A stretch of DNA of 64,000 nt, taken from Candidatus Saccharimonadota bacterium (GTDB lineage: Bacteria; Patescibacteriota; Saccharimonadia; Saccharimonadales; UBA4665). Below are positions 1 to 64,000 of the stretch, piece by piece (within the stretch, counting starts at the first letter, position 1; each line of letters starts with the position of its first letter). The notes below the pieces were generated by a model that saw nothing but the letters and a program-made list of their open reading frames with translations, was not told the origin of the DNA and made no database searches. The stretch lies in NCBI GenBank assembly GCA_028286345.1, contig JAQBRT010000001.1:630567-694566 (forward strand), in the 5' to 3' direction. A program made the position numbers and the translations under genes.

Positions 1-10
1 TTTGTCATGA

Positions 11-100
11 ATGATGAGTTTTGCGCACAAACTTGCGGCCAATCTTGGTACTAGTGTAGAAGCTATTATTGACAGGGGTAAGTGGCACATGCCACTATAG
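11..100 (+). CDS. possible 29-aa small protein
   Basis: A short open frame starts at ATG 11 and stops with TAG at 98-100, overlapping the GTG start proposed for the next gene. It has no family I recognise and no clear ribosome binding site. If it is real, the next gene more likely starts at ATG 106, just after this stop. It may be chance; the window edge hides what lies upstream. Confidence 0.15.
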   Translation: MMSFAHKLAANLGTSVEAIIDRGKWHMPL

Positions 101-474
101 CAGTTATGTCACATCATACTGAGCTTACGCGGCGTTCATATGTTCATCCCTCTCAGGGAGCCGCTGCTCAGGAGTATTTTGAGGAGTTTAAAACTGATGA
201 CCGCCGCTGCTTTCGGCGTGCCGGCTTGCTTGGCATGAATGCTGTTGTGCTATTTGCAGGCGGTGTTGAAACGGTAGAGCAGCATCCTATGATTGCGCTC
301 GGTTTATTGATTGGTTCACTGGTAAGTGGTGCAGAAGTTGGTATGAATATGAGCCAGACAGATGAAAACCTTCAAGCTGCAGAGCGATACGTGGCTGCTG
401 GTGCCGAACACTACCATATGTATCAAGAAACAATGCCCGAATGGCTACAAGAACAACTCGCGCCTAAGCCCTAG
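82..474 (+). CDS. small membrane protein of unknown function
   Basis: A 130-residue protein I do not recognise. The first 45 residues are polar; two hydrophobic stretches follow (about residues 48-60 and 69-85) separated by a short charged turn, then a polar Gln/Glu-rich tail, so a two-segment membrane hairpin is likely. The start is uncertain: GTG 82 has a weak GGGG run just upstream, and ATG 106 is an alternative. Its size and shape resemble two other small hairpin proteins in this window (5265-5546 and 8191-8445), although clear sequence similarity is not evident by eye. Confidence 0.6.
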   Translation: MAHATIAVMSHHTELTRRSYVHPSQGAAAQEYFEEFKTDDRRCFRRAGLLGMNAVVLFAGGVETVEQHPMIALGLLIGSLVSGAEVGMNMSQTDENLQAAERYVAAGAEHYHMYQETMPEWLQEQLAPKP

Positions 475-542
475 CTGAAGCTAAGCTTAAAGCTTGCGTC
501 TTTTATTAATAATCGTGCTGACATAAGCGTACTTGAATAATA

Positions 543-767
543 TTGTCTATCAGACCAGTGGTTGGGGCATTCACCTATGCCAACAACTTGCTGTATGGCA
601 ATACGAGTGGCGCTTACAGCCTCATTGGCGGCGACTATCACATCCGCACTGGCAGCCCGGCTATTGATAAGGGTACGGCCAATGGCGCATTGAACTACAA
701 TCTAGACTTCATCCTTCGTCCACAGGGTGCAGCAGTTGATATCTGTGCATATGAGGGCGGTCGTTAG
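543..767 (+). pseudogene. C-terminal remnant of a parallel beta-helix (choice-of-anchor Q) surface protein
   Basis: The 74 codons match the ending typical of right-handed parallel beta-helix surface proteins with the choice-of-anchor Q signature: a GSPAIDKGT motif, then D..LRPQG..VDICAYE at the end. Such proteins are usually several hundred residues long. Here the frame is closed by TGA only three codons upstream of the TTG at 543, and no further beta-helix coding is seen upstream, so only the last part survives. I read it as a decayed gene. A functional 74-residue protein is possible but unlikely. Confidence 0.6.
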
Positions 768-785
768 GCCCCTCCCAGCGCATAG

Positions 786-2012
786 TTACCCAGGCAGCAG
801 GAAGTCACTAACCGTGAGCAGCCGGCCGGCCACCATTAACTGTCCCAGCCCAAGTTGTGCTTTTGTGCAACGTGCAGTCTCCCAAATAAATATTTCTTCG
901 GATTTATCAAAGTCGGTTTGTTTGTTCTTCACAACCGTTCTGTAGGTAAACTTATCGGAACCCGGGCCTGAAAAGCGTAGCTGCCTGCTATCTAGTTTTA
1001 CGAAATCCTGAATGACCATAATTCCTTCTGGAGTGAGTCGGTCATAAACTAACTGACAAGTTTTTTCGCGCTCAGTTTTGGTCATTTGATACATAACAGT
1101 AGATGCAAAGGCAACATCATACAGGCGGCGTTCGGGTATGTCTCCATCTACGTCAGTATTAATCCTAAGAGCAGCTGAAATATCAGACTGTGTAAATGAT
1201 ACGTTCATAACGTCCATGGACTTTAGCTGGCGTGCCTCCTCGAGCCTTGCTTCATTAAGCAGCTCGCTTGGGTAGCTTGAACATGCGTACACCCACTCAG
1301 CATTCGCCTCGTCACGTAAGTCATATAAGTCTACGCCCATACTTCGACCAATCCGAAACGGGCTACGCGAGAGGCTGTTGTACTTATAAGATATACGCCG
1401 GTTTTGCCGAGTATTGCCATTAGACCGTGGTTCAACTATGCGGACGTCTTCAAATGCGCCACCTAGAGCTATCTTTTTAAGCCCTAAGTTTTGGCTGCAG
1501 CCTATATCCAACAATTGCGGGTGTGCCACATCTGGGCTCACGCATGAAGTTAGGATAAACTTTAAGGCATTATAGCGCTGGACCACATTGCTTTGTGTCT
1601 GGCGCGTGATTAAATCTTGTATAACTTCGTTCAGGCGCGGTGTTAGTAAAACAGTTAGGATGCCGGAACGCCATGGCTCAACTGAACGCGTCGTAAAAGG
1701 GTACTCATGGCCAGTGTTACGGTACATGAACTGCTTTTGAAAAGTCCTTAGTAACTTATTTGCAGCGTATGACGGCACAATTTCTGAATCGAGTATAGCC
1801 GTGTTAAGTATTTGCAAATGGACACCAACTTCGTGCTGAAGCTCTGGGGGCACCTCTCGGCCATGCAGCACATCGAGCATTCCTTGGAAAAATAAGGCAA
1901 TACGGTCATCGCCACCGGGCGGATCAACCATTTGCTTGGCAAACTCAGCTATAAGCGGCGCACTAAAGTACGGCGCAGGGTTCTCTGGATAAGAAGTGGG
2001 CGTGCGTTCCAT
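786..2012 (-). CDS. class I SAM-dependent methyltransferase-like protein
   Basis: A 408-residue protein. Its central part has a Rossmann methyltransferase motif I (LLDIGCSQNLGLKK, about residues 165-180), followed by VRIVEPRS, and later YDVAFASTVMYQMT...LTPEGIMVIQDF, which resembles motifs IV-VI. The N-terminal 160 residues are helical-looking and not assigned. The substrate cannot be told; an RNA, protein or small-molecule target is possible. ATG 2012 lacks a strong ribosome binding site. The gene stands alone, facing the beta-helix remnant, with tRNA-Trp upstream on the same strand. Confidence 0.65.
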   Translation of the reverse strand: MERTPTSYPENPAPYFSAPLIAEFAKQMVDPPGGDDRIALFFQGMLDVLHGREVPPELQHEVGVHLQILNTAILDSEIVPSYAANKLLRTFQKQFMYRNTGHEYPFTTRSVEPWRSGILTVLLTPRLNEVIQDLITRQTQSNVVQRYNALKFILTSCVSPDVAHPQLLDIGCSQNLGLKKIALGGAFEDVRIVEPRSNGNTRQNRRISYKYNSLSRSPFRIGRSMGVDLYDLRDEANAEWVYACSSYPSELLNEARLEEARQLKSMDVMNVSFTQSDISAALRINTDVDGDIPERRLYDVAFASTVMYQMTKTEREKTCQLVYDRLTPEGIMVIQDFVKLDSRQLRFSGPGSDKFTYRTVVKNKQTDFDKSEEIFIWETARCTKAQLGLGQLMVAGRLLTVSDFLLPG

Positions 2013-2106
2013 AGTAAAGAGGTCTTTACCTACTAAAAGTATAGTCCGAATGCACGCGGTGAGATGTGATATATGACCCTAAAACAGAATGATGTTTCTT
2101 ATATCT

Positions 2107-2181
2107 TGGCAGGGGCACGTGGAATCGAACCACGATCTAAGGTTTTGGAGACCTTTATACTAACCGTTGTACTATGCCCCT
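2107..2181 (-). tRNA. tRNA-Trp (CCA anticodon)
   Basis: Read on the minus strand, the acceptor arms AGGGGCA and TGCCCCT pair over 7 bp, the anticodon stem AAGGT/ACCTT holds the loop CTCCAAA with anticodon CCA, and the T arm is CGTGG-TTCGATT-CCACG. Discriminator G and a CCA end are encoded (2110-2107). Upstream on the minus strand an ATGACA box (2220-2225) and TATTAT (2197-2202) with a 17-nt spacer form a good promoter. Confidence 0.97.
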
Positions 2182-2196
2182 ATAAAGTACCGGTAC

Positions 2197-2225
2197 ATAA
2201 TAAGGGAAAACGGCTAGTTTGTCAT
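2197..2225 (-). promoter_or_regulatory. promoter of tRNA-Trp
   Basis: On the minus strand: -35 ATGACA (2225-2220), 17-nt spacer, -10 TATTAT (2202-2197), placed about 16 nt before the mature tRNA 5' end. Confidence 0.6.
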
Positions 2226-2276
2226 CTGTTTTACCCTTTGCAACTACGGCATTATCTGGTATATCTATATGAAGAC

Positions 2277-2933
2277 ATGGGCAAAACGTATCCAACCAAA
2301 CCTTTTTTATTGATCCTTTACGGCTTCCCGGGCTCTGGTAAGACGTATTTTGCGCGCCAGCTGGCCGAACAGGTTCAAGCTGCCCACCTGCAGGCTGACC
2401 GCGTCCGCAGCGAACTTTTTGAAGAACCCCGCCACGATAAGCAAGAGAATGACATTGTTAACCAGCTAATGAACTACATGACCGAGGAGTTCCTAACTGC
2501 CGGCCTAAGCGTTATTTATGATGCCAACACTATGCGCTCAAGCCAGCGTAACGAGCTGCGTGACCTCGCGCGCCGCTGCCACGCCGTGCCATTGATGGTG
2601 TGGTTCCAGCTCAACGCCGATGGTTCATATGCCCGTAATGCCAAGCGTGACCGGCGCCGTGCAGATGACAAGTACGCTATTGGCTGGGACAAAGAAACTT
2701 TCCGCAAAATCATGGAGCACATGCAAAATCCAGCGGGCAAAGAAGAATATGTTGTCCTGAGCGGCAAACACCTGTTTGGTACGCAGCAAAGTAGCGTCAT
2801 GAACAAACTCCGCGAGCTGGGTGTATTTACGTCTGACACAGTTACACCTCATGTCGTAAAACCTGGGCTGGTCAACCTAGTACCAAACCAAGGCCGCGTC
2901 GATATGTCGCGCCGCAACGTTATTATTCGTTAG
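2277..2933 (+). CDS. P-loop AAA/zeta-toxin-like kinase
   Basis: A 218-residue protein with a Walker A motif GFPGSGKT at about residues 17-24, then LQADRVRSELF and SVIYDANTMRSSQRNELRDLARR, the layout of small P-loop kinases related to zeta toxin / AAA_33 and polynucleotide kinase families. These phosphorylate nucleotides, sugars or RNA ends; the substrate here is not known. An in-frame extension upstream would run through the tRNA-Trp gene, so ATG 2277 is chosen. The stop is 5 nt before the next gene, so it is probably the first gene of a kinase / metallopeptidase / histidine kinase operon. Confidence 0.75.
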   Translation: MGKTYPTKPFLLILYGFPGSGKTYFARQLAEQVQAAHLQADRVRSELFEEPRHDKQENDIVNQLMNYMTEEFLTAGLSVIYDANTMRSSQRNELRDLARRCHAVPLMVWFQLNADGSYARNAKRDRRRADDKYAIGWDKETFRKIMEHMQNPAGKEEYVVLSGKHLFGTQQSSVMNKLRELGVFTSDTVTPHVVKPGLVNLVPNQGRVDMSRRNVIIR

Positions 2934-2938
2934 ATCCC

Positions 2939-3649
2939 ATGGCTTTTAAGTCATTTACGGTTGAGGACCTCGAGGTCACTATCTATAAACGGCGCGGCGC
3001 TGGCAGCTTGCGCCTAAGCATCCGGCCTGATGGCCAGGTGCGTGTCACGATCCCGATGTGGGCGCCATATAAATCTGGTCTGGACTTTGTGCGCTCCCGG
3101 CTTGACTGGATCCGTGAACAGCATCTGCCTAGTAGCGAACTGGTTCAGGGCCAGGCAGTTGGCAAGGCTCACCGGCTAATATTCATGGCCAAGCAGGGTA
3201 TTAAGACGCCAACGTCACGGCTTCAGGCTTCATCGGTATTTGTGTACTATCCAATGGACAGTTTGCCGGGTAGCGCCGAGGCGCAAGCGGTGGCCCTCAA
3301 AGCCTGCAAAAAGGCCCTCAAATTGCAGGCCGAAAAACTTTTGCCTACCCGCCTGCAAGAACTAGCCCAAAAATATGGCTTTAGCTACAAAGATATGAGC
3401 GTCCGCGACCTCAAGAGCCGCTGGGGCAGCTGTGACGCCCAGCAGCACATCAAGTTCAACATCTACCTAATGCAGCTGTCTTGGGAGTATATTGACTACG
3501 TCATCATCCATGAGCTGGCCCACACTGAGCATATGAACCACGGCCCGGAGTTCTGGAGCCGGGTGGCGGGCTGCTCGCCAAACTACCAGCAGCTTAAGAA
3601 AGAGCTTCGCAAGCATAAGCCTGTTGTAATTGCTGGTAGCGTATCTTAG
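2939..3649 (+). CDS. YgjP/DUF45-family zinc metallopeptidase-like protein
   Basis: A 236-residue protein of the YgjP (DUF45, SprT-like) family. The zinc motif HELAH is at residues 191-195 with a third histidine at 201 (HMNHGPEFW), and the family signature LKSRWGSCD precedes it. Relatives are known as M48-like metal-dependent hydrolases; one E. coli member has been described as acting on UTP, so a peptidase role is not certain. No signal peptide or membrane segment is seen, so it is cytoplasmic. It lies 5 nt after the kinase gene and 9 nt before the histidine kinase. Confidence 0.88.
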   Translation: MAFKSFTVEDLEVTIYKRRGAGSLRLSIRPDGQVRVTIPMWAPYKSGLDFVRSRLDWIREQHLPSSELVQGQAVGKAHRLIFMAKQGIKTPTSRLQASSVFVYYPMDSLPGSAEAQAVALKACKKALKLQAEKLLPTRLQELAQKYGFSYKDMSVRDLKSRWGSCDAQQHIKFNIYLMQLSWEYIDYVIIHELAHTEHMNHGPEFWSRVAGCSPNYQQLKKELRKHKPVVIAGSVS

Positions 3650-3658
3650 AATTGGCGT

Positions 3659-5329
3659 ATGGCCGAAAAAACATCCCAGGAGTCGTTCAAAAACCTCCTC
3701 GACTCCTCCGGGCACCGCGTTGGTGTGGTTTTGCCGGCTTTTGTGGCCATTGGCACGGCGATCCTGCAGTATGTCAGCAGTGACTACTTTTCGCATACCT
3801 CCCGCCTAGCAGCGTTAGCTGTAACGGTTGTTTTTGCCCTAATCGCCCTAGCCGAAATCTTCAATAAACGCCCGTCCAAAGCCTGGCGGACGGTGCAGTA
3901 CATTATTACTCATGGCCTTGTTTTTTATAGCCTGAGCTACATGCTGCCGTTGCCCTCACCGTACCTGTTATACGTAGTGATGATGAGCTTTTTGGTCTAC
4001 TTTGACTTTGGCTTCCCCCTAACACTGGTTAGCATGTTTGGCCTGTTTTTTGCCTTTACCGGCCGCTATATCCAAGTCCACGGCTTTGGCCAGAACAGCG
4101 GCCTAGACTACTTTATTGCCTTTTACGCGGCCATTTTAGTCATTACCTACTATTCCATCCTGTTCTTGCAGATAGCCCAAAAAGAACTTAAGAGCGTCCG
4201 GGCCAGTTCCAAACGGGCCTCTAATACCCAAAAGCGCATCGAGTCGCTAATTAACAACATCAGTGACGGTGTGATTGCTGTAGATGAAAAGCTGAAAATT
4301 AATGTCTACAATGCTTCTGCGCTTAATGTACTCGACCTTAATACCGACATAAGAGACCATTCGCTGACATCTATCTTAAAGCCAGTCAATGAAGAAGGCC
4401 ACGCTGTTAGCATCGCCAAACTGCTCAAAGATGCTGAGTCGCCTACGATTAACCGCGATTTACGTATCAAGTACAAAGACGGTAGCACCGCCAACCTGTT
4501 CCTGGGTATCTCGCCAATTTACCTCGGCTATGGCAAAAAAGTAAATAATGGCTACACTTTGCTGCTACGTGACATTACCCGCGAGAAGTCACTCGAAGAA
4601 GAACGCGATGAGTTTATTAGTGTCGTGAGCCATGAGCTGCGTACGCCAATTGCTATTTCCGAAGGTAATATTGGTAATGCCGAGTACATCGTTGAAAAGA
4701 CTGGGGATATGGAGGCAGTCAAAAAAGCCCTTAAAGAAGCCCATCACCAAGTCCTATTCCTGGCCGACATGATCAATGACCTGGCAACCCTGAGCCGCGC
4801 TGAGCGTGGCGTCCTGCAGGTTGATGTCGAGCCTATCAATGCCCATGAGCTGGTGAATGAACTTGGTAACAACTATACGCCGCAAGCCGAGGCTAAGGGC
4901 CTTAAATTGGTGTTAGATATTGACCCAAAGCTCGAAATGCTCTACACCAGCAAGCTTTACAGCCGTGAAATCCTGCAGAACTTTATCACCAACGCCATCA
5001 AATACACCGAAAAGGGCACTGTTACGCTCAAAGCCAAGCCGACTGATAAGGGGGTCCAGTTTGCCGTACAAGACACTGGTATTGGCATCAGCAAGTCAGA
5101 CCAAGACCGGGTATACGACAAATTCTTCCGCTCCGAAGATTACCGTACCCGCCAGAATAACGGCACTGGCCTAGGCCTCTACGTTACTATGAAGTTAGCC
5201 GGCCTCATCCACGCTGATATTAGCCTACAGAGCGAGCTTAATAAGGGGTCGACCTTTAGTATCTTTATTCCAAATCTGGAGATGGAAGCTCCGAGGCCGG
5301 TGGCTGAACCTCCAAAATCGAACGGTTAG
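3659..5329 (+). CDS. membrane-bound PAS sensor histidine kinase, orphan
   Basis: A 556-residue sensor kinase. About six hydrophobic segments fill residues 20-180, then a PAS domain (about 195-315), a HisKA domain with the phospho-acceptor motif VSHELRTP (near 320), and a HATPase domain with the N box (NFITNAIKY), VQDTGIGIS and GTGLGLYV. It autophosphorylates and would pass phosphate to a receiver protein, but none is adjacent. The seven-segment-like input region suggests an internal or membrane-borne cue. The end overlaps the convergent small gene 5265-5546 by 65 nt. Confidence 0.93.
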   Translation: MAEKTSQESFKNLLDSSGHRVGVVLPAFVAIGTAILQYVSSDYFSHTSRLAALAVTVVFALIALAEIFNKRPSKAWRTVQYIITHGLVFYSLSYMLPLPSPYLLYVVMMSFLVYFDFGFPLTLVSMFGLFFAFTGRYIQVHGFGQNSGLDYFIAFYAAILVITYYSILFLQIAQKELKSVRASSKRASNTQKRIESLINNISDGVIAVDEKLKINVYNASALNVLDLNTDIRDHSLTSILKPVNEEGHAVSIAKLLKDAESPTINRDLRIKYKDGSTANLFLGISPIYLGYGKKVNNGYTLLLRDITREKSLEEERDEFISVVSHELRTPIAISEGNIGNAEYIVEKTGDMEAVKKALKEAHHQVLFLADMINDLATLSRAERGVLQVDVEPINAHELVNELGNNYTPQAEAKGLKLVLDIDPKLEMLYTSKLYSREILQNFITNAIKYTEKGTVTLKAKPTDKGVQFAVQDTGIGISKSDQDRVYDKFFRSEDYRTRQNNGTGLGLYVTMKLAGLIHADISLQSELNKGSTFSIFIPNLEMEAPRPVAEPPKSNG

Positions 5330-5546
5330 CTTGGCGGAAGCAGGCTATGCCGGTAAATGCTAAGCCTAGGGCAATAGCTGGTGTAGGCGGCGTGGCAGTA
5401 CCTGTAAAATACCTTGGCCAAACTTCAACAACTGGATAAACAGCGGCAAAACAGGCCATTCCGCCCACCCGTAAACCGCTGCGCACTAGCCATGGTTGAA
5501 CGCCATGCATAGTGTCTAGATCAACTTGGTCGCCGTGCTCTGTCAT
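5265..5546 (-). CDS. small membrane protein co-encoded with a glycosyltransferase
   Basis: A 93-residue protein with two hydrophobic stretches (about residues 27-45 and 55-72) and a polar, proline-rich tail. I recognise no family. Its ATG shares one base with the TAA stop of the upstream glycosyltransferase (TAATG), so the two are probably translationally coupled, which supports it as a real gene. Its 3' end overlaps the histidine kinase gene on the other strand by 65 nt. Confidence 0.6.
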   Translation of the reverse strand: MTEHGDQVDLDTMHGVQPWLVRSGLRVGGMACFAAVYPVVEVWPRYFTGTATPPTPAIALGLAFTGIACFRQANRSILEVQPPASELPSPDLE

Positions 5547-7075
5547 TAGCTATGAATACTACGGGTTTCGGCCGGGTTGTCAAGCGGCGGTAAATGTGGA
5601 ATGACATGCATGACAGGAATACAGACGTTGCGGCCCTTCCACAGCACAGTACTAAATTCATACTTCCACATTGAGTAGTTTAGCAATGCGACATCGTAAA
5701 TGGCCGCCAATGGCAATGTCCATAGGCTCCGCAGTAACAGGCGGCGGTAGGTTATGGTGACGATCTCACTATAAAAGATGGTTAAAGAAGCAACTGTCAG
5801 GACCGCGAGCATCGCCAGCATAGCTTGGTGGACAAGCAGTGCCCTTGCCAATACAACATACGGTACGACGAGTACTAGTAGTGTAATAACCCCGTGAAAG
5901 CACGTCAGCTCGGGCCTGCGGTGAAGCTGTGGGTAGCGCGTCCTGATGGCTGTATCGCGCTGTTCGCTAAAGGCTTTATCATTAGAGACGCCAAGTGCAG
6001 TATTACTTTGCATAAAACTGTAGCCGTCATGGTTAGTAGCCAAAGCTGCAAGGTGGCGTTCGGGAATAATTGAGCGGGTAGTTGCCTTAAAGGTGCCACT
6101 CTTCTGAATCAGTTCCCGTGTTGCTATCCAGCAAGTGCTCAAGATTGGTGGGCGGTTGATAAGGCGCCTTGGCAAGCTAAGCTCCCAGGCATATCGGCTA
6201 GGCTGCAGTAACGCCTGAAATAGTCCATGTGGCCGCTGATTGGCAGGCATGATACTACACATGTCTTTTTTCTTGAGGAGCATAGCTGTAACTATGTTGT
6301 GCAGGCTTTCTGGTTCAAAGCGGGCATCAACGCCACAAAACAAAATAAGCTCGCCGTTTGATTGGTTAAATAGCTGCTCGTAAGCAAAGTTTTTAGCTAG
6401 CCAGTTTGGCGGTGCTGACTGGCCAGAAATAAAACGTACCCCAGCGTGGGCAAAACTGCGAATAATCTGAGGCGTGCGCTTGTTCTGGGAACAATCATCC
6501 AAAACCAAGACCTCGAGCTTAGGATATGTACTAGCTACCAATGATTCTAAGCAGGCACTTAGGTCCTCCGTTTCATTACGAGCCGGAATGGCGACTGTTA
6601 GGCTCGGCAGGTCCTTATCGGCGATGCCTTTGGCAACTTCTGGTGCTACGGCTTTGCGGCTGTTATGGATAGTGGTACGGGCAAGCACCAAGGCACCAAT
6701 AAGTTCCAATACAGCCAAGACATACCACCAGGCCTCGCCACGGACACTATATAAGCCGGTTAGCCAAGCGCCCCACAGCAGTATAGTTTGGGCCAGCACC
6801 AGCCATAGAGTAGTGCCCCGTGCCACAATATAAAGGTAGTCGGCCATTGTCCTGCCACGTACTACACGTAGCATATTGATGGTGCGGTAGCCGCTCATTA
6901 TAAGGACTAAAACTGTCCAAAAACTGGGGTGGGTGGCTATAAGGGCAATTGAACCTACACCCAAACTGGCTATAGCCAGGCTTGCCAGTATGCTCCGTAA
7001 CCTCCAGAGAGCCCGGATCCAGAGCAGTAGTTCTAGGGCAGTAGCCAAGCCAAGGCCTGTAAGCGCAAGCGTCAT
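5546..7075 (-). CDS. membrane-bound family 2 glycosyltransferase
   Basis: A 509-residue protein: about four or five membrane segments, a GT-A catalytic domain starting at SLTVAIPARNETEDLSACLESL (about residue 160) with VLDDCSQN and a DxD-like GVDAR, and more membrane segments at the C-terminus. Relatives transfer sugars to lipids or carotenoid-like acceptors at the membrane; the acceptor is unknown here. A -10 like TATAGT lies 7 nt upstream of the ATG, which predicts a leaderless mRNA. It is transcribed away from secE and overlaps the following small membrane protein gene by one base. Confidence 0.82.
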   Translation of the reverse strand: MTLALTGLGLATALELLLWIRALWRLRSILASLAIASLGVGSIALIATHPSFWTVLVLIMSGYRTINMLRVVRGRTMADYLYIVARGTTLWLVLAQTILLWGAWLTGLYSVRGEAWWYVLAVLELIGALVLARTTIHNSRKAVAPEVAKGIADKDLPSLTVAIPARNETEDLSACLESLVASTYPKLEVLVLDDCSQNKRTPQIIRSFAHAGVRFISGQSAPPNWLAKNFAYEQLFNQSNGELILFCGVDARFEPESLHNIVTAMLLKKKDMCSIMPANQRPHGLFQALLQPSRYAWELSLPRRLINRPPILSTCWIATRELIQKSGTFKATTRSIIPERHLAALATNHDGYSFMQSNTALGVSNDKAFSEQRDTAIRTRYPQLHRRPELTCFHGVITLLVLVVPYVVLARALLVHQAMLAMLAVLTVASLTIFYSEIVTITYRRLLLRSLWTLPLAAIYDVALLNYSMWKYEFSTVLWKGRNVCIPVMHVIPHLPPLDNPAETRSIHS

Positions 7076-7102
7076 AGGGATTACTATAGCATTAAAAGTT
7101 GC

Positions 7103-7131
7103 TTGACCGAAGTTGAACCGCGTGCTAAGCT
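7103..7131 (+). promoter_or_regulatory. secE promoter
   Basis: TTGACC (7103-7108), a 17-nt spacer and TAAGCT (7126-7131) with an extended TGC just before it. The start point would be near 7138, only a few bases before a hairpin with a U-tract (7143-7166). The 12-mer GCTAAGCTTGAC that includes this -10 recurs at 8441-8452 upstream of another leader hairpin. Confidence 0.5.
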
Positions 7132-7142
7132 TGACTCCAGTG

Positions 7143-7166
7143 GCCTACAAAAACTGTAGGCTTTTT
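7143..7166 (+). terminator. terminator-like hairpin in the secE leader
   Basis: GCCTACA (7143-7149) pairs perfectly with TGTAGGC (7155-7161) around a 5-nt loop, followed by TTTTT. The upstream gene is on the opposite strand, so this is not the terminator of a preceding gene; it sits inside the 5' leader of secE, right before the ribosome binding site. It may be an attenuator or a 5'-end stabilising hairpin. Confidence 0.6.
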
Positions 7167-7179
7167 AATTTGGAAAGAC

Positions 7180-7626
7180 GTGGGGAACGCAGTGGCCGAC
7201 GAGAAGCCAGTACAACCAAAAAGCCGGATCGTTAAAAACCCGGAAACATTCCGTGAGCGGGCAGTTAAAGCCAATGAGCAAGCCGCTAAACCATCACGCA
7301 AACAGGCTGTTGTTGCAGCACCAGTTCGCGTAATCGTTAAGGTGGTAAGCCTTATTGCCAAGCCATTTGCCTGGAGTGGTAAGACGATTGGCGCCACCAA
7401 AGCTGGCCGTATATTGGGCAAGCCCCTTAAAGTTCTGGGTCGCATACTATTACCGCGTTACGTCCGCAACGCCTGGGTAGAACTTCGCCAAGTAACCTGG
7501 CCAACCTGGCTGGAGAGCCGCCGTTTAACTTTTGCAGTTCTTGTCTTTGCCGTCGCCTTTGGTGTAGCAATCGCCATTGTCGACTTTGGCCTCGACAGAC
7601 TCTTTAAAGCACTATTACTTAAATAA
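7180..7626 (+). CDS. secE: preprotein translocase subunit SecE
   Basis: A 148-residue protein whose C-terminal 60 residues are a typical SecE: the amphipathic helix motif ELRQVTWPTWLESRRLT followed by one membrane segment (AVLVFAVAFGVAIAIVDF). It stabilises SecY in the SecYEG channel. The N-terminal 80 residues are basic, alanine-rich and longer than usual. The start may be GTG 7180 or GTG 7192 (GGGGA lies 5 nt before the latter). nusG follows 10 nt after the stop, the usual bacterial order. Confidence 0.95.
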   Translation: MGNAVADEKPVQPKSRIVKNPETFRERAVKANEQAAKPSRKQAVVAAPVRVIVKVVSLIAKPFAWSGKTIGATKAGRILGKPLKVLGRILLPRYVRNAWVELRQVTWPTWLESRRLTFAVLVFAVAFGVAIAIVDFGLDRLFKALLLK

Positions 7627-7636
7627 GGAACAAACT

Positions 7637-8185
7637 ATGACTGGTCAGAAACGTTACGACACAAGCAAGCAATGGTACGCCATTCACACCTACAGTGGCT
7701 ACGAAGAAAAGGTCGCTGAGAGCATTCGCCAGCGCGCCGAAAGCCTAGACATGAAAGATAAGATTTTTCAGGTCCTAGTACCTAAGGAAAAGATGATCGA
7801 AATCAAGAACGGCAAACGTAAAGTCGTCGAAAAGCGCATCTTCCAGGGCTATGTCCTTGTCCAGATGAAGCTATCTGAAGATGCCTGGTACATTGTCCGC
7901 AATACGCCATCAGTTACCGGCTTCGTTGGTTCCGGCACCGACCCAACTCCTGTTGGCCAGGACGAAATCGAAAAAATCCAGAAGCGCATGGGCCTTGAAC
8001 AGCCTAAGCACAAGATCGACTATGCGATTGGTGAAGTTGTTAATATTATCGACGGTCCATTCAAGGGCTTTGACGGCTCTATCAACGAAATCGATGCCCA
8101 AAAAGGCAAGCTTAAAGTTTTGGTTAATATGTTTGGCCGTGAAACACCGGTAGAACTCGATTCACTACAGGTTAAACGAGTCTAG
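7637..8185 (+). CDS. nusG: transcription termination/antitermination factor NusG
   Basis: A 182-residue NusG: the NGN domain begins with KQWYAIHTYSGYEEKVAESI and contains FQGYVLVQM and the TPSVTGFVGSG stretch; the KOW domain near the C-terminus has the motif VVNIIDGPFKGFDGSI. It binds the RNA polymerase clamp and links it to Rho or the ribosome. ATG 7637 is preceded by AAGGA with a 7-nt gap, which decides the start over the longer in-frame TTG. It follows secE in one unit. Confidence 0.97.
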   Translation: MTGQKRYDTSKQWYAIHTYSGYEEKVAESIRQRAESLDMKDKIFQVLVPKEKMIEIKNGKRKVVEKRIFQGYVLVQMKLSEDAWYIVRNTPSVTGFVGSGTDPTPVGQDEIEKIQKRMGLEQPKHKIDYAIGEVVNIIDGPFKGFDGSINEIDAQKGKLKVLVNMFGRETPVELDSLQVKRV

Positions 8186-8190
8186 ACATA

Positions 8191-8445
8191 ATGGCTGACA
8201 GGGAACGTACATCAGGCTTTGACTATACAGTGGGCGAACTGCTTGGCCATGAAACCGAGCAAGCTGGCCCCACTATCGGTCAGCACTGTATTGCTCTCAG
8301 TGCAAGCGCCTTAGGGCTTTTCGAATCTGTTGTTGGCTTTGACCGCTTTATTTTTGGTAATACATTGGTAGGCGCAGCGGCCATGCTAGGCGGGGTAGTT
8401 ATGACTGGTGCTGGCGTCGCCATTGAGCGCCATTACGCTAGCTAA
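8191..8445 (+). CDS. small membrane protein of unknown function
   Basis: An 84-residue protein starting 6 nt after the nusG stop, so co-transcribed with secE-nusG. The first 28 residues are polar; two hydrophobic segments follow (about 32-48 and 53-76), interrupted by FDRFIFG, predicting a membrane hairpin. No known family is evident. Its tight linkage to secE and nusG argues that it is real, and a link to secretion or membrane biogenesis is only a guess. Confidence 0.6.
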   Translation: MADRERTSGFDYTVGELLGHETEQAGPTIGQHCIALSASALGLFESVVGFDRFIFGNTLVGAAAMLGGVVMTGAGVAIERHYAS

Positions 8446-8465
8446 GCTTGACATCAAGTAAACAC

Positions 8466-8494
8466 AAGCGTATTACGGAAGTAGTACGCTTTTT
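8466..8494 (+). terminator. hairpin with U-tract between two small genes
   Basis: AAGCGTA (8466-8472) pairs with TACGCTT (8485-8491); inside, TAC pairs with GTA around a GGAA tetraloop; TTTTT follows. It may end the secE-nusG unit. It also lies 18 nt before the start of the next gene, and a TTGACA (8449-8454) with TATTAC (8471-8476), spacer 16, overlaps it, so promoter and terminator appear to share sequence. Confidence 0.65.
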
Positions 8495-8511
8495 AAATTT
8501 GGAGAACAAAC

Positions 8512-8778
8512 ATGGGACGATTTGAAACTAATGATGCACCGAAAACCTTTCGGGAGATCGCTCGCATGCCCGAACGTATGAAAGGCGACGAGATCGTCCT
8601 TGGAGACAGCTTCTTATTTGACCCCTTTATTGTGGCCAAACAGTTGAAGGAACAGCGTGAAGCCCGCGCTGAACGCGCAAAGATGCGCGAAGTTGAGCTG
8701 CTCCTTGAGCCAGAATCCTTACCTGAGATTCCTGTCCAGGTTCAAGCCGAAGTTGACCACTTCTCAGACGTCGCTTAA
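8512..8778 (+). CDS. small charged protein of unknown function
   Basis: An 88-residue soluble protein with no family I recognise. Residues 42-62 are rich in Lys, Arg, Glu and Ala and likely helical; the C-terminal third is acidic. GGAG lies 8 nt before ATG 8512, a good ribosome binding site. It sits between the secE-nusG unit and the rplK promoter and ends 8 nt before the -35 box of that promoter. Confidence 0.6.
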   Translation: MGRFETNDAPKTFREIARMPERMKGDEIVLGDSFLFDPFIVAKQLKEQREARAERAKMREVELLLEPESLPEIPVQVQAEVDHFSDVA

Positions 8779-8785
8779 GGCTGGC

Positions 8786-8814
8786 TTGCTTATAACACCG
8801 TAAGCGTGTATAAT
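8786..8814 (+). promoter_or_regulatory. rplK-rplA promoter
   Basis: TTGCTT (8786-8791), 17-nt spacer and a perfect TATAAT (8809-8814). The leader of about 57 nt contains a hairpin GTCGAT/ATCGAC (8833-8850) and then AGGAG before ATG 8878. The hairpin may be a site of ribosomal protein feedback; this is not shown. Confidence 0.8.
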
Positions 8815-8877
8815 CTCCCCTGTTACGCACAGTCGATTTGCTTCATCGACACTGCAAGTAAGACTTAGGAGATACTA

Positions 8878-9306
8878 ATGGCAAAAGCTGTAAAAGCTAA
8901 TTTAAAGATGAAAATCAAAGCCGGACAGGCCAGTGCTGCACCTCCAGTAGGTAGCACCCTTGGTCAGTACGGTGTTAACATGATGGACTTTATTGGTCCA
9001 TTTAACGACGCTACCCGCGAAATGCAGGGCGCCATGGTTACGGCACACATAGTTATCTACGATGACCGCACCATGGACTTCCGTGTTGTTGGTGCACCAA
9101 CAGATGACCTCATCCGTGCCGAGCTTGGCATCCAAAAAGGTTCCGGCCGCCCAAACACTGAAAAGGTCAGCAAAAAACTCACAAACGCCCAGCTAACCAA
9201 AATTGCTGAAGCTAAGGCCCATGACATGAACGCAGAAGACGTCGAAGCTATCAAGAAGATGGTTGCCGGCACTGCCCGTTCAATGGGCGTAGAAGTTGAA
9301 GGCTAA
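8878..9306 (+). CDS. rplK: 50S ribosomal protein L11
   Basis: A 142-residue L11 of normal length. The N-terminal domain has AGQASAAPPVGSTLGQYGVNMMDF, the proline-containing switch region; the C-terminal rRNA-binding domain includes KGSGRPNTEKVSKKLTNAQLTKIAE and ends with GTARSMGVEVEG. It builds the GTPase-associated stalk base with 23S rRNA and L10. It is the first gene after a strong promoter, followed by a 55-residue unknown gene and rplA. Confidence 0.98.
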   Translation: MAKAVKANLKMKIKAGQASAAPPVGSTLGQYGVNMMDFIGPFNDATREMQGAMVTAHIVIYDDRTMDFRVVGAPTDDLIRAELGIQKGSGRPNTEKVSKKLTNAQLTKIAEAKAHDMNAEDVEAIKKMVAGTARSMGVEVEG

Positions 9307-9309
9307 ATC

Positions 9310-9477
9310 ATGGAAAAATCAGTAGTCGAGATCATTACATTGCCATTACAGGCCGTCCGGGGCCTTGGCCACCGCGTCGTGCAGTGTGCACAAGAAGGCT
9401 TTAATGACGCACTTGGCATGACCCCAACAATGCGCCAGCCAGCTGAGCAAGCTCAAGCCGAAGTTACAGAACAATAA
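9310..9477 (+). CDS. 55-residue protein between rplK and rplA
   Basis: An ATG 3 nt after the rplK stop opens a 55-codon frame ending with TAA at 9475-9477. The product is amphipathic in its first 35 residues (VVEIITLPLQAVRGLGHRVVQ) with an acidic, glutamine-rich tail. There is no close ribosome binding site apart from the GAAGTTGAAGG at the rplK end, so coupling is likely. I do not recognise it. Its position inside a ribosomal protein operon and its clean frame support it as a real gene. Confidence 0.5.
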   Translation: MEKSVVEIITLPLQAVRGLGHRVVQCAQEGFNDALGMTPTMRQPAEQAQAEVTEQ

Positions 9478-9531
9478 TTTTTAATTGTGGGAGGCCTATA
9501 AAACGGCCGCTTGCACCACGAGGAGATATAT

Positions 9532-10494
9532 ATGGCAGAAGCCAAGAAGACGAAGAAGACAACTAAAGCCGAAGCAGCCATTGCTGACGCTGAAAACGCT
9601 GCTGTTATTGCCGGCGATACAATTATTGAAGCACCAATTGAGGTTACTGAAGCTCCAGCCGAAGAAAAGGTTGTAGCCAAGGCCGGCAAGCGAAGCGCCA
9701 AAGCTATCGAAGAGGTCGAAGAAAAGCAGGCCAAAGAAGAGCGTAAAGCCACTGGTGAAGCTGCCGAAGGCAAGCCAAAGCAGACGGCCAAGCCAACCCG
9801 GTCACGCCTTGAACGCCGCGGTAAGAAGTTCCGCAAAAGCGCAGAGCTACTTGAAATTGGCAAGCTATACACCCTCGACGAAGCTGTCGCACTGGCCCAA
9901 AAAACCAACCCAGCTAAGTTTGACGCCACTGTTGAACTGCACATTAACCTCGGTGTTGACCCTCGTCACGCCGACCAGAACATCCGTGACAACCTGGTCC
10001 TGCCAGCTGGTACCGGTAAAACTGTCCGAATCGCCGTATTAAGTGATGACGCCGCTGCCGCAAAGGCTGCTGGTGCTGACCTGGCTGGTGAAGATGAGTT
10101 ATTCAAAGCCCTTGATAAAGGTGTTATGGACTTTGACATCCTGATCTCTACACCTCAGCTGATGGCCAAGCTTGGTAAGTACGCCCGGGCCCTCGGTCCT
10201 CGCGGCCTAATGCCAAACCCAAAGAGTGGTACTGTTACTAACGACATTGCCAAGGCAATCGCCGAAGCCAAAGCCGGCCGCGTTGAATATCGTGTCGATA
10301 GCACCGGTATCCTGCACATGGGCATCGGTAAAGTTAGCTTTACGACAGCCCAGCTGCTAGAAAACGTTTCAGCTGTCCTAGCCAGCGTTAAAAGCAATAA
10401 ACCATCGAGTGTGAAAGGTAACTACATTAAAACAGTCTACCTGACCACTTCAATGGGTCCAGTTGTGGCAGTCGACCTGGCCAGTATCGGCTAG
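9532..10494 (+). CDS. rplA: 50S ribosomal protein L1 with N-terminal extension
   Basis: A 320-residue protein. Residues from about 90 onward are a full L1: [23 protein letters not shown], the [14 protein letters not shown] motif, the [28 protein letters not shown]-like core, and [13 protein letters not shown] near the end. The first 90 residues are an added low-complexity stretch rich in Lys, Ala, Glu and Thr. AGGAG 6 nt before ATG 9532 fixes the start. L1 forms the mobile L1 stalk at the E site and in other bacteria represses its own mRNA. Confidence 0.96.
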
Positions 10495-10518
10495 AGATTA
10501 ACTGGTTCTTAAACATTT

Positions 10519-10546
10519 ACCGCCCGGGTCAAACTGGGCGGTTTTG
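10519..10546 (+). terminator. terminator of the rplK-rplA unit
   Basis: ACCGCCC (10519-10525) pairs with GGGCGGT (10536-10542) and is followed by a T-rich run (TTTTG). It lies 24 nt after the rplA stop. A -10 box for the next gene (TACACT with extended TGG) follows within a few bases. Confidence 0.85.
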
Positions 10547-10563
10547 TTTGGTACACTAGTGGG

Positions 10564-11319
10564 ATGATTATCACCGGCATCACGGGCGCAATTGGCCATG
10601 GTAAAACCACATTAGCACAGGCATTAGTAACTGCCTCCGGGCAGGGTGAGAACTTTGAGTCGTCAGATATCATTCTGGAAGTTGCCAATGCGCTGCGGGC
10701 ACTGCCTATTGACCACCCAGCCCCAACTGACCTGGAAGCTATCAATGAGTGGCTGGCCTTTTTGCCACCAATACTCCACGATATAACCCATGTAAACGTG
10801 CCAGAGTCGGCTTTTGTACTCACTAAGCAAAAGCTGGCCAAAGACACGGCCCTCTACGAAAAACTGTTCGAATACCTGGCATTTATGGCCCACTGTCCTA
10901 ACTTTACGCGGGCAGCCATTACGGTAGAGAATAAACACCGGTACAGGGCGCTGCTACAGTGGCTTGGCGGTTACTGCGTTCTTAAAGTACACCCAACAAT
11001 TTGGTTTGACGAACTTGTTCGTCGTGTTCAGGCTACAAAAGGCCTAAATTTAACGACCATTGGTGGTGTGCGCTTCCCGAGTGATGCCGAATCTCTTCGC
11101 TCTGTAGACGGTGTTATTATTGCAGTCCAGCGGCCCTTGCACGGCTCGGCAGACAGCGCAGACATCACCGAACGGGAACGTTCACAGATCATCCCAGATA
11201 TTACAGTTATCAATGATGGAACCATCGAACAGTTACAGCGCCTAGCCAGCACCTTATATGCTGATTTGGTGTCAGCCACCCCACGCCCAACCTACATAGC
11301 CAGTAGTTTTAGCGTTTAA
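10564..11319 (+). CDS. P-loop nucleoside monophosphate kinase-like protein
   Basis: A 251-residue protein with Walker A GAIGHGKTT at residues 8-16 and, near residue 165, TIGGVRFPSDAESLRSVDGVIIAVQRP, which resembles the nucleotide-binding strand of phage-type deoxynucleoside monophosphate kinases and of dephospho-CoA kinase relatives. A role in dNTP supply would fit the dcd / dTMP kinase / ThyX genes 2 kb downstream, but the substrate is inferred only from the fold. An extended -10 (TGG TACACT) ends 6 nt before ATG, predicting a leaderless mRNA. Its end overlaps the next gene, on the other strand, by 11 nt. Confidence 0.7.
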   Translation: MIITGITGAIGHGKTTLAQALVTASGQGENFESSDIILEVANALRALPIDHPAPTDLEAINEWLAFLPPILHDITHVNVPESAFVLTKQKLAKDTALYEKLFEYLAFMAHCPNFTRAAITVENKHRYRALLQWLGGYCVLKVHPTIWFDELVRRVQATKGLNLTTIGGVRFPSDAESLRSVDGVIIAVQRPLHGSADSADITERERSQIIPDITVINDGTIEQLQRLASTLYADLVSATPRPTYIASSFSV

Positions 11320-12979
11320 CTTTACTAATCTGTAGCAAAGCATTAAGCGTACGGGTAAAGCCGCGGACTCCACCTTTATAAGCCACATAGCGCGGCCGCC
11401 ATTCAGGTTTATATTTGGCCTTAAAGCGGTGCAGGCCGCTAAAAGAGTAAAAGCGGTCGCCGTTAGCGTAAATAAAACTTAGCACCGTATCGGGTAAAGA
11501 TCGGGCTTCATCATCATCATCAAGCCCTACTAGCGGGCAAAGCCCTAAATTGAACCGTGTAAAGCCCTGGGCGCGTAAATAATCAATGGTATTAAGCAGC
11601 AAGAAGTCATTAATGTTACCGGTGCTATCTTCGGCGTAGCGTAACATGTCATAGGTTGCCTCTTCGGTATCAAAACCGGCCGGGATGAGGTTAACAAAAG
11701 CCTGGATAGTACTTGCCGCATCGCGCACCACCATGACCTGGCACTGGTCAATGTATGCACCACTGTAATAACCCATAATAAAACCCCGCTCGGTACGGCC
11801 ATCACGGTCAAGCCACTCATCAGAGATCTGACGCAGCCGGTCTTTAACGGCAGTGTGGTGCGGAGGGGTTAGGAGCTCAGTGCTAAAACCTTGTTTTTCA
11901 AACTTGTTACGGATATGGCGGAAATACTTATTGCGCCCTGTATCTGTAAAAGCCTCAAGGTTCACAACAGCTTCTTCGCCAATCTTCTGGAGCGTAAAGT
12001 CCTGGTTTTCCAGTAATTGGTGGCTGGTATCTTGAATATGAACCCAAGCCGGCAGCCAATCGTTACTGAAGCAAGTACGCTGGAACTCCCGCACCAGCTC
12101 GCCAAATTGCCTAGGGTTACCACTCGGGTCACCCAAGCAGACGGCCACACCGCGGTGAACACTATAGGCTAGCCCGGCTGTTGTGGTTCGATCAAAATAG
12201 TACTGCTTATCATGCGGCCACAACTTAAAAAAGTCCTCACTGCGGGCCGGATAGTGTTCTAAAAGCTGCTGCATCCGATTGCGTGGCCCAGATTGGTCAG
12301 AATGGCGTAGCCGGAGTGGTTCAAAGAAAGCCAGTATCACGTAGGCAGCAGCTGCAATACTTACTAAAGAAAGCGAATCAACAAAGATATGGGCACGCTT
12401 AGTATGTGGTGTGAGTGGTTCCCGGGTGGTAATACCCAATTGGTCAACAGTGTAATGAACAGCTTGGCCAAACGAAATCTCTTTGTGAAAATCGGAGCGG
12501 TCGAACAGGTTAAAACCAATAACCCCGTAGAGTAGGGCTACTACAATAATGACGGCCGAAAAACGGGCAGCATTGGCATAGCTCCGGGCTTCACTTTGAA
12601 CTGTAAAGTCCTTGCGGAAAAGGCCCAGTAACCCGATAAGCAGCAGCGGTACGATAACGCCGCGTACAATATCGATCAAGCGGACATGGTGGTCTTCGAG
12701 GCCATTCAGCAAGCCCATGCCGCTTAGGCCTAAGTAAAAGGTGTAGGCCAGTATGCTCACCACCCAGGCGCGGAACTTGTGCCGGCGGAGCAAAGTACTT
12801 AGGTAGATCAAGCTCACACCAAGAAGCAGTGGAACATCAATCGTTGCCAAGCTACCGCGTAAGGTTTTGCGGACAAGGATCTGGTCGAGTAGCGTAGTTA
12901 TGAGGATCAGTGCACCGTGTGAGGCCACCAGCAAGCTAATAAATCGAATTACGAAGCTACGACGAATATGAAATTGCAT
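11309..12979 (-). CDS. MprF-like membrane protein (DUF2156 phosphatidylglycerol lysyltransferase domain)
   Basis: A 556-residue protein with about six membrane segments in the first 230 residues and a cytoplasmic C-terminal DUF2156/GNAT-like domain (about 245-550) with motifs typical of MprF: AVCLGDPSG, EEAVVNLEAFTDTGRNKYFRHIRNK, ERGFIMGYYS, and FNLGLCPL...FSGLHRFKAKYKPEWRPRYVAY. MprF enzymes move an amino acid from tRNA to phosphatidylglycerol, which lowers membrane charge. The flippase half here is shorter than in full-length MprF. A TATAAT 8 nt before the ATG predicts a leaderless mRNA. Confidence 0.88.
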   Translation of the reverse strand: MQFHIRRSFVIRFISLLVASHGALILITTLLDQILVRKTLRGSLATIDVPLLLGVSLIYLSTLLRRHKFRAWVVSILAYTFYLGLSGMGLLNGLEDHHVRLIDIVRGVIVPLLLIGLLGLFRKDFTVQSEARSYANAARFSAVIIVVALLYGVIGFNLFDRSDFHKEISFGQAVHYTVDQLGITTREPLTPHTKRAHIFVDSLSLVSIAAAAYVILAFFEPLRLRHSDQSGPRNRMQQLLEHYPARSEDFFKLWPHDKQYYFDRTTTAGLAYSVHRGVAVCLGDPSGNPRQFGELVREFQRTCFSNDWLPAWVHIQDTSHQLLENQDFTLQKIGEEAVVNLEAFTDTGRNKYFRHIRNKFEKQGFSTELLTPPHHTAVKDRLRQISDEWLDRDGRTERGFIMGYYSGAYIDQCQVMVVRDAASTIQAFVNLIPAGFDTEEATYDMLRYAEDSTGNINDFLLLNTIDYLRAQGFTRFNLGLCPLVGLDDDDEARSLPDTVLSFIYANGDRFYSFSGLHRFKAKYKPEWRPRYVAYKGGVRGFTRTLNALLQISKVKR

Positions 12980-13067
12980 GTCGTACTATTATAGCTAAAG
13001 TTGAGCATATTGCTTAGCTTAAGCGTTTACAACAGCTATTTGCGTAAAAATCACATTATTATTTTAC

Positions 13068-13097
13068 TTGCGTATAGCTCCCTTTTTCAGCTAGAAT
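13068..13097 (+). promoter_or_regulatory. promoter of dcd and the dTMP kinase-ThyX gene
   Basis: TTGCGT (13068-13073), 18-nt spacer, TAGAAT (13092-13097). The leader is short and carries GGAGGAG at 13110-13116 before the GTG start of dcd. Confidence 0.5.
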
Positions 13098-13126
13098 AAA
13101 ACAAACCGCGGAGGAGTAATAACAGC

Positions 13127-13840
13127 GTGTCAGTTTACAGTAATACCCAGATTCGCCAGGCTCTTGATGAAGGTCATATTGTCTGCCACCCCTTTAAACC
13201 TGAGCACGTTGCACACGCCAGCCTTGATGTTACCCTCGGCTATTACTATTACCGCATCGAAAAGCAAAAAGAACGCACCATCTATAATCCTTTCGATAAA
13301 GAAGACGTGGAGCGCTATTTTGATGGCCCCTACAAGGCATTGCCGCATGGTGAATGGTGTAAACTCAATGGCTTTAAGCCGCTTGCCAATATTCCCCTTG
13401 ACCATCCCGTCATATCTTTGAAGCCGGGCGAACGCATCCTGGCCCATACCCACGAGTTCTTTGGCATTAAGCCACCAGGCGCCTACGAAGTTAAATCACG
13501 CTCCAGCTGGGGCCGTAACGGCGTAGCTGTTTGTTTTGATGCTGGCTGGGTAGATCCCGGTTATATTAACCGCCTCACCCTCGAAATCTATAACCTCAAT
13601 GACCGCGAAACAGTATTGCTGCCGGTTGGTGAGCGTATTGCCCAGGCAATCTTTGTTGAAACCGGCGAAGTCGATGGCAACTATGGCGAAGGCCGAAGCA
13701 ACGGCTTTAGTGGCAAATACCAGATGGGAACCAATCTCGAGACTATTATCAAGACTTGGTCACCAGATATGATGCTGCCAAAAGCCTACTTAGACAGCCG
13801 TCTCATGCCACAAAAGATTGAGGGACTATCATATGACTAA
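13127..13840 (+). CDS. dcd: dCTP deaminase (possibly dUMP-forming)
   Basis: A 237-residue trimeric dUTPase-fold protein. The Dcd motifs are HASLDVTLG, the catalytic block VKSRSSWGRNGVAV, DAGWVDPGYINRLTLEIYN with the catalytic Glu, and a C-terminal GFSGKYQ. It makes dUTP from dCTP. The AGWVDPGY segment is closer to bifunctional dCTP deaminase/dUTPase enzymes that release dUMP than to the E. coli form, which would directly feed the ThyX partner; this is an inference. GTG start with GGAGGAG 10 nt upstream. The end overlaps the next gene by 8 nt. Confidence 0.92.
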   Translation: MSVYSNTQIRQALDEGHIVCHPFKPEHVAHASLDVTLGYYYYRIEKQKERTIYNPFDKEDVERYFDGPYKALPHGEWCKLNGFKPLANIPLDHPVISLKPGERILAHTHEFFGIKPPGAYEVKSRSSWGRNGVAVCFDAGWVDPGYINRLTLEIYNLNDRETVLLPVGERIAQAIFVETGEVDGNYGEGRSNGFSGKYQMGTNLETIIKTWSPDMMLPKAYLDSRLMPQKIEGLSYD

Positions 13841-16193
13841 TGGTAAATACATTGTCCTCGAAGGTGCTGAAGGTGTAGGTAAAACCTCGCAATTAACTGA
13901 GTTGGCCCGCCGTTTACGGGCTGCTGGCTTCCCGGTGCGTACATTGCGTGAACCTGATAGCCAAAGTGACCTTACCGCCCGGGCCATCCGCCAGCTAACC
14001 CAAGACCCGCATTACCCTATGAACACCCGCACAGAGGTGCTGCTTTACAATGCCGCCCGCTCCCAGAGCCTTGAAGTTATTAAGCAAAGCGTAGAACAGG
14101 GCATTATTTGCCTGGTTGACCGCAACTACTTAACAACACTGGCCATCCAGTACTATGGCCGCGGTGACGTGCCAGACTACGGCACTATTAACACCATTAT
14201 CAATTTTGCTGTTGGTGGTATTGAGCCAGACCTAACAGTGGTCCTTGACGCACCAGCTGCAACCCTAAAAGAGCGGGCCCAAGGCCGTGGCCAAGGCGAA
14301 CGTTTTGATAATCTTGACCAGGCATTTTTAGAGCGAGTACGGGCCGGCTACCTCTGGGAAGCTAAGCAGCGCAACTTGCCCGTTGTATTCGCAACCGACA
14401 GTTTTGAGCAAGTCGCCAGCAATATCTGGGATTTAGTCTCTAAAACCTTGGCTATTCGCGAGCCCAGCAAAGCTGCAGCAACTGCAGAGCCGGTATCTAT
14501 TAAAGAAATTATTGAGCAAAAAGAACTGCCAGCGCCTCATGAACCACCCCTACAAACAGTGGTAGCAGAAGAAGCTGCCGCCGAACCCGCCAACGATGAA
14601 CCTTTTGTTACTAAAGATGATAACGGCCACTTCCATGTCACTAAAACCGGCAAAACCTACCTAGCTGAGTCAGTAACCAGTGTTGACGGCAATGTCTATG
14701 CTTTTACCGACAAACTTAGCCCGATCACAATCGCAGCAGCTATGGCCCGCCTCAGCCGCCGTGGTGACGATATGCGCATTACTATCCTTGATGAGTTTGC
14801 CGGCAAGGTTGGCAAGGACTCGCAACTACTGCAAAGGGTTATAACCGCTTATGGTGACGACTCCGTCCAGCAATTAGGCGGGTTGCACTTTGTTATAGAA
14901 AACGCCTCTAATTTACTGACCAAAAAGCTCGAATGGGGCCGCTTAGCGGCTTATCTTGAGCAGTCTACCCGCTACATTTACTTTGATCAGAAAGATGCTA
15001 ACGGCCATTACCGCTATTATGTCCCACCACAGATAAAGGGTAGCGTCCGTAAGCAGTACATTGAAGCCATGAATACCCTATTTGAGCTGTATTCAGTAAT
15101 GGTCCGCCAACTGACTGACCACGTCCGTGCCGGCTCCAGCGTACCCAAAGCTGAGCAGGACATTGCTTGGCAAGGTGCTACCCGCGCTCAGGCCTGCGAT
15201 GCCGTCCGCGCCGTTCTCCCTGTTGCCACCAAGTCCACTGTTGGCGTTTTTGCCTCTGGCCAAGCCCTTGAGAGCCTTATAATGCACCTCCTGAGTGACG
15301 AACTGCCAGAAGCGGTCACTACCGGCCACGACCTGCTGGAACAAGGCCGTAAGATTGTCCCAATGTTCCTAGAGCGCGCCGATAAGCCAGAACGGGGCGG
15401 GGCAGCCATAGCCTACCGCGCCAACACCCATAAAACCGTCCAGGGACTTGCCAAAGAGTACCTGCCAGATAATTATGCGGCTGACGACACCAAGCCAGTT
15501 ACCCTGGTAGACTACTGGCCAAAGAACGAACTATTACTAGTTCCCGATATGCTCTACGAGCACAGCAACCTGCCCCTAGAGAAGCTCCAAGGCGAGGTCA
15601 GCGAATGGGACTTTAAAAAGAAGTCAGAAGTCTTTAAGAGCTACATGGGTGAACGCCTCAACCGCCGCCACCGCCCAGGCCGGGCCCTAGAAAAAGCCCA
15701 CTACAGCTGGGACCTAGTCTGTGACTACGGTATTTTCCGTGACCTGCAGCGCCACCGCATGGTCGACGACCTCAACTGGCAACTCCTAACACCCCGCTAC
15801 GGCTACGAAGTACCGGCCCTAGTTGAAGAAGCCGGCCTGGTTGACCAGTTTGAAGCTTGCTTTGACATCAGCCTAAAGCTCTACAGCTTGCTGCAGCAAA
15901 ACGGCTACGCCCTAGAAGCGCAGTACGCCACACTGCTTGGCCACAAGATGCGATGGAAGATTACCTACAACGCCCGTGAGGCTTTCCATTTCCATGAACT
16001 GCGCACAGCGCCACAGGGCCACCCTGGTTACCGTAAACTCGTCCAGCAAATGCATGAAAAACTTGCCGAGGTTCACCCACAGATGGCTGATGCCATGAAG
16101 TTTGTTAACCAAGGCGAAGACGACGAACTAACACGCTTGGCAGCAGAACGTTACACCCAGTTCAAGCTCAATAGCTTTGACAAAAAAGCCTAA
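13833..16193 (+). CDS. dTMP kinase fused to two tandem ThyX-like domains
   Basis: A 786-residue fusion. Residues 1-210 are a thymidylate kinase: Walker A GAEGVGKTS (11-19), the LVDRNYLTT motif and a lid RAQGRGQGERFD. A linker rich in Glu, Ala and Pro (about 211-260) leads to about 520 residues with two FAD-dependent thymidylate synthase (ThyX)-like halves. The first half keeps an S-x-RY motif (LEQSTRYIYF) but not the RHR motif; the second keeps RHR (LQRHRM) and NAREAFHFHELR...QGHPGYR. It would turn dUMP into dTMP and then dTDP. ATG 13833 is chosen because AGGGA lies 7 nt upstream. Known ThyX proteins are about 220-250 residues, so this is twice the usual size plus a kinase. Confidence 0.9.
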   Translation: MTNGKYIVLEGAEGVGKTSQLTELARRLRAAGFPVRTLREPDSQSDLTARAIRQLTQDPHYPMNTRTEVLLYNAARSQSLEVIKQSVEQGIICLVDRNYLTTLAIQYYGRGDVPDYGTINTIINFAVGGIEPDLTVVLDAPAATLKERAQGRGQGERFDNLDQAFLERVRAGYLWEAKQRNLPVVFATDSFEQVASNIWDLVSKTLAIREPSKAAATAEPVSIKEIIEQKELPAPHEPPLQTVVAEEAAAEPANDEPFVTKDDNGHFHVTKTGKTYLAESVTSVDGNVYAFTDKLSPITIAAAMARLSRRGDDMRITILDEFAGKVGKDSQLLQRVITAYGDDSVQQLGGLHFVIENASNLLTKKLEWGRLAAYLEQSTRYIYFDQKDANGHYRYYVPPQIKGSVRKQYIEAMNTLFELYSVMVRQLTDHVRAGSSVPKAEQDIAWQGATRAQACDAVRAVLPVATKSTVGVFASGQALESLIMHLLSDELPEAVTTGHDLLEQGRKIVPMFLERADKPERGGAAIAYRANTHKTVQGLAKEYLPDNYAADDTKPVTLVDYWPKNELLLVPDMLYEHSNLPLEKLQGEVSEWDFKKKSEVFKSYMGERLNRRHRPGRALEKAHYSWDLVCDYGIFRDLQRHRMVDDLNWQLLTPRYGYEVPALVEEAGLVDQFEACFDISLKLYSLLQQNGYALEAQYATLLGHKMRWKITYNAREAFHFHELRTAPQGHPGYRKLVQQMHEKLAEVHPQMADAMKFVNQGEDDELTRLAAERYTQFKLNSFDKKA

Positions 16194-16606
16194 GCTTCTT
16201 CCTCTAGACGAAGGGTATACATGTAACTATGGACTGCACCTGGTACAAGGCTGTATAAATCGTCCCAATGGTGTCTAGTAAGTTCAAGTGGATGAGCCTG
16301 CCGCTCCTGTACAACACTAAAGCCAGGTTCCCCTGGAACTTGATATGAAACTAAGCTAGGGTCATCGGCCGTCAATCTATAAACTGTGTCAAAGACATGT
16401 GAAAGGCCATACTTTTCTAAAAACCGGCTGTGTTGCTCTGTGTGCAGTGGCTCATTGGAAGAAAAGTATTTCAGATATTGAAGGTTGCGCTCGCTGTCAG
16501 TCAGTCGAGCTTGCTTGAGTTCAGCAATCTCCCCTGCTAGGGCAGGAGCAATCTGTTGAACAGTTAGGTCGCTTTGGCTAGCCACTATTTCTTTTGCGTA
16601 ACTCAT
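16190..16606 (-). CDS. unknown 138-residue protein behind an attenuator-like leader
   Basis: A soluble, mostly helical-looking 138-residue protein with no family I recognise and no membrane segment. AGAGGAAG about 5 nt before ATG 16606 is a clear ribosome binding site. It lies downstream of a leader with its own promoter, a 25-codon reading frame and alternative terminator/antiterminator hairpins (16686-16862), so its expression is probably conditional. The stop codon overlaps that of the dTMP kinase-ThyX gene by 4 nt, facing it. Confidence 0.7.
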   Translation of the reverse strand: MSYAKEIVASQSDLTVQQIAPALAGEIAELKQARLTDSERNLQYLKYFSSNEPLHTEQHSRFLEKYGLSHVFDTVYRLTADDPSLVSYQVPGEPGFSVVQERQAHPLELTRHHWDDLYSLVPGAVHSYMYTLRLEEEA

Positions 16607-16685
16607 ATATCTTCCTCTTTAAAATACTCTTTCCTTGACTGGTGTCAATTTGATCTTTATCACAAGCGTCATGGCTGTAGTGCAT

Positions 16686-16719
16686 AAAAAACGCCCGGAT
16701 CCTTGTGGGAGTCCGGGCG
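16686..16719 (-). terminator. intrinsic terminator in the leader of 16190-16606
   Basis: On the minus strand CGCCCGGA (16719-16712) pairs with TCCGGGCG (16699-16692), followed by six U (16691-16686). It stands between the leader frame and the gene start at 16606. The first arm overlaps a segment (16715-16707) that can instead pair perfectly over 9 bp with 16759-16751. Confidence 0.85.
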
Positions 16720-16745
16720 GTGTTTCGCTTGTTTGATTGTATGCG

Positions 16746-16823
16746 TTACACGGACTCCCCAAAAATAGCCATCTTCACTACGAAGCGGCAAATGTTTTGG
16801 TGTTGGTTGCGTGTATATGTCAT
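16746..16823 (-). CDS. candidate 25-residue leader peptide
   Basis: On the minus strand ATG 16823 opens a 25-codon frame ending with TAA at 16748-16746. Its last codons (GGG GAG TCC GTG) contain the 5' arm of the antiterminator, so a ribosome finishing the peptide would cover that arm. The ATG lies 10 nt after a -10 box, so the leader would be translated without a ribosome binding site. No run of a single regulatory codon is seen; the C-terminal part is hydrophobic (FVVKMAIF). Confidence 0.45.
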   Translation of the reverse strand: MTYTRNQHQNICRFVVKMAIFGESV

Positions 16824-16833
16824 ACCGCAGTAG

Positions 16834-16862
16834 AGTTTACGCTTTAAGTTTCGTTGTGTCAA
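16834..16862 (-). promoter_or_regulatory. promoter of the leader and gene 16190-16606
   Basis: On the minus strand a perfect TTGACA (16862-16857), a 17-nt spacer and TAAACT (16839-16834). It is divergent from a plus-strand TTGACA at 16882-16887. Confidence 0.7.
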
Positions 16863-16881
16863 ACAAAACGATTTTTATGGG

Positions 16882-16910
16882 TTGACAGGCACTCCCGGCA
16901 GGCGTAGCCT
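16882..16910 (+). promoter_or_regulatory. promoter of the small-protein operon leader
   Basis: TTGACA (16882-16887), 17-nt spacer, TAGCCT (16905-16910). The -10 is weak. It would start a leader of about 170 nt that ends with a terminator-like hairpin just before the ribosome binding site of 17089. Confidence 0.4.
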
Positions 16911-16975
16911 AGTAATCGTGATACTTATAACCGCAACCATTTTTACTCTTATTATTCTCAGCCTTCCACGGCTGT

Positions 16976-17070
16976 GCTTCAAAATGGTTGAAGCCGAGCG
17001 CCAAAAGCGCCGCTAGCACAGTCCCAAACGCGATACACAATCGGACTTCAACCAACGAAGTCCGATTTTT
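16976..17070 (+). promoter_or_regulatory. attenuator-like leader of the three-gene small-protein operon
   Basis: Three mutually exclusive pairings are visible: GCTTCAA (16976-16982) with TTGAAGC (16988-16994); TTGAAGCCGA (16988-16997) with TCGGACTTCAA (17041-17051, one bulged A); and the 11-bp terminator stem AATCGGACTTC (17039-17049) with GAAGTCCGATT (17057-17067), followed by T residues. A small frame starting at ATG 16984 (10 codons) lies over the first stem. The region 16607-17088 otherwise holds no supported gene. Confidence 0.55.
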
Positions 17071-17088
17071 AATTCCAAGGAGAACCCA

Positions 17089-17286
17089 ATGTTTACAAAC
17101 CCAAATATCCAAGACGCTTATACGTATGACGAGCGACCTCGTCAGCCAGGCATGCCTGGCGATTACCTAGGCCGTTATACCGTCGCAACAGTGGCGGAAG
17201 TACAGCTTAGCCTAGACTTCGCCCATGGTTTTGGCATGCAGGTTGTCCAAAAGGTAGTGCAGCTCGCAGAAACGGACCAACAATGA
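17089..17286 (+). CDS. small unknown protein, first gene of a three-gene operon
   Basis: A 65-residue soluble protein with an acidic, proline-rich first third and a hydrophobic-patterned helix (VATVAEVQLSLDFAHGFGMQVVQKVVQLAE). No known family. AAGGAG lies 7 nt before ATG 17089, which is a strong site. Its stop overlaps the start of the next gene by 4 nt (ATGA), so the two are coupled. Confidence 0.6.
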   Translation: MFTNPNIQDAYTYDERPRQPGMPGDYLGRYTVATVAEVQLSLDFAHGFGMQVVQKVVQLAETDQQ

Positions 17287-17585
17287 TAAATCCTGCCGGC
17301 GAAACACAATGGCGTCCTAAGTCTGATTGTGTACGCCACTACGAGCTACAGCAAAATTACCTGCCGCTTGAGGCTTACGTGCCAATCGATGCAGCCGATG
17401 CAATGGCCTACCTCCGCGAGTTAGCCTTACCCGAACTCGTAGCCTATGATGGCCACCCTGTCCAGGAAGACCTAATGCGCGAGATGGCTGCTGCTGGACC
17501 CTGGTCGTATCTGTTTCCGGAGGTCGTAGTAACCGAACCAATAGTAAGACCCATGGCGGGGGAAGCACCATATGCAGCCGTCTAG
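17283..17585 (+). CDS. small unknown protein, second gene of a three-gene operon
   Basis: A 100-residue acidic soluble protein with no known family and no membrane segment. Its ATG overlaps the preceding stop (ATGA), and its end overlaps the following start by 14 nt. This tight packing of three genes that lack any known domain suggests that they act together. Confidence 0.6.
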   Translation: MINPAGETQWRPKSDCVRHYELQQNYLPLEAYVPIDAADAMAYLRELALPELVAYDGHPVQEDLMREMAAAGPWSYLFPEVVVTEPIVRPMAGEAPYAAV

Positions 17586-17769
17586 TGTTCTCGAACAGTG
17601 CAGGCGCCCAGATGGTAGCACTGATTGGAATAAAGTCGCCAAATTATCACACTATGCCGTTTCGGTAGAAATCCTCCATCCAGCGTCCGAGGTGGCATTG
17701 ACTACAGTGGTGGAACAGGGTATACTACAAGACAAGTTGCCAGAGACAGTAGCGGTCAATACGACTTAA
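17572..17769 (+). CDS. small unknown protein, third gene of a three-gene operon
   Basis: A 65-residue soluble protein beginning MQPSSVLEQCRRPDGSTDWNKVAKLSHYAVSVE. I recognise no family. It overlaps the preceding gene by 14 nt; the GGGGGAAG in that overlap is a plausible ribosome binding site 8 nt before the ATG. A terminator hairpin follows 53 nt after its stop, then rplJ. Confidence 0.55.
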   Translation: MQPSSVLEQCRRPDGSTDWNKVAKLSHYAVSVEILHPASEVALTTVVEQGILQDKLPETVAVNTT

Positions 17770-17821
17770 GAATGCTACCAAGGTACAAACAATCTATTTT
17801 TGCTCGGAGTAAAGATAATTG

Positions 17822-17852
17822 AATGCCTGATCTCTTGCAGACAGGCATTTTT
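17822..17852 (+). terminator. terminator between the small-protein operon and rplJ
   Basis: AATGCCTG (17822-17829) pairs with CAGGCATT (17842-17849) around a 12-nt loop, followed by TTTTT. No convincing promoter is seen between it and rplJ, so it might also serve as an rplJ attenuator. Confidence 0.8.
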
Positions 17853-17868
17853 GTTTGGCAACGATAAC

Positions 17869-17894
17869 AATACGGACCAGGTCGATACCGTATT
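17869..17894 (+). promoter_or_regulatory. leader hairpin before rplJ
   Basis: AATACGG (17869-17875) and CCGTATT (17888-17894) pair over 7 bp around a 12-nt loop, 25 nt upstream of the rplJ start. Many bacteria control rplJL through an L10-binding leader; whether this hairpin is such a site is not shown. Confidence 0.4.
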
Positions 17895-17919
17895 CGCCAA
17901 TAATTAGTAGGAGAACTAC

Positions 17920-18444
17920 ATGGCACTGACAAAATCAGAAAAAGACGAAGTCGTAAAAGAAGTTGCCGATTTACTGGCAACCTCTAAAATGACCGTTGTC
18001 GCCAAGTACCAAGGCACCACTGTAAAGGCTATCCAAAGCCTGCGCAAAGAAGCCAAGGCTAATGGCACCAAGGTAAAAGTTGTAAAGAACCGTCTTGTTA
18101 TCAAGGCAGTCCAGCACAACGATACCTTAAAAGATGCAGACACCAGCAGCCTTGAAGGCATGCTGCTCTACGCTTTTAACGCCGAAGACGAAGTTGCCCC
18201 AGCCCAAGTGCTGAGCCAGTTCGCCAAGGCAAACCCAACTATTCAATTCGTAGGTGCTTTTAGCGCGGAAGGCAAATTCTTGTCAGCCGACGACGTTAAG
18301 GCCCTCGCTAACCTCCCAGGCAAGCACCAGCTCATCGCTGAAGTTGTTGCAACCTTGCTGTCACCAGTACACGACGTCACAAACGCCCTGTCTGGTAACC
18401 TGCACGCGTTGCTCGACGGCATCGAAGCTAAAGCTACCGCCTAG
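17920..18444 (+). CDS. rplJ: 50S ribosomal protein L10
   Basis: A 174-residue L10 with the usual N-terminal rRNA-binding part (MALTKSEKDEVVKEVADLL...VVAKYQGTTVKAIQSLRKE, then KVVKNRLVIKAV) and a C-terminal helix that binds L7/L12 dimers. It anchors the stalk to 23S rRNA near L11. AGGAG is 6 nt before the ATG. rplL follows after 24 nt. In most bacteria it follows rplA directly; here 7.4 kb of other genes lie between. Confidence 0.97.
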   Translation: MALTKSEKDEVVKEVADLLATSKMTVVAKYQGTTVKAIQSLRKEAKANGTKVKVVKNRLVIKAVQHNDTLKDADTSSLEGMLLYAFNAEDEVAPAQVLSQFAKANPTIQFVGAFSAEGKFLSADDVKALANLPGKHQLIAEVVATLLSPVHDVTNALSGNLHALLDGIEAKATA

Positions 18445-18468
18445 GAAAATAATTTTAAGGAGAATCAC

Positions 18469-18849
18469 ATGGCTGATATCAAGAAACTGGCAGAAGAGCT
18501 GACCAAGCTGACTGTCCTCGAAGTTAACGAACTCAAGACTATCTTGAAAGACGAATACGGCATCGAACCAGCTGCTGCAGCAGTTGCTGTTGCTGGTCCT
18601 GCTGCTGACGGCGAAGCTGCCGGTGCTGCAGAAGAAAAGTCTGAATACGACGTTGTCCTTAAGGACGCCGGCGCAGCTAAAGTAGCTGTTATTAAGGCTG
18701 TTAAAGACATTACTGGTCTTGGCCTTGGTGAAGCAAAAGCTATCGTTGATGGCGCTCCTAAAGCTGTGCTTGAGCACGCTAAGAAGGAAGACGCAGAAGC
18801 CGCCAAGAAAGCTTTGGAAGAAGCTGGCGCTACTGTCGAACTCGCTTAA
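18469..18849 (+). CDS. rplL: 50S ribosomal protein L7/L12
   Basis: A 126-residue L7/L12: N-terminal dimerisation helix pair ([28 protein letters not shown]), an alanine-rich hinge (about 38-60) and the globular factor-binding domain with [13 protein letters not shown] and [22 protein letters not shown]. It recruits translation GTPases. AAGGAG lies 8 nt before the ATG. A strong terminator follows, so the unit ends here and rpoB is not next. Confidence 0.98.
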
Positions 18850-18870
18850 TTTTAGCGACGTTTATAAAAT

Positions 18871-18892
18871 GGGCTCTTCGGAGCCCTTTTTT
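18871..18892 (+). terminator. terminator of rplJ-rplL
   Basis: GGGCTC (18871-18876) and GAGCCC (18881-18886) around a TTCG tetraloop, then six T. A classic intrinsic terminator. Confidence 0.95.
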
Positions 18893-18902
18893 AGTTGAGT
18901 AT

Positions 18903-18936
18903 TGCTTTTTTAATGTGTTTATGCTATAATCATGCG
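18903..18936 (+). promoter_or_regulatory. promoter giving a leaderless mRNA for 18937-20415
   Basis: TTGCTT (18903-18908), 16-nt spacer, perfect TATAAT (18925-18930) with extended TGC. The ATG at 18937 is only 6 nt after the -10, at the expected transcription start. Confidence 0.75.
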
Positions 18937-20415
18937 ATGACTTCACGGAACTTAACCGAATTATCATACGAAGTACCACTCCCACAAGGGGTGGACATTG
19001 AAACTGCAATCATTGCTGGTGTTACTCCGCACGACCTCAAAGACACTGTACAAGATGCACAGCATAGAGGTGCTATGGCTAATATCCATGCATCGTCAGC
19101 ACGGAGTAGCTATGGGTATGCCCAGCAATTGGCCAATATGGACGTAGAGCACTATGCCCAACTTGTTGATATTCAGCACAGCGCAATTAGCAGCTACCGT
19201 GATATGAGTCGCCGGTTTGGCGCGATGAACGATGCGATCGCAACTGATCTGCGTAGCGCTGGCGAATCAGCCCAAACTGCATCCGATGATATTATCGCAG
19301 ATGCAATTAAAGCATCTGAGCAAAAAATCCTTATGCTGCAGGCCGAAAAAGACGAAAAAGTGCGTAAACATCAAGAAAAGGCCATTGCATCCGGGCGTGC
19401 CGTTCTTGCTGCTGATGAAATCGCTCGCAAAGCACAACCAGAAGCAAATCTGGCTCGTGCGCTCGATGAACGTATCTATAAACTAGGCAAGGGCGGTTAT
19501 TTCCGCGCAGCCTTACTTGGTGGCGTTGTGGTGGCGAGCGCGGTTAATGCATTACTCATTGCCTCCATTGCAGCCGAAAAGGGCAATTCGAACCCCGTTG
19601 TGACACCTGATAATTCTATTCTTCCTGGGAACACTTTGCCCTTAATCCCTGGTACCCCTGATATCCCACGATATACCGGTCATTATGATGTTTATGGCGA
19701 TAAGATTGTCGTCACAACCGAAACACAGCCCGAACTTCATACTGGAAGCGCCAGCAACCCGTTAGCACGCGGTAATAAGCTCACGGGCACCGAACGTGCT
19801 GCAGACATCCATGCCGTTCAGCCACTGATTAGCTATCTCATCAAAAACCACGCTAAGATCACATCAGTAGAAGTCACTGGCAAGGCGAGCGATGACCCCC
19901 TCCTGGGAGTTGCAGAAAATGCAAATGCTAGTATCGCAGAAGCTCGTGGCAAAATAGCAGCAGAGGTATTTGCTGCAGAAGCCAAGAAAGACGGACTCGT
20001 CGTTCCGCAAATCGAGCCTATCGGCTACGAAGCAACACTAAAACCTGATCAGATTGCCCAGCTAAGCATCATTGCCGGCCAACAAGGCATGAATACAGAG
20101 CAACTCGTTACTGCTTATAATGACGGCACTGCTAAACTATCTGCAGCCGACAAGACAGTGGTAGACAAGTTGCTGGCTTCCAACCGTGGCGCCGACTTCG
20201 TCATTAATTTAGACAAAAGCGTACAGGTTAAATCAACTGAATACCAGAAGATTGGCATAAAAGACTTTACGATTGCCGGCCGCCCGGGAGAAATCATTAC
20301 CGGTGCCTACTTGTTTATTGGCGGTATGTACAGCATGATGTTTGGTGGCGAACGATACTCGCGCCGATTAGCTCACAAACGCGCACAGCGCATAGTCAAA
20401 AAAGCCGAAGCATAA
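18937..20415 (+). CDS. membrane protein with coiled coil and OmpA-like domain
   Basis: A 492-residue protein. Residues 30-185 are helical and charged, probably coiled coil; one membrane segment lies near 200-222 (AALLGGVVVASAVNALLIASIAA); the following Pro-rich linker leads to a domain near 275-350 (HAVQPLISYLIKNHAKITSVEVTGKASDD...NASIAEARGKIAAEV) with the pattern of OmpA-like folds; a second hydrophobic stretch is near the C-terminus. The role is unknown; the layout suggests a cell-envelope protein. The ATG at the predicted transcription start is preferred over an upstream in-frame start. Confidence 0.65.
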   Translation: MTSRNLTELSYEVPLPQGVDIETAIIAGVTPHDLKDTVQDAQHRGAMANIHASSARSSYGYAQQLANMDVEHYAQLVDIQHSAISSYRDMSRRFGAMNDAIATDLRSAGESAQTASDDIIADAIKASEQKILMLQAEKDEKVRKHQEKAIASGRAVLAADEIARKAQPEANLARALDERIYKLGKGGYFRAALLGGVVVASAVNALLIASIAAEKGNSNPVVTPDNSILPGNTLPLIPGTPDIPRYTGHYDVYGDKIVVTTETQPELHTGSASNPLARGNKLTGTERAADIHAVQPLISYLIKNHAKITSVEVTGKASDDPLLGVAENANASIAEARGKIAAEVFAAEAKKDGLVVPQIEPIGYEATLKPDQIAQLSIIAGQQGMNTEQLVTAYNDGTAKLSAADKTVVDKLLASNRGADFVINLDKSVQVKSTEYQKIGIKDFTIAGRPGEIITGAYLFIGGMYSMMFGGERYSRRLAHKRAQRIVKKAEA

Positions 20416-20457
20416 GTAGTGTCTTTTCCACAGAATTACAGGGAAACCGCTGATTCT

Positions 20458-20486
20458 TTGACTTGATTTGCTATCCGTGGTACTTT
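20458..20486 (+). promoter_or_regulatory. promoter of 20539-21048
   Basis: TTGACT (20458-20463), 17-nt spacer, TACTTT (20481-20486). A hairpin GGTAC...GTACC overlaps the -10 and start region (20479-20504). Confidence 0.45.
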
Positions 20487-20538
20487 TAGGGGGAAAAGTG
20501 TACCAAAATAAAACACTTCTTCATGAGAGACAGACATA

Positions 20539-21048
20539 ATGGCAGACGTACCAGAGAAACAAATCAAACGATTACGAACTCTTATTCAAGAGGCGGAAAC
20601 AAATTTATCAGCAGCCAACGAGCTGCTTATGAGCCTTGTCGGCGATGACGACAAGATTGCTCCTGTAGTACGCGAAGATACCCTCGGCAAAGTTGTCGAA
20701 GGCGTTTTTGATGGCCAGCTCATGGTCGGCTCAGACGGCAAACCATACCCAGTTCCTGCCAACTATGCCAGCAAATCTAAGCTCGTCCAGGGTGACATCC
20801 TTAAATTGACCATCACCGATGATGGTAAATTCTTATACAAGCAAATTGGCCCAATCCCGCGCAAACAGATGATTGGTGCACTTATCCTAGAAAATGGCCA
20901 CTACTTTGTAGATGTTGCCGGCAAGAAGTTCCGTGTATTGCTCGCTAGCGTTACCTACTTTAAGGCCAAGCCCGGTGACCAAGTCAGCGTCAACGTCCCA
21001 GAAGACGATTCCAATGCCGAGTGGGCCGCACTCGAAGCCGCTCTCTAA
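20539..21048 (+). CDS. conserved-looking unknown protein with N-terminal coiled coil
   Basis: A 169-residue soluble protein. The first 35 residues form a heptad-like helix (KQIKRLRTLIQEAETNLSAANELLMSL), followed by beta-rich sequence (about 45-155) with VVEGVFDGQLMVGSDGKPYPVPANYASKSKLVQGDILKLTI, which looks like an OB- or TRAM-type barrel. It resembles proteins annotated only as hypothetical in Patescibacteria; I cannot give it a function. Confidence 0.65.
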   Translation: MADVPEKQIKRLRTLIQEAETNLSAANELLMSLVGDDDKIAPVVREDTLGKVVEGVFDGQLMVGSDGKPYPVPANYASKSKLVQGDILKLTITDDGKFLYKQIGPIPRKQMIGALILENGHYFVDVAGKKFRVLLASVTYFKAKPGDQVSVNVPEDDSNAEWAALEAAL

Positions 21049-21091
21049 TACGATCATGGTTATCTGACTCAATTAAGGTATTATCTTTGCT

Positions 21092-21751
21092 ATGAGCTTA
21101 CTTCCTGACATGCACCGCGCTGGTAAACTGGCCGAATGGGAAACTATTGATGAAGACCTCTGGACCGACGTTCAGCGCAGGGCAGATGAAACTAATGGTT
21201 TAGATACGCCCGGAAACCGCGAAACGCTTAAGGGTGTAATCGCATCAGTGGCCGGTGTTATGGCAGTTGGCTTCGACCAACCAGCCGTAGGTGTTGGATT
21301 ACTGTTTTATGGCCGAACCCGTGACCTAAAAGACGGTAAAGTTGCGGCCCAAACTGGCACACGCAGCCCGCTAGGCGAAGCATTTGATGCCGGTGCCGAT
21401 AACCTGCTGGCTGCCATCGCAACACCGGTACTATTTAAGAAAAACCTAATCACCAAAGATGAGGCAGTCATTGCCGGTGGCGTCTTAGGCGTAAAAACAC
21501 TGACATCGGCCGTTGCTAAAATTCGAGGCCAAGAGCTTCACCCATCGCGTGCTGGAAAAATTGGTGCGTTTTTTGTCTGGAACCGCTACGGCACAGCCGT
21601 CTTTGCCAAAGCCTTAGAACAGGTTAAAGCACCGCGCGCGGCCGAAAAAATGGAACGGTTCTCCCGGCTGAACGGGCATATTGGGTTTGTCCTCGAGGTG
21701 GCTGCTGCTTTAGATTATGTGCATGAGACTTTCAGGGCTCGCAAAGCCTAG
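21092..21751 (+). CDS. CDP-alcohol phosphatidyltransferase family protein
   Basis: A 219-residue protein with the CDP-alcohol phosphotransferase signature near residues 80-105: D-L-K-D-G-K-V-A-A-(8 residues)-G-E-A-F-D-A-G-A-D. The four Asp are all present, but the usual Arg after DGxxA is Ala. Hydrophobic stretches are short and less clear than in typical six-helix members. Family members transfer a phosphoalcohol onto a lipid; the substrate is unknown. TATTAT ends 7 nt before the ATG, so the mRNA may be leaderless. Confidence 0.7.
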   Translation: MSLLPDMHRAGKLAEWETIDEDLWTDVQRRADETNGLDTPGNRETLKGVIASVAGVMAVGFDQPAVGVGLLFYGRTRDLKDGKVAAQTGTRSPLGEAFDAGADNLLAAIATPVLFKKNLITKDEAVIAGGVLGVKTLTSAVAKIRGQELHPSRAGKIGAFFVWNRYGTAVFAKALEQVKAPRAAEKMERFSRLNGHIGFVLEVAAALDYVHETFRARKA

Positions 21752-21797
21752 TATTACAACAGCTTTTTGCCTTTCGGGCGCGTATAATAGATAGCCT

Positions 21798-23258
21798 ATG
21801 GGGAAGGCGTTATACCGAAAATACCGGTCTAAAAAACTGTCCGAGATCATCGGCCAGGAGCACATTACTGATACTCTCAGTAAGGCGCTCAAAGCTGGCC
21901 GGATTAGCCACGCCTATCTATTAACCGGCCCCCGTGGCGTCGGCAAAACATCTATTGCGCGCATCCTGGCCCACGAAATTAATGGCCTGCCATACACCGA
22001 AGACGAAAACCACATCGACATCATCGAAATTGATGCCGCCAGCAACCGCCGGATCGATGAAATCCGCGAACTACGCGACAAAGTCTACATAGCGCCAGCC
22101 ATTGCCAAGTACAAAGTCTATATTATTGACGAAGTTCACATGCTCACCCGCGAAGCCTTTAATGCGCTGCTTAAAACGCTCGAGGAGCCGCCAGAACATG
22201 CCATATTTATCCTAGCTACTACCGATGCCCACAAACTCCCAGAAACTATCATCAGCCGTACCCAGCGTTTTACCTTTAAACCTGTTGAGAAGTCTAAGGT
22301 TGTGGCGCACCTCAAACAGATCGCCAAAGACGAGGATATCGAAGTTGAGGACGCAGCCCTAGAGCTATTAGCCGAACACGGCGAAGGCAGCTTCCGTGAC
22401 AGCATCAGCTTGCTCGACCAAGCTAGCAGCCATGGCCAAGCCCTAACCCTGGAACACGCCCAGCAACTACTAGGAGTGCCATCGGAAACTGGCATCATGC
22501 AGCTACTGACAGCCCTAGAAAGCCCGTCGAATGCCATTCCAGCCACCATGCAGGCACTATCTGGCTTGTATGATCAGGGTTTTCAAGCAGCTACAATCGC
22601 CAAAGAGCTGGGCATACAGTTACGCAAACAGCTTACTACTGGTGTTACCGCCCTTAGCAGTGAACACATACTGGCAATATTAGGCGCCTTGCTTGAAGTG
22701 CCAATCTCGGCTAACCCAGAACGCTATCTAGAAATTGTCCTTTTGCAGTCCCTGCCGGCGACCGCACCAACACGCGCCGCAGCTATCATTGCAATCGAGT
22801 CAGAACCCGCACCAAAGATAGACGAGCCATTACCAACTAAAAAGGTGGAGCGGGTGGTAGAGCCTATAGTACCACCAACCCCGGCAGCTGTCCCAAGTGG
22901 GGAAGTCGACGAAACGATCTGGCCGCAGCTACTCGGTGCCCTTAAAAGCCAGTACAACACACTGTACGGGGTTATTCGCATGGCCCAGCCAGACTTTTCT
23001 AAAGATGGCACCTTAGAACTTGGCTTTAGCTTTGCCTTCCACCAAAAACGCATTAATGATGCTAAAAACCGGCAAATCATCGCCGATATCATCAAGGGTA
23101 TCAGCGGCAAATCGGTACAGATCATCTGTATCCTTAATAAGGATGCCAAGCCGCTTAAAGTCAGCGCTACGGCCCCAGCAGCTGTAAAAAATGCCCCAAG
23201 TGGCGATTTATCAACCATTAGCAATATTTTTGGCGGCGGCGAGCTGCTAGAATCATAG
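21798..23258 (+). CDS. dnaX: DNA polymerase III subunit gamma/tau
   Basis: A 486-residue clamp-loader ATPase: YRKYRSKKLSEIIGQEHITDTL, Walker A GPRGVGKTS, DEVHMLTREAFNALLKTLEEPP (Walker B and SRC region), and SRTQRFTFKPV. After about residue 330 comes a linker and a small C-terminal domain. The zinc module found in most bacterial DnaX, four Cys between Walker A and the DIIEIDAASN motif, is missing: that stretch is only EINGLPYTEDENHI. TATAAT lies 9 nt before ATG. Downstream is dnaB, then ybaB and recR. Confidence 0.96.
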   Translation: MGKALYRKYRSKKLSEIIGQEHITDTLSKALKAGRISHAYLLTGPRGVGKTSIARILAHEINGLPYTEDENHIDIIEIDAASNRRIDEIRELRDKVYIAPAIAKYKVYIIDEVHMLTREAFNALLKTLEEPPEHAIFILATTDAHKLPETIISRTQRFTFKPVEKSKVVAHLKQIAKDEDIEVEDAALELLAEHGEGSFRDSISLLDQASSHGQALTLEHAQQLLGVPSETGIMQLLTALESPSNAIPATMQALSGLYDQGFQAATIAKELGIQLRKQLTTGVTALSSEHILAILGALLEVPISANPERYLEIVLLQSLPATAPTRAAAIIAIESEPAPKIDEPLPTKKVERVVEPIVPPTPAAVPSGEVDETIWPQLLGALKSQYNTLYGVIRMAQPDFSKDGTLELGFSFAFHQKRINDAKNRQIIADIIKGISGKSVQIICILNKDAKPLKVSATAPAAVKNAPSGDLSTISNIFGGGELLES

Positions 23259-23289
23259 TACTTGAGCGTGCAAAAGAGGGAATTACATA

Positions 23290-24648
23290 ATGGAACCAAC
23301 GGCTAAACTGCAGCCGCCACAGAACAGCGAAGCCGAAGCATCATTGCTTGGGGCACTACTGATCGATACTGATGCGATTGTTAAGATTGCCGACGCTTTG
23401 TCAGCCGATGACTTCTACGAAAAGCGCCACCAGCGTATCTACGAAGCCATGAACGCCCTATATGAAAAACACCAGCCGATCGATGTGTTAACCCTTTCTG
23501 ACCAACTTAAAAATAACGGTTACCTTGATATGGTCGGCGGTCCGGCATACCTAACTGAGCTGACTAACTTTGTGCCAACCGCCGCCCACGTTGAGCAATA
23601 TGCCGATATCGTCGCCCAAAAAGCCATGCGCCGCCGCCTGATTAGCGCCTCACAGGAAATCACCGGCCTTGGCTATGACGAATCTAAAGAGCTCCGCGAA
23701 CTTATAGAAGAAGCCGAAACCCGCCTGTTTCAAGTTAGCCAGCAACAAGTAAAACAAACGGTTATTAGTATTGAAGAAATTCTGGCCGAAAGCTTTGAGC
23801 GCCTTGATGACCTCCATAAAGATAAAGGCAAAATCCGTGGTGTTCCAACCGGTTTTAAAGATGTAGATAACATCCTGGCTGGTTTTCAGCGCTCTGACCT
23901 GATCATTCTGGCTGCCCGTCCATCAATGGGTAAAACCGCCTTGGCACTCAACTTTGCGCACAATGTGGGCCTCCAGGCTAACCAGCCAGTACTGATTTTT
24001 AGCCTAGAAATGAGCAAAGAGCAGCTGGTTGACCGCTTATTGTCGATGGAATCCGGCGTAGATGCTTGGGCGCTGCGTACAGGCAACCTCACAGACGCCG
24101 ACTTTGAAAAAATTGGCCAGGCAATGGGCACCCTAAGTGAAGCCCAGATATATATCGATGACACTCCGGGCATTACTGTCAGCGACATGCGCACCAAAGC
24201 CCGCCGCGAGGCACATCAGCACCCACTTGGCCTGATCATCGTCGATTACCTACAACTGATGAGTGGTGGTAGCCGCTTTAGTGGGGAAGGTAACAGAGTT
24301 CAGGAAATCTCTGAGATTTCTCGTGGGCTTAAGGGCATTGCCCGTGAGCTTAACGTACCTGTTTTGGCACTGTCACAGCTCAGCCGTTCCGTCGAAAACC
24401 GCACACCGCAAATCCCCCAGTTGGCTGACCTTCGTGAATCCGGCTCAATTGAGCAGGATGCCGATGTCGTGGCCTTTATCTACCGCGAAGAGTATTACAA
24501 CCCAGACACTGACCGCAAGAAGCTCACCGACATACTTATTAAAAAACACCGTAACGGTGCCACTGGTGGCGTCGAACTCTACTTTGATAATGAGAAGCAG
24601 CGCTTCAGGTCAGTCGATAGCCGGCACCCTGACCCGTTTAACGGCTAG
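23290..24648 (+). CDS. dnaB: replicative DNA helicase DnaB
   Basis: A 452-residue DnaB. The N-terminal domain has PPQNSEAEASLLGALLID and the KRHQRIYEAMNALYEKHQPIDVLTLSDQL block; the RecA-like C-terminal ATPase has GFQRSDLIILAARPSMGKTALALNFA (Walker A), SLEMSKEQLVDRLLS, LIIVDYLQLMSG (Walker B) and LRESGSIEQDADVV. It unwinds DNA ahead of the replisome. GAGGGA is 9 nt before the ATG, and dnaX ends 31 nt upstream. Confidence 0.98.
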   Translation: MEPTAKLQPPQNSEAEASLLGALLIDTDAIVKIADALSADDFYEKRHQRIYEAMNALYEKHQPIDVLTLSDQLKNNGYLDMVGGPAYLTELTNFVPTAAHVEQYADIVAQKAMRRRLISASQEITGLGYDESKELRELIEEAETRLFQVSQQQVKQTVISIEEILAESFERLDDLHKDKGKIRGVPTGFKDVDNILAGFQRSDLIILAARPSMGKTALALNFAHNVGLQANQPVLIFSLEMSKEQLVDRLLSMESGVDAWALRTGNLTDADFEKIGQAMGTLSEAQIYIDDTPGITVSDMRTKARREAHQHPLGLIIVDYLQLMSGGSRFSGEGNRVQEISEISRGLKGIARELNVPVLALSQLSRSVENRTPQIPQLADLRESGSIEQDADVVAFIYREEYYNPDTDRKKLTDILIKKHRNGATGGVELYFDNEKQRFRSVDSRHPDPFNG

Positions 24649-24684
24649 GGTTCAGCCCGCATAAGCGTTATACTGTAAGCCAAG

Positions 24685-25875
24685 ATGATCAAAAAAGTCC
24701 GCACTTACTTTAGCGAGCATGGCGACCGTATCTGGCCGTTGGTTGGCATCACGGCAGTCATTGGTACCCTAATGCTCTACAAACTGGGCAGTCTAACTGG
24801 CGCTCTGGCTGCAAGTGAAATTGCTGTAACCCACATGCCTTTGGGCTGGCATGGACTTAGCCAGGACCCATTCTTTTTACCTATTAAATTCCTCCGTTCG
24901 CTGCTGATGATCCTATTTAATCACCACGGGCAAACCGTGGTCCGGTTGGCCAACACTATTTTTGGCGTGCTAGCTGTACTTGGCTTTAGCCGCTTATTAC
25001 AACTCTGGTACGGTGGGAGAACCGCATTTATGGGTGCAGCCCTATTTTTGACTTCCGCCTGGGTGCTGCATGTCAGCCGTTTTGCCAGCAACGACGTGGT
25101 TTACCTAGCAGCACTACCGATCATGTTTTACGTCCAGATGTCCCTCAAGCGCGCCGAGCTATCGGTTTGGATGTACATTGCTCCGGTCGTCTGGGGCCTT
25201 GCACTGTACGTTCCTGGGCTCATCTGGCTGGTTGCAGTACAGATCTGGCTGCTGCGCAAAGAGCTTTTAAGCGGCTGGCAAAACTTACAGGCACTATGGA
25301 AGCGTGTTATTGTAGGGCTGCTTGGACTTATGTGGTTACCACCCCTGTTATTACATGTCTTTAGTTCGGGCAGTAACTTTGCCACATGGGTAGGCCTGCC
25401 GTCACACTTCCCGGGAGCCATAGAACTTGGTAAGCAGTTCCTGGGCGTGCCGTTACACCTGTTTATTCATGGCCCAAAAAATCCTGAACTATGGCTGGGC
25501 AAAGCACCGGTTATGGACATCTTTACACTGGCCTGCTCCTTGCTTGGCATCTACTTTTACGCAACCCACCTCAGCGCCAACCGCAGCCGGTCGCTGTTTA
25601 GCCTCTTTGGCGTATCATGGCTGCTTGTGGCTTTGGGTGGCCCAGTCAGTTTGAGTCTGATCGTGCCACTGATGTATCTATTTGCAGCCTGTGGTATTGG
25701 CTATTTGCTGCATGACTGGCTTAAAGTTTTCCCACATAACCCCTTTGCCCGCACCCTTGGCATTAGCCTCATTGCCGTGGCCGTGGCAGTCAGCATCACT
25801 TATAATGTGCGGGCCTATTTTGTCGCCTGGCCCCACAACCCCGACACCATCTCGATATTTACGCATAAACCATAG
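24685..25875 (+). CDS. multi-pass membrane protein, GT-C glycosyltransferase-like
   Basis: A 396-residue protein with about nine or ten hydrophobic segments. The layout (a short loop after the first segment, then repeated helices ending in a cytoplasmic tail) resembles the ArnT/PMT GT-C superfamily, which uses polyprenyl-phosphate sugars at the membrane. The catalytic acidic pair is not clear, with only an ASEIAV stretch in the first loop, so function is tentative. TATACT lies 10 nt before the ATG. Confidence 0.6.
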   Translation: MIKKVRTYFSEHGDRIWPLVGITAVIGTLMLYKLGSLTGALAASEIAVTHMPLGWHGLSQDPFFLPIKFLRSLLMILFNHHGQTVVRLANTIFGVLAVLGFSRLLQLWYGGRTAFMGAALFLTSAWVLHVSRFASNDVVYLAALPIMFYVQMSLKRAELSVWMYIAPVVWGLALYVPGLIWLVAVQIWLLRKELLSGWQNLQALWKRVIVGLLGLMWLPPLLLHVFSSGSNFATWVGLPSHFPGAIELGKQFLGVPLHLFIHGPKNPELWLGKAPVMDIFTLACSLLGIYFYATHLSANRSRSLFSLFGVSWLLVALGGPVSLSLIVPLMYLFAACGIGYLLHDWLKVFPHNPFARTLGISLIAVAVAVSITYNVRAYFVAWPHNPDTISIFTHKP

Positions 25876-25886
25876 CCCACATCTGT

Positions 25887-25908
25887 TACAATAGAAGTAT
25901 TAGAGGAG
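25887..25908 (+). promoter_or_regulatory. ybaB-recR promoter and ribosome binding site
   Basis: Extended -10 TGT TACAAT (25887-25892) followed by AGAGGAG (25902-25908), 6 nt before the ATG. Unlike most first genes here it keeps a leader with a ribosome binding site. Confidence 0.5.
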
Positions 25909-25914
25909 ACTACC

Positions 25915-26208
25915 ATGAGCCGATTTGACCAAGCCAAGATGCTAATGCGCGTTAAGAAAATCCAGAAAGAACTGCAAAGCCAGATTATTACCGTAGAAAA
26001 AGGTGATGGTGCCGTTCGTGTCGAGATTACCGGTGAGCAAAAACTTAAAAAAGTTACCCTCAACCCGGACCTGATCGACCTTGACGACATTGCCTACACC
26101 GAGCGCCTAATTGAAGAAGCCGTTAAAGAAGCCATCGCCGAAAGCCAGCGCATTGCCGCAGAAAAAATGCAGCCCATGATGGGCGCACTTGGCGGCCTCG
26201 GCCTGTAG
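25915..26208 (+). CDS. ybaB: YbaB/EbfC family nucleoid-associated protein
   Basis: A 97-residue YbaB homologue: N-terminal helix (AKMLMRVKKIQKELQSQIITVEKGDGAVRVEITGEQKLKKVTLNPDLID) and C-terminal helix ending in a Met/Gly-rich tail. The dimer binds DNA and is usually encoded between dnaX and recR. recR follows after 6 nt. dnaX itself is here moved upstream by dnaB and a membrane protein gene. Confidence 0.93.
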   Translation: MSRFDQAKMLMRVKKIQKELQSQIITVEKGDGAVRVEITGEQKLKKVTLNPDLIDLDDIAYTERLIEEAVKEAIAESQRIAAEKMQPMMGALGGLGL

Positions 26209-26214
26209 TCCGGT

Positions 26215-26820
26215 ATGCAAATCCTGCCGCCAGCGTTAACAGACCTTATTGAGGCCTTTGGCCTTCTGCCTGGCGTTGGCCCACGGACTGCAGAACGTTA
26301 CGCCTATTACCTGGCACGCCATACTTCAGATGCACCGCACAAACTTGCTGATGCCCTAGAGCACCTCCAGGGCGGCATCGGCTACTGCCGCAAGACGTTT
26401 GCCCTTGTCCGCGCCGGCCAGGAGCTGTCAGACCTGTACACCGATCCACGCCGCGACAAAACAACTGTCGCCGTCGTTGCCGAGCCTTTTGACCTCGTCG
26501 CCTTGGAAAAAACCGGCCAATTCCACGGCACCTACCACGTCCTCGGCGGCCTGGTTTCACCAATCGACGGTATTGGCCCAGAACAACTCCACATCGATGA
26601 ACTGGTCGCCCGCATCGACGAAGACAAAGTAGAAGAAATCATCCTAGCCACTAACGCTTCCGTAGAAGGCGAATCAACCGCCCTCTACATCCAGCAACAG
26701 ATCGGCGACCGCGATGTTAAGATAAGCCGTTTAGCCCGCGGCCTATCTGTTGGCGTAGACCTTGAGTACGCCGACCAAATCACCCTCGGCCGCGCCCTCG
26801 AAGGCCGCCAAACCCTCTAA
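26215..26820 (+). CDS. recR: recombination protein RecR with degenerate zinc finger
   Basis: A 201-residue RecR of normal length. The helix-hairpin-helix LPGVGPRTAERYAYYL and the Toprim domain (TVAVVAEPFDLVALEKTGQFHGTYHVLGGLVSPIDGIGPEQL, ILATNASVEGESTALYI) are intact. The zinc finger, normally C-x2-C...C-x2-C, has only one Cys (GYCRKTF) with no other ligand before YTDPRRDK. It acts with RecO in loading RecA at gaps. ATG 26215 follows ybaB by 6 nt. Confidence 0.96.
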   Translation: MQILPPALTDLIEAFGLLPGVGPRTAERYAYYLARHTSDAPHKLADALEHLQGGIGYCRKTFALVRAGQELSDLYTDPRRDKTTVAVVAEPFDLVALEKTGQFHGTYHVLGGLVSPIDGIGPEQLHIDELVARIDEDKVEEIILATNASVEGESTALYIQQQIGDRDVKISRLARGLSVGVDLEYADQITLGRALEGRQTL

Positions 26821-26952
26821 ACGCTTGCAGAAGTGGTTGGGACCAGCCAGTACATTATCTCTAGGGCAGAGAGTGGCAAGGGGAATCCGTCCCTAAAAAC
26901 GCTTCTTAAGATAGCTCATGCACTGAATGTGCGGCTAACCCTGATAGAATAG
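26821..26952 (+). pseudogene. C-terminal remnant of an XRE-type helix-turn-helix protein
   Basis: Directly after the recR stop and in the same frame, 43 codons encode TLAEVVGTSQYIISRAESGK followed by GNPSLKTLLKIAHALNVRLTLIE and a TAG. This is the recognition-helix half of an XRE/Cro-type DNA-binding domain, as found in HigA-like antitoxins. There is no start codon and the first part of the domain is missing, so it is a remnant, unless recR stop readthrough occurs, for which there is no evidence. The -10 of the next gene lies in its last codons. Confidence 0.6.
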
Positions 26953-26956
26953 AGCA

Positions 26957-28003
26957 ATGGACCAAATTGGACAGATTAAAGATATTGTTGGTAATGCGCA
27001 GAAAATCCTGATTATTCAGGCTGATAACCCTGACGGGGATAGCCTGGGTAGCGCCCTAGCGCTGGAAGCAATCCTGCATGAACTTGGTAAAACGCCAATC
27101 TTGTACTGCGGCGTAGATGTGCCTGGCTACTTACGTTATTTGCAGGGCTGGGACAGGGTACAAACCGAGATTCCACATGATTTTGATGCTAGCATCATCG
27201 TTGACGCCTCGACGATGAGTTTACTAGAGCGGCTTAGTGACTCTGGTGCCCAGGGCTGGGTGGCTGCCAAGCCATGCATTGTATTGGACCACCACCAGTC
27301 TGTTGAAAACGTCGTGCCATTTGCGAACGTACTTATTAATGAATTTACCCGGTCGTCTGCTGGAGAAGTGATTTACTATCTAGCTAAACAGTTGGGTTGG
27401 CCTATACCAGTCAGTGCTGGCGAATGCATCATGACAGCGATCCTGGGCGATACGCAGGGCCTGACTAACCAGCTCGCCAAAGTTGATACCTACCGGGCTA
27501 TGACAGAGCTGGTTGAATTGGGAGTTGACCGCCCGTCACTAGAAGAAAAGCGCCGGGAAGCCAGCAAAATGCAGCTTGAAATCTACAAATATAAGGGCCG
27601 CCTGATTGAGCGTACCGAGTTTGCATATGATGGCAAAATTGCCCTAGTTCATATACCTCAAGACGAAATTAACACCTACAGCCCGTTATACAACCCCGGG
27701 CCACTCGTGCAAGGTGACATGCTCCAAACCATGGGTGTGCAAGTGGCAGTTGTTTTTAAAGAGTATACCGATGGCCGGGTGACAGGTGCAATCCGTTCAA
27801 ATCCGGGTTATGGCATGGCAGCAGACCTGGCAAAACACCTCGGCGGCGGTGGGCACGCCTTTGCTAGCGGCTTTAAGGACGTCAGTGGCAAACCTTTTAA
27901 TGAGATCAAATCCGAATGTATCAGGTACGCGTCTGAATTACTTGCTAAGATAGAAGAGGAAAAACCTGATGAAACTGTACAATACGCTTACCAAACAGAT
28001 TGA
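26957..28003 (+). CDS. nrnA: DHH family phosphoesterase, NrnA-like
   Basis: A 348-residue DHH-DHHA1 protein: ADNPDGDSLGSALAL, DASTMSLLERL, VLDHHQS (the DHH motif), ILGDTQGLTNQ and the C-terminal GGGGHAFASGF. NrnA enzymes degrade short RNA oligomers and pAp. TAGAAT ends 6 nt before the ATG, so the mRNA may be leaderless. The end overlaps the start of cysS by 35 nt. Confidence 0.9.
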   Translation: MDQIGQIKDIVGNAQKILIIQADNPDGDSLGSALALEAILHELGKTPILYCGVDVPGYLRYLQGWDRVQTEIPHDFDASIIVDASTMSLLERLSDSGAQGWVAAKPCIVLDHHQSVENVVPFANVLINEFTRSSAGEVIYYLAKQLGWPIPVSAGECIMTAILGDTQGLTNQLAKVDTYRAMTELVELGVDRPSLEEKRREASKMQLEIYKYKGRLIERTEFAYDGKIALVHIPQDEINTYSPLYNPGPLVQGDMLQTMGVQVAVVFKEYTDGRVTGAIRSNPGYGMAADLAKHLGGGGHAFASGFKDVSGKPFNEIKSECIRYASELLAKIEEEKPDETVQYAYQTD

Positions 28004-29375
28004 CGACTTTCAGCCATTAGAGGCTGGCAAAGCCAAAGTTTACACTTGTGGTCCTACTGTCTACGACTACGCACACATTGGCCACTGGTTTAACTACGTC
28101 CGTATGGACACACTTATCCGCACCCTTAAATCCGCTAGCCTAGAAACTAATTGGGTTATGAATATTACCGACGTCGGCCATTTGGTAAGTGATGCCGATG
28201 AGGGCGAAGACAAGCTCGAAAAAGGTGCTAAGCGAGAAGGCAAAACTGCTTGGGAAGTTGCCGAGTTTTACACTAAAGACTTCTTGGAATGCATGCAGCT
28301 ACTAAGCATGCTTACACCAGACCACATTGTTAAAGCCACCGATCATATTGAGGAGCAGATTGGCCTGATCAAACGCCTTGAAGAAAAAGGCTTTACATAC
28401 GTTATTGATGACGGCGTCTATTATGACACCAGTAAGTTTGAGGGCTACGCAGCCTTTGCGCGTTTAGATTTAGATAACCAAGAAGCCGGTGCGCGGGTTG
28501 GCTTTAATGAGCAAAAACTTAATACCAGCGACTTTGCCCTATGGAAGTTCTCGCCTACAGACCATCAGCGGGACATGGAATGGGAAAGCCCATGGGGTAA
28601 GGGTTTTCCAGGCTGGCACATAGAATGTAGTGCTATGGCCATGAAGTACCTTGGTGATGAGCTTGATATTCATACCGGTGGTATTGACCACATAGCAGTT
28701 CATCATACCAATGAGATTGCGCAGTCCGAGGCCGCCACTGGTAAGCGTTTTGCGCAGATCTGGCTACATAGCAACCATGTCACAGTTAACGGCGAAAAGA
28801 TCAGTAAATCACTCGGTAATGGCATACGCCTGCAAGAAATCATAGAAAAAGGGGTCCCAGCCGAAGCTGTACGCCTGCACATACTAGAATCAAGCTACCG
28901 TAGCCAGGCCAAGTTTAGCTGGGAAAGCCTAGAGGCTGCCCACAACCGGCTTAAGCACTGGAAAGAAGTAGCAGCTTTAGTCTGGCAGCCAAGCACCAGC
29001 AACACGATAGAATCGGTTACAGCTGGTATTGCCATGACAACTGAAGAAATACGTGACGAACTCGAAAACGATCTGAATACTCCTCAAGTTTTAAGCCTGG
29101 TTGACCGACTGTTGTCGGTCGTTGAGGCAAACTTACTTTCGGCAGACAGTACGCCGGCATTCAAAGATTTTCTTGAGTTTCTGAATGGCACGCTTGGTAT
29201 TGACCTGATGGCAGACGGACCAATTAGCAACGAGGCACTAGCCATATTTATGGAGCGCCTCGAGGCACGAAACAATAAGGATTGGGCTAAATCTGATGCC
29301 CTGCGTGACCAGCTAACGAGCTTGGGTTACGGCTTGCGCGATGGCGCTAATGGAGTTACTTGGTTTCGGTTGTAG
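27969..29375 (+). CDS. cysS: cysteinyl-tRNA synthetase
   Basis: A 468-residue class I synthetase. Motifs: [23 protein letters not shown] (HIGH and a zinc-binding Cys), GWHIECSAM with [20 protein letters not shown] (zinc ligands), and the KMSKS-type loop [11 protein letters not shown]. Length and order are normal. AGAGG lies 9 nt upstream of ATG 27969, inside the end of nrnA. It is convergent with the AI-2E transporter gene, overlapping it by 20 nt. Confidence 0.98.
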
Positions 29376-30474
29376 CTGTTTCGAAGGTAGCTTCACCAAT
29401 AATCTTGTGAACCCGTAGGTATTCAAGCAGGGCAATGCGCAGGCAGCCAGCAATTGGGATGGCAAATAGGCCGCCAAACAGGCCGCCAAAACTAACGCCA
29501 ATGACTACCGACAAGAACACCAGGAGCGGTGACATGTTAGTGCTGTTAGCCTGGATCCTTGGCTGGATAAGGTAGTTTTCCATCTGTTGGTAGAGGATGT
29601 AGTATCCAAGAATAATGATCGCGGCCGAAGTTGAATGGAACAGGGCGACAGTAGTGACAATAACAGCGCCGATCGTGTGGCCGACCATTGGGATCAGGCC
29701 ACAGGTAAAGACAATCACCATCAGGGCAATCGGATAGCTAATATGTAGCAGTAGCATGGCCGGCAGAATTAACGCCGAAGCAATAGCCGCCAGCGTAACC
29801 TGGCCATTTACGTAGCCGGTAATAACTTTATACATGTCTTTAGCCAGGCGTTGAGCCATGTTGTGATGTTCATCAGGTACAACATCTTTGGCAAACCGCA
29901 GCCAGCGTGGCCCCTCAACAAGCATCATGAAGGTCAAAACTAGTATAGTTAGTAGCGAGAAAATACTAGAGCCAATGGTCTGGACAGTCGAAAATGCTGC
30001 TCCGCCAACATTCTTAAGGCGTTCAGACAGCTGGCTAGAAAAGTTGTTAACTTGCTTTTCCAAGTGGTACTTACGAATAATGCGGCCAGTAGCGCTATCT
30101 TGGCTGCGAAAGTCACGCACTAAGTTTGGCGCAGCTGCAACAAAGCTTTCGGTTTGGTGTACCAGTGGCGGTACTATACTGGCTAAAAAGCCGCCAATCA
30201 GCAGTACTACAACCAGGAACGACAAAGCTGTGGCCAGCGAACGGCTACCGCGGCGCTTGCCAGGCAGGCGCTGGCTTAGCCACTGTACGGGGCTATTGAG
30301 GGCAAGGGCTAAGAAGAAAGCCGTAAATACCAGCAGCAAAGCATGGGAAGCTTTGTGAACGGCTAAAATAAGGCCAATAGTACCGACACTCAGCAGGGCA
30401 AGGCGGATAAAAGTTTCGTTGGTAATGGTAATGGCTACTTCGGGTTCAGTTTTATTTCGGAGGAATCGTATCAT
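29356..30474 (-). CDS. AI-2E family transporter (PerM-like)
   Basis: A 372-residue membrane protein with about eight segments: two at the N-terminus (LALLSVGTIGLILAVHKASHALLLVFTAFFLALAL), a third at 75-95, a soluble stretch (100-155), then a cluster with YVNGQVTLAAIASALILPAML, GLIPMVGHTIGAVIVT and YILYQQMENYLIQPRI, which is the family signature. Members export AI-2, Na+/H+ or unknown substrates. GATAAT lies 7 nt upstream of ATG. It overlaps cysS. Confidence 0.9.
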   Translation of the reverse strand: MIRFLRNKTEPEVAITITNETFIRLALLSVGTIGLILAVHKASHALLLVFTAFFLALALNSPVQWLSQRLPGKRRGSRSLATALSFLVVVLLIGGFLASIVPPLVHQTESFVAAAPNLVRDFRSQDSATGRIIRKYHLEKQVNNFSSQLSERLKNVGGAAFSTVQTIGSSIFSLLTILVLTFMMLVEGPRWLRFAKDVVPDEHHNMAQRLAKDMYKVITGYVNGQVTLAAIASALILPAMLLLHISYPIALMVIVFTCGLIPMVGHTIGAVIVTTVALFHSTSAAIIILGYYILYQQMENYLIQPRIQANSTNMSPLLVFLSVVIGVSFGGLFGGLFAIPIAGCLRIALLEYLRVHKIIGEATFETATTETK

Positions 30475-30486
30475 GGCTATGATTAT

Positions 30487-31632
30487 CTACTGTGAGCGCC
30501 GTTTTCGCAATGCCTGGATGTAGATATCAACAAGCTGGTTACCGACTGTTTTAACATCAAAGTTGGCGGTATAAGCTTTACCCCAGTTAGCTTTTTGCTG
30601 GCGGAGAGTTGGATTCGTTAAAAGTTCACGTAGTTTTTGGGCTAACTGTTTTGCGTCATGAGGGTTAAATAACAGATGCGGCTCAGGCTCAAGTACTGAC
30701 CGGTAACCACTGTTATCGCCACCAAGTACGGCAGCTTTGCCGCTGGCCATGGCTTCTAGTAAAACAATGCCAAAACTTTCTCCGCCACTACTAGGGAACA
30801 CTGATATATCTGCCGAGGCATAGTAACGCGGCTTATCGGCCTCTTCGACAAAGCCGGTAAATTCTACAAAGTCGCCCAGATTGTTAGCAGCCACAAAACC
30901 TTTAAGTTCATCGTCAAGTGGGCCCTTGCCGCAAACCAACACCCGGAAAGCTGGCAATGTTGCATCTTGCGCCAGCTCGGCAACAGCTTCCAATAATACT
31001 TTGCAACCTTTACGTGGCACCAAACGGCCTAAAAAAAGGATAGTTCGTGTATTGTCATCATATTTTTCAAAGCCTTGGGCGCCTGCAAAACGCGGGTAAT
31101 CAATGACATTTGGGGAAATTGTGGTTTCTATGCCAAATGTTTTGCGGGAGTAGGTAACAGCGGCCGATGACACGCTCATGATTTGGTCAAAACGCTTAAG
31201 GGACTTATGCACCCATAAAGCCAGCAGCCTAGTCGCCAGCTCAACCAGTCTGGAATAGGCAACAATGTGAAAAGTGCCAACTACGGCAGTGCCAGCTGGG
31301 GCAGCTAGGATAATCCGATGCGCCAAAAACGGGCTGTAAGGTGTCTGGACATGCAAAACATCAAATTGTTCAGTCGCTAGTAGCCCGCGAATATGCTTCT
31401 TGGAAGCTGGAAGCGGTACTGATAGACGGTTACCATTAAACCGGACATGGACATTGCGCGCCAAACTGTGAATATTTGGTAGGTCAGTCCGGGTGGTTTC
31501 ACCTACTAAGTAATGAACCTCATGGCCTTCGGAAGCCAGCCATTCGCCCATGCTAAGGACATATTGCTGGACACCGTCCGGCTTATCGAGTGTATCGTCG
31601 AGTACTAGACCAATCTTAAGCTTGGTGGCCAT
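30487..31632 (-). CDS. family 4 glycosyltransferase
   Basis: A 381-residue GT-B enzyme: KIGLVLDDTLDKPDGVQQYVLSMGEWLASEGHEVHYLVG at the N-terminus and FLGRLVPRKGCKVLLEAV and FPSSGGESFGIVLLEAMASGKAAVLG in the C-terminal nucleotide-sugar domain (the E-x7-E motif). ATG 31632 is chosen because it matches the GT4 N-terminus; it overlaps the preceding gene by 17 nt. With the next GT4 gene it probably builds a mannosylated or glucosylated lipid or surface glycan, in the manner of PimA-like pairs; this is inferred. Confidence 0.88.
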   Translation of the reverse strand: MATKLKIGLVLDDTLDKPDGVQQYVLSMGEWLASEGHEVHYLVGETTRTDLPNIHSLARNVHVRFNGNRLSVPLPASKKHIRGLLATEQFDVLHVQTPYSPFLAHRIILAAPAGTAVVGTFHIVAYSRLVELATRLLALWVHKSLKRFDQIMSVSSAAVTYSRKTFGIETTISPNVIDYPRFAGAQGFEKYDDNTRTILFLGRLVPRKGCKVLLEAVAELAQDATLPAFRVLVCGKGPLDDELKGFVAANNLGDFVEFTGFVEEADKPRYYASADISVFPSSGGESFGIVLLEAMASGKAAVLGGDNSGYRSVLEPEPHLLFNPHDAKQLAQKLRELLTNPTLRQQKANWGKAYTANFDVKTVGNQLVDIYIQALRKRRSQ

Positions 31633-32749
31633 GTTGTTTGAGGGCCTCATGGTAAAACTCTTCGTATTGGTCAACAACGTGTGGCCAGTCAAACTGCTGG
31701 ACGTAATCAGCAGCCCAGGATTGCCACAGTGTACGCAGTGGCTCGTTAGTCAGGAGCAGTTGCAAGCGGCGGGCAAATTCCAGGTCATCTCGTGGGTTAA
31801 CAATCGAAACGGCACCAAGATCCTGCATGACATCTGAATATCCCGAATTGTTGCCAGCAACAGTAATAACACCGGTGGCCATGGCCTCCAAAAGTACAAT
31901 ACCAAAGCTTTCACCAAACACCGCTGGCGAACAGAATATGTCGGCTTCTTTAAGCAATTGTAGCTTGAGGTCTTCACTGATAAAGCCCAGAAATGAGACA
32001 TTGTGCAGGCCAAGGTCCTCGGCAAGCAGCTCAAGTTTTTCACGGTCTGGGCCGTCGCCGGCGATTACCAGTTTTACATCAGGTTGTTGCTGTACTAACA
32101 AACTATAGGCTTGCAGTAAGTACTTAACACCTTTGCGGCGCTCCAGGCGGCCAATAAATAGAATGGTTTTGCCAGTTTTTTTCTTGGCTTTTTTTAGCGG
32201 GGCGCGGTATTTAGCCAGGTCGATACCGTTAGGAATAATCGTGATTGGCTCGTCGGTCAAGCCACCAACATACTCGGCAGCCGAGTCTGATACTGCAGTC
32301 AACATGTGCAGGTCTTTGAGTACCGATTTAAGGTATGGCGTAACCACCCGGACAACTGTCCGGCTCATCAGTGTTTCTGGGACTTTAGCGTGGAAAGTGG
32401 CAATATTGACACTCTGGCTGCGAGCCAGGATCTGCCGGCTTAGTACCGGGATCCAGGGCTCATGAAAGTGCAAGACATCAAAGTCTTCGTCTTGCAGCAT
32501 CTGGTTAATTTTCTCTGTATCGGCTGTGGCCGAAACCTGCGCCGTGGTGCGCATTGGCGAACGGAAGTCGGTAGAAACGCCCACAAATATGCAGTCTGGT
32601 ACGTCAATAACATCGGTATCACGCGGAAGTGGGGTGATAATGCGGACTGTATGGCCGCGGCGGGTTAACTCAGCATGGGTCGCCAGGACAATTTCCTGGA
32701 CACCACCGCCTTTAACAATATTATACGGGCAAACAAGGCCTATTTTCAT
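31616..32749 (-). CDS. family 4 glycosyltransferase
   Basis: A 377-residue GT-B enzyme: MKIGLVCPYNIVKGGGVQEIVLATHAELTRRGHTV, FIGRLERRKGVKYLLQAY, and FCSPAVFGESFGIVLLEAMATGVITVAG. It resembles phosphatidylinositol-mannosyltransferase-type GT4 proteins by its GGVQEHV-like motif and length. TATACT lies 9 nt before the ATG. It overlaps the other GT4 gene; the pair resembles each other and probably arose by duplication. Confidence 0.88.
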   Translation of the reverse strand: MKIGLVCPYNIVKGGGVQEIVLATHAELTRRGHTVRIITPLPRDTDVIDVPDCIFVGVSTDFRSPMRTTAQVSATADTEKINQMLQDEDFDVLHFHEPWIPVLSRQILARSQSVNIATFHAKVPETLMSRTVVRVVTPYLKSVLKDLHMLTAVSDSAAEYVGGLTDEPITIIPNGIDLAKYRAPLKKAKKKTGKTILFIGRLERRKGVKYLLQAYSLLVQQQPDVKLVIAGDGPDREKLELLAEDLGLHNVSFLGFISEDLKLQLLKEADIFCSPAVFGESFGIVLLEAMATGVITVAGNNSGYSDVMQDLGAVSIVNPRDDLEFARRLQLLLTNEPLRTLWQSWAADYVQQFDWPHVVDQYEEFYHEALKQHGHQA

Positions 32750-32767
32750 CTTGGTATCAGTATACCA

Positions 32768-33751
32768 TTAGAGCTTCGAGACAAGCTTGCGAAGTTTGAG
32801 CGGTATATATGGAGCGGCCGCTTTTTCATCGGCAATGATGCTAGGGGCATGGTTGCCAACATCTAGGATAGTCAGCAGGGTAAAGTCAGTAAAAATAGTC
32901 CTGAGGTGCTGCTCTACAAGGTAGCTATCAAAGTATTGGTCTGCAGCAATGCCAACATGGTAAATCGGCAAATTAACCCGGACTTTACAGTTATCAATAG
33001 TCAGCATCTCGGTAGTGGTCTTCATATAACTACGCACTTCGTTGCTGTGCCAGAGGCCAATTTCTACTTTGGTGATTTGCTCAATCTCTTCGGCATCACC
33101 GCTAGCAAACTTTTCCTTGGCATTATGAGTGTGCTTGTAGGCAGTGCGTAAGATAAACGGGTGCAAGATAACGTAGCGGAAAAACAGGGCTGGCAGGCGC
33201 CGCGAGAAAACCCGGGAAAGTGTCAGGTAGAAGAAGTAGCGCGGCTTACTGAATAAAAAGTCATCCTTGTGCGCAAAGCCGGCAATACTTGTAACTAGCT
33301 CGACCTGCTTGCTCATTTCTGGGTAGCGTTGGAGCATCCGTGTCACGACTGCAAAACCAAAACTCATGCCAACAATGACAAACTTTTTCTTCTTATAACG
33401 CATTTTGACAAAGGCCGCCAAGTAATCAGCCATGTTGTCGATGGTCGCTTGTTTGCCAATCTTATAAAAGCTGTCCATGCCACCAAAGCCGGGCAGGTCT
33501 GGCATGGTGACGTTAGCGTAGCGTCCCAGCACCTGGCTCAAGCCCCACCAGCGCTCAATACTTGAGTGGTGGCCATACACAAACAGCAGCTCTGTTGTTT
33601 CGCCCTTGGGACCGGGCAAAGAGAGCATGCGTCCATCCATCCCGTTAATATTGAGCGGGTGAATGTAGTCAGCTGGGTTTTTTGGTAATCTACGTGCCAT
33701 GCGAAAAGTTGCAGCTATCGTACCAGGAATCGCTGCGTTCGTCCAACCCAT
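32768..33751 (-). CDS. alpha/beta hydrolase family protein
   Basis: A 327-residue alpha/beta-hydrolase: LLFVYGHHSSIERWWGLSQVLGRYANVTMPDLPGFGGMDSF (oxyanion loop region), then the nucleophile elbow VGMSFGFAVV, and a late His in DVGNHAPSI. Substrate unknown. The start is uncertain: ATG 33751 has TAGTAT 9 nt upstream; ATG 33700 (MARRLPKN) gives a more typical N-terminus. It is transcribed divergently from the VanY gene, the two -10 boxes overlapping. Confidence 0.8.
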   Translation of the reverse strand: MGWTNAAIPGTIAATFRMARRLPKNPADYIHPLNINGMDGRMLSLPGPKGETTELLFVYGHHSSIERWWGLSQVLGRYANVTMPDLPGFGGMDSFYKIGKQATIDNMADYLAAFVKMRYKKKKFVIVGMSFGFAVVTRMLQRYPEMSKQVELVTSIAGFAHKDDFLFSKPRYFFYLTLSRVFSRRLPALFFRYVILHPFILRTAYKHTHNAKEKFASGDAEEIEQITKVEIGLWHSNEVRSYMKTTTEMLTIDNCKVRVNLPIYHVGIAADQYFDSYLVEQHLRTIFTDFTLLTILDVGNHAPSIIADEKAAAPYIPLKLRKLVSKL

Positions 33752-33759
33752 ACATGGGC

Positions 33760-33766
33760 TATACTA
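33760..33766. promoter_or_regulatory. overlapping divergent -10 boxes
   Basis: The stretch TATACTA carries TATACT (33760-33765) for the VanY gene on the plus strand and TAGTAT (33766-33761) for the hydrolase gene on the minus strand, each 9 nt from its ATG. Confidence 0.4.
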
Positions 33767-33774
33767 GAAGTACC

Positions 33775-34521
33775 ATGAAAAAATACCTAGTGACTATACT
33801 CATTATTTTAGTGGTTTTAGTGGGTGTAATTTTGTTTGCTAGCCAAAAGGCCACAGCTCCTAGTAGCCAGGCCTCTCAAAAATCTACCACTGTTAAAACT
33901 ATCAGATTTAACAAATCTCTATATTCCACAACCGACCCAGCTAGCCTCTGGGTCGTAGTCAATAAGCCGCATGGTTTGTCGCCTATTAATTACGCGCCGA
34001 CCGACTTAGTAACCCCAAATGTGCCGCTGCGGGTCGCGGGTAATGAGTCTATGCAGCTGCGTGCGGCACCAGCCGCAGCATTAGAAAGCATGTTCAGTGC
34101 CGCCAAACAGGCTGGTTTGCAGCTCATGGTTGCCAGCGGGTATCGGTCATACGACTACCAAGTTAAGTTATACGGCGATTACGTTAAGGCTAGCGGCCAA
34201 GCTGCAGCCGATACCTACAGCGCCCGGCCTGGCCATAGCGAACACCAAACGGGCCTGGCAGTAGATGTTGAGCCAATAGGTAAAAACTGTGAGCTTGACC
34301 AGTGCTTTGGCGATACAGCCGAAGGTAAATGGGTTGCCACCAATAGTTACCGCTACGGGTTTATAGTCCGCTACACCCCAGCTGACCAAGCCATTACCGG
34401 CTACGAAGCTGAGCCGTGGCACCTACGTTACGTTGGGGCAAGCCTAGCAGGCGAAATGCACACAAAAGGCATAACAACGCTTGAACAGTTCTTTGGCGTT
34501 AGTGGCGGCCCTAATTACTAG
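33775..34521 (+). CDS. VanY-type D-alanyl-D-alanine carboxypeptidase
   Basis: A 248-residue M15B peptidase. One N-terminal membrane anchor (residues 3-23), then the catalytic domain with ASGYRSYDYQVKLY, SARPGHSEHQTGLAVDV (zinc His and Asp) and EPWHLRYVG (second His). It trims D-Ala from peptidoglycan stems outside the membrane. The ATG 9 nt after TATACT is preferred over an upstream in-frame start. It overlaps the CapA-like gene by 4 nt, facing it. Confidence 0.9.
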   Translation: MKKYLVTILIILVVLVGVILFASQKATAPSSQASQKSTTVKTIRFNKSLYSTTDPASLWVVVNKPHGLSPINYAPTDLVTPNVPLRVAGNESMQLRAAPAAALESMFSAAKQAGLQLMVASGYRSYDYQVKLYGDYVKASGQAAADTYSARPGHSEHQTGLAVDVEPIGKNCELDQCFGDTAEGKWVATNSYRYGFIVRYTPADQAITGYEAEPWHLRYVGASLAGEMHTKGITTLEQFFGVSGGPNY

Positions 34522-35738
34522 CGTGTAATTTGTTCTGGCGTCAGCAATGGCACGTTAGCTCCGTAAGCACTAAGCGTACTTATGAATCGCTGCCGTTGGG
34601 CGTCCAGAGTAGTTTTAAGTTGCTGGCTATCAAGCATTGCCTGTGTTGTCTTGGTGAGCAGGTACACATGAACATTGGTGCGGTTGTTGGTATTTTGGGC
34701 TGCGGCATCGGCAGCCGACCAGTCGTAGTGCACATATATAGGTAAGTAGCCAGTTACGGAAACTTGATAGGTTTTGGGGTTGATCTTCATGTAGGCCAGG
34801 CCATTAAATAGTGTCTCGGCCGGGATCTGGGTATTCAGGAAGTTACCAAGGCTGTACCAAACGACTGTTTTTGTACCAGTTGCGCCCGTTAGCTGCTGCA
34901 CCGGCTGCAGTTCGTGCGAGCCATGCCCCAGCACTAATTGCACGCCTTGGTCGGCTAGCCACTGGGCATCTTTTTGCTGCTGCGAATTAACAGCCGTAGA
35001 AAACTCGGTGCCCCAGCGCATGCTGGCAATAATTACCTTGGCGCCATGCTGCTTGGCCTCGGCAATCTGTTTGCTGGCAAAATCTGTGCTGAATAAGTTG
35101 ACGCCATAGTCGTTTTGGGCCGGCGCATCAATGTTTATGTAGGTGGTGTAAGCCAAAAAGGCAAACCGTACGCCTTTAACCGTAAAGTACTGCACACTGT
35201 CGTGTTCTGCCTGGTCGCGGTTTTCGCCGGCAACGGCCAGCGTTTTGGGCACAGCTTTCCAAGCATCAACCGAGGCAGTGATATTGGCCTGGGTAAAGTC
35301 AAAACTGTGGTTACTGGCGGTATTAACCAGGTTACAGCCAAAACTGCCCATATCTTTCACAAAATCTGCCGGGGAATTGAACTTAGGGTAACCAGCTACC
35401 GCCGAAACGCTACCGCCGTTTAGGATAGGGTCATTGCAAAACCTAATGTCTGAGCTAGCAAAATATGGCTTTAAGTCTGCAATCATCGGCAGGTAACTAT
35501 ATGAGCCATCTGCTTGTTTAGCCTGGGCGTTAATTGTGTCGTGGGCGATCCAGTCGCCGGTTGCTACCAGGCTAATATCGTTTGTTTGCACAGTTTTCTG
35601 TTTTGTTACGGTATTAGCCTTGGTACTTGGGGCAACGGCATGAGGGGAGGGTAGCAGGATTGAAACAACAACTACGGCAGCCAAACAGCTAATCAAACCA
35701 ACGATTAGCAAACGCTTGTGTGTAACCCGTAGCAACAT
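34518..35738 (-). CDS. CapA family protein (poly-gamma-glutamate synthesis type)
   Basis: A 406-residue protein with an N-terminal membrane anchor (about residues 9-30), a Thr/Lys-rich spacer, and a metallophosphatase-like CapA domain: LVATGDWIAHDTI, NTASNHSFDFT, VIIASMRWGTEFS, LGHGSHELQPV and WYSLGNFLNTQ. CapA/PgsA proteins act at the membrane in capsule or cell-wall polymer handling. No capB or capC is nearby, so the polymer is unknown. TATGAT lies 8 nt before the ATG. Confidence 0.88.
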   Translation of the reverse strand: MLLRVTHKRLLIVGLISCLAAVVVVSILLPSPHAVAPSTKANTVTKQKTVQTNDISLVATGDWIAHDTINAQAKQADGSYSYLPMIADLKPYFASSDIRFCNDPILNGGSVSAVAGYPKFNSPADFVKDMGSFGCNLVNTASNHSFDFTQANITASVDAWKAVPKTLAVAGENRDQAEHDSVQYFTVKGVRFAFLAYTTYINIDAPAQNDYGVNLFSTDFASKQIAEAKQHGAKVIIASMRWGTEFSTAVNSQQQKDAQWLADQGVQLVLGHGSHELQPVQQLTGATGTKTVVWYSLGNFLNTQIPAETLFNGLAYMKINPKTYQVSVTGYLPIYVHYDWSAADAAAQNTNNRTNVHVYLLTKTTQAMLDSQQLKTTLDAQRQRFISTLSAYGANVPLLTPEQITR

Positions 35739-35773
35739 ATAGCCTCATCATATCATCCCAGGTATGCCATCGG

Positions 35774-35802
35774 TTGTATCGGTACAGCTTTTACGGTAAA
35801 AT
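35774..35802 (+). promoter_or_regulatory. promoter of tRNA-Gln
   Basis: TTGTAT (35774-35779), 17-nt spacer, TAAAAT (35797-35802), 23 nt before the mature tRNA. Confidence 0.65.
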
Positions 35803-35825
35803 GCAATCTGTTTCAGCGACAACAA

Positions 35826-35900
35826 TGGGGCGTCGCCAAGTGGTAAGGCACCAGTTTTTGGTACTGGCATTCGGGGGTTCGAATCCCTCCGCCCCAGCCA
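35826..35900 (+). tRNA. tRNA-Gln (TTG anticodon)
   Basis: Acceptor arms TGGGGCG and CGCCCCA pair fully; anticodon stem CCAGT/ACTGG holds the loop TTTTGGT with anticodon TTG (UUG); T arm GGGGG-TTCGAAT-CCCTC. Discriminator G and CCA are encoded. The 3' end (35878-35900) is repeated with three changes at 40870-40892, so it has probably been an integration site. Confidence 0.97.
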
Positions 35901-35941
35901 AGCATAAGCAATTTATTTTAGTTACTTATTATGTTAGTGTT

Positions 35942-36496
35942 ATGCCCATGTTTTTGTCTGCGGACCGGTTGAGTGACCTACCCGAATCATATACAGCTTT
36001 CGACGTTGTAGAGCTGAAACGTGATGCCCTAGTACAAGGTGTAGTACAGGCAATAGATACAAAAGTACCTAAGCTCTGCAGTGTACGAGAGTTGCAGGAA
36101 GCAGGCACTGTTCGGATTGAAACTGCGGGCTTCGCAGTAATAGTTGCTGCATCAAAAAATAACGATGAGACGCATCGGCCGGCGAGATTATTTTATGGAG
36201 CGGGAACTGATACAGAAATACTTGACGTTTATGGAGCCGTAGAAGGTACGCAGGCATACGGCTTTCCATTTATCGGGTATATAGAGACTCGACAAGAAGT
36301 AAGATTAATGGGCCTCGCCAAAAAAGTACTACCAGTTCTAAATAACGTCACGAGAGCTGTGTACGGGATGCCTCTCACCTCTGGGCCACAATACTATTTT
36401 AGCGAAGATGGCGCAGCGCTGTGCGAAAATATTGAAGCTTCATTTAATTTATCGAGGAACCATAACGGATTTGTAGAAGGCATACAGCAATCATAA
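35942..36496 (+). CDS. unknown soluble protein, first cassette after tRNA-Gln
   Basis: A 184-residue protein with no family I recognise. It has alternating beta-like sequence (VRIETAGFAVIVAASKNN, RLFYGAGTDTEILDVYG) and no membrane segment. A longer in-frame reading would run through the tRNA, so ATG 35942 is chosen; TATTAT lies 9 nt upstream. The stop is directly followed by a tRNA-end-like repeat (36499-36526), which marks it as a one-gene cassette. Confidence 0.55.
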   Translation: MPMFLSADRLSDLPESYTAFDVVELKRDALVQGVVQAIDTKVPKLCSVRELQEAGTVRIETAGFAVIVAASKNNDETHRPARLFYGAGTDTEILDVYGAVEGTQAYGFPFIGYIETRQEVRLMGLAKKVLPVLNNVTRAVYGMPLTSGPQYYFSEDGAALCENIEASFNLSRNHNGFVEGIQQS

Positions 36497-36498
36497 GT

Positions 36499-36526
36499 TC
36501 GAAACTCATCAACTAGCCCCAGCCAT
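36499..36526 (+). repeat. tRNA-Gln 3'-end-like repeat, copy 1
   Basis: TTCGAA, 12 nt, then GCCCCAGCCA (36516-36525 region). The copy at 40353-40380 has the same spacing and matches at all but four of 28 positions. In the tRNA itself TTCGAA and GCCCCAGCCA are 7 nt apart. Confidence 0.6.
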
Positions 36527-36554
36527 ATCAACAGAGTTATGGTATAATAAGTTT

Positions 36555-37022
36555 ATGACTACCCCCGAAGAACCAACACTCCCGAACATCGATCCTGAAG
36601 TTGTCGAATCATTTGACGATACTTCTGAAGCGATACTCGCTGAAACGCCTATTGTCGATGAGCCCAAAACTAAGGGGCAGCTAGATCCACGCGTTCAGAT
36701 GTTCGAGGCCCTGGGGAATTCTCGCTTCGCGCCTGAGGTCATTGGCCGCGTGGCGCTTCGCTTCGCCGAGTCAACACGTCGGGCTATTGATGGTGAATCT
36801 TGGCTCGCCAAGCTTGCTATTCGGTTGCAGGAACATAACCAGGATACTGAGGCCAAACTGGCTGTTGATAAGTTCAAAAACGATCAGCGAAAAGAAGAGG
36901 CGTTTGCAGAGTGGCGATCACTTCGCGGTGAGCGCTTGGCTAAAAAACGCGAAAAAGCCATACTCTCTGACACTGCTAAAGTCATCGACAGCGCCGGAGA
37001 CGATGTCAAACGCTACTATTAG
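36555..37022 (+). CDS. unknown acidic/basic bipartite protein, second cassette
   Basis: A 155-residue soluble protein. The first 45 residues are strongly acidic (many Glu, Asp, Pro); residues 55-130 are helical and increasingly basic (QRKEEAFAEWRSLRGERLAKKREK). No known family. TATAAT ends 6 nt before the ATG, so the mRNA is probably leaderless. It lies between two tRNA-end-like repeats. Confidence 0.55.
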   Translation: MTTPEEPTLPNIDPEVVESFDDTSEAILAETPIVDEPKTKGQLDPRVQMFEALGNSRFAPEVIGRVALRFAESTRRAIDGESWLAKLAIRLQEHNQDTEAKLAVDKFKNDQRKEEAFAEWRSLRGERLAKKREKAILSDTAKVIDSAGDDVKRYY

Positions 37023-37183
37023 ACCTACTATTTGATCCATAAAGGCGGACTTGGGCAATTGCTTTCTTAGGGTTGGTTTCATAGCCGACCCTTCGCGCTC
37101 ACAACAACGACTTCACCCTCAACGCATCTAAATCCTAAGCGTTCCAGCTTCGCTGCGAGTATACTTGCATTTAGTAAAAGGGG

Positions 37184-37211
37184 TTCGAACTGGTGGACAC
37201 CGCCCCAGTCA
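37184..37211 (+). repeat. tRNA-Gln 3'-end-like repeat, copy 2
   Basis: GGGG-TTCGAA (TTCGAA at 37184-37189), 12 nt, then GCCCCAGTCA (37202-37211), the same spacing as the other internal copies. The region 37023-37604 holds this repeat, a terminator at 37231-37249, and no supported gene. Confidence 0.5.
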
Positions 37212-37230
37212 TACCGGTTATGCTTAAAAG

Positions 37231-37249
37231 ACCTCTTCGGAGGTTTTTT
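37231..37249 (+). terminator. intrinsic terminator in the tRNA-Gln island
   Basis: ACCTC and GAGGT around a TTCG tetraloop, followed by six T. It follows repeat copy 2 and probably closes the cassette of 36555-37022. Confidence 0.8.
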
Positions 37250-37604
37250 ATATTGATATAACCCATGCTCGACAGAAAGATATCTTAGCCAGGCGCACAC
37301 AAGAGTCCCGTCAAGTACTCGCTATTGCGTCTCAGATCATAACCCCTTAATAAGCATAAAAATTAGTACAATATAAGCATTAGGAGTATGATGATATTTG
37401 AATAGTCGGGCTGGTTTTAAATAACCGGTCGCCTCTGCATCTCGGATAAACAAAAACCGAAGACTGCTAGTTAGGCCTGAGCTGTTACGGCGATACCGGC
37501 CACGGTCTAAATTATTAAAGCGAGAACTTGACTCGTCAATGTCTACTATGGTGTTGTCACCATGTTGGGCTTGGTTCTCGCAATAAAAGAAAGAACAGCA
37601 TGCA

Positions 37605-38015
37605 ATGAGCAGTATGTTTAAATCAAGTAACAGAAAAGTAACATTACCAATCGCGATAGTGGCAGCCTTGGCAATTGGCGGTGGAGCGTACGCTTTCACT
37701 GCTTCCAACACAGTGCCGGTATCAACTGCGGGCGCGGGATCCGGCGCGGTTTCAGGCTACACGGTAACAAACCTTCACTATGGACTCAATACCACGACGC
37801 CAGGGAATATTGACTCATTAACGTTCACAATTAGCCCGGCAGTCCCTAGCGCTAGCGCCGGCAAGGTCACCATTGCAGCAGCGCTTAGCGCTGGCGGCCC
37901 AACTAATTATACCTGCACTACCGATGTAGCCGGGACAACCGTTACCTGTGCTACTACCAGCCCCCAACTAACAGCTGCGCTGCTTACCAGCGTAACTGTT
38001 GTCGCAGCCCAGTAA
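37605..38015 (+). CDS. secreted protein with signal peptide, likely substrate of the adjacent signal peptidase
   Basis: A 136-residue protein: basic N-terminus (NRKVTLP), a hydrophobic segment (about 13-30, AIVAALAIGGGAYAF), then a Thr/Ser/Val/Ala-rich domain with many beta-like repeats. The signal peptide and composition resemble SipW-dependent or pilin-like secreted proteins that are encoded next to a dedicated signal peptidase. The next gene is such a peptidase. No catalytic motif is seen; a structural surface or fibre protein is likely. Confidence 0.65.
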   Translation: MSSMFKSSNRKVTLPIAIVAALAIGGGAYAFTASNTVPVSTAGAGSGAVSGYTVTNLHYGLNTTTPGNIDSLTFTISPAVPSASAGKVTIAAALSAGGPTNYTCTTDVAGTTVTCATTSPQLTAALLTSVTVVAAQ

Positions 38016-38045
38016 TCACAGCAAACCTCTACATCTAAGGTTCAC

Positions 38046-40211
38046 ATGAATATGCGGATGCATCCAGTAAAGATCATTGTATCTATCATAGTCGGCGTGA
38101 TAGTTATTGCGCTATGGATATTTTTAGCTCCCGCCAAACTGGGAGGCTCCACAAACTACTCTATTACGTCCGGTATTAGTATGGAGCCTATGTTCCACAA
38201 GAACGACCTGGCACTTGTACGCGCCCAGTCCTCGTATCATGTTGGTGATATAGTGCTGTACCAAAGCCGAGTCGTCCACGCGCCAGTATTGCACCGCATT
38301 TTCCTAATCCAAAACGGCAACTATTTCTTCAAAGGTGACAACAATAGCTTCGTTGACCCGGGGTATGCTACCCCTGCAGAGCTTACCGGTAAATTGTGGC
38401 TGCATATTCCCCGTGTTGGTGCGGTGCTTGGGTGGTTTGGCAAGCCCTCGCACGCCGCAATTATCGCCGCGGCAACTACCGTAGCCCTCATCGTGCCCGG
38501 CTTTACGACAGCAAGCGGGCGCCGCCGCGGCAGGCGAGCAGCACATAAAATGCGGATATTCGTCGCAGGGCAGCTGAATAGACCGGCTAAAGCTGCATCT
38601 ACCGTCGATAGGCATTCGATCGAGATGACTCCTTGGCAGCAGACCTCCCACTACATATCGTCGTTTCTTGAGGGGCCGTTGGTAACTTTAACGGCATTTG
38701 TCATAGTAACTTTGTTAGCCTTGCTCCTTCTTTTGGTAGGCTATAGTCATCCTGCCAAACAAACCGCTCCGCTCGCAAATGCATATAATTCTAGCGGGAC
38801 GTTTTCTTACTCGGCAATTCCTAAAACACCGACAGCGGTCTATCCTTCAGGCTTTTTGATCACGGGCGATCCAATTTATCCCAGCCTCATCGACACGGTA
38901 ACTATTACGTTTAAATACCGGCTACTATCCAGTCTCCCCCACAATATAAAGGGTACGATAGGCCTCGACACGCTACTCTTATCCAGCAACAACACCTGGA
39001 AAAACCTTTCCGTAGTGTCGAAAGCTATCCCATTTACAGGAGATACTACAGCCCTTTCGGAACACCTGAAATTGAGTGATCTTTACGGGTTCATAGACAG
39101 TATATCCACCCAGTCCGGTGTTGTGATGAGCAACTACTCGGCCGATATCCAACCCGTGGTTCATATTACTGGTGACGTTAATGGACAATTTATAGACGAA
39201 ACCTTTAAGCCTGTGCTTCCATTTAATATAACCAGCTCGATTATTACCCTGAATGATGTCGTCACTCCTCCTCTTCCCGGCGCAACCTATACATTGCCGT
39301 CTGCGGACGCCAATCGTATTTCCACTTTAAACCCCATACAATCCAGCAGTATTACGCACCTTGCCCCTAACACAATTTTGATTGCTAAGTACCGGGTAAG
39401 CGTTTCGCTCATCCGACTGATGGGCCTTGTTTTAGGAATTATTGCGGTCGTTTTGGCAATCATTCATGACAAGCTACGACAGGGCCAGAAAATACAAACT
39501 AATGAGGAGCTACTCGCCAAACAATTCCGGTTACTCATTGTGCCCGTAACATCTCTGCCGTTGCCCCCTGATGCCGTTGAAATTGATGTCCCAGAGCTTG
39601 CCCGCTTTGTCGAGCTTGCCCAATATCTTGAGCGGCCAATATTCTATGTGTTGTCTCCCGAGAATAAAATTTATTGTATAGACGATGATGGGCATCGGTA
39701 TGTCTATCATTCATCGAATGAGTCTATTGCCGGTTCCGTATCTGCTCAGCAAGCAGCGGCTACTACCAGTGTCCGAAGTAAACAAACAATAAACATTTCA
39801 CTGACACCACCTAAAAAGTGGTTCACCATAACTGTTCGCGTCGTAAGCGGGTTTATTGTGCTCGCTGTGTTCGCCACGATTGCCACCAGTCTTACGGCCA
39901 GCATTAATGTTCCAACAAGTCGTGTCAGCAAATCTGCATATGCCCGGCAGATAGCACAACTCGCACCGGCAGGCTGCAGCGCACTAACGCTTAATTCACT
40001 TGTAATGGCCACCGGTACATCTTCGAACAAGCTTTCTAACGTGCTCATCCTGGGGAACGCCGGTATAAACACCTTAACAGATACTGGCACGGGCAACTGC
40101 ATAGTTGGTGGAGGTGGTGTAGATAAGATCACTGCGCCAGCATCGGATATTTGTATAAAAGGCCCGACCACCGGGTCTACTTATGGCAGCTGTACGGTCA
40201 AATTGTTATAA
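38046..40211 (+). CDS. signal peptidase I fused to DUF5305 and an RTX-like tail
   Basis: A 721-residue fusion. Residues 1-110 are an S26B (SipW/ER-type) signal peptidase: membrane anchor, catalytic Ser45 in SGISMEP, His83 in VLHRI replacing the bacterial Lys, and GDNN (97-100). A second membrane segment and a basic stretch follow, then a membrane segment near 225-240, a DUF5305 domain (about 250-440: FSYSAIPKTPTAVYPSG, HNIKGTIGLDTLLL, SDIQPVVHITGDVNGQF-like), membrane segments near 450 and 605, and a C-terminal tail with GNAGINTLTDTGTGNCIVGGGGVDKI, like a calcium-binding RTX repeat. It probably matures the neighbouring secreted protein. Confidence 0.8.
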   Translation: MNMRMHPVKIIVSIIVGVIVIALWIFLAPAKLGGSTNYSITSGISMEPMFHKNDLALVRAQSSYHVGDIVLYQSRVVHAPVLHRIFLIQNGNYFFKGDNNSFVDPGYATPAELTGKLWLHIPRVGAVLGWFGKPSHAAIIAAATTVALIVPGFTTASGRRRGRRAAHKMRIFVAGQLNRPAKAASTVDRHSIEMTPWQQTSHYISSFLEGPLVTLTAFVIVTLLALLLLLVGYSHPAKQTAPLANAYNSSGTFSYSAIPKTPTAVYPSGFLITGDPIYPSLIDTVTITFKYRLLSSLPHNIKGTIGLDTLLLSSNNTWKNLSVVSKAIPFTGDTTALSEHLKLSDLYGFIDSISTQSGVVMSNYSADIQPVVHITGDVNGQFIDETFKPVLPFNITSSIITLNDVVTPPLPGATYTLPSADANRISTLNPIQSSSITHLAPNTILIAKYRVSVSLIRLMGLVLGIIAVVLAIIHDKLRQGQKIQTNEELLAKQFRLLIVPVTSLPLPPDAVEIDVPELARFVELAQYLERPIFYVLSPENKIYCIDDDGHRYVYHSSNESIAGSVSAQQAAATTSVRSKQTINISLTPPKKWFTITVRVVSGFIVLAVFATIATSLTASINVPTSRVSKSAYARQIAQLAPAGCSALTLNSLVMATGTSSNKLSNVLILGNAGINTLTDTGTGNCIVGGGGVDKITAPASDICIKGPTTGSTYGSCTVKLL

Positions 40212-40250
40212 TTTAGGCGAATTGCGCTATAGATAAATAATATGTTTCTG

Positions 40251-40260
40251 GAAGGAGGTC
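40251..40260 (+). promoter_or_regulatory. perfect ribosome binding site without a clear gene
   Basis: GGAAGGAGGT matches the 16S anti-SD sequence very well, but no ATG, GTG or TTG follows at a suitable distance; an ATT at 40270 would open only 20 codons. It may be left over from a deleted gene. Confidence 0.35.
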
Positions 40261-40352
40261 GACCTGTAATTAAGGCAGAGGATCATCCCATTACCATCAT
40301 ACATAGACCGGCTGTTAGCAGCTCTTGATAACCTAAAATAGCATGTTATAAA

Positions 40353-40380
40353 TTCGAAGCTTACCAGCTAGCCCCAGCCA
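40353..40380 (+). repeat. tRNA-Gln 3'-end-like repeat, copy 3
   Basis: TTCGAA (40353-40358), 12 nt, GCCCCAGCCA (40371-40380). It matches copy 1 in 24 of 28 positions and lies just after the signal peptidase fusion gene. Confidence 0.6.
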
Positions 40381-40446
40381 AATCTTCATTGCATAGCACC
40401 ATCCCAAAGACTACTATGATTGTGTCACGCATTTAAAGGAGGCACC

Positions 40447-40866
40447 ATGAATTCAGTCGTACACTTCGAAATGGGATACAAAGACCAGGCACGTATGGTT
40501 AAGTTTTATGAATCGGCTTTGGGCTGGAAAACCCAAGCGATGGGGCCTAATATGGGCAACTACGTCGTCGTCCACACCGCCGAAACTGACGAGAATGGTA
40601 TGGTTCAAGCAAAAGGGGCAATTAACGGCGGGTTTTATCAGAAAACTGATGACCCCTTGAGCCAAGCCCCATCGGTTGTTGTTTCTGTAGATGACGTTCA
40701 GGCTACCATGAAAGCTGTGGAAGATGCTGGCGGAAAAATCCTAGGCGGCCTGAACCAAAAGGGCGAGCACACCATGGAGCCACAGATGATCCCCGGCGTT
40801 GGTTTGTGGATCTCGGCAATGGATACAGAGGGCAACCGCTTCAGTATCCTCCAAGCCAGCAGCTAA
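40447..40866 (+). CDS. VOC (glyoxalase/bleomycin resistance-like) family protein
   Basis: A 139-residue single-chain VOC protein with the beta-alpha-beta-beta-beta repeat twice: VVHFEMGYKDQARMVKFYESALGWKTQAMG and PSVVVSVDDVQATMKAVEDAGGKILGG, ending in DTEGNRFSILQ. Substrate unknown; members bind metals and act on small molecules. AAAGGAGG 5 nt before ATG 40447 fixes the start. The degenerate tRNA-Gln end (40870-40892) lies just after its stop. Confidence 0.85.
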   Translation: MNSVVHFEMGYKDQARMVKFYESALGWKTQAMGPNMGNYVVVHTAETDENGMVQAKGAINGGFYQKTDDPLSQAPSVVVSVDDVQATMKAVEDAGGKILGGLNQKGEHTMEPQMIPGVGLWISAMDTEGNRFSILQASS

Positions 40867-40869
40867 TAA

Positions 40870-40892
40870 TTCAAATCCCTCCACACCAGCCA
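40870..40892 (+). repeat. degenerate copy of the tRNA-Gln 3' end, candidate attachment site
   Basis: TTCAAATCCCTCCACACCAGCCA matches the tRNA-Gln end at 35878-35900 with three substitutions and the same spacing. As a direct repeat it bounds about 5 kb (35901-40892) and is the pattern left by integration at a tRNA gene. No integrase is seen inside. Confidence 0.65.
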
Positions 40893-40894
40893 AT

Positions 40895-41299
40895 TTACTC
40901 ACTAGCTTTTAGCAGTGCAGCCTGATAGGCAAGATTTGGATTTAAGAGGGTTTCAGGATTGGCGAATGATGCCATATCATATATTTGGCTTGGATCACCG
41001 CTTAATTCTCTTAATGAAAGCTGTGGCAGATCGAGCGGCTCGCGACACAGTCTTCGCCGCTCCGCCTCAGCATAAATAGCTTCTTTATGTTCGCTGGGAG
41101 ATATGCCAGCGGCTTGGCACTCCCATATTACGCGTAACATATGCTCAGTTTGGGCTCTTTGCTCTGCAACAAGCGGCGCAACCACAAATCTACCTATGTG
41201 TGTCGTTTCCTGCGAAAGGTCGCTATCTTTCAAACGTCTATCCGCTTCAAACCTTTGTTTACTCACTCTTTGTTCAAGCGATAGTTTTCTCAATCTCAT
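40895..41299 (-). CDS. unknown soluble protein
   Basis: A 134-residue protein rich in Arg, Glu, Leu and Gln, helical in character, with no known family. ATG 41299 lies 7 nt after TATAGT, consistent with a leaderless mRNA; ATG 41329 is a possible longer start (144 residues). It sits at the right edge of the tRNA-Gln island on the opposite strand. Confidence 0.5.
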   Translation of the reverse strand: MRLRKLSLEQRVSKQRFEADRRLKDSDLSQETTHIGRFVVAPLVAEQRAQTEHMLRVIWECQAAGISPSEHKEAIYAEAERRRLCREPLDLPQLSLRELSGDPSQIYDMASFANPETLLNPNLAYQAALLKASE

Positions 41300-41382
41300 A
41301 TGCAACACTATAACATCGACGCCAGTCATTATATTATATGGCTACGTACTCTAGAAGCCTTTTGTTTTGTTATAATTTCTAT

Positions 41383-41742
41383 ATGCAGGGGAACGCAACC
41401 AACACCGATGAATACCTGAAAACATTGCCAGAGTGGCAGCAAAAGAACCTAATGCTCTTTAGGGAGCTTGTGCATGCAGCCAGCCCGGATATCAGCGAAG
41501 AAATCAAATGGGGCGTTCCTGTATTCATACGTAATAAAAAGATGGCCTTTTCTATGGGTTCATTCAAGGCCCATACAAAATACAATTTCATTAGTAATGG
41601 TGCCGAACTCAGCGACAACAAAGGTTTATTCAATAATGGCCTTGAATCCAAGAAATCGCGCAGTATCGATCTACAGGAAGGCCAGAGTATAGACAAGGCG
41701 GCACTTGAGGAATTAATTAGGCAAGCCGTTAGTAAGCTATAG
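41383..41742 (+). CDS. DUF1801 domain protein (YdhG-like)
   Basis: A 119-residue protein: TDEYLKTLPEWQQKNLMLFRELVHAASPDISEEIKWGVPVFIRNKKMAFSMGSFKAHTKYNFI is typical of the DUF1801/YdhG family, whose members include iron-chaperone-like proteins, role uncertain. An extended -10 (TGT TATAAT, 41371-41376) ends 6 nt before ATG, so the mRNA is probably leaderless. A terminator follows at 41817. Confidence 0.82.
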   Translation: MQGNATNTDEYLKTLPEWQQKNLMLFRELVHAASPDISEEIKWGVPVFIRNKKMAFSMGSFKAHTKYNFISNGAELSDNKGLFNNGLESKKSRSIDLQEGQSIDKAALEELIRQAVSKL

Positions 41743-41816
41743 AACTACTCGAACGGTTCCAACAACGCCTATTATACTCAGCCAGGATTTGAAAAATGTG
41801 CCCAATAATTACATAT

Positions 41817-41838
41817 GCAACCTTTTGGTTGCTTTTTT
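41817..41838 (+). terminator. intrinsic terminator
   Basis: GCAACC and GGTTGC around a TTTT loop, then six T. It closes the DUF1801 gene before the SRPBCC operon. Confidence 0.9.
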
Positions 41839-41897
41839 ATTAACAAACATTTACCATGGTCACGTACACCTAAATAACATATCCGATAGGAACTTGC

Positions 41898-42347
41898 ATG
41901 GATCAATCATTCCAAGACAGTATTGAAAAAGTAATAGTAATAAATGCGCCTCAAGAGAAAGTATATGAAGCAATTACAAGCCCGGAACGTATTACGTCTT
42001 GGTTCCCTAGCGCCATAGAAGGTACGCTTAATGTTGGCGACAGGCCAATCTTAGATTTTGGCGAGCATGGCAAAAATCAAATTTACGTGGAAAGTGCTAA
42101 GCCCCACGAATACTTTGCCTATCGCTGGATCCCTGGCAGTCGGCATTTTATTGGAGACGTTCTGTCTCAGCCAAATACACTCGTCGAATTTATTATTCAA
42201 GAAGTAGAAAACGGCACAAGAGTTACTTTGAAAGAAACAGGGTTTGCATCATTGCCTGCAGAAGTACGCGATCAGAAACTTGCAGAAAATACAGGCGGCT
42301 GGGACTATATGCTTAATCGACTTAAAGAGTTGCTGGCAAGTAAGTAA
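41898..42347 (+). CDS. SRPBCC (AHSA1-like) domain protein
   Basis: A 149-residue START/SRPBCC protein: IEKVIVINAPQEKVYEAITSPERITSWFPSAIEGTLNVGDRP at the N-terminus and TRVTLKETGFASLP...NTGGWDYMLNRLKELL at the end, the AHSA1 pattern. Such proteins bind hydrophobic ligands or assist Hsp90-like chaperones; those next to ArsR-type repressors are common in environmental bacteria, with unknown ligands. The stop overlaps the start of the ArsR gene (TAATG). Confidence 0.88.
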   Translation: MDQSFQDSIEKVIVINAPQEKVYEAITSPERITSWFPSAIEGTLNVGDRPILDFGEHGKNQIYVESAKPHEYFAYRWIPGSRHFIGDVLSQPNTLVEFIIQEVENGTRVTLKETGFASLPAEVRDQKLAENTGGWDYMLNRLKELLASK

Positions 42348-42664
42348 TGCTGATAGCTGAAACCTTTAAAGCACTGGGGGATCCCGTGCGACTAGAAATA
42401 ATTGAGCGCTTGAGTAGTGGATCCTTATATACGCTAAGCAGTGTATCAAAAGATCTTGGATTGACGCGACAGGGCGCGAGGAAGCATCTTCAGGTACTGG
42501 CTGATGCTGAGTTAATTAAGATGGAGCCGACAGGTAGAAACACTATAATAACTTTTGCACCTGCATCTTTAAAAGCAGCAGATTCCTTTATCAAACAACT
42601 TGAGCGCAAATGGGATGTTAGGTTGGAAGCTTTGCGTGAATTTGCAGAAGGAGATAAATCATGA
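42347..42664 (+). CDS. ArsR-family winged-helix repressor
   Basis: A 105-residue winged-helix protein: AETFKALGDPVRLEIIERLSSGSLYTLSSVSKDLGLTRQGARKHLQVLADAELIKMEPTGRNTIITF. It has no metal-binding Cys pair, so metal sensing is unlikely; it may sense a ligand bound by, or made by, the flanking SRPBCC proteins. It overlaps both neighbours by 1 and 4 nt and probably represses its own operon. Confidence 0.9.
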   Translation: MLIAETFKALGDPVRLEIIERLSSGSLYTLSSVSKDLGLTRQGARKHLQVLADAELIKMEPTGRNTIITFAPASLKAADSFIKQLERKWDVRLEALREFAEGDKS

Positions 42665-43116
42665 CAAATAATAACCCGGATTTCACTACAAGCATATTAG
42701 TTGAACAAACTCCTAAAGAAGTATTTGATGCAATCAATAATGTTAGTGGCTGGTGGTCGGGCGAGATTGAAGGAAACCCAGATAAACTTGGCGCAGAATT
42801 TACGTATCAATACGGTGATATACACCAATCTACACAAAAAGTAACTGAATTCGTTCCGGCAAAAAAGATAGTGTGGCACGTTATAGATGCTTACTTAAGC
42901 TTTGTCGAGAAAAAAGACGAGTGGAAAGGCACAGACATAATCTTCGAGATTAATGAGAAAAACGGCAAAACTGAGTTGGTCTTTACGCATAGAGGCTTAG
43001 TGCCCCCTTTTGCATGCTATGGTACTTGCTCCAATGCTTGGGAAACGCTCGTGCAGAAGAATCTACGCAATTTTATTATTACCGCTAAAGATCAAGCAGA
43101 TGCATTTGTTGGTTAG
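42661..43116 (+). CDS. SRPBCC (AHSA1-like) domain protein
   Basis: A 151-residue SRPBCC protein: FTTSILVEQTPKEVFDAINNVSGWWSGEIEGNPDKLGAEFTYQYGD, HVIDAYLSFVEKKDEWKGTDIIFEI and ELVFTHRGLVPPFACYGTCSNAWETLVQKNLRNFI. It is the second of two such genes enclosing the ArsR repressor. It overlaps the repressor by 4 nt (ATGA). Confidence 0.88.
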   Translation: MTNNNPDFTTSILVEQTPKEVFDAINNVSGWWSGEIEGNPDKLGAEFTYQYGDIHQSTQKVTEFVPAKKIVWHVIDAYLSFVEKKDEWKGTDIIFEINEKNGKTELVFTHRGLVPPFACYGTCSNAWETLVQKNLRNFIITAKDQADAFVG

Positions 43117-43262
43117 TTAAATTGGTTCTAATGTTGTCGACGATGATCAGCTAAATAGAGTGTGACGAATGTATCACCGCAAACCCTTGATGTTTTGCAA
43201 TACGGGTATATAGTAAGCTTTAGCTTGGTGATTACACCATCCAAAACAAAGACAGGCAAGGC

Positions 43263-43478
43263 ATGTCACAAATACAAAGTTTTGAGTTAACACCCGAGGT
43301 AGACCTTATTAAATACTTACGCCACGTCGATGGGCTGTATCAGAATAAGCTCGACGAGCTACGCGCGCTCAGCCGTCTAAAAGACACCTTATGCGAAGCT
43401 ATTGGCGTCCAAGCTTTGCAAGCTGTACACATTGAGCAAGAGACTATAGGGCCAGTACGCCTAACTGTGGCAGCCTAG
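43263..43478 (+). CDS. small unknown protein
   Basis: A 71-residue soluble protein, mainly one charged helix (about residues 14-45) with a short beta-like tail. No known family. AGGCAAGGC lies before the ATG, a moderate ribosome binding site. The 146 nt before it hold no other gene. Confidence 0.5.
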   Translation: MSQIQSFELTPEVDLIKYLRHVDGLYQNKLDELRALSRLKDTLCEAIGVQALQAVHIEQETIGPVRLTVAA

Positions 43479-43480
43479 AG

Positions 43481-43510
43481 TTGACCGTAGCAAACTATGT
43501 GTTATAGTAT
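43481..43510 (+). promoter_or_regulatory. promoter of the lipid kinase-like gene
   Basis: TTGACC (43481-43486) and TATAGT (43503-43508, spacer 16) or TAGTAT (43505-43510, spacer 18). The ATG at 43517 is 6-8 nt downstream, so the mRNA would be leaderless. Confidence 0.6.
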
Positions 43511-43516
43511 TGTTAT

Positions 43517-44500
43517 ATGTCCGCTGAATCCTCTGGCGCTACTGCCTGCTTACCAGAACGTATCCTAGTACTTGAAAATCCTTTTTGTAAAAATGCTGCC
43601 CGCGGTAATCGCCAATTGCCGGACCTAATAGAGTTTAGTGGGCTCGCGTCCGACACCGTGCAGACAGACCGCGACTTCGCCGTTACAGCCGACCGCCTGA
43701 AAAACGTACTAGAACCGACCGACCTTTTATACGTTATAGGTGGCGATGGAACAGTCAACCAAACACTCGAGCCACTTATTCGCAGCCAGGCACTGCTGCT
43801 ACCCACCCGTTCGGGTAACGCCAATGATTTAGCCCTGTCAATGAATGGCCGTAGAGCACCATGGAAGATATTTTCGGATTTTAAGCATGGTATGGCCAGC
43901 GATGTAAAAGTGCATCCTATCGAAGTAACTATTAATAGCAACGACTTGCAGGAAATAGGTTACGCCGTAAACTACGCCAGTTTTGGTTATGCTGCCTTGG
44001 CATCACACTACCTAAACCAACCATGGCAGCATCCACGATTCCAGCAGGCATACTATAAGCTTCCAGCACTTGCACAAAACCTAGTAGGTTTGTCGCGGGA
44101 AGGCTATTTACTAGGTAAAGCAGCTGTTGATGCCGAGCCGTTTCAGTACAGTGACCAAGATTATGCTGTAGATATAACTGCCGTGCACTCGAAACGAATG
44201 GCCAAGCTTGGGCGCTTCAATGTTCAACATACTGACCCGTGTATGTTTGCCGTACATTTACCACAGGCAGGCGTCCTGGCTATAGGCAAAGAGGTTGCCA
44301 AAATGGCGCAGGGTAAAACAGCTGGCGAGTATGTATCCCACCTAGCTTTTAGTGTAGGCCCTACTGGCAGTGCCTTATATTACCAGCTAGACGGCGAAGC
44401 TCACCCTTTACCCAACCATAGCAATATCAGCATTGGTCTTGCCCGAGACTCTGTCCGCATTTTGACCAGATCAACAGGAGTTCCCTATGACAGAAAATAA
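43517..44500 (+). CDS. diacylglycerol kinase catalytic domain (YegS/LCB5-like) protein
   Basis: A 327-residue lipid kinase-like protein. The ATP-binding motif [13 protein letters not shown] is near residue 75, with [15 protein letters not shown] after it (the GTGN-like motif is RSGNAND); the C-terminal domain ends PFQYSDQDY...QLDGEAHPL-like. It would phosphorylate diacylglycerol or a related lipid at the membrane. Its end overlaps the DUF1801-like gene by 14 nt. Confidence 0.85.
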
Positions 44501-44840
44501 AAAGAAGAACGACGGCGAGGCCGCAGTACTAGAGGCAATTGCCGCCATGCCAGAACCAGACCGTGCCATAGGCGAGCAGCTTCACGTCCTCATCAGGGCC
44601 AATGCCCCAGATCTTATGCCAAGGACCTGGTACGGCATGCCTGCGTATACCAATGGCAATAAAATAGTTTTGTGGTTTCGCAGTAAAAAGAAGTTCGGCG
44701 AGCGCTACATGACCATTGGTTTTAACGATATTGCCAAGCTCGACGCAGGCAACGTGTGGCCAATCAGCTATGCATTAACAGAACTGACGTCTGATGAAGA
44801 GGCAAAAATTGCCGAACTCATACAAAAAGCAGTGAGTTGA
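44487..44840 (+). CDS. DUF1801-like protein
   Basis: A 117-residue protein with the DUF1801-type pattern: [66 protein letters not shown]. It resembles the protein at 41383-41742 in fold but not closely in sequence. It overlaps the end of the lipid kinase-like gene, so it is co-transcribed with it. Function unknown. Confidence 0.75.
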
Positions 44841-44878
44841 GCAACTAGACATGTTATTTTGCTATAGTATGCATAATA

Positions 44879-44980
44879 ACCATGGTATATATGCTCTACG
44901 ATCAGTATCTGCCTAGCCATCCCTCAATCCTGGATATACATAAGCAATAAATGCTATACTAACCGGTAATGGTAACCATT
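44879..44980 (+). promoter_or_regulatory. cyo operon promoter with two ATGGT dyads
   Basis: An extended -10 TGC TATACT (44955-44960) lies 37 nt upstream of the cyoA start. The dyad AATGGT-A-ACCATT (44968-44980) covers the likely transcription start, and a second palindrome ACCATGGT (44879-44886) lies about 70 nt upstream of the -10. Both share the half-site ATGGT and could be operators. Confidence 0.4.
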
Positions 44981-44996
44981 TGGTGAAAGGGTTCAG

Positions 44997-45929
44997 TTGA
45001 GCACGCAACACAAACATAAACATGCAGTCGCAAAAGCGATCTTGTTTCTTGGTGTTGTCTTCGGAGGCTTGGGTGCTTATATTGTTCACTTCACAAAAGA
45101 CATTCGCGTTGGACCGCTGACTACAAAGGGTCCAATCGCTGCCGAGCAAGCCAATTTGATCTATTTGTCTCTAGGAATTGTCCTGGCTGTTTTAGTTCCA
45201 ACCATACTATTGCTCTATTTCTTTGCCTGGAAATACCGGGAGTCAAATAATAAGGCAGTGTATAAGCCTGGGGCTCATCATGGCAAAGCATTTGTTATGA
45301 CTATGTGGATCTTCCCGACACTCGTGATGCTGGTCCTCGCCTTTATCTTAGTACCAGTCACTCGACGTTTGGACCCGAGGAAGCCAGTAAACAACGGTAC
45401 TGCACCAATTACGATACAAGTCGTGGCATTGCGCTGGAAGTGGCTCTTCTTATACCCAGAACAGCAGATCGCGACCGTCAATAGTGTCACTATCCCAAAA
45501 GATCAGCCAGTGACTTTTGAACTAACCGCCGATGAGACGCCAATGAGTTCATTCTGGATTCCAAACCTTGGTGGAATGCTCTATGCCATGACCGGACATG
45601 TAAATCGCCTTAATCTCATGGCGACTGCGATTGGTGATTATTCAGGCAGCTCCGCCGAGATTAATGGCGCTGGCTTTGCTGGAATGAGGTTTACCGCCAA
45701 CGTTACAAGCAAGCAGGATTTTGGCAAGTGGGTCAATCAGGTTCAATACAAAACCAACCCACTTGATGACACCGCCTATGCAAACCTACGCAAACCAAGT
45801 GAAGCTGCACCAGTGACTACCTATTCCACGTATGCTCCCGATTTGTATAATACTATCATCATGAAATACATGGGCGATATGAGTGGCATGGATATGAGTA
45901 GTATGAACCACGAGGGGCACACTAAATGA
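44997..45929 (+). CDS. cyoA: cytochrome bo3 ubiquinol oxidase subunit II
   Basis: A 310-residue CyoA. Two or three N-terminal membrane segments, then a cupredoxin-fold domain: VALRWKWLFLYPEQQIATVNS, ADETPMSSFWIPNLGGMLYAMTGHVNRLNLMA and SSAEINGAGFAGMRFTANVTS. The CuA ligands of cytochrome c oxidases are absent, as in quinol oxidases. The C-terminal tail is Met/His-rich (MGDMSGMDMSSMNHEGH), which may hold copper. There is no lipobox. A TTG start with GAAAGGG upstream is used; cyoB overlaps by 4 nt. Confidence 0.93.
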   Translation: MSTQHKHKHAVAKAILFLGVVFGGLGAYIVHFTKDIRVGPLTTKGPIAAEQANLIYLSLGIVLAVLVPTILLLYFFAWKYRESNNKAVYKPGAHHGKAFVMTMWIFPTLVMLVLAFILVPVTRRLDPRKPVNNGTAPITIQVVALRWKWLFLYPEQQIATVNSVTIPKDQPVTFELTADETPMSSFWIPNLGGMLYAMTGHVNRLNLMATAIGDYSGSSAEINGAGFAGMRFTANVTSKQDFGKWVNQVQYKTNPLDDTAYANLRKPSEAAPVTTYSTYAPDLYNTIIMKYMGDMSGMDMSSMNHEGHTK

Positions 45930-48046
45930 GACATTTTTGGCTCGGTAAGCTAGATAGTCACGCTCTGCCGCATGCCTGGTTCACTATCGGCGGAACAGCC
46001 GTGTTCCTTTTGGCCGCACTTATTACCGTTATTATCATCACCCGCATGAAGCGCTGGAAATGGCTGTGGAATGAATGGCTGACGTCTGTAGACCCCAAGA
46101 AGATCGGCATCATGTACTTTATCGTTGGTGGCGTGATGCTGCTGCGCGGTGGTCTCGATGCGCTTATGATGTGGCTCCAGCAGGCGCTTGGTGCCAGTAA
46201 TATGCCAGGTATCGGCGGGGAAGCTGCCCATGGTTATCTGTCCTCTGAGCACTTCCAGCAGATCTTTACCGCACATGGCAACATCATGGTCTTCTTTGTG
46301 GCGATGGCCTTCATCTTTGGCCTCATCAACTATATTGTTCCCCTGCAGATCGGCGCCCGTGACCTTGCCTCGCCGTTTATGAACACGCTCGGTTTCTGGC
46401 TGTATGTCGGTGGTGTGCTTATGGTCAACATGTTCTTCATGTTCGGAGGCGAATACGCGGCCACTGGTTGGCTGGCTATCGCCCCATTGTCCGGTAAAGT
46501 ATTCAGCCCGGGAGTGGGCGTCGATTATTGGATATGGAGTTTACAGATTTCAGGGGTAGGCTCGACACTTGGTGCGCTTAACTTTATTCTGACGATACTT
46601 AAGATGCGCGCACCGGGCATGACCCTCTCGAAAATGCCATTGTTCACCTGGGGTTCACTATTCAGTATGTTGATGGCAGTAACCGTCTTCCCGTTACTGA
46701 CAGCCACCTTGTTCTTATCTTTCTTTGATCGGTACCTCGGCACACACTTCTTCACAATGACCGCTGGCGGTGACCCAATGATGTACACCAACCTCATCTG
46801 GATGTGGGGACACCCGGAGGTCTACATTTTGATGCTGCCGGCATTTGGTGTCTTTTCAGAAGTAGTCGCAACATTTAGCCGAAAACCGATTGCCAGCTAT
46901 AAATCAAACGTCATCGGTATGGCAGGCGTCTCGTTTATGGCTCTCTCCGTGTGGCTACACCACTTTTTCACCATGGGTGCCAGTACGGATGTCAATGCGT
47001 TTTTTGGCCTCATGACTTTGATTGTCGCAATCCCGACGGCGGTACTGTTCTTCACCTGGATTGCTACGATGCGGGGAGGCATGATCAGGTTTGAGACACC
47101 GATGTTATGGTTCCTAGGCTTCGTCGCGATCTTTGCAGTCGGTGGTCTGTCTGGCCTCATATTGGCCTTCCCGCCGGCCGATTTCCAGCTTCACAACAGT
47201 CTCTTCTTGGTTGCCCACTTCCACTTTAATGTCATTGGTGGTGTACTGTTTGGCATTTTCTGTGGTATCAATTATTGGTTCTCCAAGTTTACCGGCTTCA
47301 AGCTTAACCAACGGATTGGTCGTCAGGCTTTCTGGTGTTGGATCCTCGGTTTTTGTCTCTCATTCATACCGATGTTAATACTTGGCCTCATGGGTGCAAC
47401 CCGCCGGCTTGACCACTATGACGCCTCAACTGGCTGGCAACCATTCTTTGTGCTCATGCTAATCGGAGGCATTGTTATCGCCATTGGTACAGTGCTGCAA
47501 CTTGTCCAAATATTCGCTAGTGTCATCCAGCGCCACCGCCTTTACGATGCGACCGGCGATCCATGGGATGGTCGCTCCCTCGAGTGGGGCACTACCTCAC
47601 CACCACCGTCGTATAACTTCACTGTCATCCCGACCGTAACATCGTTTGACACATTTTGGGAGGCCAAAAAGAACCACGCCCTCCCTGGTCCTGCCTATGA
47701 AGATATCGTGATACCTAAGAACACGGCCGCTGGTATCTACATCGCTTTGTTTGCATTCCTTTTGGGCTTTGGCTTCGTCTGGGAAATGAACTGGCTGGCC
47801 GTGGTATCTATCATTGGTATTATCGTCGTACTCATTACCCGTGGCTACAATGAACATTCCGAATATATCCTGACTGCTGCAGAAGTAGAGAAAAACGAAG
47901 AGAAGCGAGCCGAGCTACACAAAAAACGCCTCGAGCAACACAAGGCTGCCCTCCACGAAGAAGAAATGGGCCTCGTTGACTTCATGCGCTACATGCTGAA
48001 ATTAGGCATGAACTACATCCGGCAGAAGCGGCGGAAGCGAACATGA
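45926..48046 (+). CDS. cyoB: cytochrome bo3 ubiquinol oxidase subunit I
   Basis: A 706-residue heme-copper oxidase subunit. Heme and CuB ligands are in FTAHGNIMVFF (low-spin heme), WGHPEVYILMLPAFG (CuB His and the cross-linked Tyr), HHFFTMG (CuB His pair) and HFHFNVIGG (both hemes). Fourteen or fifteen membrane segments are evident, followed by a charged C-terminal helix. It reduces O2 to water and pumps protons. It overlaps cyoA and cyoC by 4 nt each. Confidence 0.98.
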   Translation: MRHFWLGKLDSHALPHAWFTIGGTAVFLLAALITVIIITRMKRWKWLWNEWLTSVDPKKIGIMYFIVGGVMLLRGGLDALMMWLQQALGASNMPGIGGEAAHGYLSSEHFQQIFTAHGNIMVFFVAMAFIFGLINYIVPLQIGARDLASPFMNTLGFWLYVGGVLMVNMFFMFGGEYAATGWLAIAPLSGKVFSPGVGVDYWIWSLQISGVGSTLGALNFILTILKMRAPGMTLSKMPLFTWGSLFSMLMAVTVFPLLTATLFLSFFDRYLGTHFFTMTAGGDPMMYTNLIWMWGHPEVYILMLPAFGVFSEVVATFSRKPIASYKSNVIGMAGVSFMALSVWLHHFFTMGASTDVNAFFGLMTLIVAIPTAVLFFTWIATMRGGMIRFETPMLWFLGFVAIFAVGGLSGLILAFPPADFQLHNSLFLVAHFHFNVIGGVLFGIFCGINYWFSKFTGFKLNQRIGRQAFWCWILGFCLSFIPMLILGLMGATRRLDHYDASTGWQPFFVLMLIGGIVIAIGTVLQLVQIFASVIQRHRLYDATGDPWDGRSLEWGTTSPPPSYNFTVIPTVTSFDTFWEAKKNHALPGPAYEDIVIPKNTAAGIYIALFAFLLGFGFVWEMNWLAVVSIIGIIVVLITRGYNEHSEYILTAAEVEKNEEKRAELHKKRLEQHKAALHEEEMGLVDFMRYMLKLGMNYIRQKRRKRT

Positions 48047-48642
48047 ATGAGCAGGCACTGACTCACCACGAACGGCTTGAAGCTGCCGCCAACGACCGAG
48101 TGAAGTTCGGCTTCTGGATCTACCTGATGACTGACCTCCTGATGTTCTCAGTCTTATTCGCTTGCTACGCGGTTCTCCATGGTAACCATGTTGGCAGCCC
48201 GGCAGGCCGCGAACTCTTTAGCCTTCCTCTCGCCCTTAAAGAAACCCTGATCCTTCTGACCAGTAGCTTTACTTGTGGCATTGCTATGGTTGCAGCGAGG
48301 CGCGGCAATAAGAACATGACGCTGTTTTGGTTTGCTATAACTTTTATCCTTGGCCTGTTGTTCTTAAAGTTTGAGTTGACTGAGTTCAGGCAATTCATTC
48401 TTGAAGGGCATACCCTAAAGACTAACGCTTTCCTGTCATCATTTTTCGTACTCGTAGGAACCCATGGTCTACACATTACTTCAGGTCTGCTTTGGATGGG
48501 GACAACCATGATATTCGTCATGAAGCGCGGCCTCAACTCGGCTCTCGTACGCAAGCTGTCGCTCCTGAGCCTTTTCTGGCACTTTCTTGATATAGTTTGG
48601 ATCTTCATCTTTACGATCGTCTACTTAGGAGCTTTTGCATGA
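48043..48642 (+). CDS. cyoC: cytochrome bo3 ubiquinol oxidase subunit III
   Basis: A 199-residue subunit III with five membrane segments: FGFWIYLMTDLLMFSVLFACYAVL, LILLTSSFTCGIAMVAA, ALTFILGLLFL-like, FFVLVGTHGLHITSGLLW and LFWHFLDIVWIFIFTIVYL. The length matches CyoC rather than the larger CtaE. It overlaps cyoB by 4 nt and cyoD by 4 nt (ATGA). Confidence 0.96.
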   Translation: MNEQALTHHERLEAAANDRVKFGFWIYLMTDLLMFSVLFACYAVLHGNHVGSPAGRELFSLPLALKETLILLTSSFTCGIAMVAARRGNKNMTLFWFAITFILGLLFLKFELTEFRQFILEGHTLKTNAFLSSFFVLVGTHGLHITSGLLWMGTTMIFVMKRGLNSALVRKLSLLSLFWHFLDIVWIFIFTIVYLGAFA

Positions 48643-49307
48643 AACATGGCCAGACGAAGTCCTATGTTATTGGCTTCATATTATCTCTGATTTTTACGCT
48701 CGTTCCTTACTACTTAGTTCAGCATAAGGTGGCGGTTGGCAGGAATTTGCTTGTGGCAATACTTGGCCTGGCTGTCGTCCAGCTGATCATCCAGGTGGTG
48801 TATTTCCTGCACCTTGGGCGCAAGCCGACGCCACGTTGGGAGATTGGCTTCTTGCTTTCCACTATCAGTATAATCCTGGTAGTAACCGCTGGCTCACTAG
48901 TGATTATCCACAACTTGCATAGTAATATGAGTATTCCTGACCAGGAAAAAACTCTGGTTAACAGCGAAGCAATCTACCAGGTCAACGGCAAGCTGACCGG
49001 AGCTTGCCAGATGATCCGCGCCAACCACCAAGTAATAATTAAGAATAATACTGCCAGTCCACGGTATGTCAGCGCCGACAAGTGCGACACCCTTACCTTC
49101 GTCAATCAAGATAGCCAGCGCCACACTATTACATTCGGCACACACACCACGCACAGTAGCTACGCCGGCGTGAGCGAGTTCGAATTACGGCAGGGCAAGC
49201 CCGAGACAATTACACTATCCGAAACCGGTGGGTTTAATTATCATGACCACCAGCGGCCCAGTATAGCTGGCAGCTTTTTGGTTCTCTACAACGGCCAAGG
49301 CCAATAG
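48639..49307 (+). CDS. cyoD: cytochrome bo3 subunit IV fused to a cupredoxin-like domain
   Basis: A 222-residue protein, twice the usual CyoD length. Residues 1-95 are CyoD: three membrane segments with SYVIGFILSLIFTLVPYYLV and VVQLIIQVVYFLHLG. Residues 120-222 look like a periplasm-side cupredoxin: CDTLTFVNQDSQRHTITFG with His162, then GGFNYHDHQRPSIAGSFLV with His202 and His204; the usual copper Cys-His-Met loop is replaced by YHDHQRP. Cys123 and Cys149 may form a disulfide. ATG 48639, overlapping the cyoC stop, is chosen over an upstream in-frame start. Confidence 0.88.
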   Translation: MKHGQTKSYVIGFILSLIFTLVPYYLVQHKVAVGRNLLVAILGLAVVQLIIQVVYFLHLGRKPTPRWEIGFLLSTISIILVVTAGSLVIIHNLHSNMSIPDQEKTLVNSEAIYQVNGKLTGACQMIRANHQVIIKNNTASPRYVSADKCDTLTFVNQDSQRHTITFGTHTTHSSYAGVSEFELRQGKPETITLSETGGFNYHDHQRPSIAGSFLVLYNGQGQ

Positions 49308-49310
49308 TAT

Positions 49311-50174
49311 ATGTCCAGTAAATTCCAGCAATATTTAACACTGACAAAACCAGGCATTGTCCGCGGCAACGCCCTGATGGCTGCGGCTGGTTTTTTGTTT
49401 GCCACGAAACATCATATCGACTTTTTGACGCTGTTCGGTTTAATTATTGGTACGTCACTTATTATTGCCAGCGCCTGCGTCTTTAATAACGTGATCGACC
49501 GTGATATTGACGCCAAAATGGCTCGAACCAAGAAGCGCGCGTTGGTTGTCAAAGCCATTAACGTGCAACACGCACTTATCTACGCCAGCGTACTGGGTTT
49601 CGTCGGGTTTGGTTTACTCATATGGTTAACGAACGTGGTGACTGTTCTGCTCGGTGCTGCGGCACTCGTGACGTATGTTGGTCTGTATACACCCCTGAAG
49701 CGTACCTCCGTTCACGGTACGCTTGTTGGCAGCATTTCCGGCGCTATACCGCCTATGGCCGGCTACACGGCAGCAACCGGACAATTCGACGGTGCCGCGC
49801 TCTTGCTCGGCTTGCTGTTGGTGTTCTGGCAGATGGCTCACTTCTATGCCATAGCCATTTTCCGCTACGAAGACTATAAGGCTGCCGGCATACCCGTCCT
49901 GCCGGTGCATGACAGCATTAGTGCTGCCAAGCGACAAATCGTGGTCTATATTGTGCTCTTTGCGCTCAGCATCTGTGCTTTTGAGGTCTTTGGCTACACC
50001 GGGTATATCTTTGTAGTTGTTGGTCTTGCCTTGAGCGCTAGTTGGTTTATAAAGGGGCTACGTGGCTGGAACAGCGTTGCCGACACCCCCTGGGCTCGTG
50101 GCATGTTTGGCTGGTCGCTGGTGGTGCTTATGGGTATGATTGTTCTGCTATCCGCAAACACTCTGTTGCCATAG
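49311..50174 (+). CDS. cyoE: heme O synthase (protoheme IX farnesyltransferase)
   Basis: A 287-residue UbiA-family prenyltransferase with nine membrane segments. The polyprenyl-binding motif is NNVIDRDIDAKMARTKKR, and the second is YEDYKAAGIPVLPVHDSISAAKRQI. It adds a farnesyl group to heme B to make heme O for CyoB. It needs a heme B supply that this window does not show. It starts 3 nt after cyoD and is the last gene of the operon, convergent with the flippase gene. Confidence 0.95.
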   Translation: MSSKFQQYLTLTKPGIVRGNALMAAAGFLFATKHHIDFLTLFGLIIGTSLIIASACVFNNVIDRDIDAKMARTKKRALVVKAINVQHALIYASVLGFVGFGLLIWLTNVVTVLLGAAALVTYVGLYTPLKRTSVHGTLVGSISGAIPPMAGYTAATGQFDGAALLLGLLLVFWQMAHFYAIAIFRYEDYKAAGIPVLPVHDSISAAKRQIVVYIVLFALSICAFEVFGYTGYIFVVVGLALSASWFIKGLRGWNSVADTPWARGMFGWSLVVLMGMIVLLSANTLLP

Positions 50175-50175
50175 C

Positions 50176-51114
50176 CTAGAAGTATTGACGTCTTTTGGCG
50201 ATCACAAAAACTAACCCACCAAGCAGTAGTGGCAGCCAGTAACTTATCAAGCGATACAGGAGCACTGCACCGACTGCTGGGGCGGCTGCTACATGGTAGG
50301 CAATGAGTCCTGCGGCCAACCCAACCTCGATGCCTCCGATACTGCCCGGCGTCGGTGTTGCAGTGCCGATGCTCAAGCCAAAGGTGAATATAATCAGCGT
50401 CGTGACTAAGCTCAATTGAACACCCACAGCATGACAGCTGAGTTGCAGCGCAATAATGTTCGCCAGCGTCAGTATGACTGAGGAGAGCAGGGCTAGGAGC
50501 AGTGATACCGGTCGTTTGTGGTATGTTAGCAGCTGCGCGCCGACCCCAGCGAAAAAACCAAAGAGCCGGCGGCGCACACTGGGGAGCAAAGCTACCACAA
50601 GTAAAACTAACAGACCTGGCGCAAGCACTACCAAGGCGGCCTTCCAGGAACTTTGGTGACCTATTGGCAAGCTTGCATTTGTTGTGGCTAGCAAAGTAAG
50701 TGTGAGTAAAAAGTGCCCGATGAATCCCATCATGTTATTGGCTGCCACAACGCTAGCAGCCTGAACGGCGCTGTGGTGTTGTTTGCGCAAATAGAGGTAA
50801 TTAATCCCTATGCCGCCAATGCCTGCCGGCAATAAACGGTTGGCAAACATACTGGCAAACTGCATAAACACTGTCCGGCCAAACTTGAGTGGTTTAACGG
50901 CAAGCTGGGTGTAAACACCGGCTGCCGCCACATAGCTAAATAGGGTGATAGCCAAGGCTAGAAAGGCAAACTCTTGTTTGGCATGGGCAATTAATGGCAA
51001 GCTTTTTTGTAAGCCACCTATTTGCGGCACAATTACGTATAGGGTCACCATACACAAGAACATATAGGCAATGTAGCGCTTTTTGATTTGAAAGCCGGGT
51101 GGGGGAGTAGCCAT
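50176..51114 (-). CDS. lysylphosphatidylglycerol synthase transmembrane (UPF0104) family protein
   Basis: A 312-residue membrane protein with about eight segments: FMQFASMFANRLLPAGIGGIGINYLYLRK and IGTATPTPGSIGGIEVGLAAGLI are the family signatures shared with the flippase half of MprF. It probably moves a lipid across the membrane. ATG 51114 shares a base with the preceding stop (TAATG), so it is coupled to the beta-lactamase-like gene; the longer in-frame reading is rejected. Confidence 0.85.
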   Translation of the reverse strand: MATPPPGFQIKKRYIAYMFLCMVTLYVIVPQIGGLQKSLPLIAHAKQEFAFLALAITLFSYVAAAGVYTQLAVKPLKFGRTVFMQFASMFANRLLPAGIGGIGINYLYLRKQHHSAVQAASVVAANNMMGFIGHFLLTLTLLATTNASLPIGHQSSWKAALVVLAPGLLVLLVVALLPSVRRRLFGFFAGVGAQLLTYHKRPVSLLLALLSSVILTLANIIALQLSCHAVGVQLSLVTTLIIFTFGLSIGTATPTPGSIGGIEVGLAAGLIAYHVAAAPAVGAVLLYRLISYWLPLLLGGLVFVIAKRRQYF

Positions 51115-52061
51115 TACAAGTACGCTGTTTGTGCAGCTTGGGTAATTTGCTGCATCAGCTGGGCTCGCTGCACCCAATTATATTGGCCATTGCCGTTGGT
51201 ATAAATGACTAGCGTCAACCACTGGTCCCCATGTTTAATAATTGCGGCATCATGGACATTATCCTCATCAATACCTACTTTGTGATAGACCAAGTTAGGC
51301 GAGGCCACTGCCGGGACAATATAATCCCTAAAGTTGGCGCGGGCCATTTCAGATAAGAGCAGTTGGCGGTGCTGAGGCGTCAATAACGTGCCGTCGGCCA
51401 ATTTACTCAATAGCAGGGCTATATCCTGGGCACTTAGGCTGTTAGTATCGGCGTTGTAATCAGTAATTCCTAGTGTTGTGGCTTGGGCCGATAGGGCAGT
51501 GTGCCCGATCATAGTGTTAAAAGCGCCCCAACTCTGGTCATCGCTTTTGATAATCATGGTATCGAGAGCCTGCTGGGCACTTTTGCCCGCTACGTCATCC
51601 GACAAGCTCGCCCTATGATGCTCAACCATATTTAGGTAGGTAACAGCTGTCAATAATTTACCTGTGCTGGCCGCGTCAAACAGCTTGGTTGACCCAAAGT
51701 TTTGCAGTCCAAGCCTGCTAGTTGCAACAGATACGCCTACATCCACACCCGGGTTAGCGGCAATAAGCTGCTGTACCTGCGCCCCAAATTGTTGAGACTT
51801 CTGCTGGGCAGCGAGCAAAGCCGCATGATCTGCCTGCTTCTGGGCAGCTGCTTGGGCAGCAACGTGCTTCGTCCAGCCACCATGGACACCGGCCGTAATG
51901 AGGGCAGATACCACTATAAAACGCGCAGGTTTACTCAAAAAGAGCGAGCGGTGTGCAACCAGCCAGCCCAAGGTGGCTTTCCACGACGGCACGGGCTGCT
52001 GCTTAGACTGCCGCGGGCTATAATATGCATAATTGGTGAGCGTGGGTGAGGTGCGACGCAT
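51114..52061 (-). CDS. beta-lactamase class A-like serine hydrolase
   Basis: A 315-residue protein with an N-terminal membrane anchor (near residue 45), an Ala/Gln-rich coiled stretch, and a class A-like fold: active-site DAASTGKLLTAV (S-x-x-K), a KSDDQSW in place of SDN, and YHKVG in place of KTG. It is probably a membrane-tethered peptidoglycan hydrolase or PBP-like enzyme; antibiotic hydrolysis is not implied by these weakened motifs. A TATAAT is 25 nt before the ATG, with AGGA between them. Confidence 0.78.
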   Translation of the reverse strand: MRRTSPTLTNYAYYSPRQSKQQPVPSWKATLGWLVAHRSLFLSKPARFIVVSALITAGVHGGWTKHVAAQAAAQKQADHAALLAAQQKSQQFGAQVQQLIAANPGVDVGVSVATSRLGLQNFGSTKLFDAASTGKLLTAVTYLNMVEHHRASLSDDVAGKSAQQALDTMIIKSDDQSWGAFNTMIGHTALSAQATTLGITDYNADTNSLSAQDIALLLSKLADGTLLTPQHRQLLLSEMARANFRDYIVPAVASPNLVYHKVGIDEDNVHDAAIIKHGDQWLTLVIYTNGNGQYNWVQRAQLMQQITQAAQTAYL

Positions 52062-52164
52062 TTTTGTTTTTAGACTATTCCTGGGTATTATACCTAAACA
52101 TTGCCATGTTTGCAATGAAAAGTCATACTTCCCATCAGGGGCGAGACATGTATAATAATCGCCA

Positions 52165-53103
52165 ATGAGACAAGTCAATTTTCGTGCCCTTCGCAGCGTG
52201 CATCCTCTGATTGCCTGCGCCGTGCTTGGCATACTATATTTACTGCTTGTCTCTATTTTTCCGGCAAATGCTGACAGCATGACACAGTACGGCTGGTCCT
52301 CTACCGAATATCACACTATTTATTTGATGATTGTTATTCCGATGGTTGCCACCTGGTTCGCAGCCTTTTATGGCTATAATTGGGTGCGCTCATATGCCAA
52401 ATCAATCGAAAACACCGCTGAGGGCGATAGCTATAGGCAACTTGCCAACGGTGTTGGTTGGCTGGCATTGAGCCTGCCGGTGCCTACTATTGCCAGCCTT
52501 ATACTCAATAGCATTGCCAATGCCCATCCTGGTTTCCATGCCAGTGCAATTATTATTAGCAACTACATTGCGCTTATTCTGCCATTATTTGCTTTCGCAG
52601 TGATCGGTAATGCCGCCCGCATGCTGACCGCCACGGCCTCAATCCGTATCAGCCTGGCTGGCGCACGCTCGGTCATTTTTATGTTCGTCCTGCTTGGCGT
52701 CGCCTTTTGTTACCTCATCCTGAAGCATTTTGACCTAGGCAGCCCGGCAAGCAACAACAACCCGTACTTTATGCCCATCTGGATTATGCTGCTTACTATC
52801 ATTGTTCCATACCTGTATGCCTGGTTTGTCGGCCTGCTTGCAGCCTACGAGTTTAGCGTGCTTGCTACCAAAACCCGGGGCGTATTATTTTCACAAGCCC
52901 TCAAATTGTTTGCACTTGGCCTGGTTACCGTTATTGGTAGCTCAATCGTTTTAGAATATATCAGCTCTGCCGCCCCCAGGTCTGGCCATTTAGAGCTAAA
53001 TGGCCGGCTGCTAGCCACCTATGTGTTCCGCATAGCTGCAGGTATTGGCTTTTTGCTGATTGCCCAGGGCGCCCGCCGTTTACGAAAGATTGAGGAGGTG
53101 TAG
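52165..53103 (+). CDS. multi-pass membrane protein of unknown function
   Basis: A 312-residue protein with about eight hydrophobic segments and no recognised family. TATAAT ends 8 nt before the ATG, so the mRNA is probably leaderless. It is followed after 2 nt by a small gene and then by a PAS histidine kinase, so it may act as the membrane sensor for that soluble kinase; this is inference from position. Confidence 0.65.
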   Translation: MRQVNFRALRSVHPLIACAVLGILYLLLVSIFPANADSMTQYGWSSTEYHTIYLMIVIPMVATWFAAFYGYNWVRSYAKSIENTAEGDSYRQLANGVGWLALSLPVPTIASLILNSIANAHPGFHASAIIISNYIALILPLFAFAVIGNAARMLTATASIRISLAGARSVIFMFVLLGVAFCYLILKHFDLGSPASNNNPYFMPIWIMLLTIIVPYLYAWFVGLLAAYEFSVLATKTRGVLFSQALKLFALGLVTVIGSSIVLEYISSAAPRSGHLELNGRLLATYVFRIAAGIGFLLIAQGARRLRKIEEV

Positions 53104-53105
53104 CA

Positions 53106-53351
53106 ATGGTAGCTACTCCTGCAATCTATCCAAAAGTCATTAAAATCACGCATGTTTACCTTGGCCCAGCAGCCGACCGTTTTATTGCCCGGCAAGTCCA
53201 AAACCATCTCGGCAAACAACCGGAACTGATTACCCGTGAAGACCTAGCGTCGATTATTGACTGGATAGGGGTTGCCGTTTCATTACTGACAGATGACAGA
53301 GAGATTATTGAAGAATACCTAAACGGACTACGTAAGCTAGCAAAACAATAA
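53106..53351 (+). CDS. small unknown protein before a histidine kinase
   Basis: An 81-residue soluble protein (PKVIKITHVYLGPAADRFIARQVQNHLGK...LASIIDWIGVAVSLLTDD) with no family I recognise. The GAGGAGGTG at the end of the preceding gene is an excellent ribosome binding site, which supports it as real. It lies 2 nt after the membrane protein gene and 5 nt before the kinase gene. Confidence 0.65.
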   Translation: MVATPAIYPKVIKITHVYLGPAADRFIARQVQNHLGKQPELITREDLASIIDWIGVAVSLLTDDREIIEEYLNGLRKLAKQ

Positions 53352-53356
53352 CGGGG

Positions 53357-54511
53357 ATGGGCATGCCCAAGAGACCAGCAACACAATCAACACTTACTCT
53401 CGACGAGCAGATTGCCCAGGCCGAGGCGGTGTTTACGAGTATTGGTGACGCTGCTATTGCTACCGACCAGTTTGGTAAAATCACCCGCGTTAACCCGGTA
53501 GCCGTGGAGCTGCTCGGTTTTACCGAAGAAGAGCTGGTTGGTGAATGGTACCCTCGTAAAGTAGTAGCCGTGACAGAGCACAACATCCCAATTAACCTTA
53601 TAGACCGGCCAATTACCAAGGCGTTTCTGACCGGCAAGTCGATTGCCGAAAAAATGTACTACCGCAAGCACGACGGCGAGAATATCCCGGTTTCCGTTAA
53701 TGTGTCGCCTATTATCATGGGCGCCAAGCCTGTAGGGGCTATCGAGGTATTCCGCGACATCAGCTTCGAAGAAGAAGTGGACCGCATGAAGAGTGAATTT
53801 ATTTCGCTAGCATCGCACCAGTTGCGCACGCCATTATCGTCAATTAAAACATATTCACACATGCTACTTGATGGCTACATGGGCGAGATGACACCAGCAC
53901 AGAAAAAGTCATTACGAACCATTATCGGCGCCAGCAACCGCATGAACGAGCTGATTAGTACATTACTAAACATCACTCGTATTGAAAGCGGCAGGATTGC
54001 CGTCACCCCCAAGAACTTAAGGGTTGAGCGGGTGGCTGACGAAGTCATCAAAGAATTGGCGCTCCTGGCCGCCGACCGAAACATCAGCGTTGACCTGATT
54101 GCCAAAAATAAACAGGGCTATACCGTTAAGACCGATACGCTCATTCTCAAAGAGATAATTACCAACCTAGTAAGTAATGCTATCAAGTACACCCCAGTAG
54201 ACGGTACGGTAACCATTCACATCAGCACCCGCGGCGACAAGCTACAAGTATCTGTAAGCGATACCGGCTGGGGTATCCCTCAGTATGCCCATGACCAAGT
54301 CTTTACTAAGTTTTTCCGGGCCAGCAACGTCGTCAAGCGCGAAACGGCAGGCACAGGCCTTGGGCTCTACCTGGTCAAAGGCCTGCTTGAGAACCTTGGG
54401 GGCCGTATTTGGTTTACAAGTATAGAAGGCAAAGGCACAACGTTTTATTTTACGCTGCCAAAGAGGTTTAACCCCGACAGGCCGGCGCCAAAACCGGCAG
54501 GAGGACCTTAA
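53357..54511 (+). CDS. cytoplasmic PAS sensor histidine kinase
   Basis: A 384-residue kinase without membrane segments. PAS domain about 22-140 (FTSIGDAAIATDQFGKITRVNPVAVELLGF...GAIEVFRDIS), HisKA with SLASHQLRTPLSSIKTYSHM (phospho-acceptor His near 153), HATPase with NLVSNAIKYTP, DTGWGIP and GTGLGLYLVKGLLE. A receiver-only protein follows 66 nt downstream and is the likely partner. Confidence 0.94.
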   Translation: MGMPKRPATQSTLTLDEQIAQAEAVFTSIGDAAIATDQFGKITRVNPVAVELLGFTEEELVGEWYPRKVVAVTEHNIPINLIDRPITKAFLTGKSIAEKMYYRKHDGENIPVSVNVSPIIMGAKPVGAIEVFRDISFEEEVDRMKSEFISLASHQLRTPLSSIKTYSHMLLDGYMGEMTPAQKKSLRTIIGASNRMNELISTLLNITRIESGRIAVTPKNLRVERVADEVIKELALLAADRNISVDLIAKNKQGYTVKTDTLILKEIITNLVSNAIKYTPVDGTVTIHISTRGDKLQVSVSDTGWGIPQYAHDQVFTKFFRASNVVKRETAGTGLGLYLVKGLLENLGGRIWFTSIEGKGTTFYFTLPKRFNPDRPAPKPAGGP

Positions 54512-54577
54512 TGTTAGATATTTTATTCGGATGGCCTCTGAGCATATGCTATAACTATAGGGAGAAAAAGGACTTTT

Positions 54578-54967
54578 ATGGCAAACATACTGATTGTTGA
54601 AGACGACAAAGACCTAAATAACGCGTACCGCATCATCCTTGAAAGTGCGGGGTACACTGTTGAATCAGCATTTGATGGTAAGGAGGCATTAGAAGCACTT
54701 AAAAACTTCGACCCCGACCTCATCTTGCTCGACCTGCTTATGCCCATCATGGGCGGCTTGGAATTCTTGCAGAATTACGACCTTAAACACGCCCACCCCG
54801 ATGTTAAGGTACTTATTTTTACCAACATGGAAAACTCACCAGAGGTTACCGAGGCCTACAACCTTGGTGCCCACCGCTGTATCATCAAATCCTGGACAGC
54901 ACCACACAACTTGGCACGCGTTATCCAAGACAGCCTTGCAGGCAACAAAGCCACTGTTACGGAATAG
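54578..54967 (+). CDS. single-domain response regulator (receiver only)
   Basis: A 129-residue CheY-like receiver: acidic pair ED8-D10 (VEDDKDL), phospho-acceptor Asp52 in LILLDLLMP, Thr/Ser in LIFTNMENS, and Lys in IIKSW, where the usual KP is KS. It has no output domain, so it must act through a partner. A TATAAC with TGC and AAGGA gives it its own promoter and ribosome binding site. The Crp-like gene follows convergently. Confidence 0.93.
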   Translation: MANILIVEDDKDLNNAYRIILESAGYTVESAFDGKEALEALKNFDPDLILLDLLMPIMGGLEFLQNYDLKHAHPDVKVLIFTNMENSPEVTEAYNLGAHRCIIKSWTAPHNLARVIQDSLAGNKATVTE

Positions 54968-54969
54968 AC

Positions 54970-55653
54970 TTACAGTTTAACGGTTAGGTCAGCTACAAAT
55001 TGGTCATTAAGCATGGCGTTCAATTTGGAAAAATTCAGCTGGTAGGGCTGGTTTTTGCCATAGTTGATAACGCCTTGGTGTTTGAGCTTGTTTAGCTCGG
55101 TAGCGGCCGTCTCGCGGGTTAAGCCAGTTAGGTTCGCAAAGTCCTGATGTGTAAGGTCTAGGGTGATCTCGATCTGCTGGGGGGCAGTTTGCTTGCCGTG
55201 GCTAAGCGCCAGGTAATGCAAGGTATAAATCAGCTTATCGCTGGCCCTGGAGTGCTGCAGGGCATTCAGGCGCATACTTTTGCCTAGCTGGTCTACCAAA
55301 AGCTCTGACATCTGCTGGTAGATCAGCTCAGGCTGGTTTTTAATAAATGCTACGTACTCGTCGCGGTTGACAGCATACACGCTTACTTCGGGGGAAAAAG
55401 CTTCAAAGTAGTAAATGGCACTTGGCACTTTGCCAAAAATCCACGAGGTGGGGAAAGCTGAGCCAGCAGTTGTGAAAGCGACGGGCTTTTCATCACCACT
55501 AACGCTCAGGTTATATGCCTTGACCGTACCGCTTTTGATCACGTACGCATTGCGCGGTGCTTCGCCTTGGAAAATAATAATTTCACCCTTGGCGAACGTG
55601 CGGACAGGGAAGGCAGCTAAAAACGCATCAAATTGCTCTTGGGGACTCATCAT
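54970..55653 (-). CDS. Crp/Fnr family transcriptional regulator
   Basis: A 227-residue regulator: cyclic-nucleotide-binding fold (GEIIIFQGEAPRNAYVIKSGTVKAYNLSVSGDEKPVAFTTAGSAFP, then a beta-rich half) and a C-terminal winged helix with LTHQDFANLTGLTRETAATELNKLKHQGVI. It has no Fnr-type Cys cluster, so oxygen sensing through Fe-S is unlikely. ATG 55653 lies 8 nt after TACTAT, consistent with a leaderless mRNA; the longer reading upstream is rejected. It is convergent with the receiver gene. Confidence 0.9.
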   Translation of the reverse strand: MMSPQEQFDAFLAAFPVRTFAKGEIIIFQGEAPRNAYVIKSGTVKAYNLSVSGDEKPVAFTTAGSAFPTSWIFGKVPSAIYYFEAFSPEVSVYAVNRDEYVAFIKNQPELIYQQMSELLVDQLGKSMRLNALQHSRASDKLIYTLHYLALSHGKQTAPQQIEITLDLTHQDFANLTGLTRETAATELNKLKHQGVINYGKNQPYQLNFSKLNAMLNDQFVADLTVKL

Positions 55654-55693
55654 GTACGTCCATAGTACCATCCCCATCTGGTTCTGAACAGTT

Positions 55694-57256
55694 TTACTGG
55701 GTACTGGTTGTGGAAGTAGTTTTTGGTACTGCGTCAGTGCCGAGCACGAGTATAATATCGGCGTTATAGGCTTTGGTATAGGGGCTGGTGGCTGTAACCA
55801 CAGCTTTTGGATAAAGCTTTTTGAGGTAGGCAACGGTGGCCGGCTTTTTGCCGCCGGTCTCATCTACAATTTGCGTTACAGCCGTGTCGGTTGCATCTCC
55901 AGTTGCCAACACGCTAATATTTTTGGATGTCAGCTTTGTCCGCACCTGCGAGGCAAGCCCAGAGGTATTTGTGCCATTCAAGACCACCATTTGGGATCCC
56001 TCACGGACCAGTAAATCCGAGGAGGTAATTTGCTTGAGGTACTTCTGGATATCACTATAGTCATCAAGGCCAGCAGCCGGTACCAGTGCCGATTGGCCAT
56101 CCGGCGAAGTATAACTATCGAGTAAGTTCTTGCCATTGGCTGAGTTTAGGCCAACCGATGTTATATCACTGCCTTTCATTTCCTTTATAAGGTCGTACAG
56201 GCGTCGAACTTCGCTAATAGTAATGTCAGACTTAACGTTGCTGCCTACGGCGTCAGACAGGCTGCTGAGCTTGGTTGGGCTGGCCAGCACGCCAGCAGTA
56301 ATCGCCTTTTGCTCCAGGGCAACCAGCAGCTTGCGCTGGTTTTCGGTGCGGTCAAAGTCACTGCGCGGGAAACCATATGAGTATGCCGAGTCACCACGGG
56401 CGCGGGCAATATCAAGTGCCTGCTCACCATCGATATGGTGTACGCCGTTTGTCAGCTTCACTAGCGGCTTATGCGTGACGTAGTCGATGTTTGGGTCATA
56501 AATACCGCGCTTATCGGTACTAGCAACCGTAAAATCGATGCCACCAACAGCATTGACGGCGTCACGTAGTGCCGCATAGTTAACCAGGGCGTAGTAATTG
56601 ATATTTACGCCAAAGTTGGCTTCAACAATTGATTCCAGCATTCCCATGCCACCTTGTGGAAAGCCAGACTGGTTAAAGTTGTTCTTTTTGCCAGCCACAT
56701 AGGCATAGTTAATCTTGCTGTAACCAGAATCTCCCACATTAACCCAGAGGTCGCGGGGGATACTCATCATGTAAGCTTTGTGGTTTTTAGTATCAAGGCT
56801 GAGCAGCATTATTGAATCTGTCAGGTCGCCACCACTGTGCCCAACATCGTCAGCCGAGTTGCCTGCCAGCAAAATATTAACCCGGCCTACATCTTCGCCT
56901 TTAAGCTTGGTAGTTGATAAAACTCCGAGAATATTGCCACCAAACACCTTATGGGTATTGTATACAAACTTACCGCCGACCCAGCCGCCGACCAGTAGCA
57001 CCAGCAGGGCTAACGTAAGGCTGACGCGCTTGATAGTAAAACCGCGCAAAAAATTGCGGAACTTACTGGATTTACGGACTTGGGCTTCGGTATGCAAAGG
57101 GGCCTCCGCTACGCTAAATGGGCTGTGTTTATAAGAGTTCAGCGTCATACCAACCGCCGGGAAGTTAGTACCTGCCAAGCGGGTAACTGGGTCGTGCTTT
57201 GGCAGCTGAGCAGCAGGACGCTGTGGCTGTGCTGGAAAGGGCTTTTTATGTGGCAT
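55694..57256 (-). CDS. LytR-CpsA-Psr (LCP) family cell-wall ligase
   Basis: A 520-residue protein: a basic proline-rich N-terminus, one membrane segment (about 80-98), the LCP domain (NILLAGNSADD..., LTDSIMLLSLD, MSIPRDLWVNVG with its key Arg, HIDGEQALDIARAR and RSDFDRTENQRKLL) and a C-terminal LytR_C domain with VVLNGTNTSGLASQVRTKL. It moves a polymer from a lipid carrier to peptidoglycan. ATG 57256 lies 12 nt after TATAAT and is preferred over an upstream in-frame start. Confidence 0.9.
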   Translation of the reverse strand: MPHKKPFPAQPQRPAAQLPKHDPVTRLAGTNFPAVGMTLNSYKHSPFSVAEAPLHTEAQVRKSSKFRNFLRGFTIKRVSLTLALLVLLVGGWVGGKFVYNTHKVFGGNILGVLSTTKLKGEDVGRVNILLAGNSADDVGHSGGDLTDSIMLLSLDTKNHKAYMMSIPRDLWVNVGDSGYSKINYAYVAGKKNNFNQSGFPQGGMGMLESIVEANFGVNINYYALVNYAALRDAVNAVGGIDFTVASTDKRGIYDPNIDYVTHKPLVKLTNGVHHIDGEQALDIARARGDSAYSYGFPRSDFDRTENQRKLLVALEQKAITAGVLASPTKLSSLSDAVGSNVKSDITISEVRRLYDLIKEMKGSDITSVGLNSANGKNLLDSYTSPDGQSALVPAAGLDDYSDIQKYLKQITSSDLLVREGSQMVVLNGTNTSGLASQVRTKLTSKNISVLATGDATDTAVTQIVDETGGKKPATVAYLKKLYPKAVVTATSPYTKAYNADIILVLGTDAVPKTTSTTSTQ

Positions 57257-57340
57257 AAACGATCTTTCATTATAGCCGGTTACGCTTGCTGAAGCTACCT
57301 TTTCGGCTGCCACTAGGTTGTAGTGTATACTTGAACATGT

Positions 57341-58285
57341 ATGAAACTCATTGTCCAGGTACCATGCTTAAACGAAGCTGAAACGCTACCCTTAGTTTTA
57401 AAAAGCATCCCAAAAAAAATTGCCGGCATCGACGAAATCCTCGTCCTTATTATTGATGATGGCTCCTCTGATGATACTGTTGCCGTGGCCCGCGCACATG
57501 GTGTAAAGCATTTCGTGCACCATACCCGCAACCAAGGCCTGGGCCGCTCGTTCCATGATGGCGTATTAAAAGCACTCGAGCTTGGCGCCGATATCCTCGT
57601 AAACACTGATGGCGACAATCAATACCCCCAAGAACGTATTGCCGACCTGGTCCAGCCAATTATCCGCGCCGAGGCCGATATTGTGATCGCAGACCGCCAA
57701 ACACACACCATTGAGCACTTTTCAAAAGGCAAGAAGCTACTACAGCGCCTGGGAAGCGCCATCGTTAACAAGGCCGCCGACACCAATTTACCGGACGCCG
57801 TTAGTGGCTTCCGTGCCTACAGCCGCGAGTCATTACTACAGCTCAATACCATTACCCGTTTTAGTTACTGCACCGAAACCATCATTCAAGCCGGCAACAA
57901 GCGCCTGGCGATTACCAGTATCCCGGTAGATACCAACCCTAAGCTACGTGAATCACGCCTGTTTAAATCAACCTCAGAGCACGTTATTAAGTCCGCTGTC
58001 ACCATCATGCGCGCCTACATTATGTACAGGCCTTACGTTATTTTTGGCTCAATTGGCCTGGCTTTAATGCTAGCCGGGGCCATACCATTTGCGCGATTCT
58101 TATACTTCGCGATTGTTGATGGCCACACCCGCGGTCACATCCAATCACTTCTGGTCGGCTCACTGCTAATGACTAGCTCGTTCTTGAGTTTTATCCTGGG
58201 TATTATTGCCGACCTTATCCGGATTAACCGGATTCTCATCGAAGACCAGCTAGAACAGTCCAAGCGCCTGCGCTTTGACCGTTAA
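57341..58285 (+). CDS. family 2 glycosyltransferase, dolichol-phosphate mannose synthase-like
   Basis: A 314-residue GT2: IVQVPCLNEAETLPLVLKSIP, VLIIDDGSSDDTVAVAR, VNTDGDNQYP (DxD-like) and SGFRAYSRESLL, followed by two C-terminal membrane segments (about 228-252 and 262-285). Relatives make polyprenyl-phosphate sugars, which the nearby GT-C-type protein (58282-59802) could use. TATACT lies 9 nt before the ATG. It is divergent from the LCP gene. Confidence 0.88.
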   Translation: MKLIVQVPCLNEAETLPLVLKSIPKKIAGIDEILVLIIDDGSSDDTVAVARAHGVKHFVHHTRNQGLGRSFHDGVLKALELGADILVNTDGDNQYPQERIADLVQPIIRAEADIVIADRQTHTIEHFSKGKKLLQRLGSAIVNKAADTNLPDAVSGFRAYSRESLLQLNTITRFSYCTETIIQAGNKRLAITSIPVDTNPKLRESRLFKSTSEHVIKSAVTIMRAYIMYRPYVIFGSIGLALMLAGAIPFARFLYFAIVDGHTRGHIQSLLVGSLLMTSSFLSFILGIIADLIRINRILIEDQLEQSKRLRFDR

Positions 58286-59802
58286 GGTAAGTATTGGCTT
58301 GCTGTACGCGAACCAGGCGTAATCGGTACCAACACCTTTTGGGCAGCATGGTTGAGCGCCTGTGGGGCGCTACCTGGCCAGTACCAATTATCGCTACTAC
58401 GGATCATATAAGTCATCACACCGCCGCCCCAAAGGCCGCAGGCGAGGATTGTAACAACAGCCCATGGCATTAGTTTAGGCACCAAACGAAAAGCTTCACG
58501 GGCACATAAGGCAACGATCAGCAGAACCGGAAGCATAATAATCAGCAAGTAACGCCCGTTGATTGCCACAGCCGTGCCGGCATGCAGGTACAACAGATAT
58601 TCGTCGACCCACAAGAACCCAATATACAAGACGCTAACCACTGTGAGCAGTTCGAGCAGCGGGGCATTATAGCGCTTGATCACCCGCCGGCCATACAGCG
58701 GTACCAGTGCCAGGCCAAGGACGGCAAAGACAATCATGCTCTGGCTGGGCACCGTTAGTGGGCCACGGGTCTGGTAGTCTTCGGTTGGACCGGCGAGCGT
58801 AAAGTACGACCTCAACCACATACCCTCAAACCACGAACGGGTAAAGGTAAGGGGGTTATCGCTGGCATCGCCTGACTTATTCAAAGCAAGGTAGTAATCA
58901 CGGTTCCACGGACCATAGGCTGAACATTGCTCAATTGTTAAGACATCGGCACAATCCGGAACGGGCCGGTGGTAGCGCAAGGTATTAAGGCCTTCGCGTT
59001 CAATAAACAAACCGCCAAACAGCACTAAGCCAAAGATTAGTAATATGCGCGGTAACATCTTAAGCCGATGGAAGCTCTGGCGAGTTTCTTGGCGCAAGCG
59101 TTTGCCCGGACCAAAAGCACGGATTATCCCAAAGCCAATGTAAATCACAATCGCCAGGGCGATTGGCAAGAAAGCGTACTTAACAACGCTTGTCGCCAAA
59201 CACAGAACCGCTAAGCACAGTAACTGGCCTAGTTCCAACTTGCGCTGGTTGCGCAAGGCACTCGCCACCCGCTCAGCAACAAGTAGGCTCAGCCCTACAA
59301 GTGGGAGCAAAAGATTATCATAATTTATTTGGGCAGCCAGCAAGGGAACAATTGGTATCAGTATAAAGACGGCCAAACAGCTGTGAACTATGGCTTTTGA
59401 CGCCCCGCTGCGTAACAGCAACCTGCGAAAAATTGGCAAACTACCGACGAACAGACCAACATTAACCAGACGCAGAAGAATCACCTGAATGGTTTGGTCC
59501 TGTGTAAACAGCCTGATAAAACGCAGGATAAAGCTCATTAGGTAGTGGTATAGGTAGGATGGGTCTCGGGTAACAGCGCCAAAAGCATCGCTATCGGCTG
59601 GGTGTCGCTCCCAAAAGGGGCTGAGGTGATGAGTGTAAAGTTTAATGATGCCAAAATGGAAGTCTTCATCAAATGCCATCGGGTATTTGGCGGTAAAGAC
59701 GATCCACAGGGCTTGAAAAATCATAAAGCCGACAATGACTCGGAAAAACATTTCGGAACTAAGGCACGCCGTGATGCGTGAGCGGACGGAAGCTAGTTTC
59801 AT
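58282..59802 (-). CDS. DUF2142-like multi-pass membrane protein, probable GT-C glycosyltransferase
   Basis: A 506-residue protein with about twelve membrane segments. The first large loop has AFDEDFHFGIIKLYTHHLSPFW, the acidic pair after the first membrane segment typical of GT-C enzymes that use polyprenyl-phosphate sugars. The acceptor is unknown. ATG 59802, 11 nt after TATACT, is preferred. The stop overlaps that of the GT2 gene by 4 nt, so the two are convergent but probably related in function. Confidence 0.72.
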   Translation of the reverse strand: MKLASVRSRITACLSSEMFFRVIVGFMIFQALWIVFTAKYPMAFDEDFHFGIIKLYTHHLSPFWERHPADSDAFGAVTRDPSYLYHYLMSFILRFIRLFTQDQTIQVILLRLVNVGLFVGSLPIFRRLLLRSGASKAIVHSCLAVFILIPIVPLLAAQINYDNLLLPLVGLSLLVAERVASALRNQRKLELGQLLCLAVLCLATSVVKYAFLPIALAIVIYIGFGIIRAFGPGKRLRQETRQSFHRLKMLPRILLIFGLVLFGGLFIEREGLNTLRYHRPVPDCADVLTIEQCSAYGPWNRDYYLALNKSGDASDNPLTFTRSWFEGMWLRSYFTLAGPTEDYQTRGPLTVPSQSMIVFAVLGLALVPLYGRRVIKRYNAPLLELLTVVSVLYIGFLWVDEYLLYLHAGTAVAINGRYLLIIMLPVLLIVALCAREAFRLVPKLMPWAVVTILACGLWGGGVMTYMIRSSDNWYWPGSAPQALNHAAQKVLVPITPGSRTASQYLP

Positions 59803-59861
59803 ATCTATCAAACAGTATACCTGGTTGGCTGAAAAATCGCTGAGAGTGCTACTATTAAGCC

Positions 59862-60722
59862 ATGCCGCGTACCTACCGCAAAGCGATCATCTCGTTTGTT
59901 ATCGTCACTGCCACCATTGTCAGTTTTGCACTGTTTTTTAGCCATCACCCAGAGGTTGGCCGGGAGCTGCGCCACACGCCGCCGGCCCGATTGGCAATAC
60001 TAGTTGCCCTCTATGCCGTGTTTACCGCTAGCATCGGTTTAATTCTTAATGCCACAGTCCGCCTATGCAATGTGACAATTCCTCGCCGCGAGAGCATGTT
60101 AATAACCATGTACTCGGCAATTATTAACTTTTTTGGGCCGCTGCAGAGCGGGCCAGCCTTTCGGGCTGCCTACTTAAAGAAGAAATATGATGTCAGCCTC
60201 AAACTCTATGGCCTGGCCACTCTGGGCTACTACATTGCCTACGGCCTGATTAATGGCATCTTTTTGTTAGCCGGCTGGTCGCTTTGGGTGCTAGCCCTGA
60301 TCCCGCTTGGGCTATTAAGCGCACGCTTTATCTTGCCACTGCTGCCAATTAAGTCTTTGCAAAAACTGAACCTAAAAGCCTGGAGCTATCTCTGCATTGC
60401 AACCGCTCTGCAAGTTGGGCTGGTATCGGTTATTTTTTACCTGGAGCTGCATGGTATTAGCCATTCCATCAGCATCCGTCAGGCAATCATCTATTCCGGT
60501 GCTGCTAACCTGGCACTATTTGTATCACTTACGCCGGGTGCCATTGGCTTCCGCGAATCATTCTTGTTCTTTTCCCAGCGCTTGCACCACATCCCGAGCG
60601 ACATAATTGTCTCAGCCAACATCCTAGACCGCACTGCCTACATCTCTATGCTACTTATAATTACTGTTTATCTGTTCGCCAGCCATACCCGTTCGCGGTT
60701 ACTGGCTATTACTAAAAAGTAG
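59862..60722 (+). CDS. lysylphosphatidylglycerol synthase transmembrane (UPF0104) family protein
   Basis: A 286-residue membrane protein with about seven segments: MYSAIINFFGPLQSGPAFRAAYLKKKYDVSLKLYGLATLGYYIAYGLINGIF and LTPGAIGFRESFLFF are family signatures. It is the second such flippase-like protein in the window. TACTAT ends 6 nt before the ATG, so the mRNA is probably leaderless. It is convergent with the GlcD-type gene. Confidence 0.8.
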   Translation: MPRTYRKAIISFVIVTATIVSFALFFSHHPEVGRELRHTPPARLAILVALYAVFTASIGLILNATVRLCNVTIPRRESMLITMYSAIINFFGPLQSGPAFRAAYLKKKYDVSLKLYGLATLGYYIAYGLINGIFLLAGWSLWVLALIPLGLLSARFILPLLPIKSLQKLNLKAWSYLCIATALQVGLVSVIFYLELHGISHSISIRQAIIYSGAANLALFVSLTPGAIGFRESFLFFSQRLHHIPSDIIVSANILDRTAYISMLLIITVYLFASHTRSRLLAITKK

Positions 60723-60726
60723 CTTT

Positions 60727-62391
60727 TTAGAAGTGGTCCCTAATGTGGCCAAAACTGTATTCCCAAACGGCATCAGCTTTTTTCTTGGGGTTGAAGATGT
60801 CTTGGGGATCCATGATGCTTTTGGCTTCTTTAAATATGCCGAGCATGTGCTTGCCATACATCATTTCGAGCCATGGCCCACGAACCAAGCCATCGTTGTG
60901 CTCACCAGACAGTGAGCCACCATACTTGAGTACGAGGTTGTTAACTTCTTTCATGGCTGGCAAGATCTTGCGACGGTCATTAGGATCTTCAAGCTTCATA
61001 AGCGGTATAACATGGAAGTTGCCATCGCCCATGTGGCCGGCAACAGTTGCAAATAGCTTGTACTTCTTAATAATCTTGCGGAGCTTTGGCAGGAACACGG
61101 TAAGGTGCGGTGGTGGCACCACAAAGTCGTCAATAAACGGCGCTGTGTGCTTGTCTTTGACTTTGCTGCGCAGTAGCTGGAAGCTGTAGCGGCGCATAAT
61201 CCAAAATTTTTCAGCCTTGCCCTCGGTGGGATCCTCTTCGAAACCATTAATTTCATAACGGGCACGGTGCTTAGCCAGCTCTTTATGCAAGGCATGGACT
61301 TTTTCGCGGATCTCTTCTTCGCTATCGCCCTTAAACGACACCATCAAAATCAATTTTGGGATACCACGGAGCAGTTGCAGGCCGTCAGGGATTAGCGTAA
61401 TCAACAAATGGATGAACTTCTTCCAGCCAAGGATTTTGAGGAAACTCGGCATAAAGCGGATCGATAGCCAAAGCGTTGCATCGTCAAACGATTCAAAGCG
61501 TGACGGCTTAAACTCCATGACCTTGTTAATGACCTCGCCAAGGTCGTCGATATCTTTCATGAATAACACAAGCAGGCCTTCATCAGTACGGGCTTTGAGT
61601 ACTTTGAGCTTTATGTCGGTTACAAAACCGAGCGTACCTTGGGCACCAACTATCAGTTTGGTTAAGTCAAAAATGCCGGTTTCGCGATCCCACACATCCC
61701 ACAAATTGTAGCCAGTTGAGTTTTTGGTCACATGCGGCTTAGCGGCCTTGATTTCGTCATAGTTTTTGTCAACTAGCTGATAAATTTCGCGGTAAACTTT
61801 GCCTTCAAAATCTTTTTGCTTCATTTTTTTATCAAGCTGGGCCTTGTTGAGCGGAGTAACTGTGCGGGCAATACCGTCGGCAAAGACAAACTCGAGTTCG
61901 TTAACAAAGTTTTCGGTTTTACCAAATTCAATCGACTTTTCGCCGCCGGCATTATTATTGACCATACCGCCAATGGTACAGAGGTCACGGGAAGCAGGGT
62001 AGGTGGGCATGAGGGTGCCGCGTTTACGGCTGGCTTCATCAAAATCACGATAGTAGACACCAGGCTGGGCCTGAATATAGGTATCGGTGACTTTTTCGAT
62101 CTGATTAAAATGCCGTAAAAAGTCAACAATAATAGACGTGTTAATAGCCCCGCCAGACATATCTGTTCCGGCACTGCGGGCAGTAAGGCTGAGTCCGGGC
62201 TTATGTTTTTGCTTTTCGGCAACTAATTTTACCAGCGCTTCGACTTCTTTAGTGTTCTTTGGTGCCACCACTAACTGGGGGCGCAGCTCAAACATTGAAG
62301 CATCGTGGCTAAACAAATCGAGCGTTGCCGGATCATCGGCCATCTCACCGCTAAACCCTAGTGAAACAAGGGCATTTTTGATATCATCCAT
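60727..62391 (-). CDS. FAD-linked oxidase, GlcD/D-lactate dehydrogenase type
   Basis: A 554-residue FAD-binding 4 protein: LTARSAGTDMSGGAINTSIIVDF, MVNNNAGGEKSIEFGKTENFVNELE, LIVGAQGTLGFVTDIKLKV, DKHTAPFIDDFVVPP, VAGHMGDGNFHVIPLMKL and SGEHNDGLVRGPWLEMMYG. The last two motifs, with metal-binding His residues, are typical of GlcD/Dld-type 2-hydroxyacid dehydrogenases. It probably oxidises D-lactate or a similar acid and reduces quinone. It has no Fe-S domain. ATG 62391 lies 8 nt after TAAGCT. NDH-2 is divergent. Confidence 0.9.
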   Translation of the reverse strand: MDDIKNALVSLGFSGEMADDPATLDLFSHDASMFELRPQLVVAPKNTKEVEALVKLVAEKQKHKPGLSLTARSAGTDMSGGAINTSIIVDFLRHFNQIEKVTDTYIQAQPGVYYRDFDEASRKRGTLMPTYPASRDLCTIGGMVNNNAGGEKSIEFGKTENFVNELEFVFADGIARTVTPLNKAQLDKKMKQKDFEGKVYREIYQLVDKNYDEIKAAKPHVTKNSTGYNLWDVWDRETGIFDLTKLIVGAQGTLGFVTDIKLKVLKARTDEGLLVLFMKDIDDLGEVINKVMEFKPSRFESFDDATLWLSIRFMPSFLKILGWKKFIHLLITLIPDGLQLLRGIPKLILMVSFKGDSEEEIREKVHALHKELAKHRARYEINGFEEDPTEGKAEKFWIMRRYSFQLLRSKVKDKHTAPFIDDFVVPPPHLTVFLPKLRKIIKKYKLFATVAGHMGDGNFHVIPLMKLEDPNDRRKILPAMKEVNNLVLKYGGSLSGEHNDGLVRGPWLEMMYGKHMLGIFKEAKSIMDPQDIFNPKKKADAVWEYSFGHIRDHF

Positions 62392-62399
62392 TACCCTTA

Positions 62400-62428
62400 A
62401 GCTTACCCGACAGTGACTACTGATGCAA
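62400..62428 (-). promoter_or_regulatory. promoter of the GlcD-type gene
   Basis: On the minus strand TTGCAT (62428-62423), 17-nt spacer, TAAGCT (62405-62400), then 8 nt to the ATG at 62391. The -35 box overlaps the outer end of the left palindrome arm. Confidence 0.55.
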
Positions 62429-62531
62429 CCTGGGGTACCGTATTCTGTAAGAATAGACTGAATAAGCCAGTTTCGCGTGCAAAGCACCAGAAACGATAGC
62501 GTCTATTCATCGGATACGGTACCCCAGGTTG
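62426..62531. repeat. 106-bp nested palindrome between divergent dehydrogenase genes
   Basis: CAACCTGGGGTACCGTAT (62426-62443) is repeated exactly inverted at 62514-62531. Inside, GAATAGAC (62451-62458) pairs with GTCTATTC (62501-62508), and GTTTC..GTGC-AAA-GCAC..GAAAC (62470-62494) completes a nearly symmetric fold. The outer ends of the two arms overlap the -35 boxes of the two divergent promoters. Confidence 0.8.
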
Positions 62532-62556
62532 TATCTGTTGACGCTTATGCTAAAAT
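62529..62556 (+). promoter_or_regulatory. promoter of NDH-2
   Basis: TTGTAT (62529-62534), 16-nt spacer, TAAAAT (62551-62556) with extended TGC, then 8 nt to ATG 62565. The -35 overlaps the end of the right palindrome arm, mirroring the opposite promoter. Confidence 0.6.
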
Positions 62557-62564
62557 AGCGGTAG

Positions 62565-63755
62565 ATGGCAAAAGAAAAAGTCTTAGTGGTGGGCGGAGGC
62601 TTCGGCGGGGTTAAAGCCGCTCTCGAACTTTGCGAAGACGAGCACTTTGAGATAACCCTGCTTAGCGACGACAGTGCTCTGCGTTATTACCCAACGTTAT
62701 ACCACACGGCAACCGGTGGTAAGCGTGCTAACTCAAGCATTCCATTTTCTACAATTTTTGCTGGCAAAAAAGTCCAGCTCAAAAAGGGAACCGCTACCAC
62801 GCTCGACCGCAAAGCTAAAACCATCACCACGGCCGATGGCATTGTTTATGACTACGACGTACTAATCATAGGCCTTGGGGTAGTAACTAACTACTTTGGT
62901 ATTCCAGGACTCCCGGAGTATTCGTACAGCATTAAGTCACAGGCCGAAGTAGCGCGGTTTAAAGCACATTTGCACGAGCAGCTGATCAGCGACCATCAAC
63001 CGGATCTTAATTACGTCATTGTTGGCGCCGGGCCAACAGGTATTGAGCTAGCCGGCGCATTGCCGGATTACCTCAAACACATTATGAAAAACCACGGCTT
63101 GCCGCAGCGCAAAGTCCATATCGATATTATCGAAGCAGTGCCGCGCCTGCTGCCACGGCTGCCCCGTGACACATCTCGCATGGTAGGCCGCCAACTTAAA
63201 CGCCTTGGCATCAAAGTCTACCTAGGCAGCGCTGTTCAGGGACAAACTGCCGACGAGCTAACGGTAAACGGCAAACCGGTCCGCAGCCATACAGTTGTCT
63301 GGACGGCTGGGGTTACAAACCATCCATTCTTCAGTGAAAACCATTTTGTGATTATGGGCCGCGGCAAAGTTGCCGTCGATGCCTATTTGCAGAGCGAAGA
63401 AAATATTTTTGTCATTGGCGACAACGCCAACACACCGTTTAGCGGCCTTGCCCAAACTGCGCTGCACGACGGCCATTTTGTTGCCATAAACCTGAGGCGC
63501 CGGGCAAACGGCAAAAAGTTTAAGGGTTACACTGTCAAAGAACCAATAACGGTCATCCCGGCCGGCCCCCGTTGGGCAGCTGTTGTCTGGGGTGGCATGC
63601 GCCTTTACGGCTGGCTTGGCTACACCCTCCGCGAAGCTGCCGACCTTGTTGGCTTTCACGACCTAGAACCATGGGACAAAGCAACTAAGCAGTGGCTAAC
63701 CGAATTTGAGCAAGAAGATGGCTGTGATGTCTGCGCCACCGCTGCCATATCCTAA
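62565..63755 (+). CDS. ndh: type II NADH dehydrogenase (NDH-2)
   Basis: A 396-residue two-dinucleotide-binding flavoprotein: FAD site VLVVGGGFGGVKAALEL (residues 6-22), NAD site YVIVGAGPTGIELAGALPDYL, and IFVIGDNANTPFSGLAQTALHDGHFVAINLRRR near the FAD end. The C-terminal membrane-binding part is short. It oxidises NADH and reduces quinone without proton pumping. It is divergent from the GlcD-type dehydrogenase and could feed the bo3 oxidase at 44997-50174. Confidence 0.92.
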   Translation: MAKEKVLVVGGGFGGVKAALELCEDEHFEITLLSDDSALRYYPTLYHTATGGKRANSSIPFSTIFAGKKVQLKKGTATTLDRKAKTITTADGIVYDYDVLIIGLGVVTNYFGIPGLPEYSYSIKSQAEVARFKAHLHEQLISDHQPDLNYVIVGAGPTGIELAGALPDYLKHIMKNHGLPQRKVHIDIIEAVPRLLPRLPRDTSRMVGRQLKRLGIKVYLGSAVQGQTADELTVNGKPVRSHTVVWTAGVTNHPFFSENHFVIMGRGKVAVDAYLQSEENIFVIGDNANTPFSGLAQTALHDGHFVAINLRRRANGKKFKGYTVKEPITVIPAGPRWAAVVWGGMRLYGWLGYTLREAADLVGFHDLEPWDKATKQWLTEFEQEDGCDVCATAAIS

Positions 63756-63772
63756 ACTGTTACAATAGGGGT

Positions 63773-64000
63773 ATGGATTCGAGTTTTGCGACTGCTTATA
63801 AGAACCTGAACGCTCGACAAAAACAGGCTGTTGATACAACTGAAGGTGCAGTGCTGGTTTTGGCCGGCCCGGGCACCGGTAAAACACAGCTGCTCAGCAC
63901 CAGGGCAGCACACATTGTTAAGCTTGGGAATGTTTCGGCCAACAACATTCTTTGCTTAACCTACACTGATGCCGGCGCTTCAGAAATGCAAACCCGCATG
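63773..64000 (+). CDS. UvrD/PcrA-like DNA helicase (N-terminal part)
   Basis: Seventy-six codons run off the window. They contain the superfamily 1 Q motif (LNARQKQAVDTTEGAVLVLAGPGTGKTQLLSTRAAHIV) with Walker A AGPGTGKT and motif Ia-like ILCLTYTDAGASEMQTRM. It is an ATP-dependent helicase/nuclease of the UvrD/Rep family. An extended -10 (TGT TACAAT) ends 6 nt before the ATG, predicting a leaderless mRNA. Confidence 0.9.
   Translation, partial: MDSSFATAYKNLNARQKQAVDTTEGAVLVLAGPGTGKTQLLSTRAAHIVKLGNVSANNILCLTYTDAGASEMQTRM

Follow-up and report, generated by a model that had tools for sequence, protein, structure and literature searches.

Locus and Genomic Context

The window analysed here is the whole stretch of 64,000 nucleotides, taken from a genome of Candidatus Saccharimonadota. 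It contains, on the forward strand, a gene for a dCTP deaminase-like protein (dcd) and, overlapping its end by 8 nt (13833-13840), a single open reading frame that encodes an N-terminal thymidylate kinase joined by a disordered linker to two halves of the ThyX family (Table 1). The frame runs from its ATG to a TAA at 16191-16193, and the translation contains no internal stop. Pfam detects Thymidylate_kin at residues 9-198 of the fusion protein (95 bits, cut-off 27), followed by two Thy1 segments which sum to 120 bits (cut-off 24.8). The upstream protein exceeds the Pfam DCD cut-off of 27 bits and falls just below that of TIGR02274 (90.0 vs. 92.8 bits). The initial annotation had described a 786-residue frame composed of tmk, a linker, and two ThyX domains, overlapping dcd by 8 nt; both the coordinates and the domain identities are borne out, and a frameshift between the kinase and the ThyX part was looked for and not found, all 786 aa being read through in one frame.

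Table 1. Features of the dcd and tmk-thyX-thyX genes. Residues are those of the encoded proteins; equivalences are given in Thermotoga maritima ThyX numbering.
Feature	Position	Strand	Evidence
dcd, dCTP deaminase-like protein, 237 aa, GTG start	13127..13840	+	Pfam DCD PF22769, 112 bits
tmk-thyX-thyX fusion gene, 786 aa	13833..16193	+	Single ORF, Pfam domains
Type A thymidylate kinase domain, residues 1-205	13833..14447	+	TIGR00041 106 bits, cut-off 83.25; Foldseek TM 0.82-0.87
P-loop GAEGVGKT, residues 11-18	13863..13886	+	Motif reading
DR motif, D96-R97	14118..14123	+	Retained in aligned type A fusions
Flexible Glu/Ala/Pro-rich linker, residues 206-256	14448..14600	+	pLDDT <50 over most of 208-253
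ThyX N-half, residues 257-539	14601..15449	+	Thy1 61.3 bits; dUMP-side residues retained, RHR lost
E376-Q-S378-T-R380 (E86/S88/R90)	14958..14972	+	Fused N-halves: E 76/76, S 76/76, R 75/76
R459 (R147), N-half only (Q697 in C-half)	15207..15209	+	R in 75/76 fused N-halves; Q in 74/75 fused C-halves
ThyX C-half, residues 540-786	15450..16190	+	Thy1 59.7 bits; RHR and flavin-side residues retained
R640-H641-R642 (R78-H79-R80)	15750..15758	+	74/75 fused C-halves at every position
N713-A-R715 (N163/R165)	15969..15977	+	Fused C-halves: N 75/75, R 74/75
R724 (R174)	16002..16004	+	R in 73/75 fused C-halves

The full-length frame is found, 54-82% identical, in dozens of independent assemblies, which indicates that the fusion is not a matter of chance and leaves practically no probability for an assembly or annotation artefact that joined two adjacent genes, an idea refuted by this recurrence. 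The fusion is found in soil and groundwater Saccharibacteria: around 116 of the 295 sampled genomes of the order, counted by eye, contain a fusion frame of ~735-860 aa, and 38 of 40 relatives match it. The dcd gene lies immediately upstream in 81 of the 88 loci with enough sequence, frequently with a short overlap. The large family f18 of the order is mostly devoid of the fusion, and several of its genomes carry unfused dcd and type B kinase genes (described below) side by side.

Other genes accompany this pair in the window. A phage-type deoxynucleotide monophosphate kinase (DNMK) is encoded at 10564-11319 (+; PF21448, 35.5 bits, cut-off 27.1), 2.5 kb upstream of the fusion. Between DNMK and dcd, on the opposite strand (11309-12979), lies the gene of a 556-aa protein resembling the C-terminal region of MprF that transfers lysyl groups (LPG_synthase_C, 214 bits). 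Promoters and terminators predicted at the operon were in no excess over shuffled sequence. A mutual exclusion between DNMK and a standalone Tmk-like kinase (kC) upstream of dcd was considered and discarded: kC and DNMK occur in 5 and 11 of 47 loci, respectively, and never together, but chance alone would give only ~1.2 joint occurrences.

The host genome is small (0.9 Mb, 98% complete); among named genomes, MAGs of Candidatus Saccharibacteria come closest to it. The fusion is the only PF02223 protein and the only PF02511 protein found in it by profile searches, which in this 98% complete genome detected no ThyA. SHMT, dUTPase, DHFR, and FolD are encoded within 19 kb of one another (G000:C2:290527-308977), far from the fusion, and NDK is also encoded away from it. 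The presence of DHFR is somewhat unusual in an organism with only ThyX. The two-gene dTTP pathway initially proposed is not supported, since a separate dUTPase, NDK, and folate enzymes are encoded elsewhere; the fusion and dcd thus form the core of dTTP synthesis, of which other steps lie outside this locus.

Distribution of Active-Site Residues in the ThyX Doublet

Each half of the C-terminal part separately exceeds the Thy1 cut-off in the genome profile search (Table 1), and the protein misses the cut-off of TIGR02170, the thyX equivalog (52.5 vs. 87.9 bits). An AlphaFold2 model of the whole protein was built from an alignment of 33 relatives (mean pLDDT 79.5). The doublet is modelled with modest confidence (pLDDT 72), and its best-ranked Foldseek matches are ThyX-family structures (TM for the target of 0.58-0.71), one of them the FAD- and dUMP-bound T. 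maritima ThyX (1o26). A PDB sequence search with profiles of the two halves gave no match; the halves were linked to the solved ThyX proteins via single-domain ThyX sequences. Profile and predicted fold are therefore in agreement with the ThyX-like domains of the initial annotation, and the kinase part likewise matches Tmk profiles. The canonical one-domain motif of ThyX is absent, the N-half reading W-G-R followed by E-x-S-x-R and the C-half RHR followed by L-x-T-x-R. Because of this division the doublet, a member of the PF02511 ThyX superfamily as judged by profile and modelled fold, is classified as a split-site variant and not as canonical ThyX.

The residue map, in T. maritima numbering, comes from an alignment in which 15 single-chain ThyX sequences, among others those of T. 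maritima and Mycobacterium tuberculosis, were combined with 101 N-halves and 100 C-halves. In 95 of the 100 complete doublets, fused and unfused counted together, the losses are complementary: the N-half contains S-x-R and R147 without RHR, and the C-half contains RHR, N163, R165, and R174 without R147 (in 15 of these 95 the C-half reads S-x-R too). The N-halves retain E86, S88, R90, and R147; their R78-H79 is mostly replaced by W-G, and N163 and R165 are mostly missing. The C-halves retain R78-H79-R80, N163, R165, and R174 and have a Q at the position of R147. In the window protein, the first half contains S378-T-R380-Y, with W368-G369-R370 at the RHR position, and the second half contains R640-H641-R642, NAR (713-715), LR (723-724), and QGH (728-730). 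That the first half keeps S-x-RY without RHR, and the second keeps RHR, had already been noticed; the map confirms it, and the complementary doublets support the accompanying guess that the tandem halves share out the active-site residues. H53 of T. maritima is missing from both window halves (D342 and P615), and the position of H178 is occupied by D489 and Q728.

Direct binding of dUMP by R78, R80, S88, and R90 has been reported for ThyX, and the PBCV-1 enzyme has Gln75 and Arg182 of one subunit opposite Ser88 and Gln89 of a second one (PMC3498832). Since the solved ThyX site is lined by residues of different monomers, the residue sets that meet at the subunit border are those divided between the halves here, and the natural reading of the complementary halves would be one composite active site per chain. 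For E86, R147, N163, R165, and R174, we assume the roles that they have in the T. maritima ThyX structures.

The doublet might also have ceased to be a dTMP synthase and now methylate uridylate in some other role, or serve the kinase as a scaffold. The loss of H53 and H178 from both halves and the low TIGR02170 score would fit this idea, as would the ThyX remnants kept in frame on the kinase in three genomes (G004, G025, and G457). It is nonetheless very unlikely, given that searches of the 98% complete genome revealed no other candidate thymidylate synthase, that the key residues of the doublet are near-invariant over 76 fusions, and that the decayed copy of G457 coincides with an intact unfused doublet. 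The latter lies two genes upstream of the decayed fusion (L136:6431-8377), in which the kinase motifs are intact but RHR and the greater part of the ThyX N-half are gone; such a pattern is expected of a C-terminal thymidylate synthase joined to a kinase that is required in its own right. In G004 (L174:2509-4341) the ThyX part is decayed likewise, next to an intact kinase and in an open frame, and no further ThyX matching the query was found in this genome. In G025 (L175:108-1910) the kinase and ThyX parts are both without their motifs, and little of the ThyX N-half is left, the frame again being open. The 796-aa copy of G007 (L134:3954-6341, minus strand) lacks the DR of the kinase and the RHR of ThyX, also in an open frame; in this genome an unfused doublet (L135) is intact, and a further Tmk is encoded by a gene of its own. 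Taken together, the decayed copies follow the pattern expected of two separable activities.

Unfused doublets of the same split pattern are widespread across Patescibacteria, including Giovannonibacteria (L074 and L076). As for viruses, gp50 of phage Tunturi_5 (L172:2438-3994) is a 518-aa protein that aligns with both ThyX halves, and a viral contig (L171:3884-5572) encodes a 563-aa doublet which, read by eye, contains WGR...EQSTRY in the N-half and RHR in the C-half. In view of this presence in Patescibacteria and phages, the split probably predates the kinase fusion. Tunturi_5 is a jumbo phage, and its double-length ThyX gene adjoins a dCMP deaminase gene. The ThyX of Chlamydia trachomatis is probably of double length as well.

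Kinase Domain, Linker, and Kinase Types

The N-terminal domain is a member of the thymidylate kinase family according to its profile, motifs, and modelled fold, and the corresponding activity is predicted. In the window protein the P-loop, the DR motif, and the arginines of the lid region (residues 144-176) are intact, and the predicted domain superposes on solved Tmk structures (Table 1). The linker is read as disordered because of its low pLDDT. Its length between domain hits ranges from 23 to 81 aa in type A fusions and from 19 to 41 aa in type B fusions, and its sequence is unconserved.

Two types of kinase are found on the same doublet: type A, that of the window (TIGR00041), and type B, which is M. 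tuberculosis-like (NF005923). The fused kinases of the two types are only ~22% identical, while the ThyX parts that carry them are 65-75% identical. In the kinase tree, with moderate supports (78-89), the fused type A kinases group with their 37% relatives, and the fused type B kinases likewise fall together, adjacent to free-standing kinases of type B that are encoded next to dcd or next to unfused ThyX doublets. The ThyX tree intermixes the kinase types, but a single clean division into types A and B is compatible with the data (AU p 0.68), and a history of two independent fusions or of one exchange would be enough. Repeated swapping of kinases was discarded: the free ThyX tree needs 10-18 changes, but the tree constrained to keep type A together scored even better. 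Judging from the sequences, the pairing of synthase and kinase has been made with two kinases, through two fusions or one exchange. Its occurrence with two kinases so distant suggests that physical coupling of both steps is favoured in these tiny bacteria.

It might be argued that the fused domain is a pseudo-kinase, or acts on another substrate, with a standalone Tmk or DNMK phosphorylating dTMP in its place. Separate standalone Tmk genes are indeed present in ~13 of ~32 fusion-bearing genomes, the window contains the DNMK gene, and NR replaces DR in most type B fusions (e.g., L046, L049, and L057). We consider this quite unlikely for several reasons: the catalytic motifs of the window kinase are intact and its TIGR00041 score is above the cut-off, the host genome yielded no second PF02223 protein, and NR is also read in some free-standing type B kinases (L076, L102, and L104). 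In the other ~19 of the ~32 genomes the fused kinase is the sole Tmk over the cut-off. Given the second, standalone Tmk of several relatives and the DNMK of the window, dTMP may have other kinases besides the fused one.

Proposed Reaction Path and Relation to Known Systems

The reading that best accounts for these observations, to which we assign a probability of about 0.8 on the basis of sequence comparison and modelling, is a bifunctional enzyme composed of a split-site ThyX and a flexibly tethered Tmk. The protein would catalyse two consecutive steps, from dUMP to dTMP and from dTMP to dTDP. In the C-terminal 530 residues, the N-half would provide the dUMP-side residues and the C-half the RHR and flavin-side residues, so that each chain may form one working ThyX site, as against one per subunit in the classical homotetramer, and two chains may mimic that tetramer. 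The resulting dTMP would pass to the tethered kinase. Dcd, from the overlapping upstream gene, would help to supply dUTP and dUMP, and the dUTPase and NDK encoded elsewhere would complete the path to dTTP.

With regard to the benefit of the tether, substrate channelling has to be weighed, that is, a fusion that exists so that dTMP made at the ThyX site reaches the active site of the kinase directly, without first diffusing into the medium. The consecutive reactions within one chain, conserved across the order, and the making of the fusion with two kinase subfamilies speak for it. The linker, predicted to be disordered, variable in length (19-81 aa), and unconserved, speaks against it, as do the kinases, whose ~22% identity on ThyX parts that are ~70% identical leaves no co-adapted interface visible. 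Channelling is therefore unlikely; an exchangeable kinase on a variable, disordered linker favours flexible tethering and fixed stoichiometry over a dedicated channel. In the bifunctional enzyme preferred here, the flexible leash would set 1:1 amounts and proximity, probably with no tunnel. A bolder version is a dedicated dUMP-to-dTDP machine, in which selection for coupling as such in reduced genomes made the covalent pairing arise at least twice and dTMP preferentially stays inside the complex on its way to the kinase; it is tentative and, on balance, doubtful.

The literature on ThyX in Saccharibacteria and Patescibacteria, on Tmk fusions, and on tandem duplication was searched in a collection with few subscription papers, where neither the fusion nor the split site turned out to be described; this coverage makes the silence weak evidence of novelty. 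With this weight, a Tmk joined to a split ThyX would be a new domain architecture, and the occurrence of the same doublet with either of two distant kinases would also be new. The system offers a natural division of the active site of a multi-subunit flavoenzyme between two fused halves, kept across a bacterial order, in which the contribution of each ThyX subunit becomes testable with single-site mutants. It also offers a natural coupling of synthase and kinase in dTTP synthesis, built with two kinase families, some copies having a decayed ThyX and intact kinase motifs. Moreover, tmk has been remarked to be poorly represented in the reduced genomes of Parcubacteria (PMC4508563), and the fusion may partly explain such apparent scarcity in reduced Patescibacteria genomes.

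The doublet resembles the classical ThyX (PF02511; T. maritima TM0449 and M. tuberculosis ThyX) in its fold and, over both halves combined, in RHR, S-x-R(Y), and the dUMP- and flavin-side residues; it differs in that these residues are divided between two fused halves, whereas the classical enzyme is a homotetramer of one ~230-aa chain. It shares the two-half layout with the unfused tandem ThyX of Patescibacteria and phages, the complementary loss having been counted in doublets from bacteria and, for L171, recognised by eye; unlike the fusion, those proteins contain no kinase domain, and a gene of its own nearby often encodes a type B kinase. The N-terminal kinase part has the motifs and the fold of bacterial Tmk, of the TIGR00041 kind in type A and of the M. 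tuberculosis kind (NF005923/PRK07933) in type B. Bacterial thymidylate kinases are normally free-standing homodimers of ~200 aa. Protozoa have a bifunctional DHFR-thymidylate synthase in which, as here, two enzymes of the thymidylate cycle are fused in one chain; its synthase is the unrelated ThyA, and its partner, DHFR, regenerates the cofactor and does not consume dTMP. Another parallel is found in Giovannonibacteria, where a dCMP deaminase is fused to a type A-like thymidylate kinase (L074:5632-6969, minus strand) in a gene adjoining an unfused ThyX doublet: here too Tmk is joined to an enzyme of the same path and in the same neighbourhood, the difference being that the partner is a deaminase.
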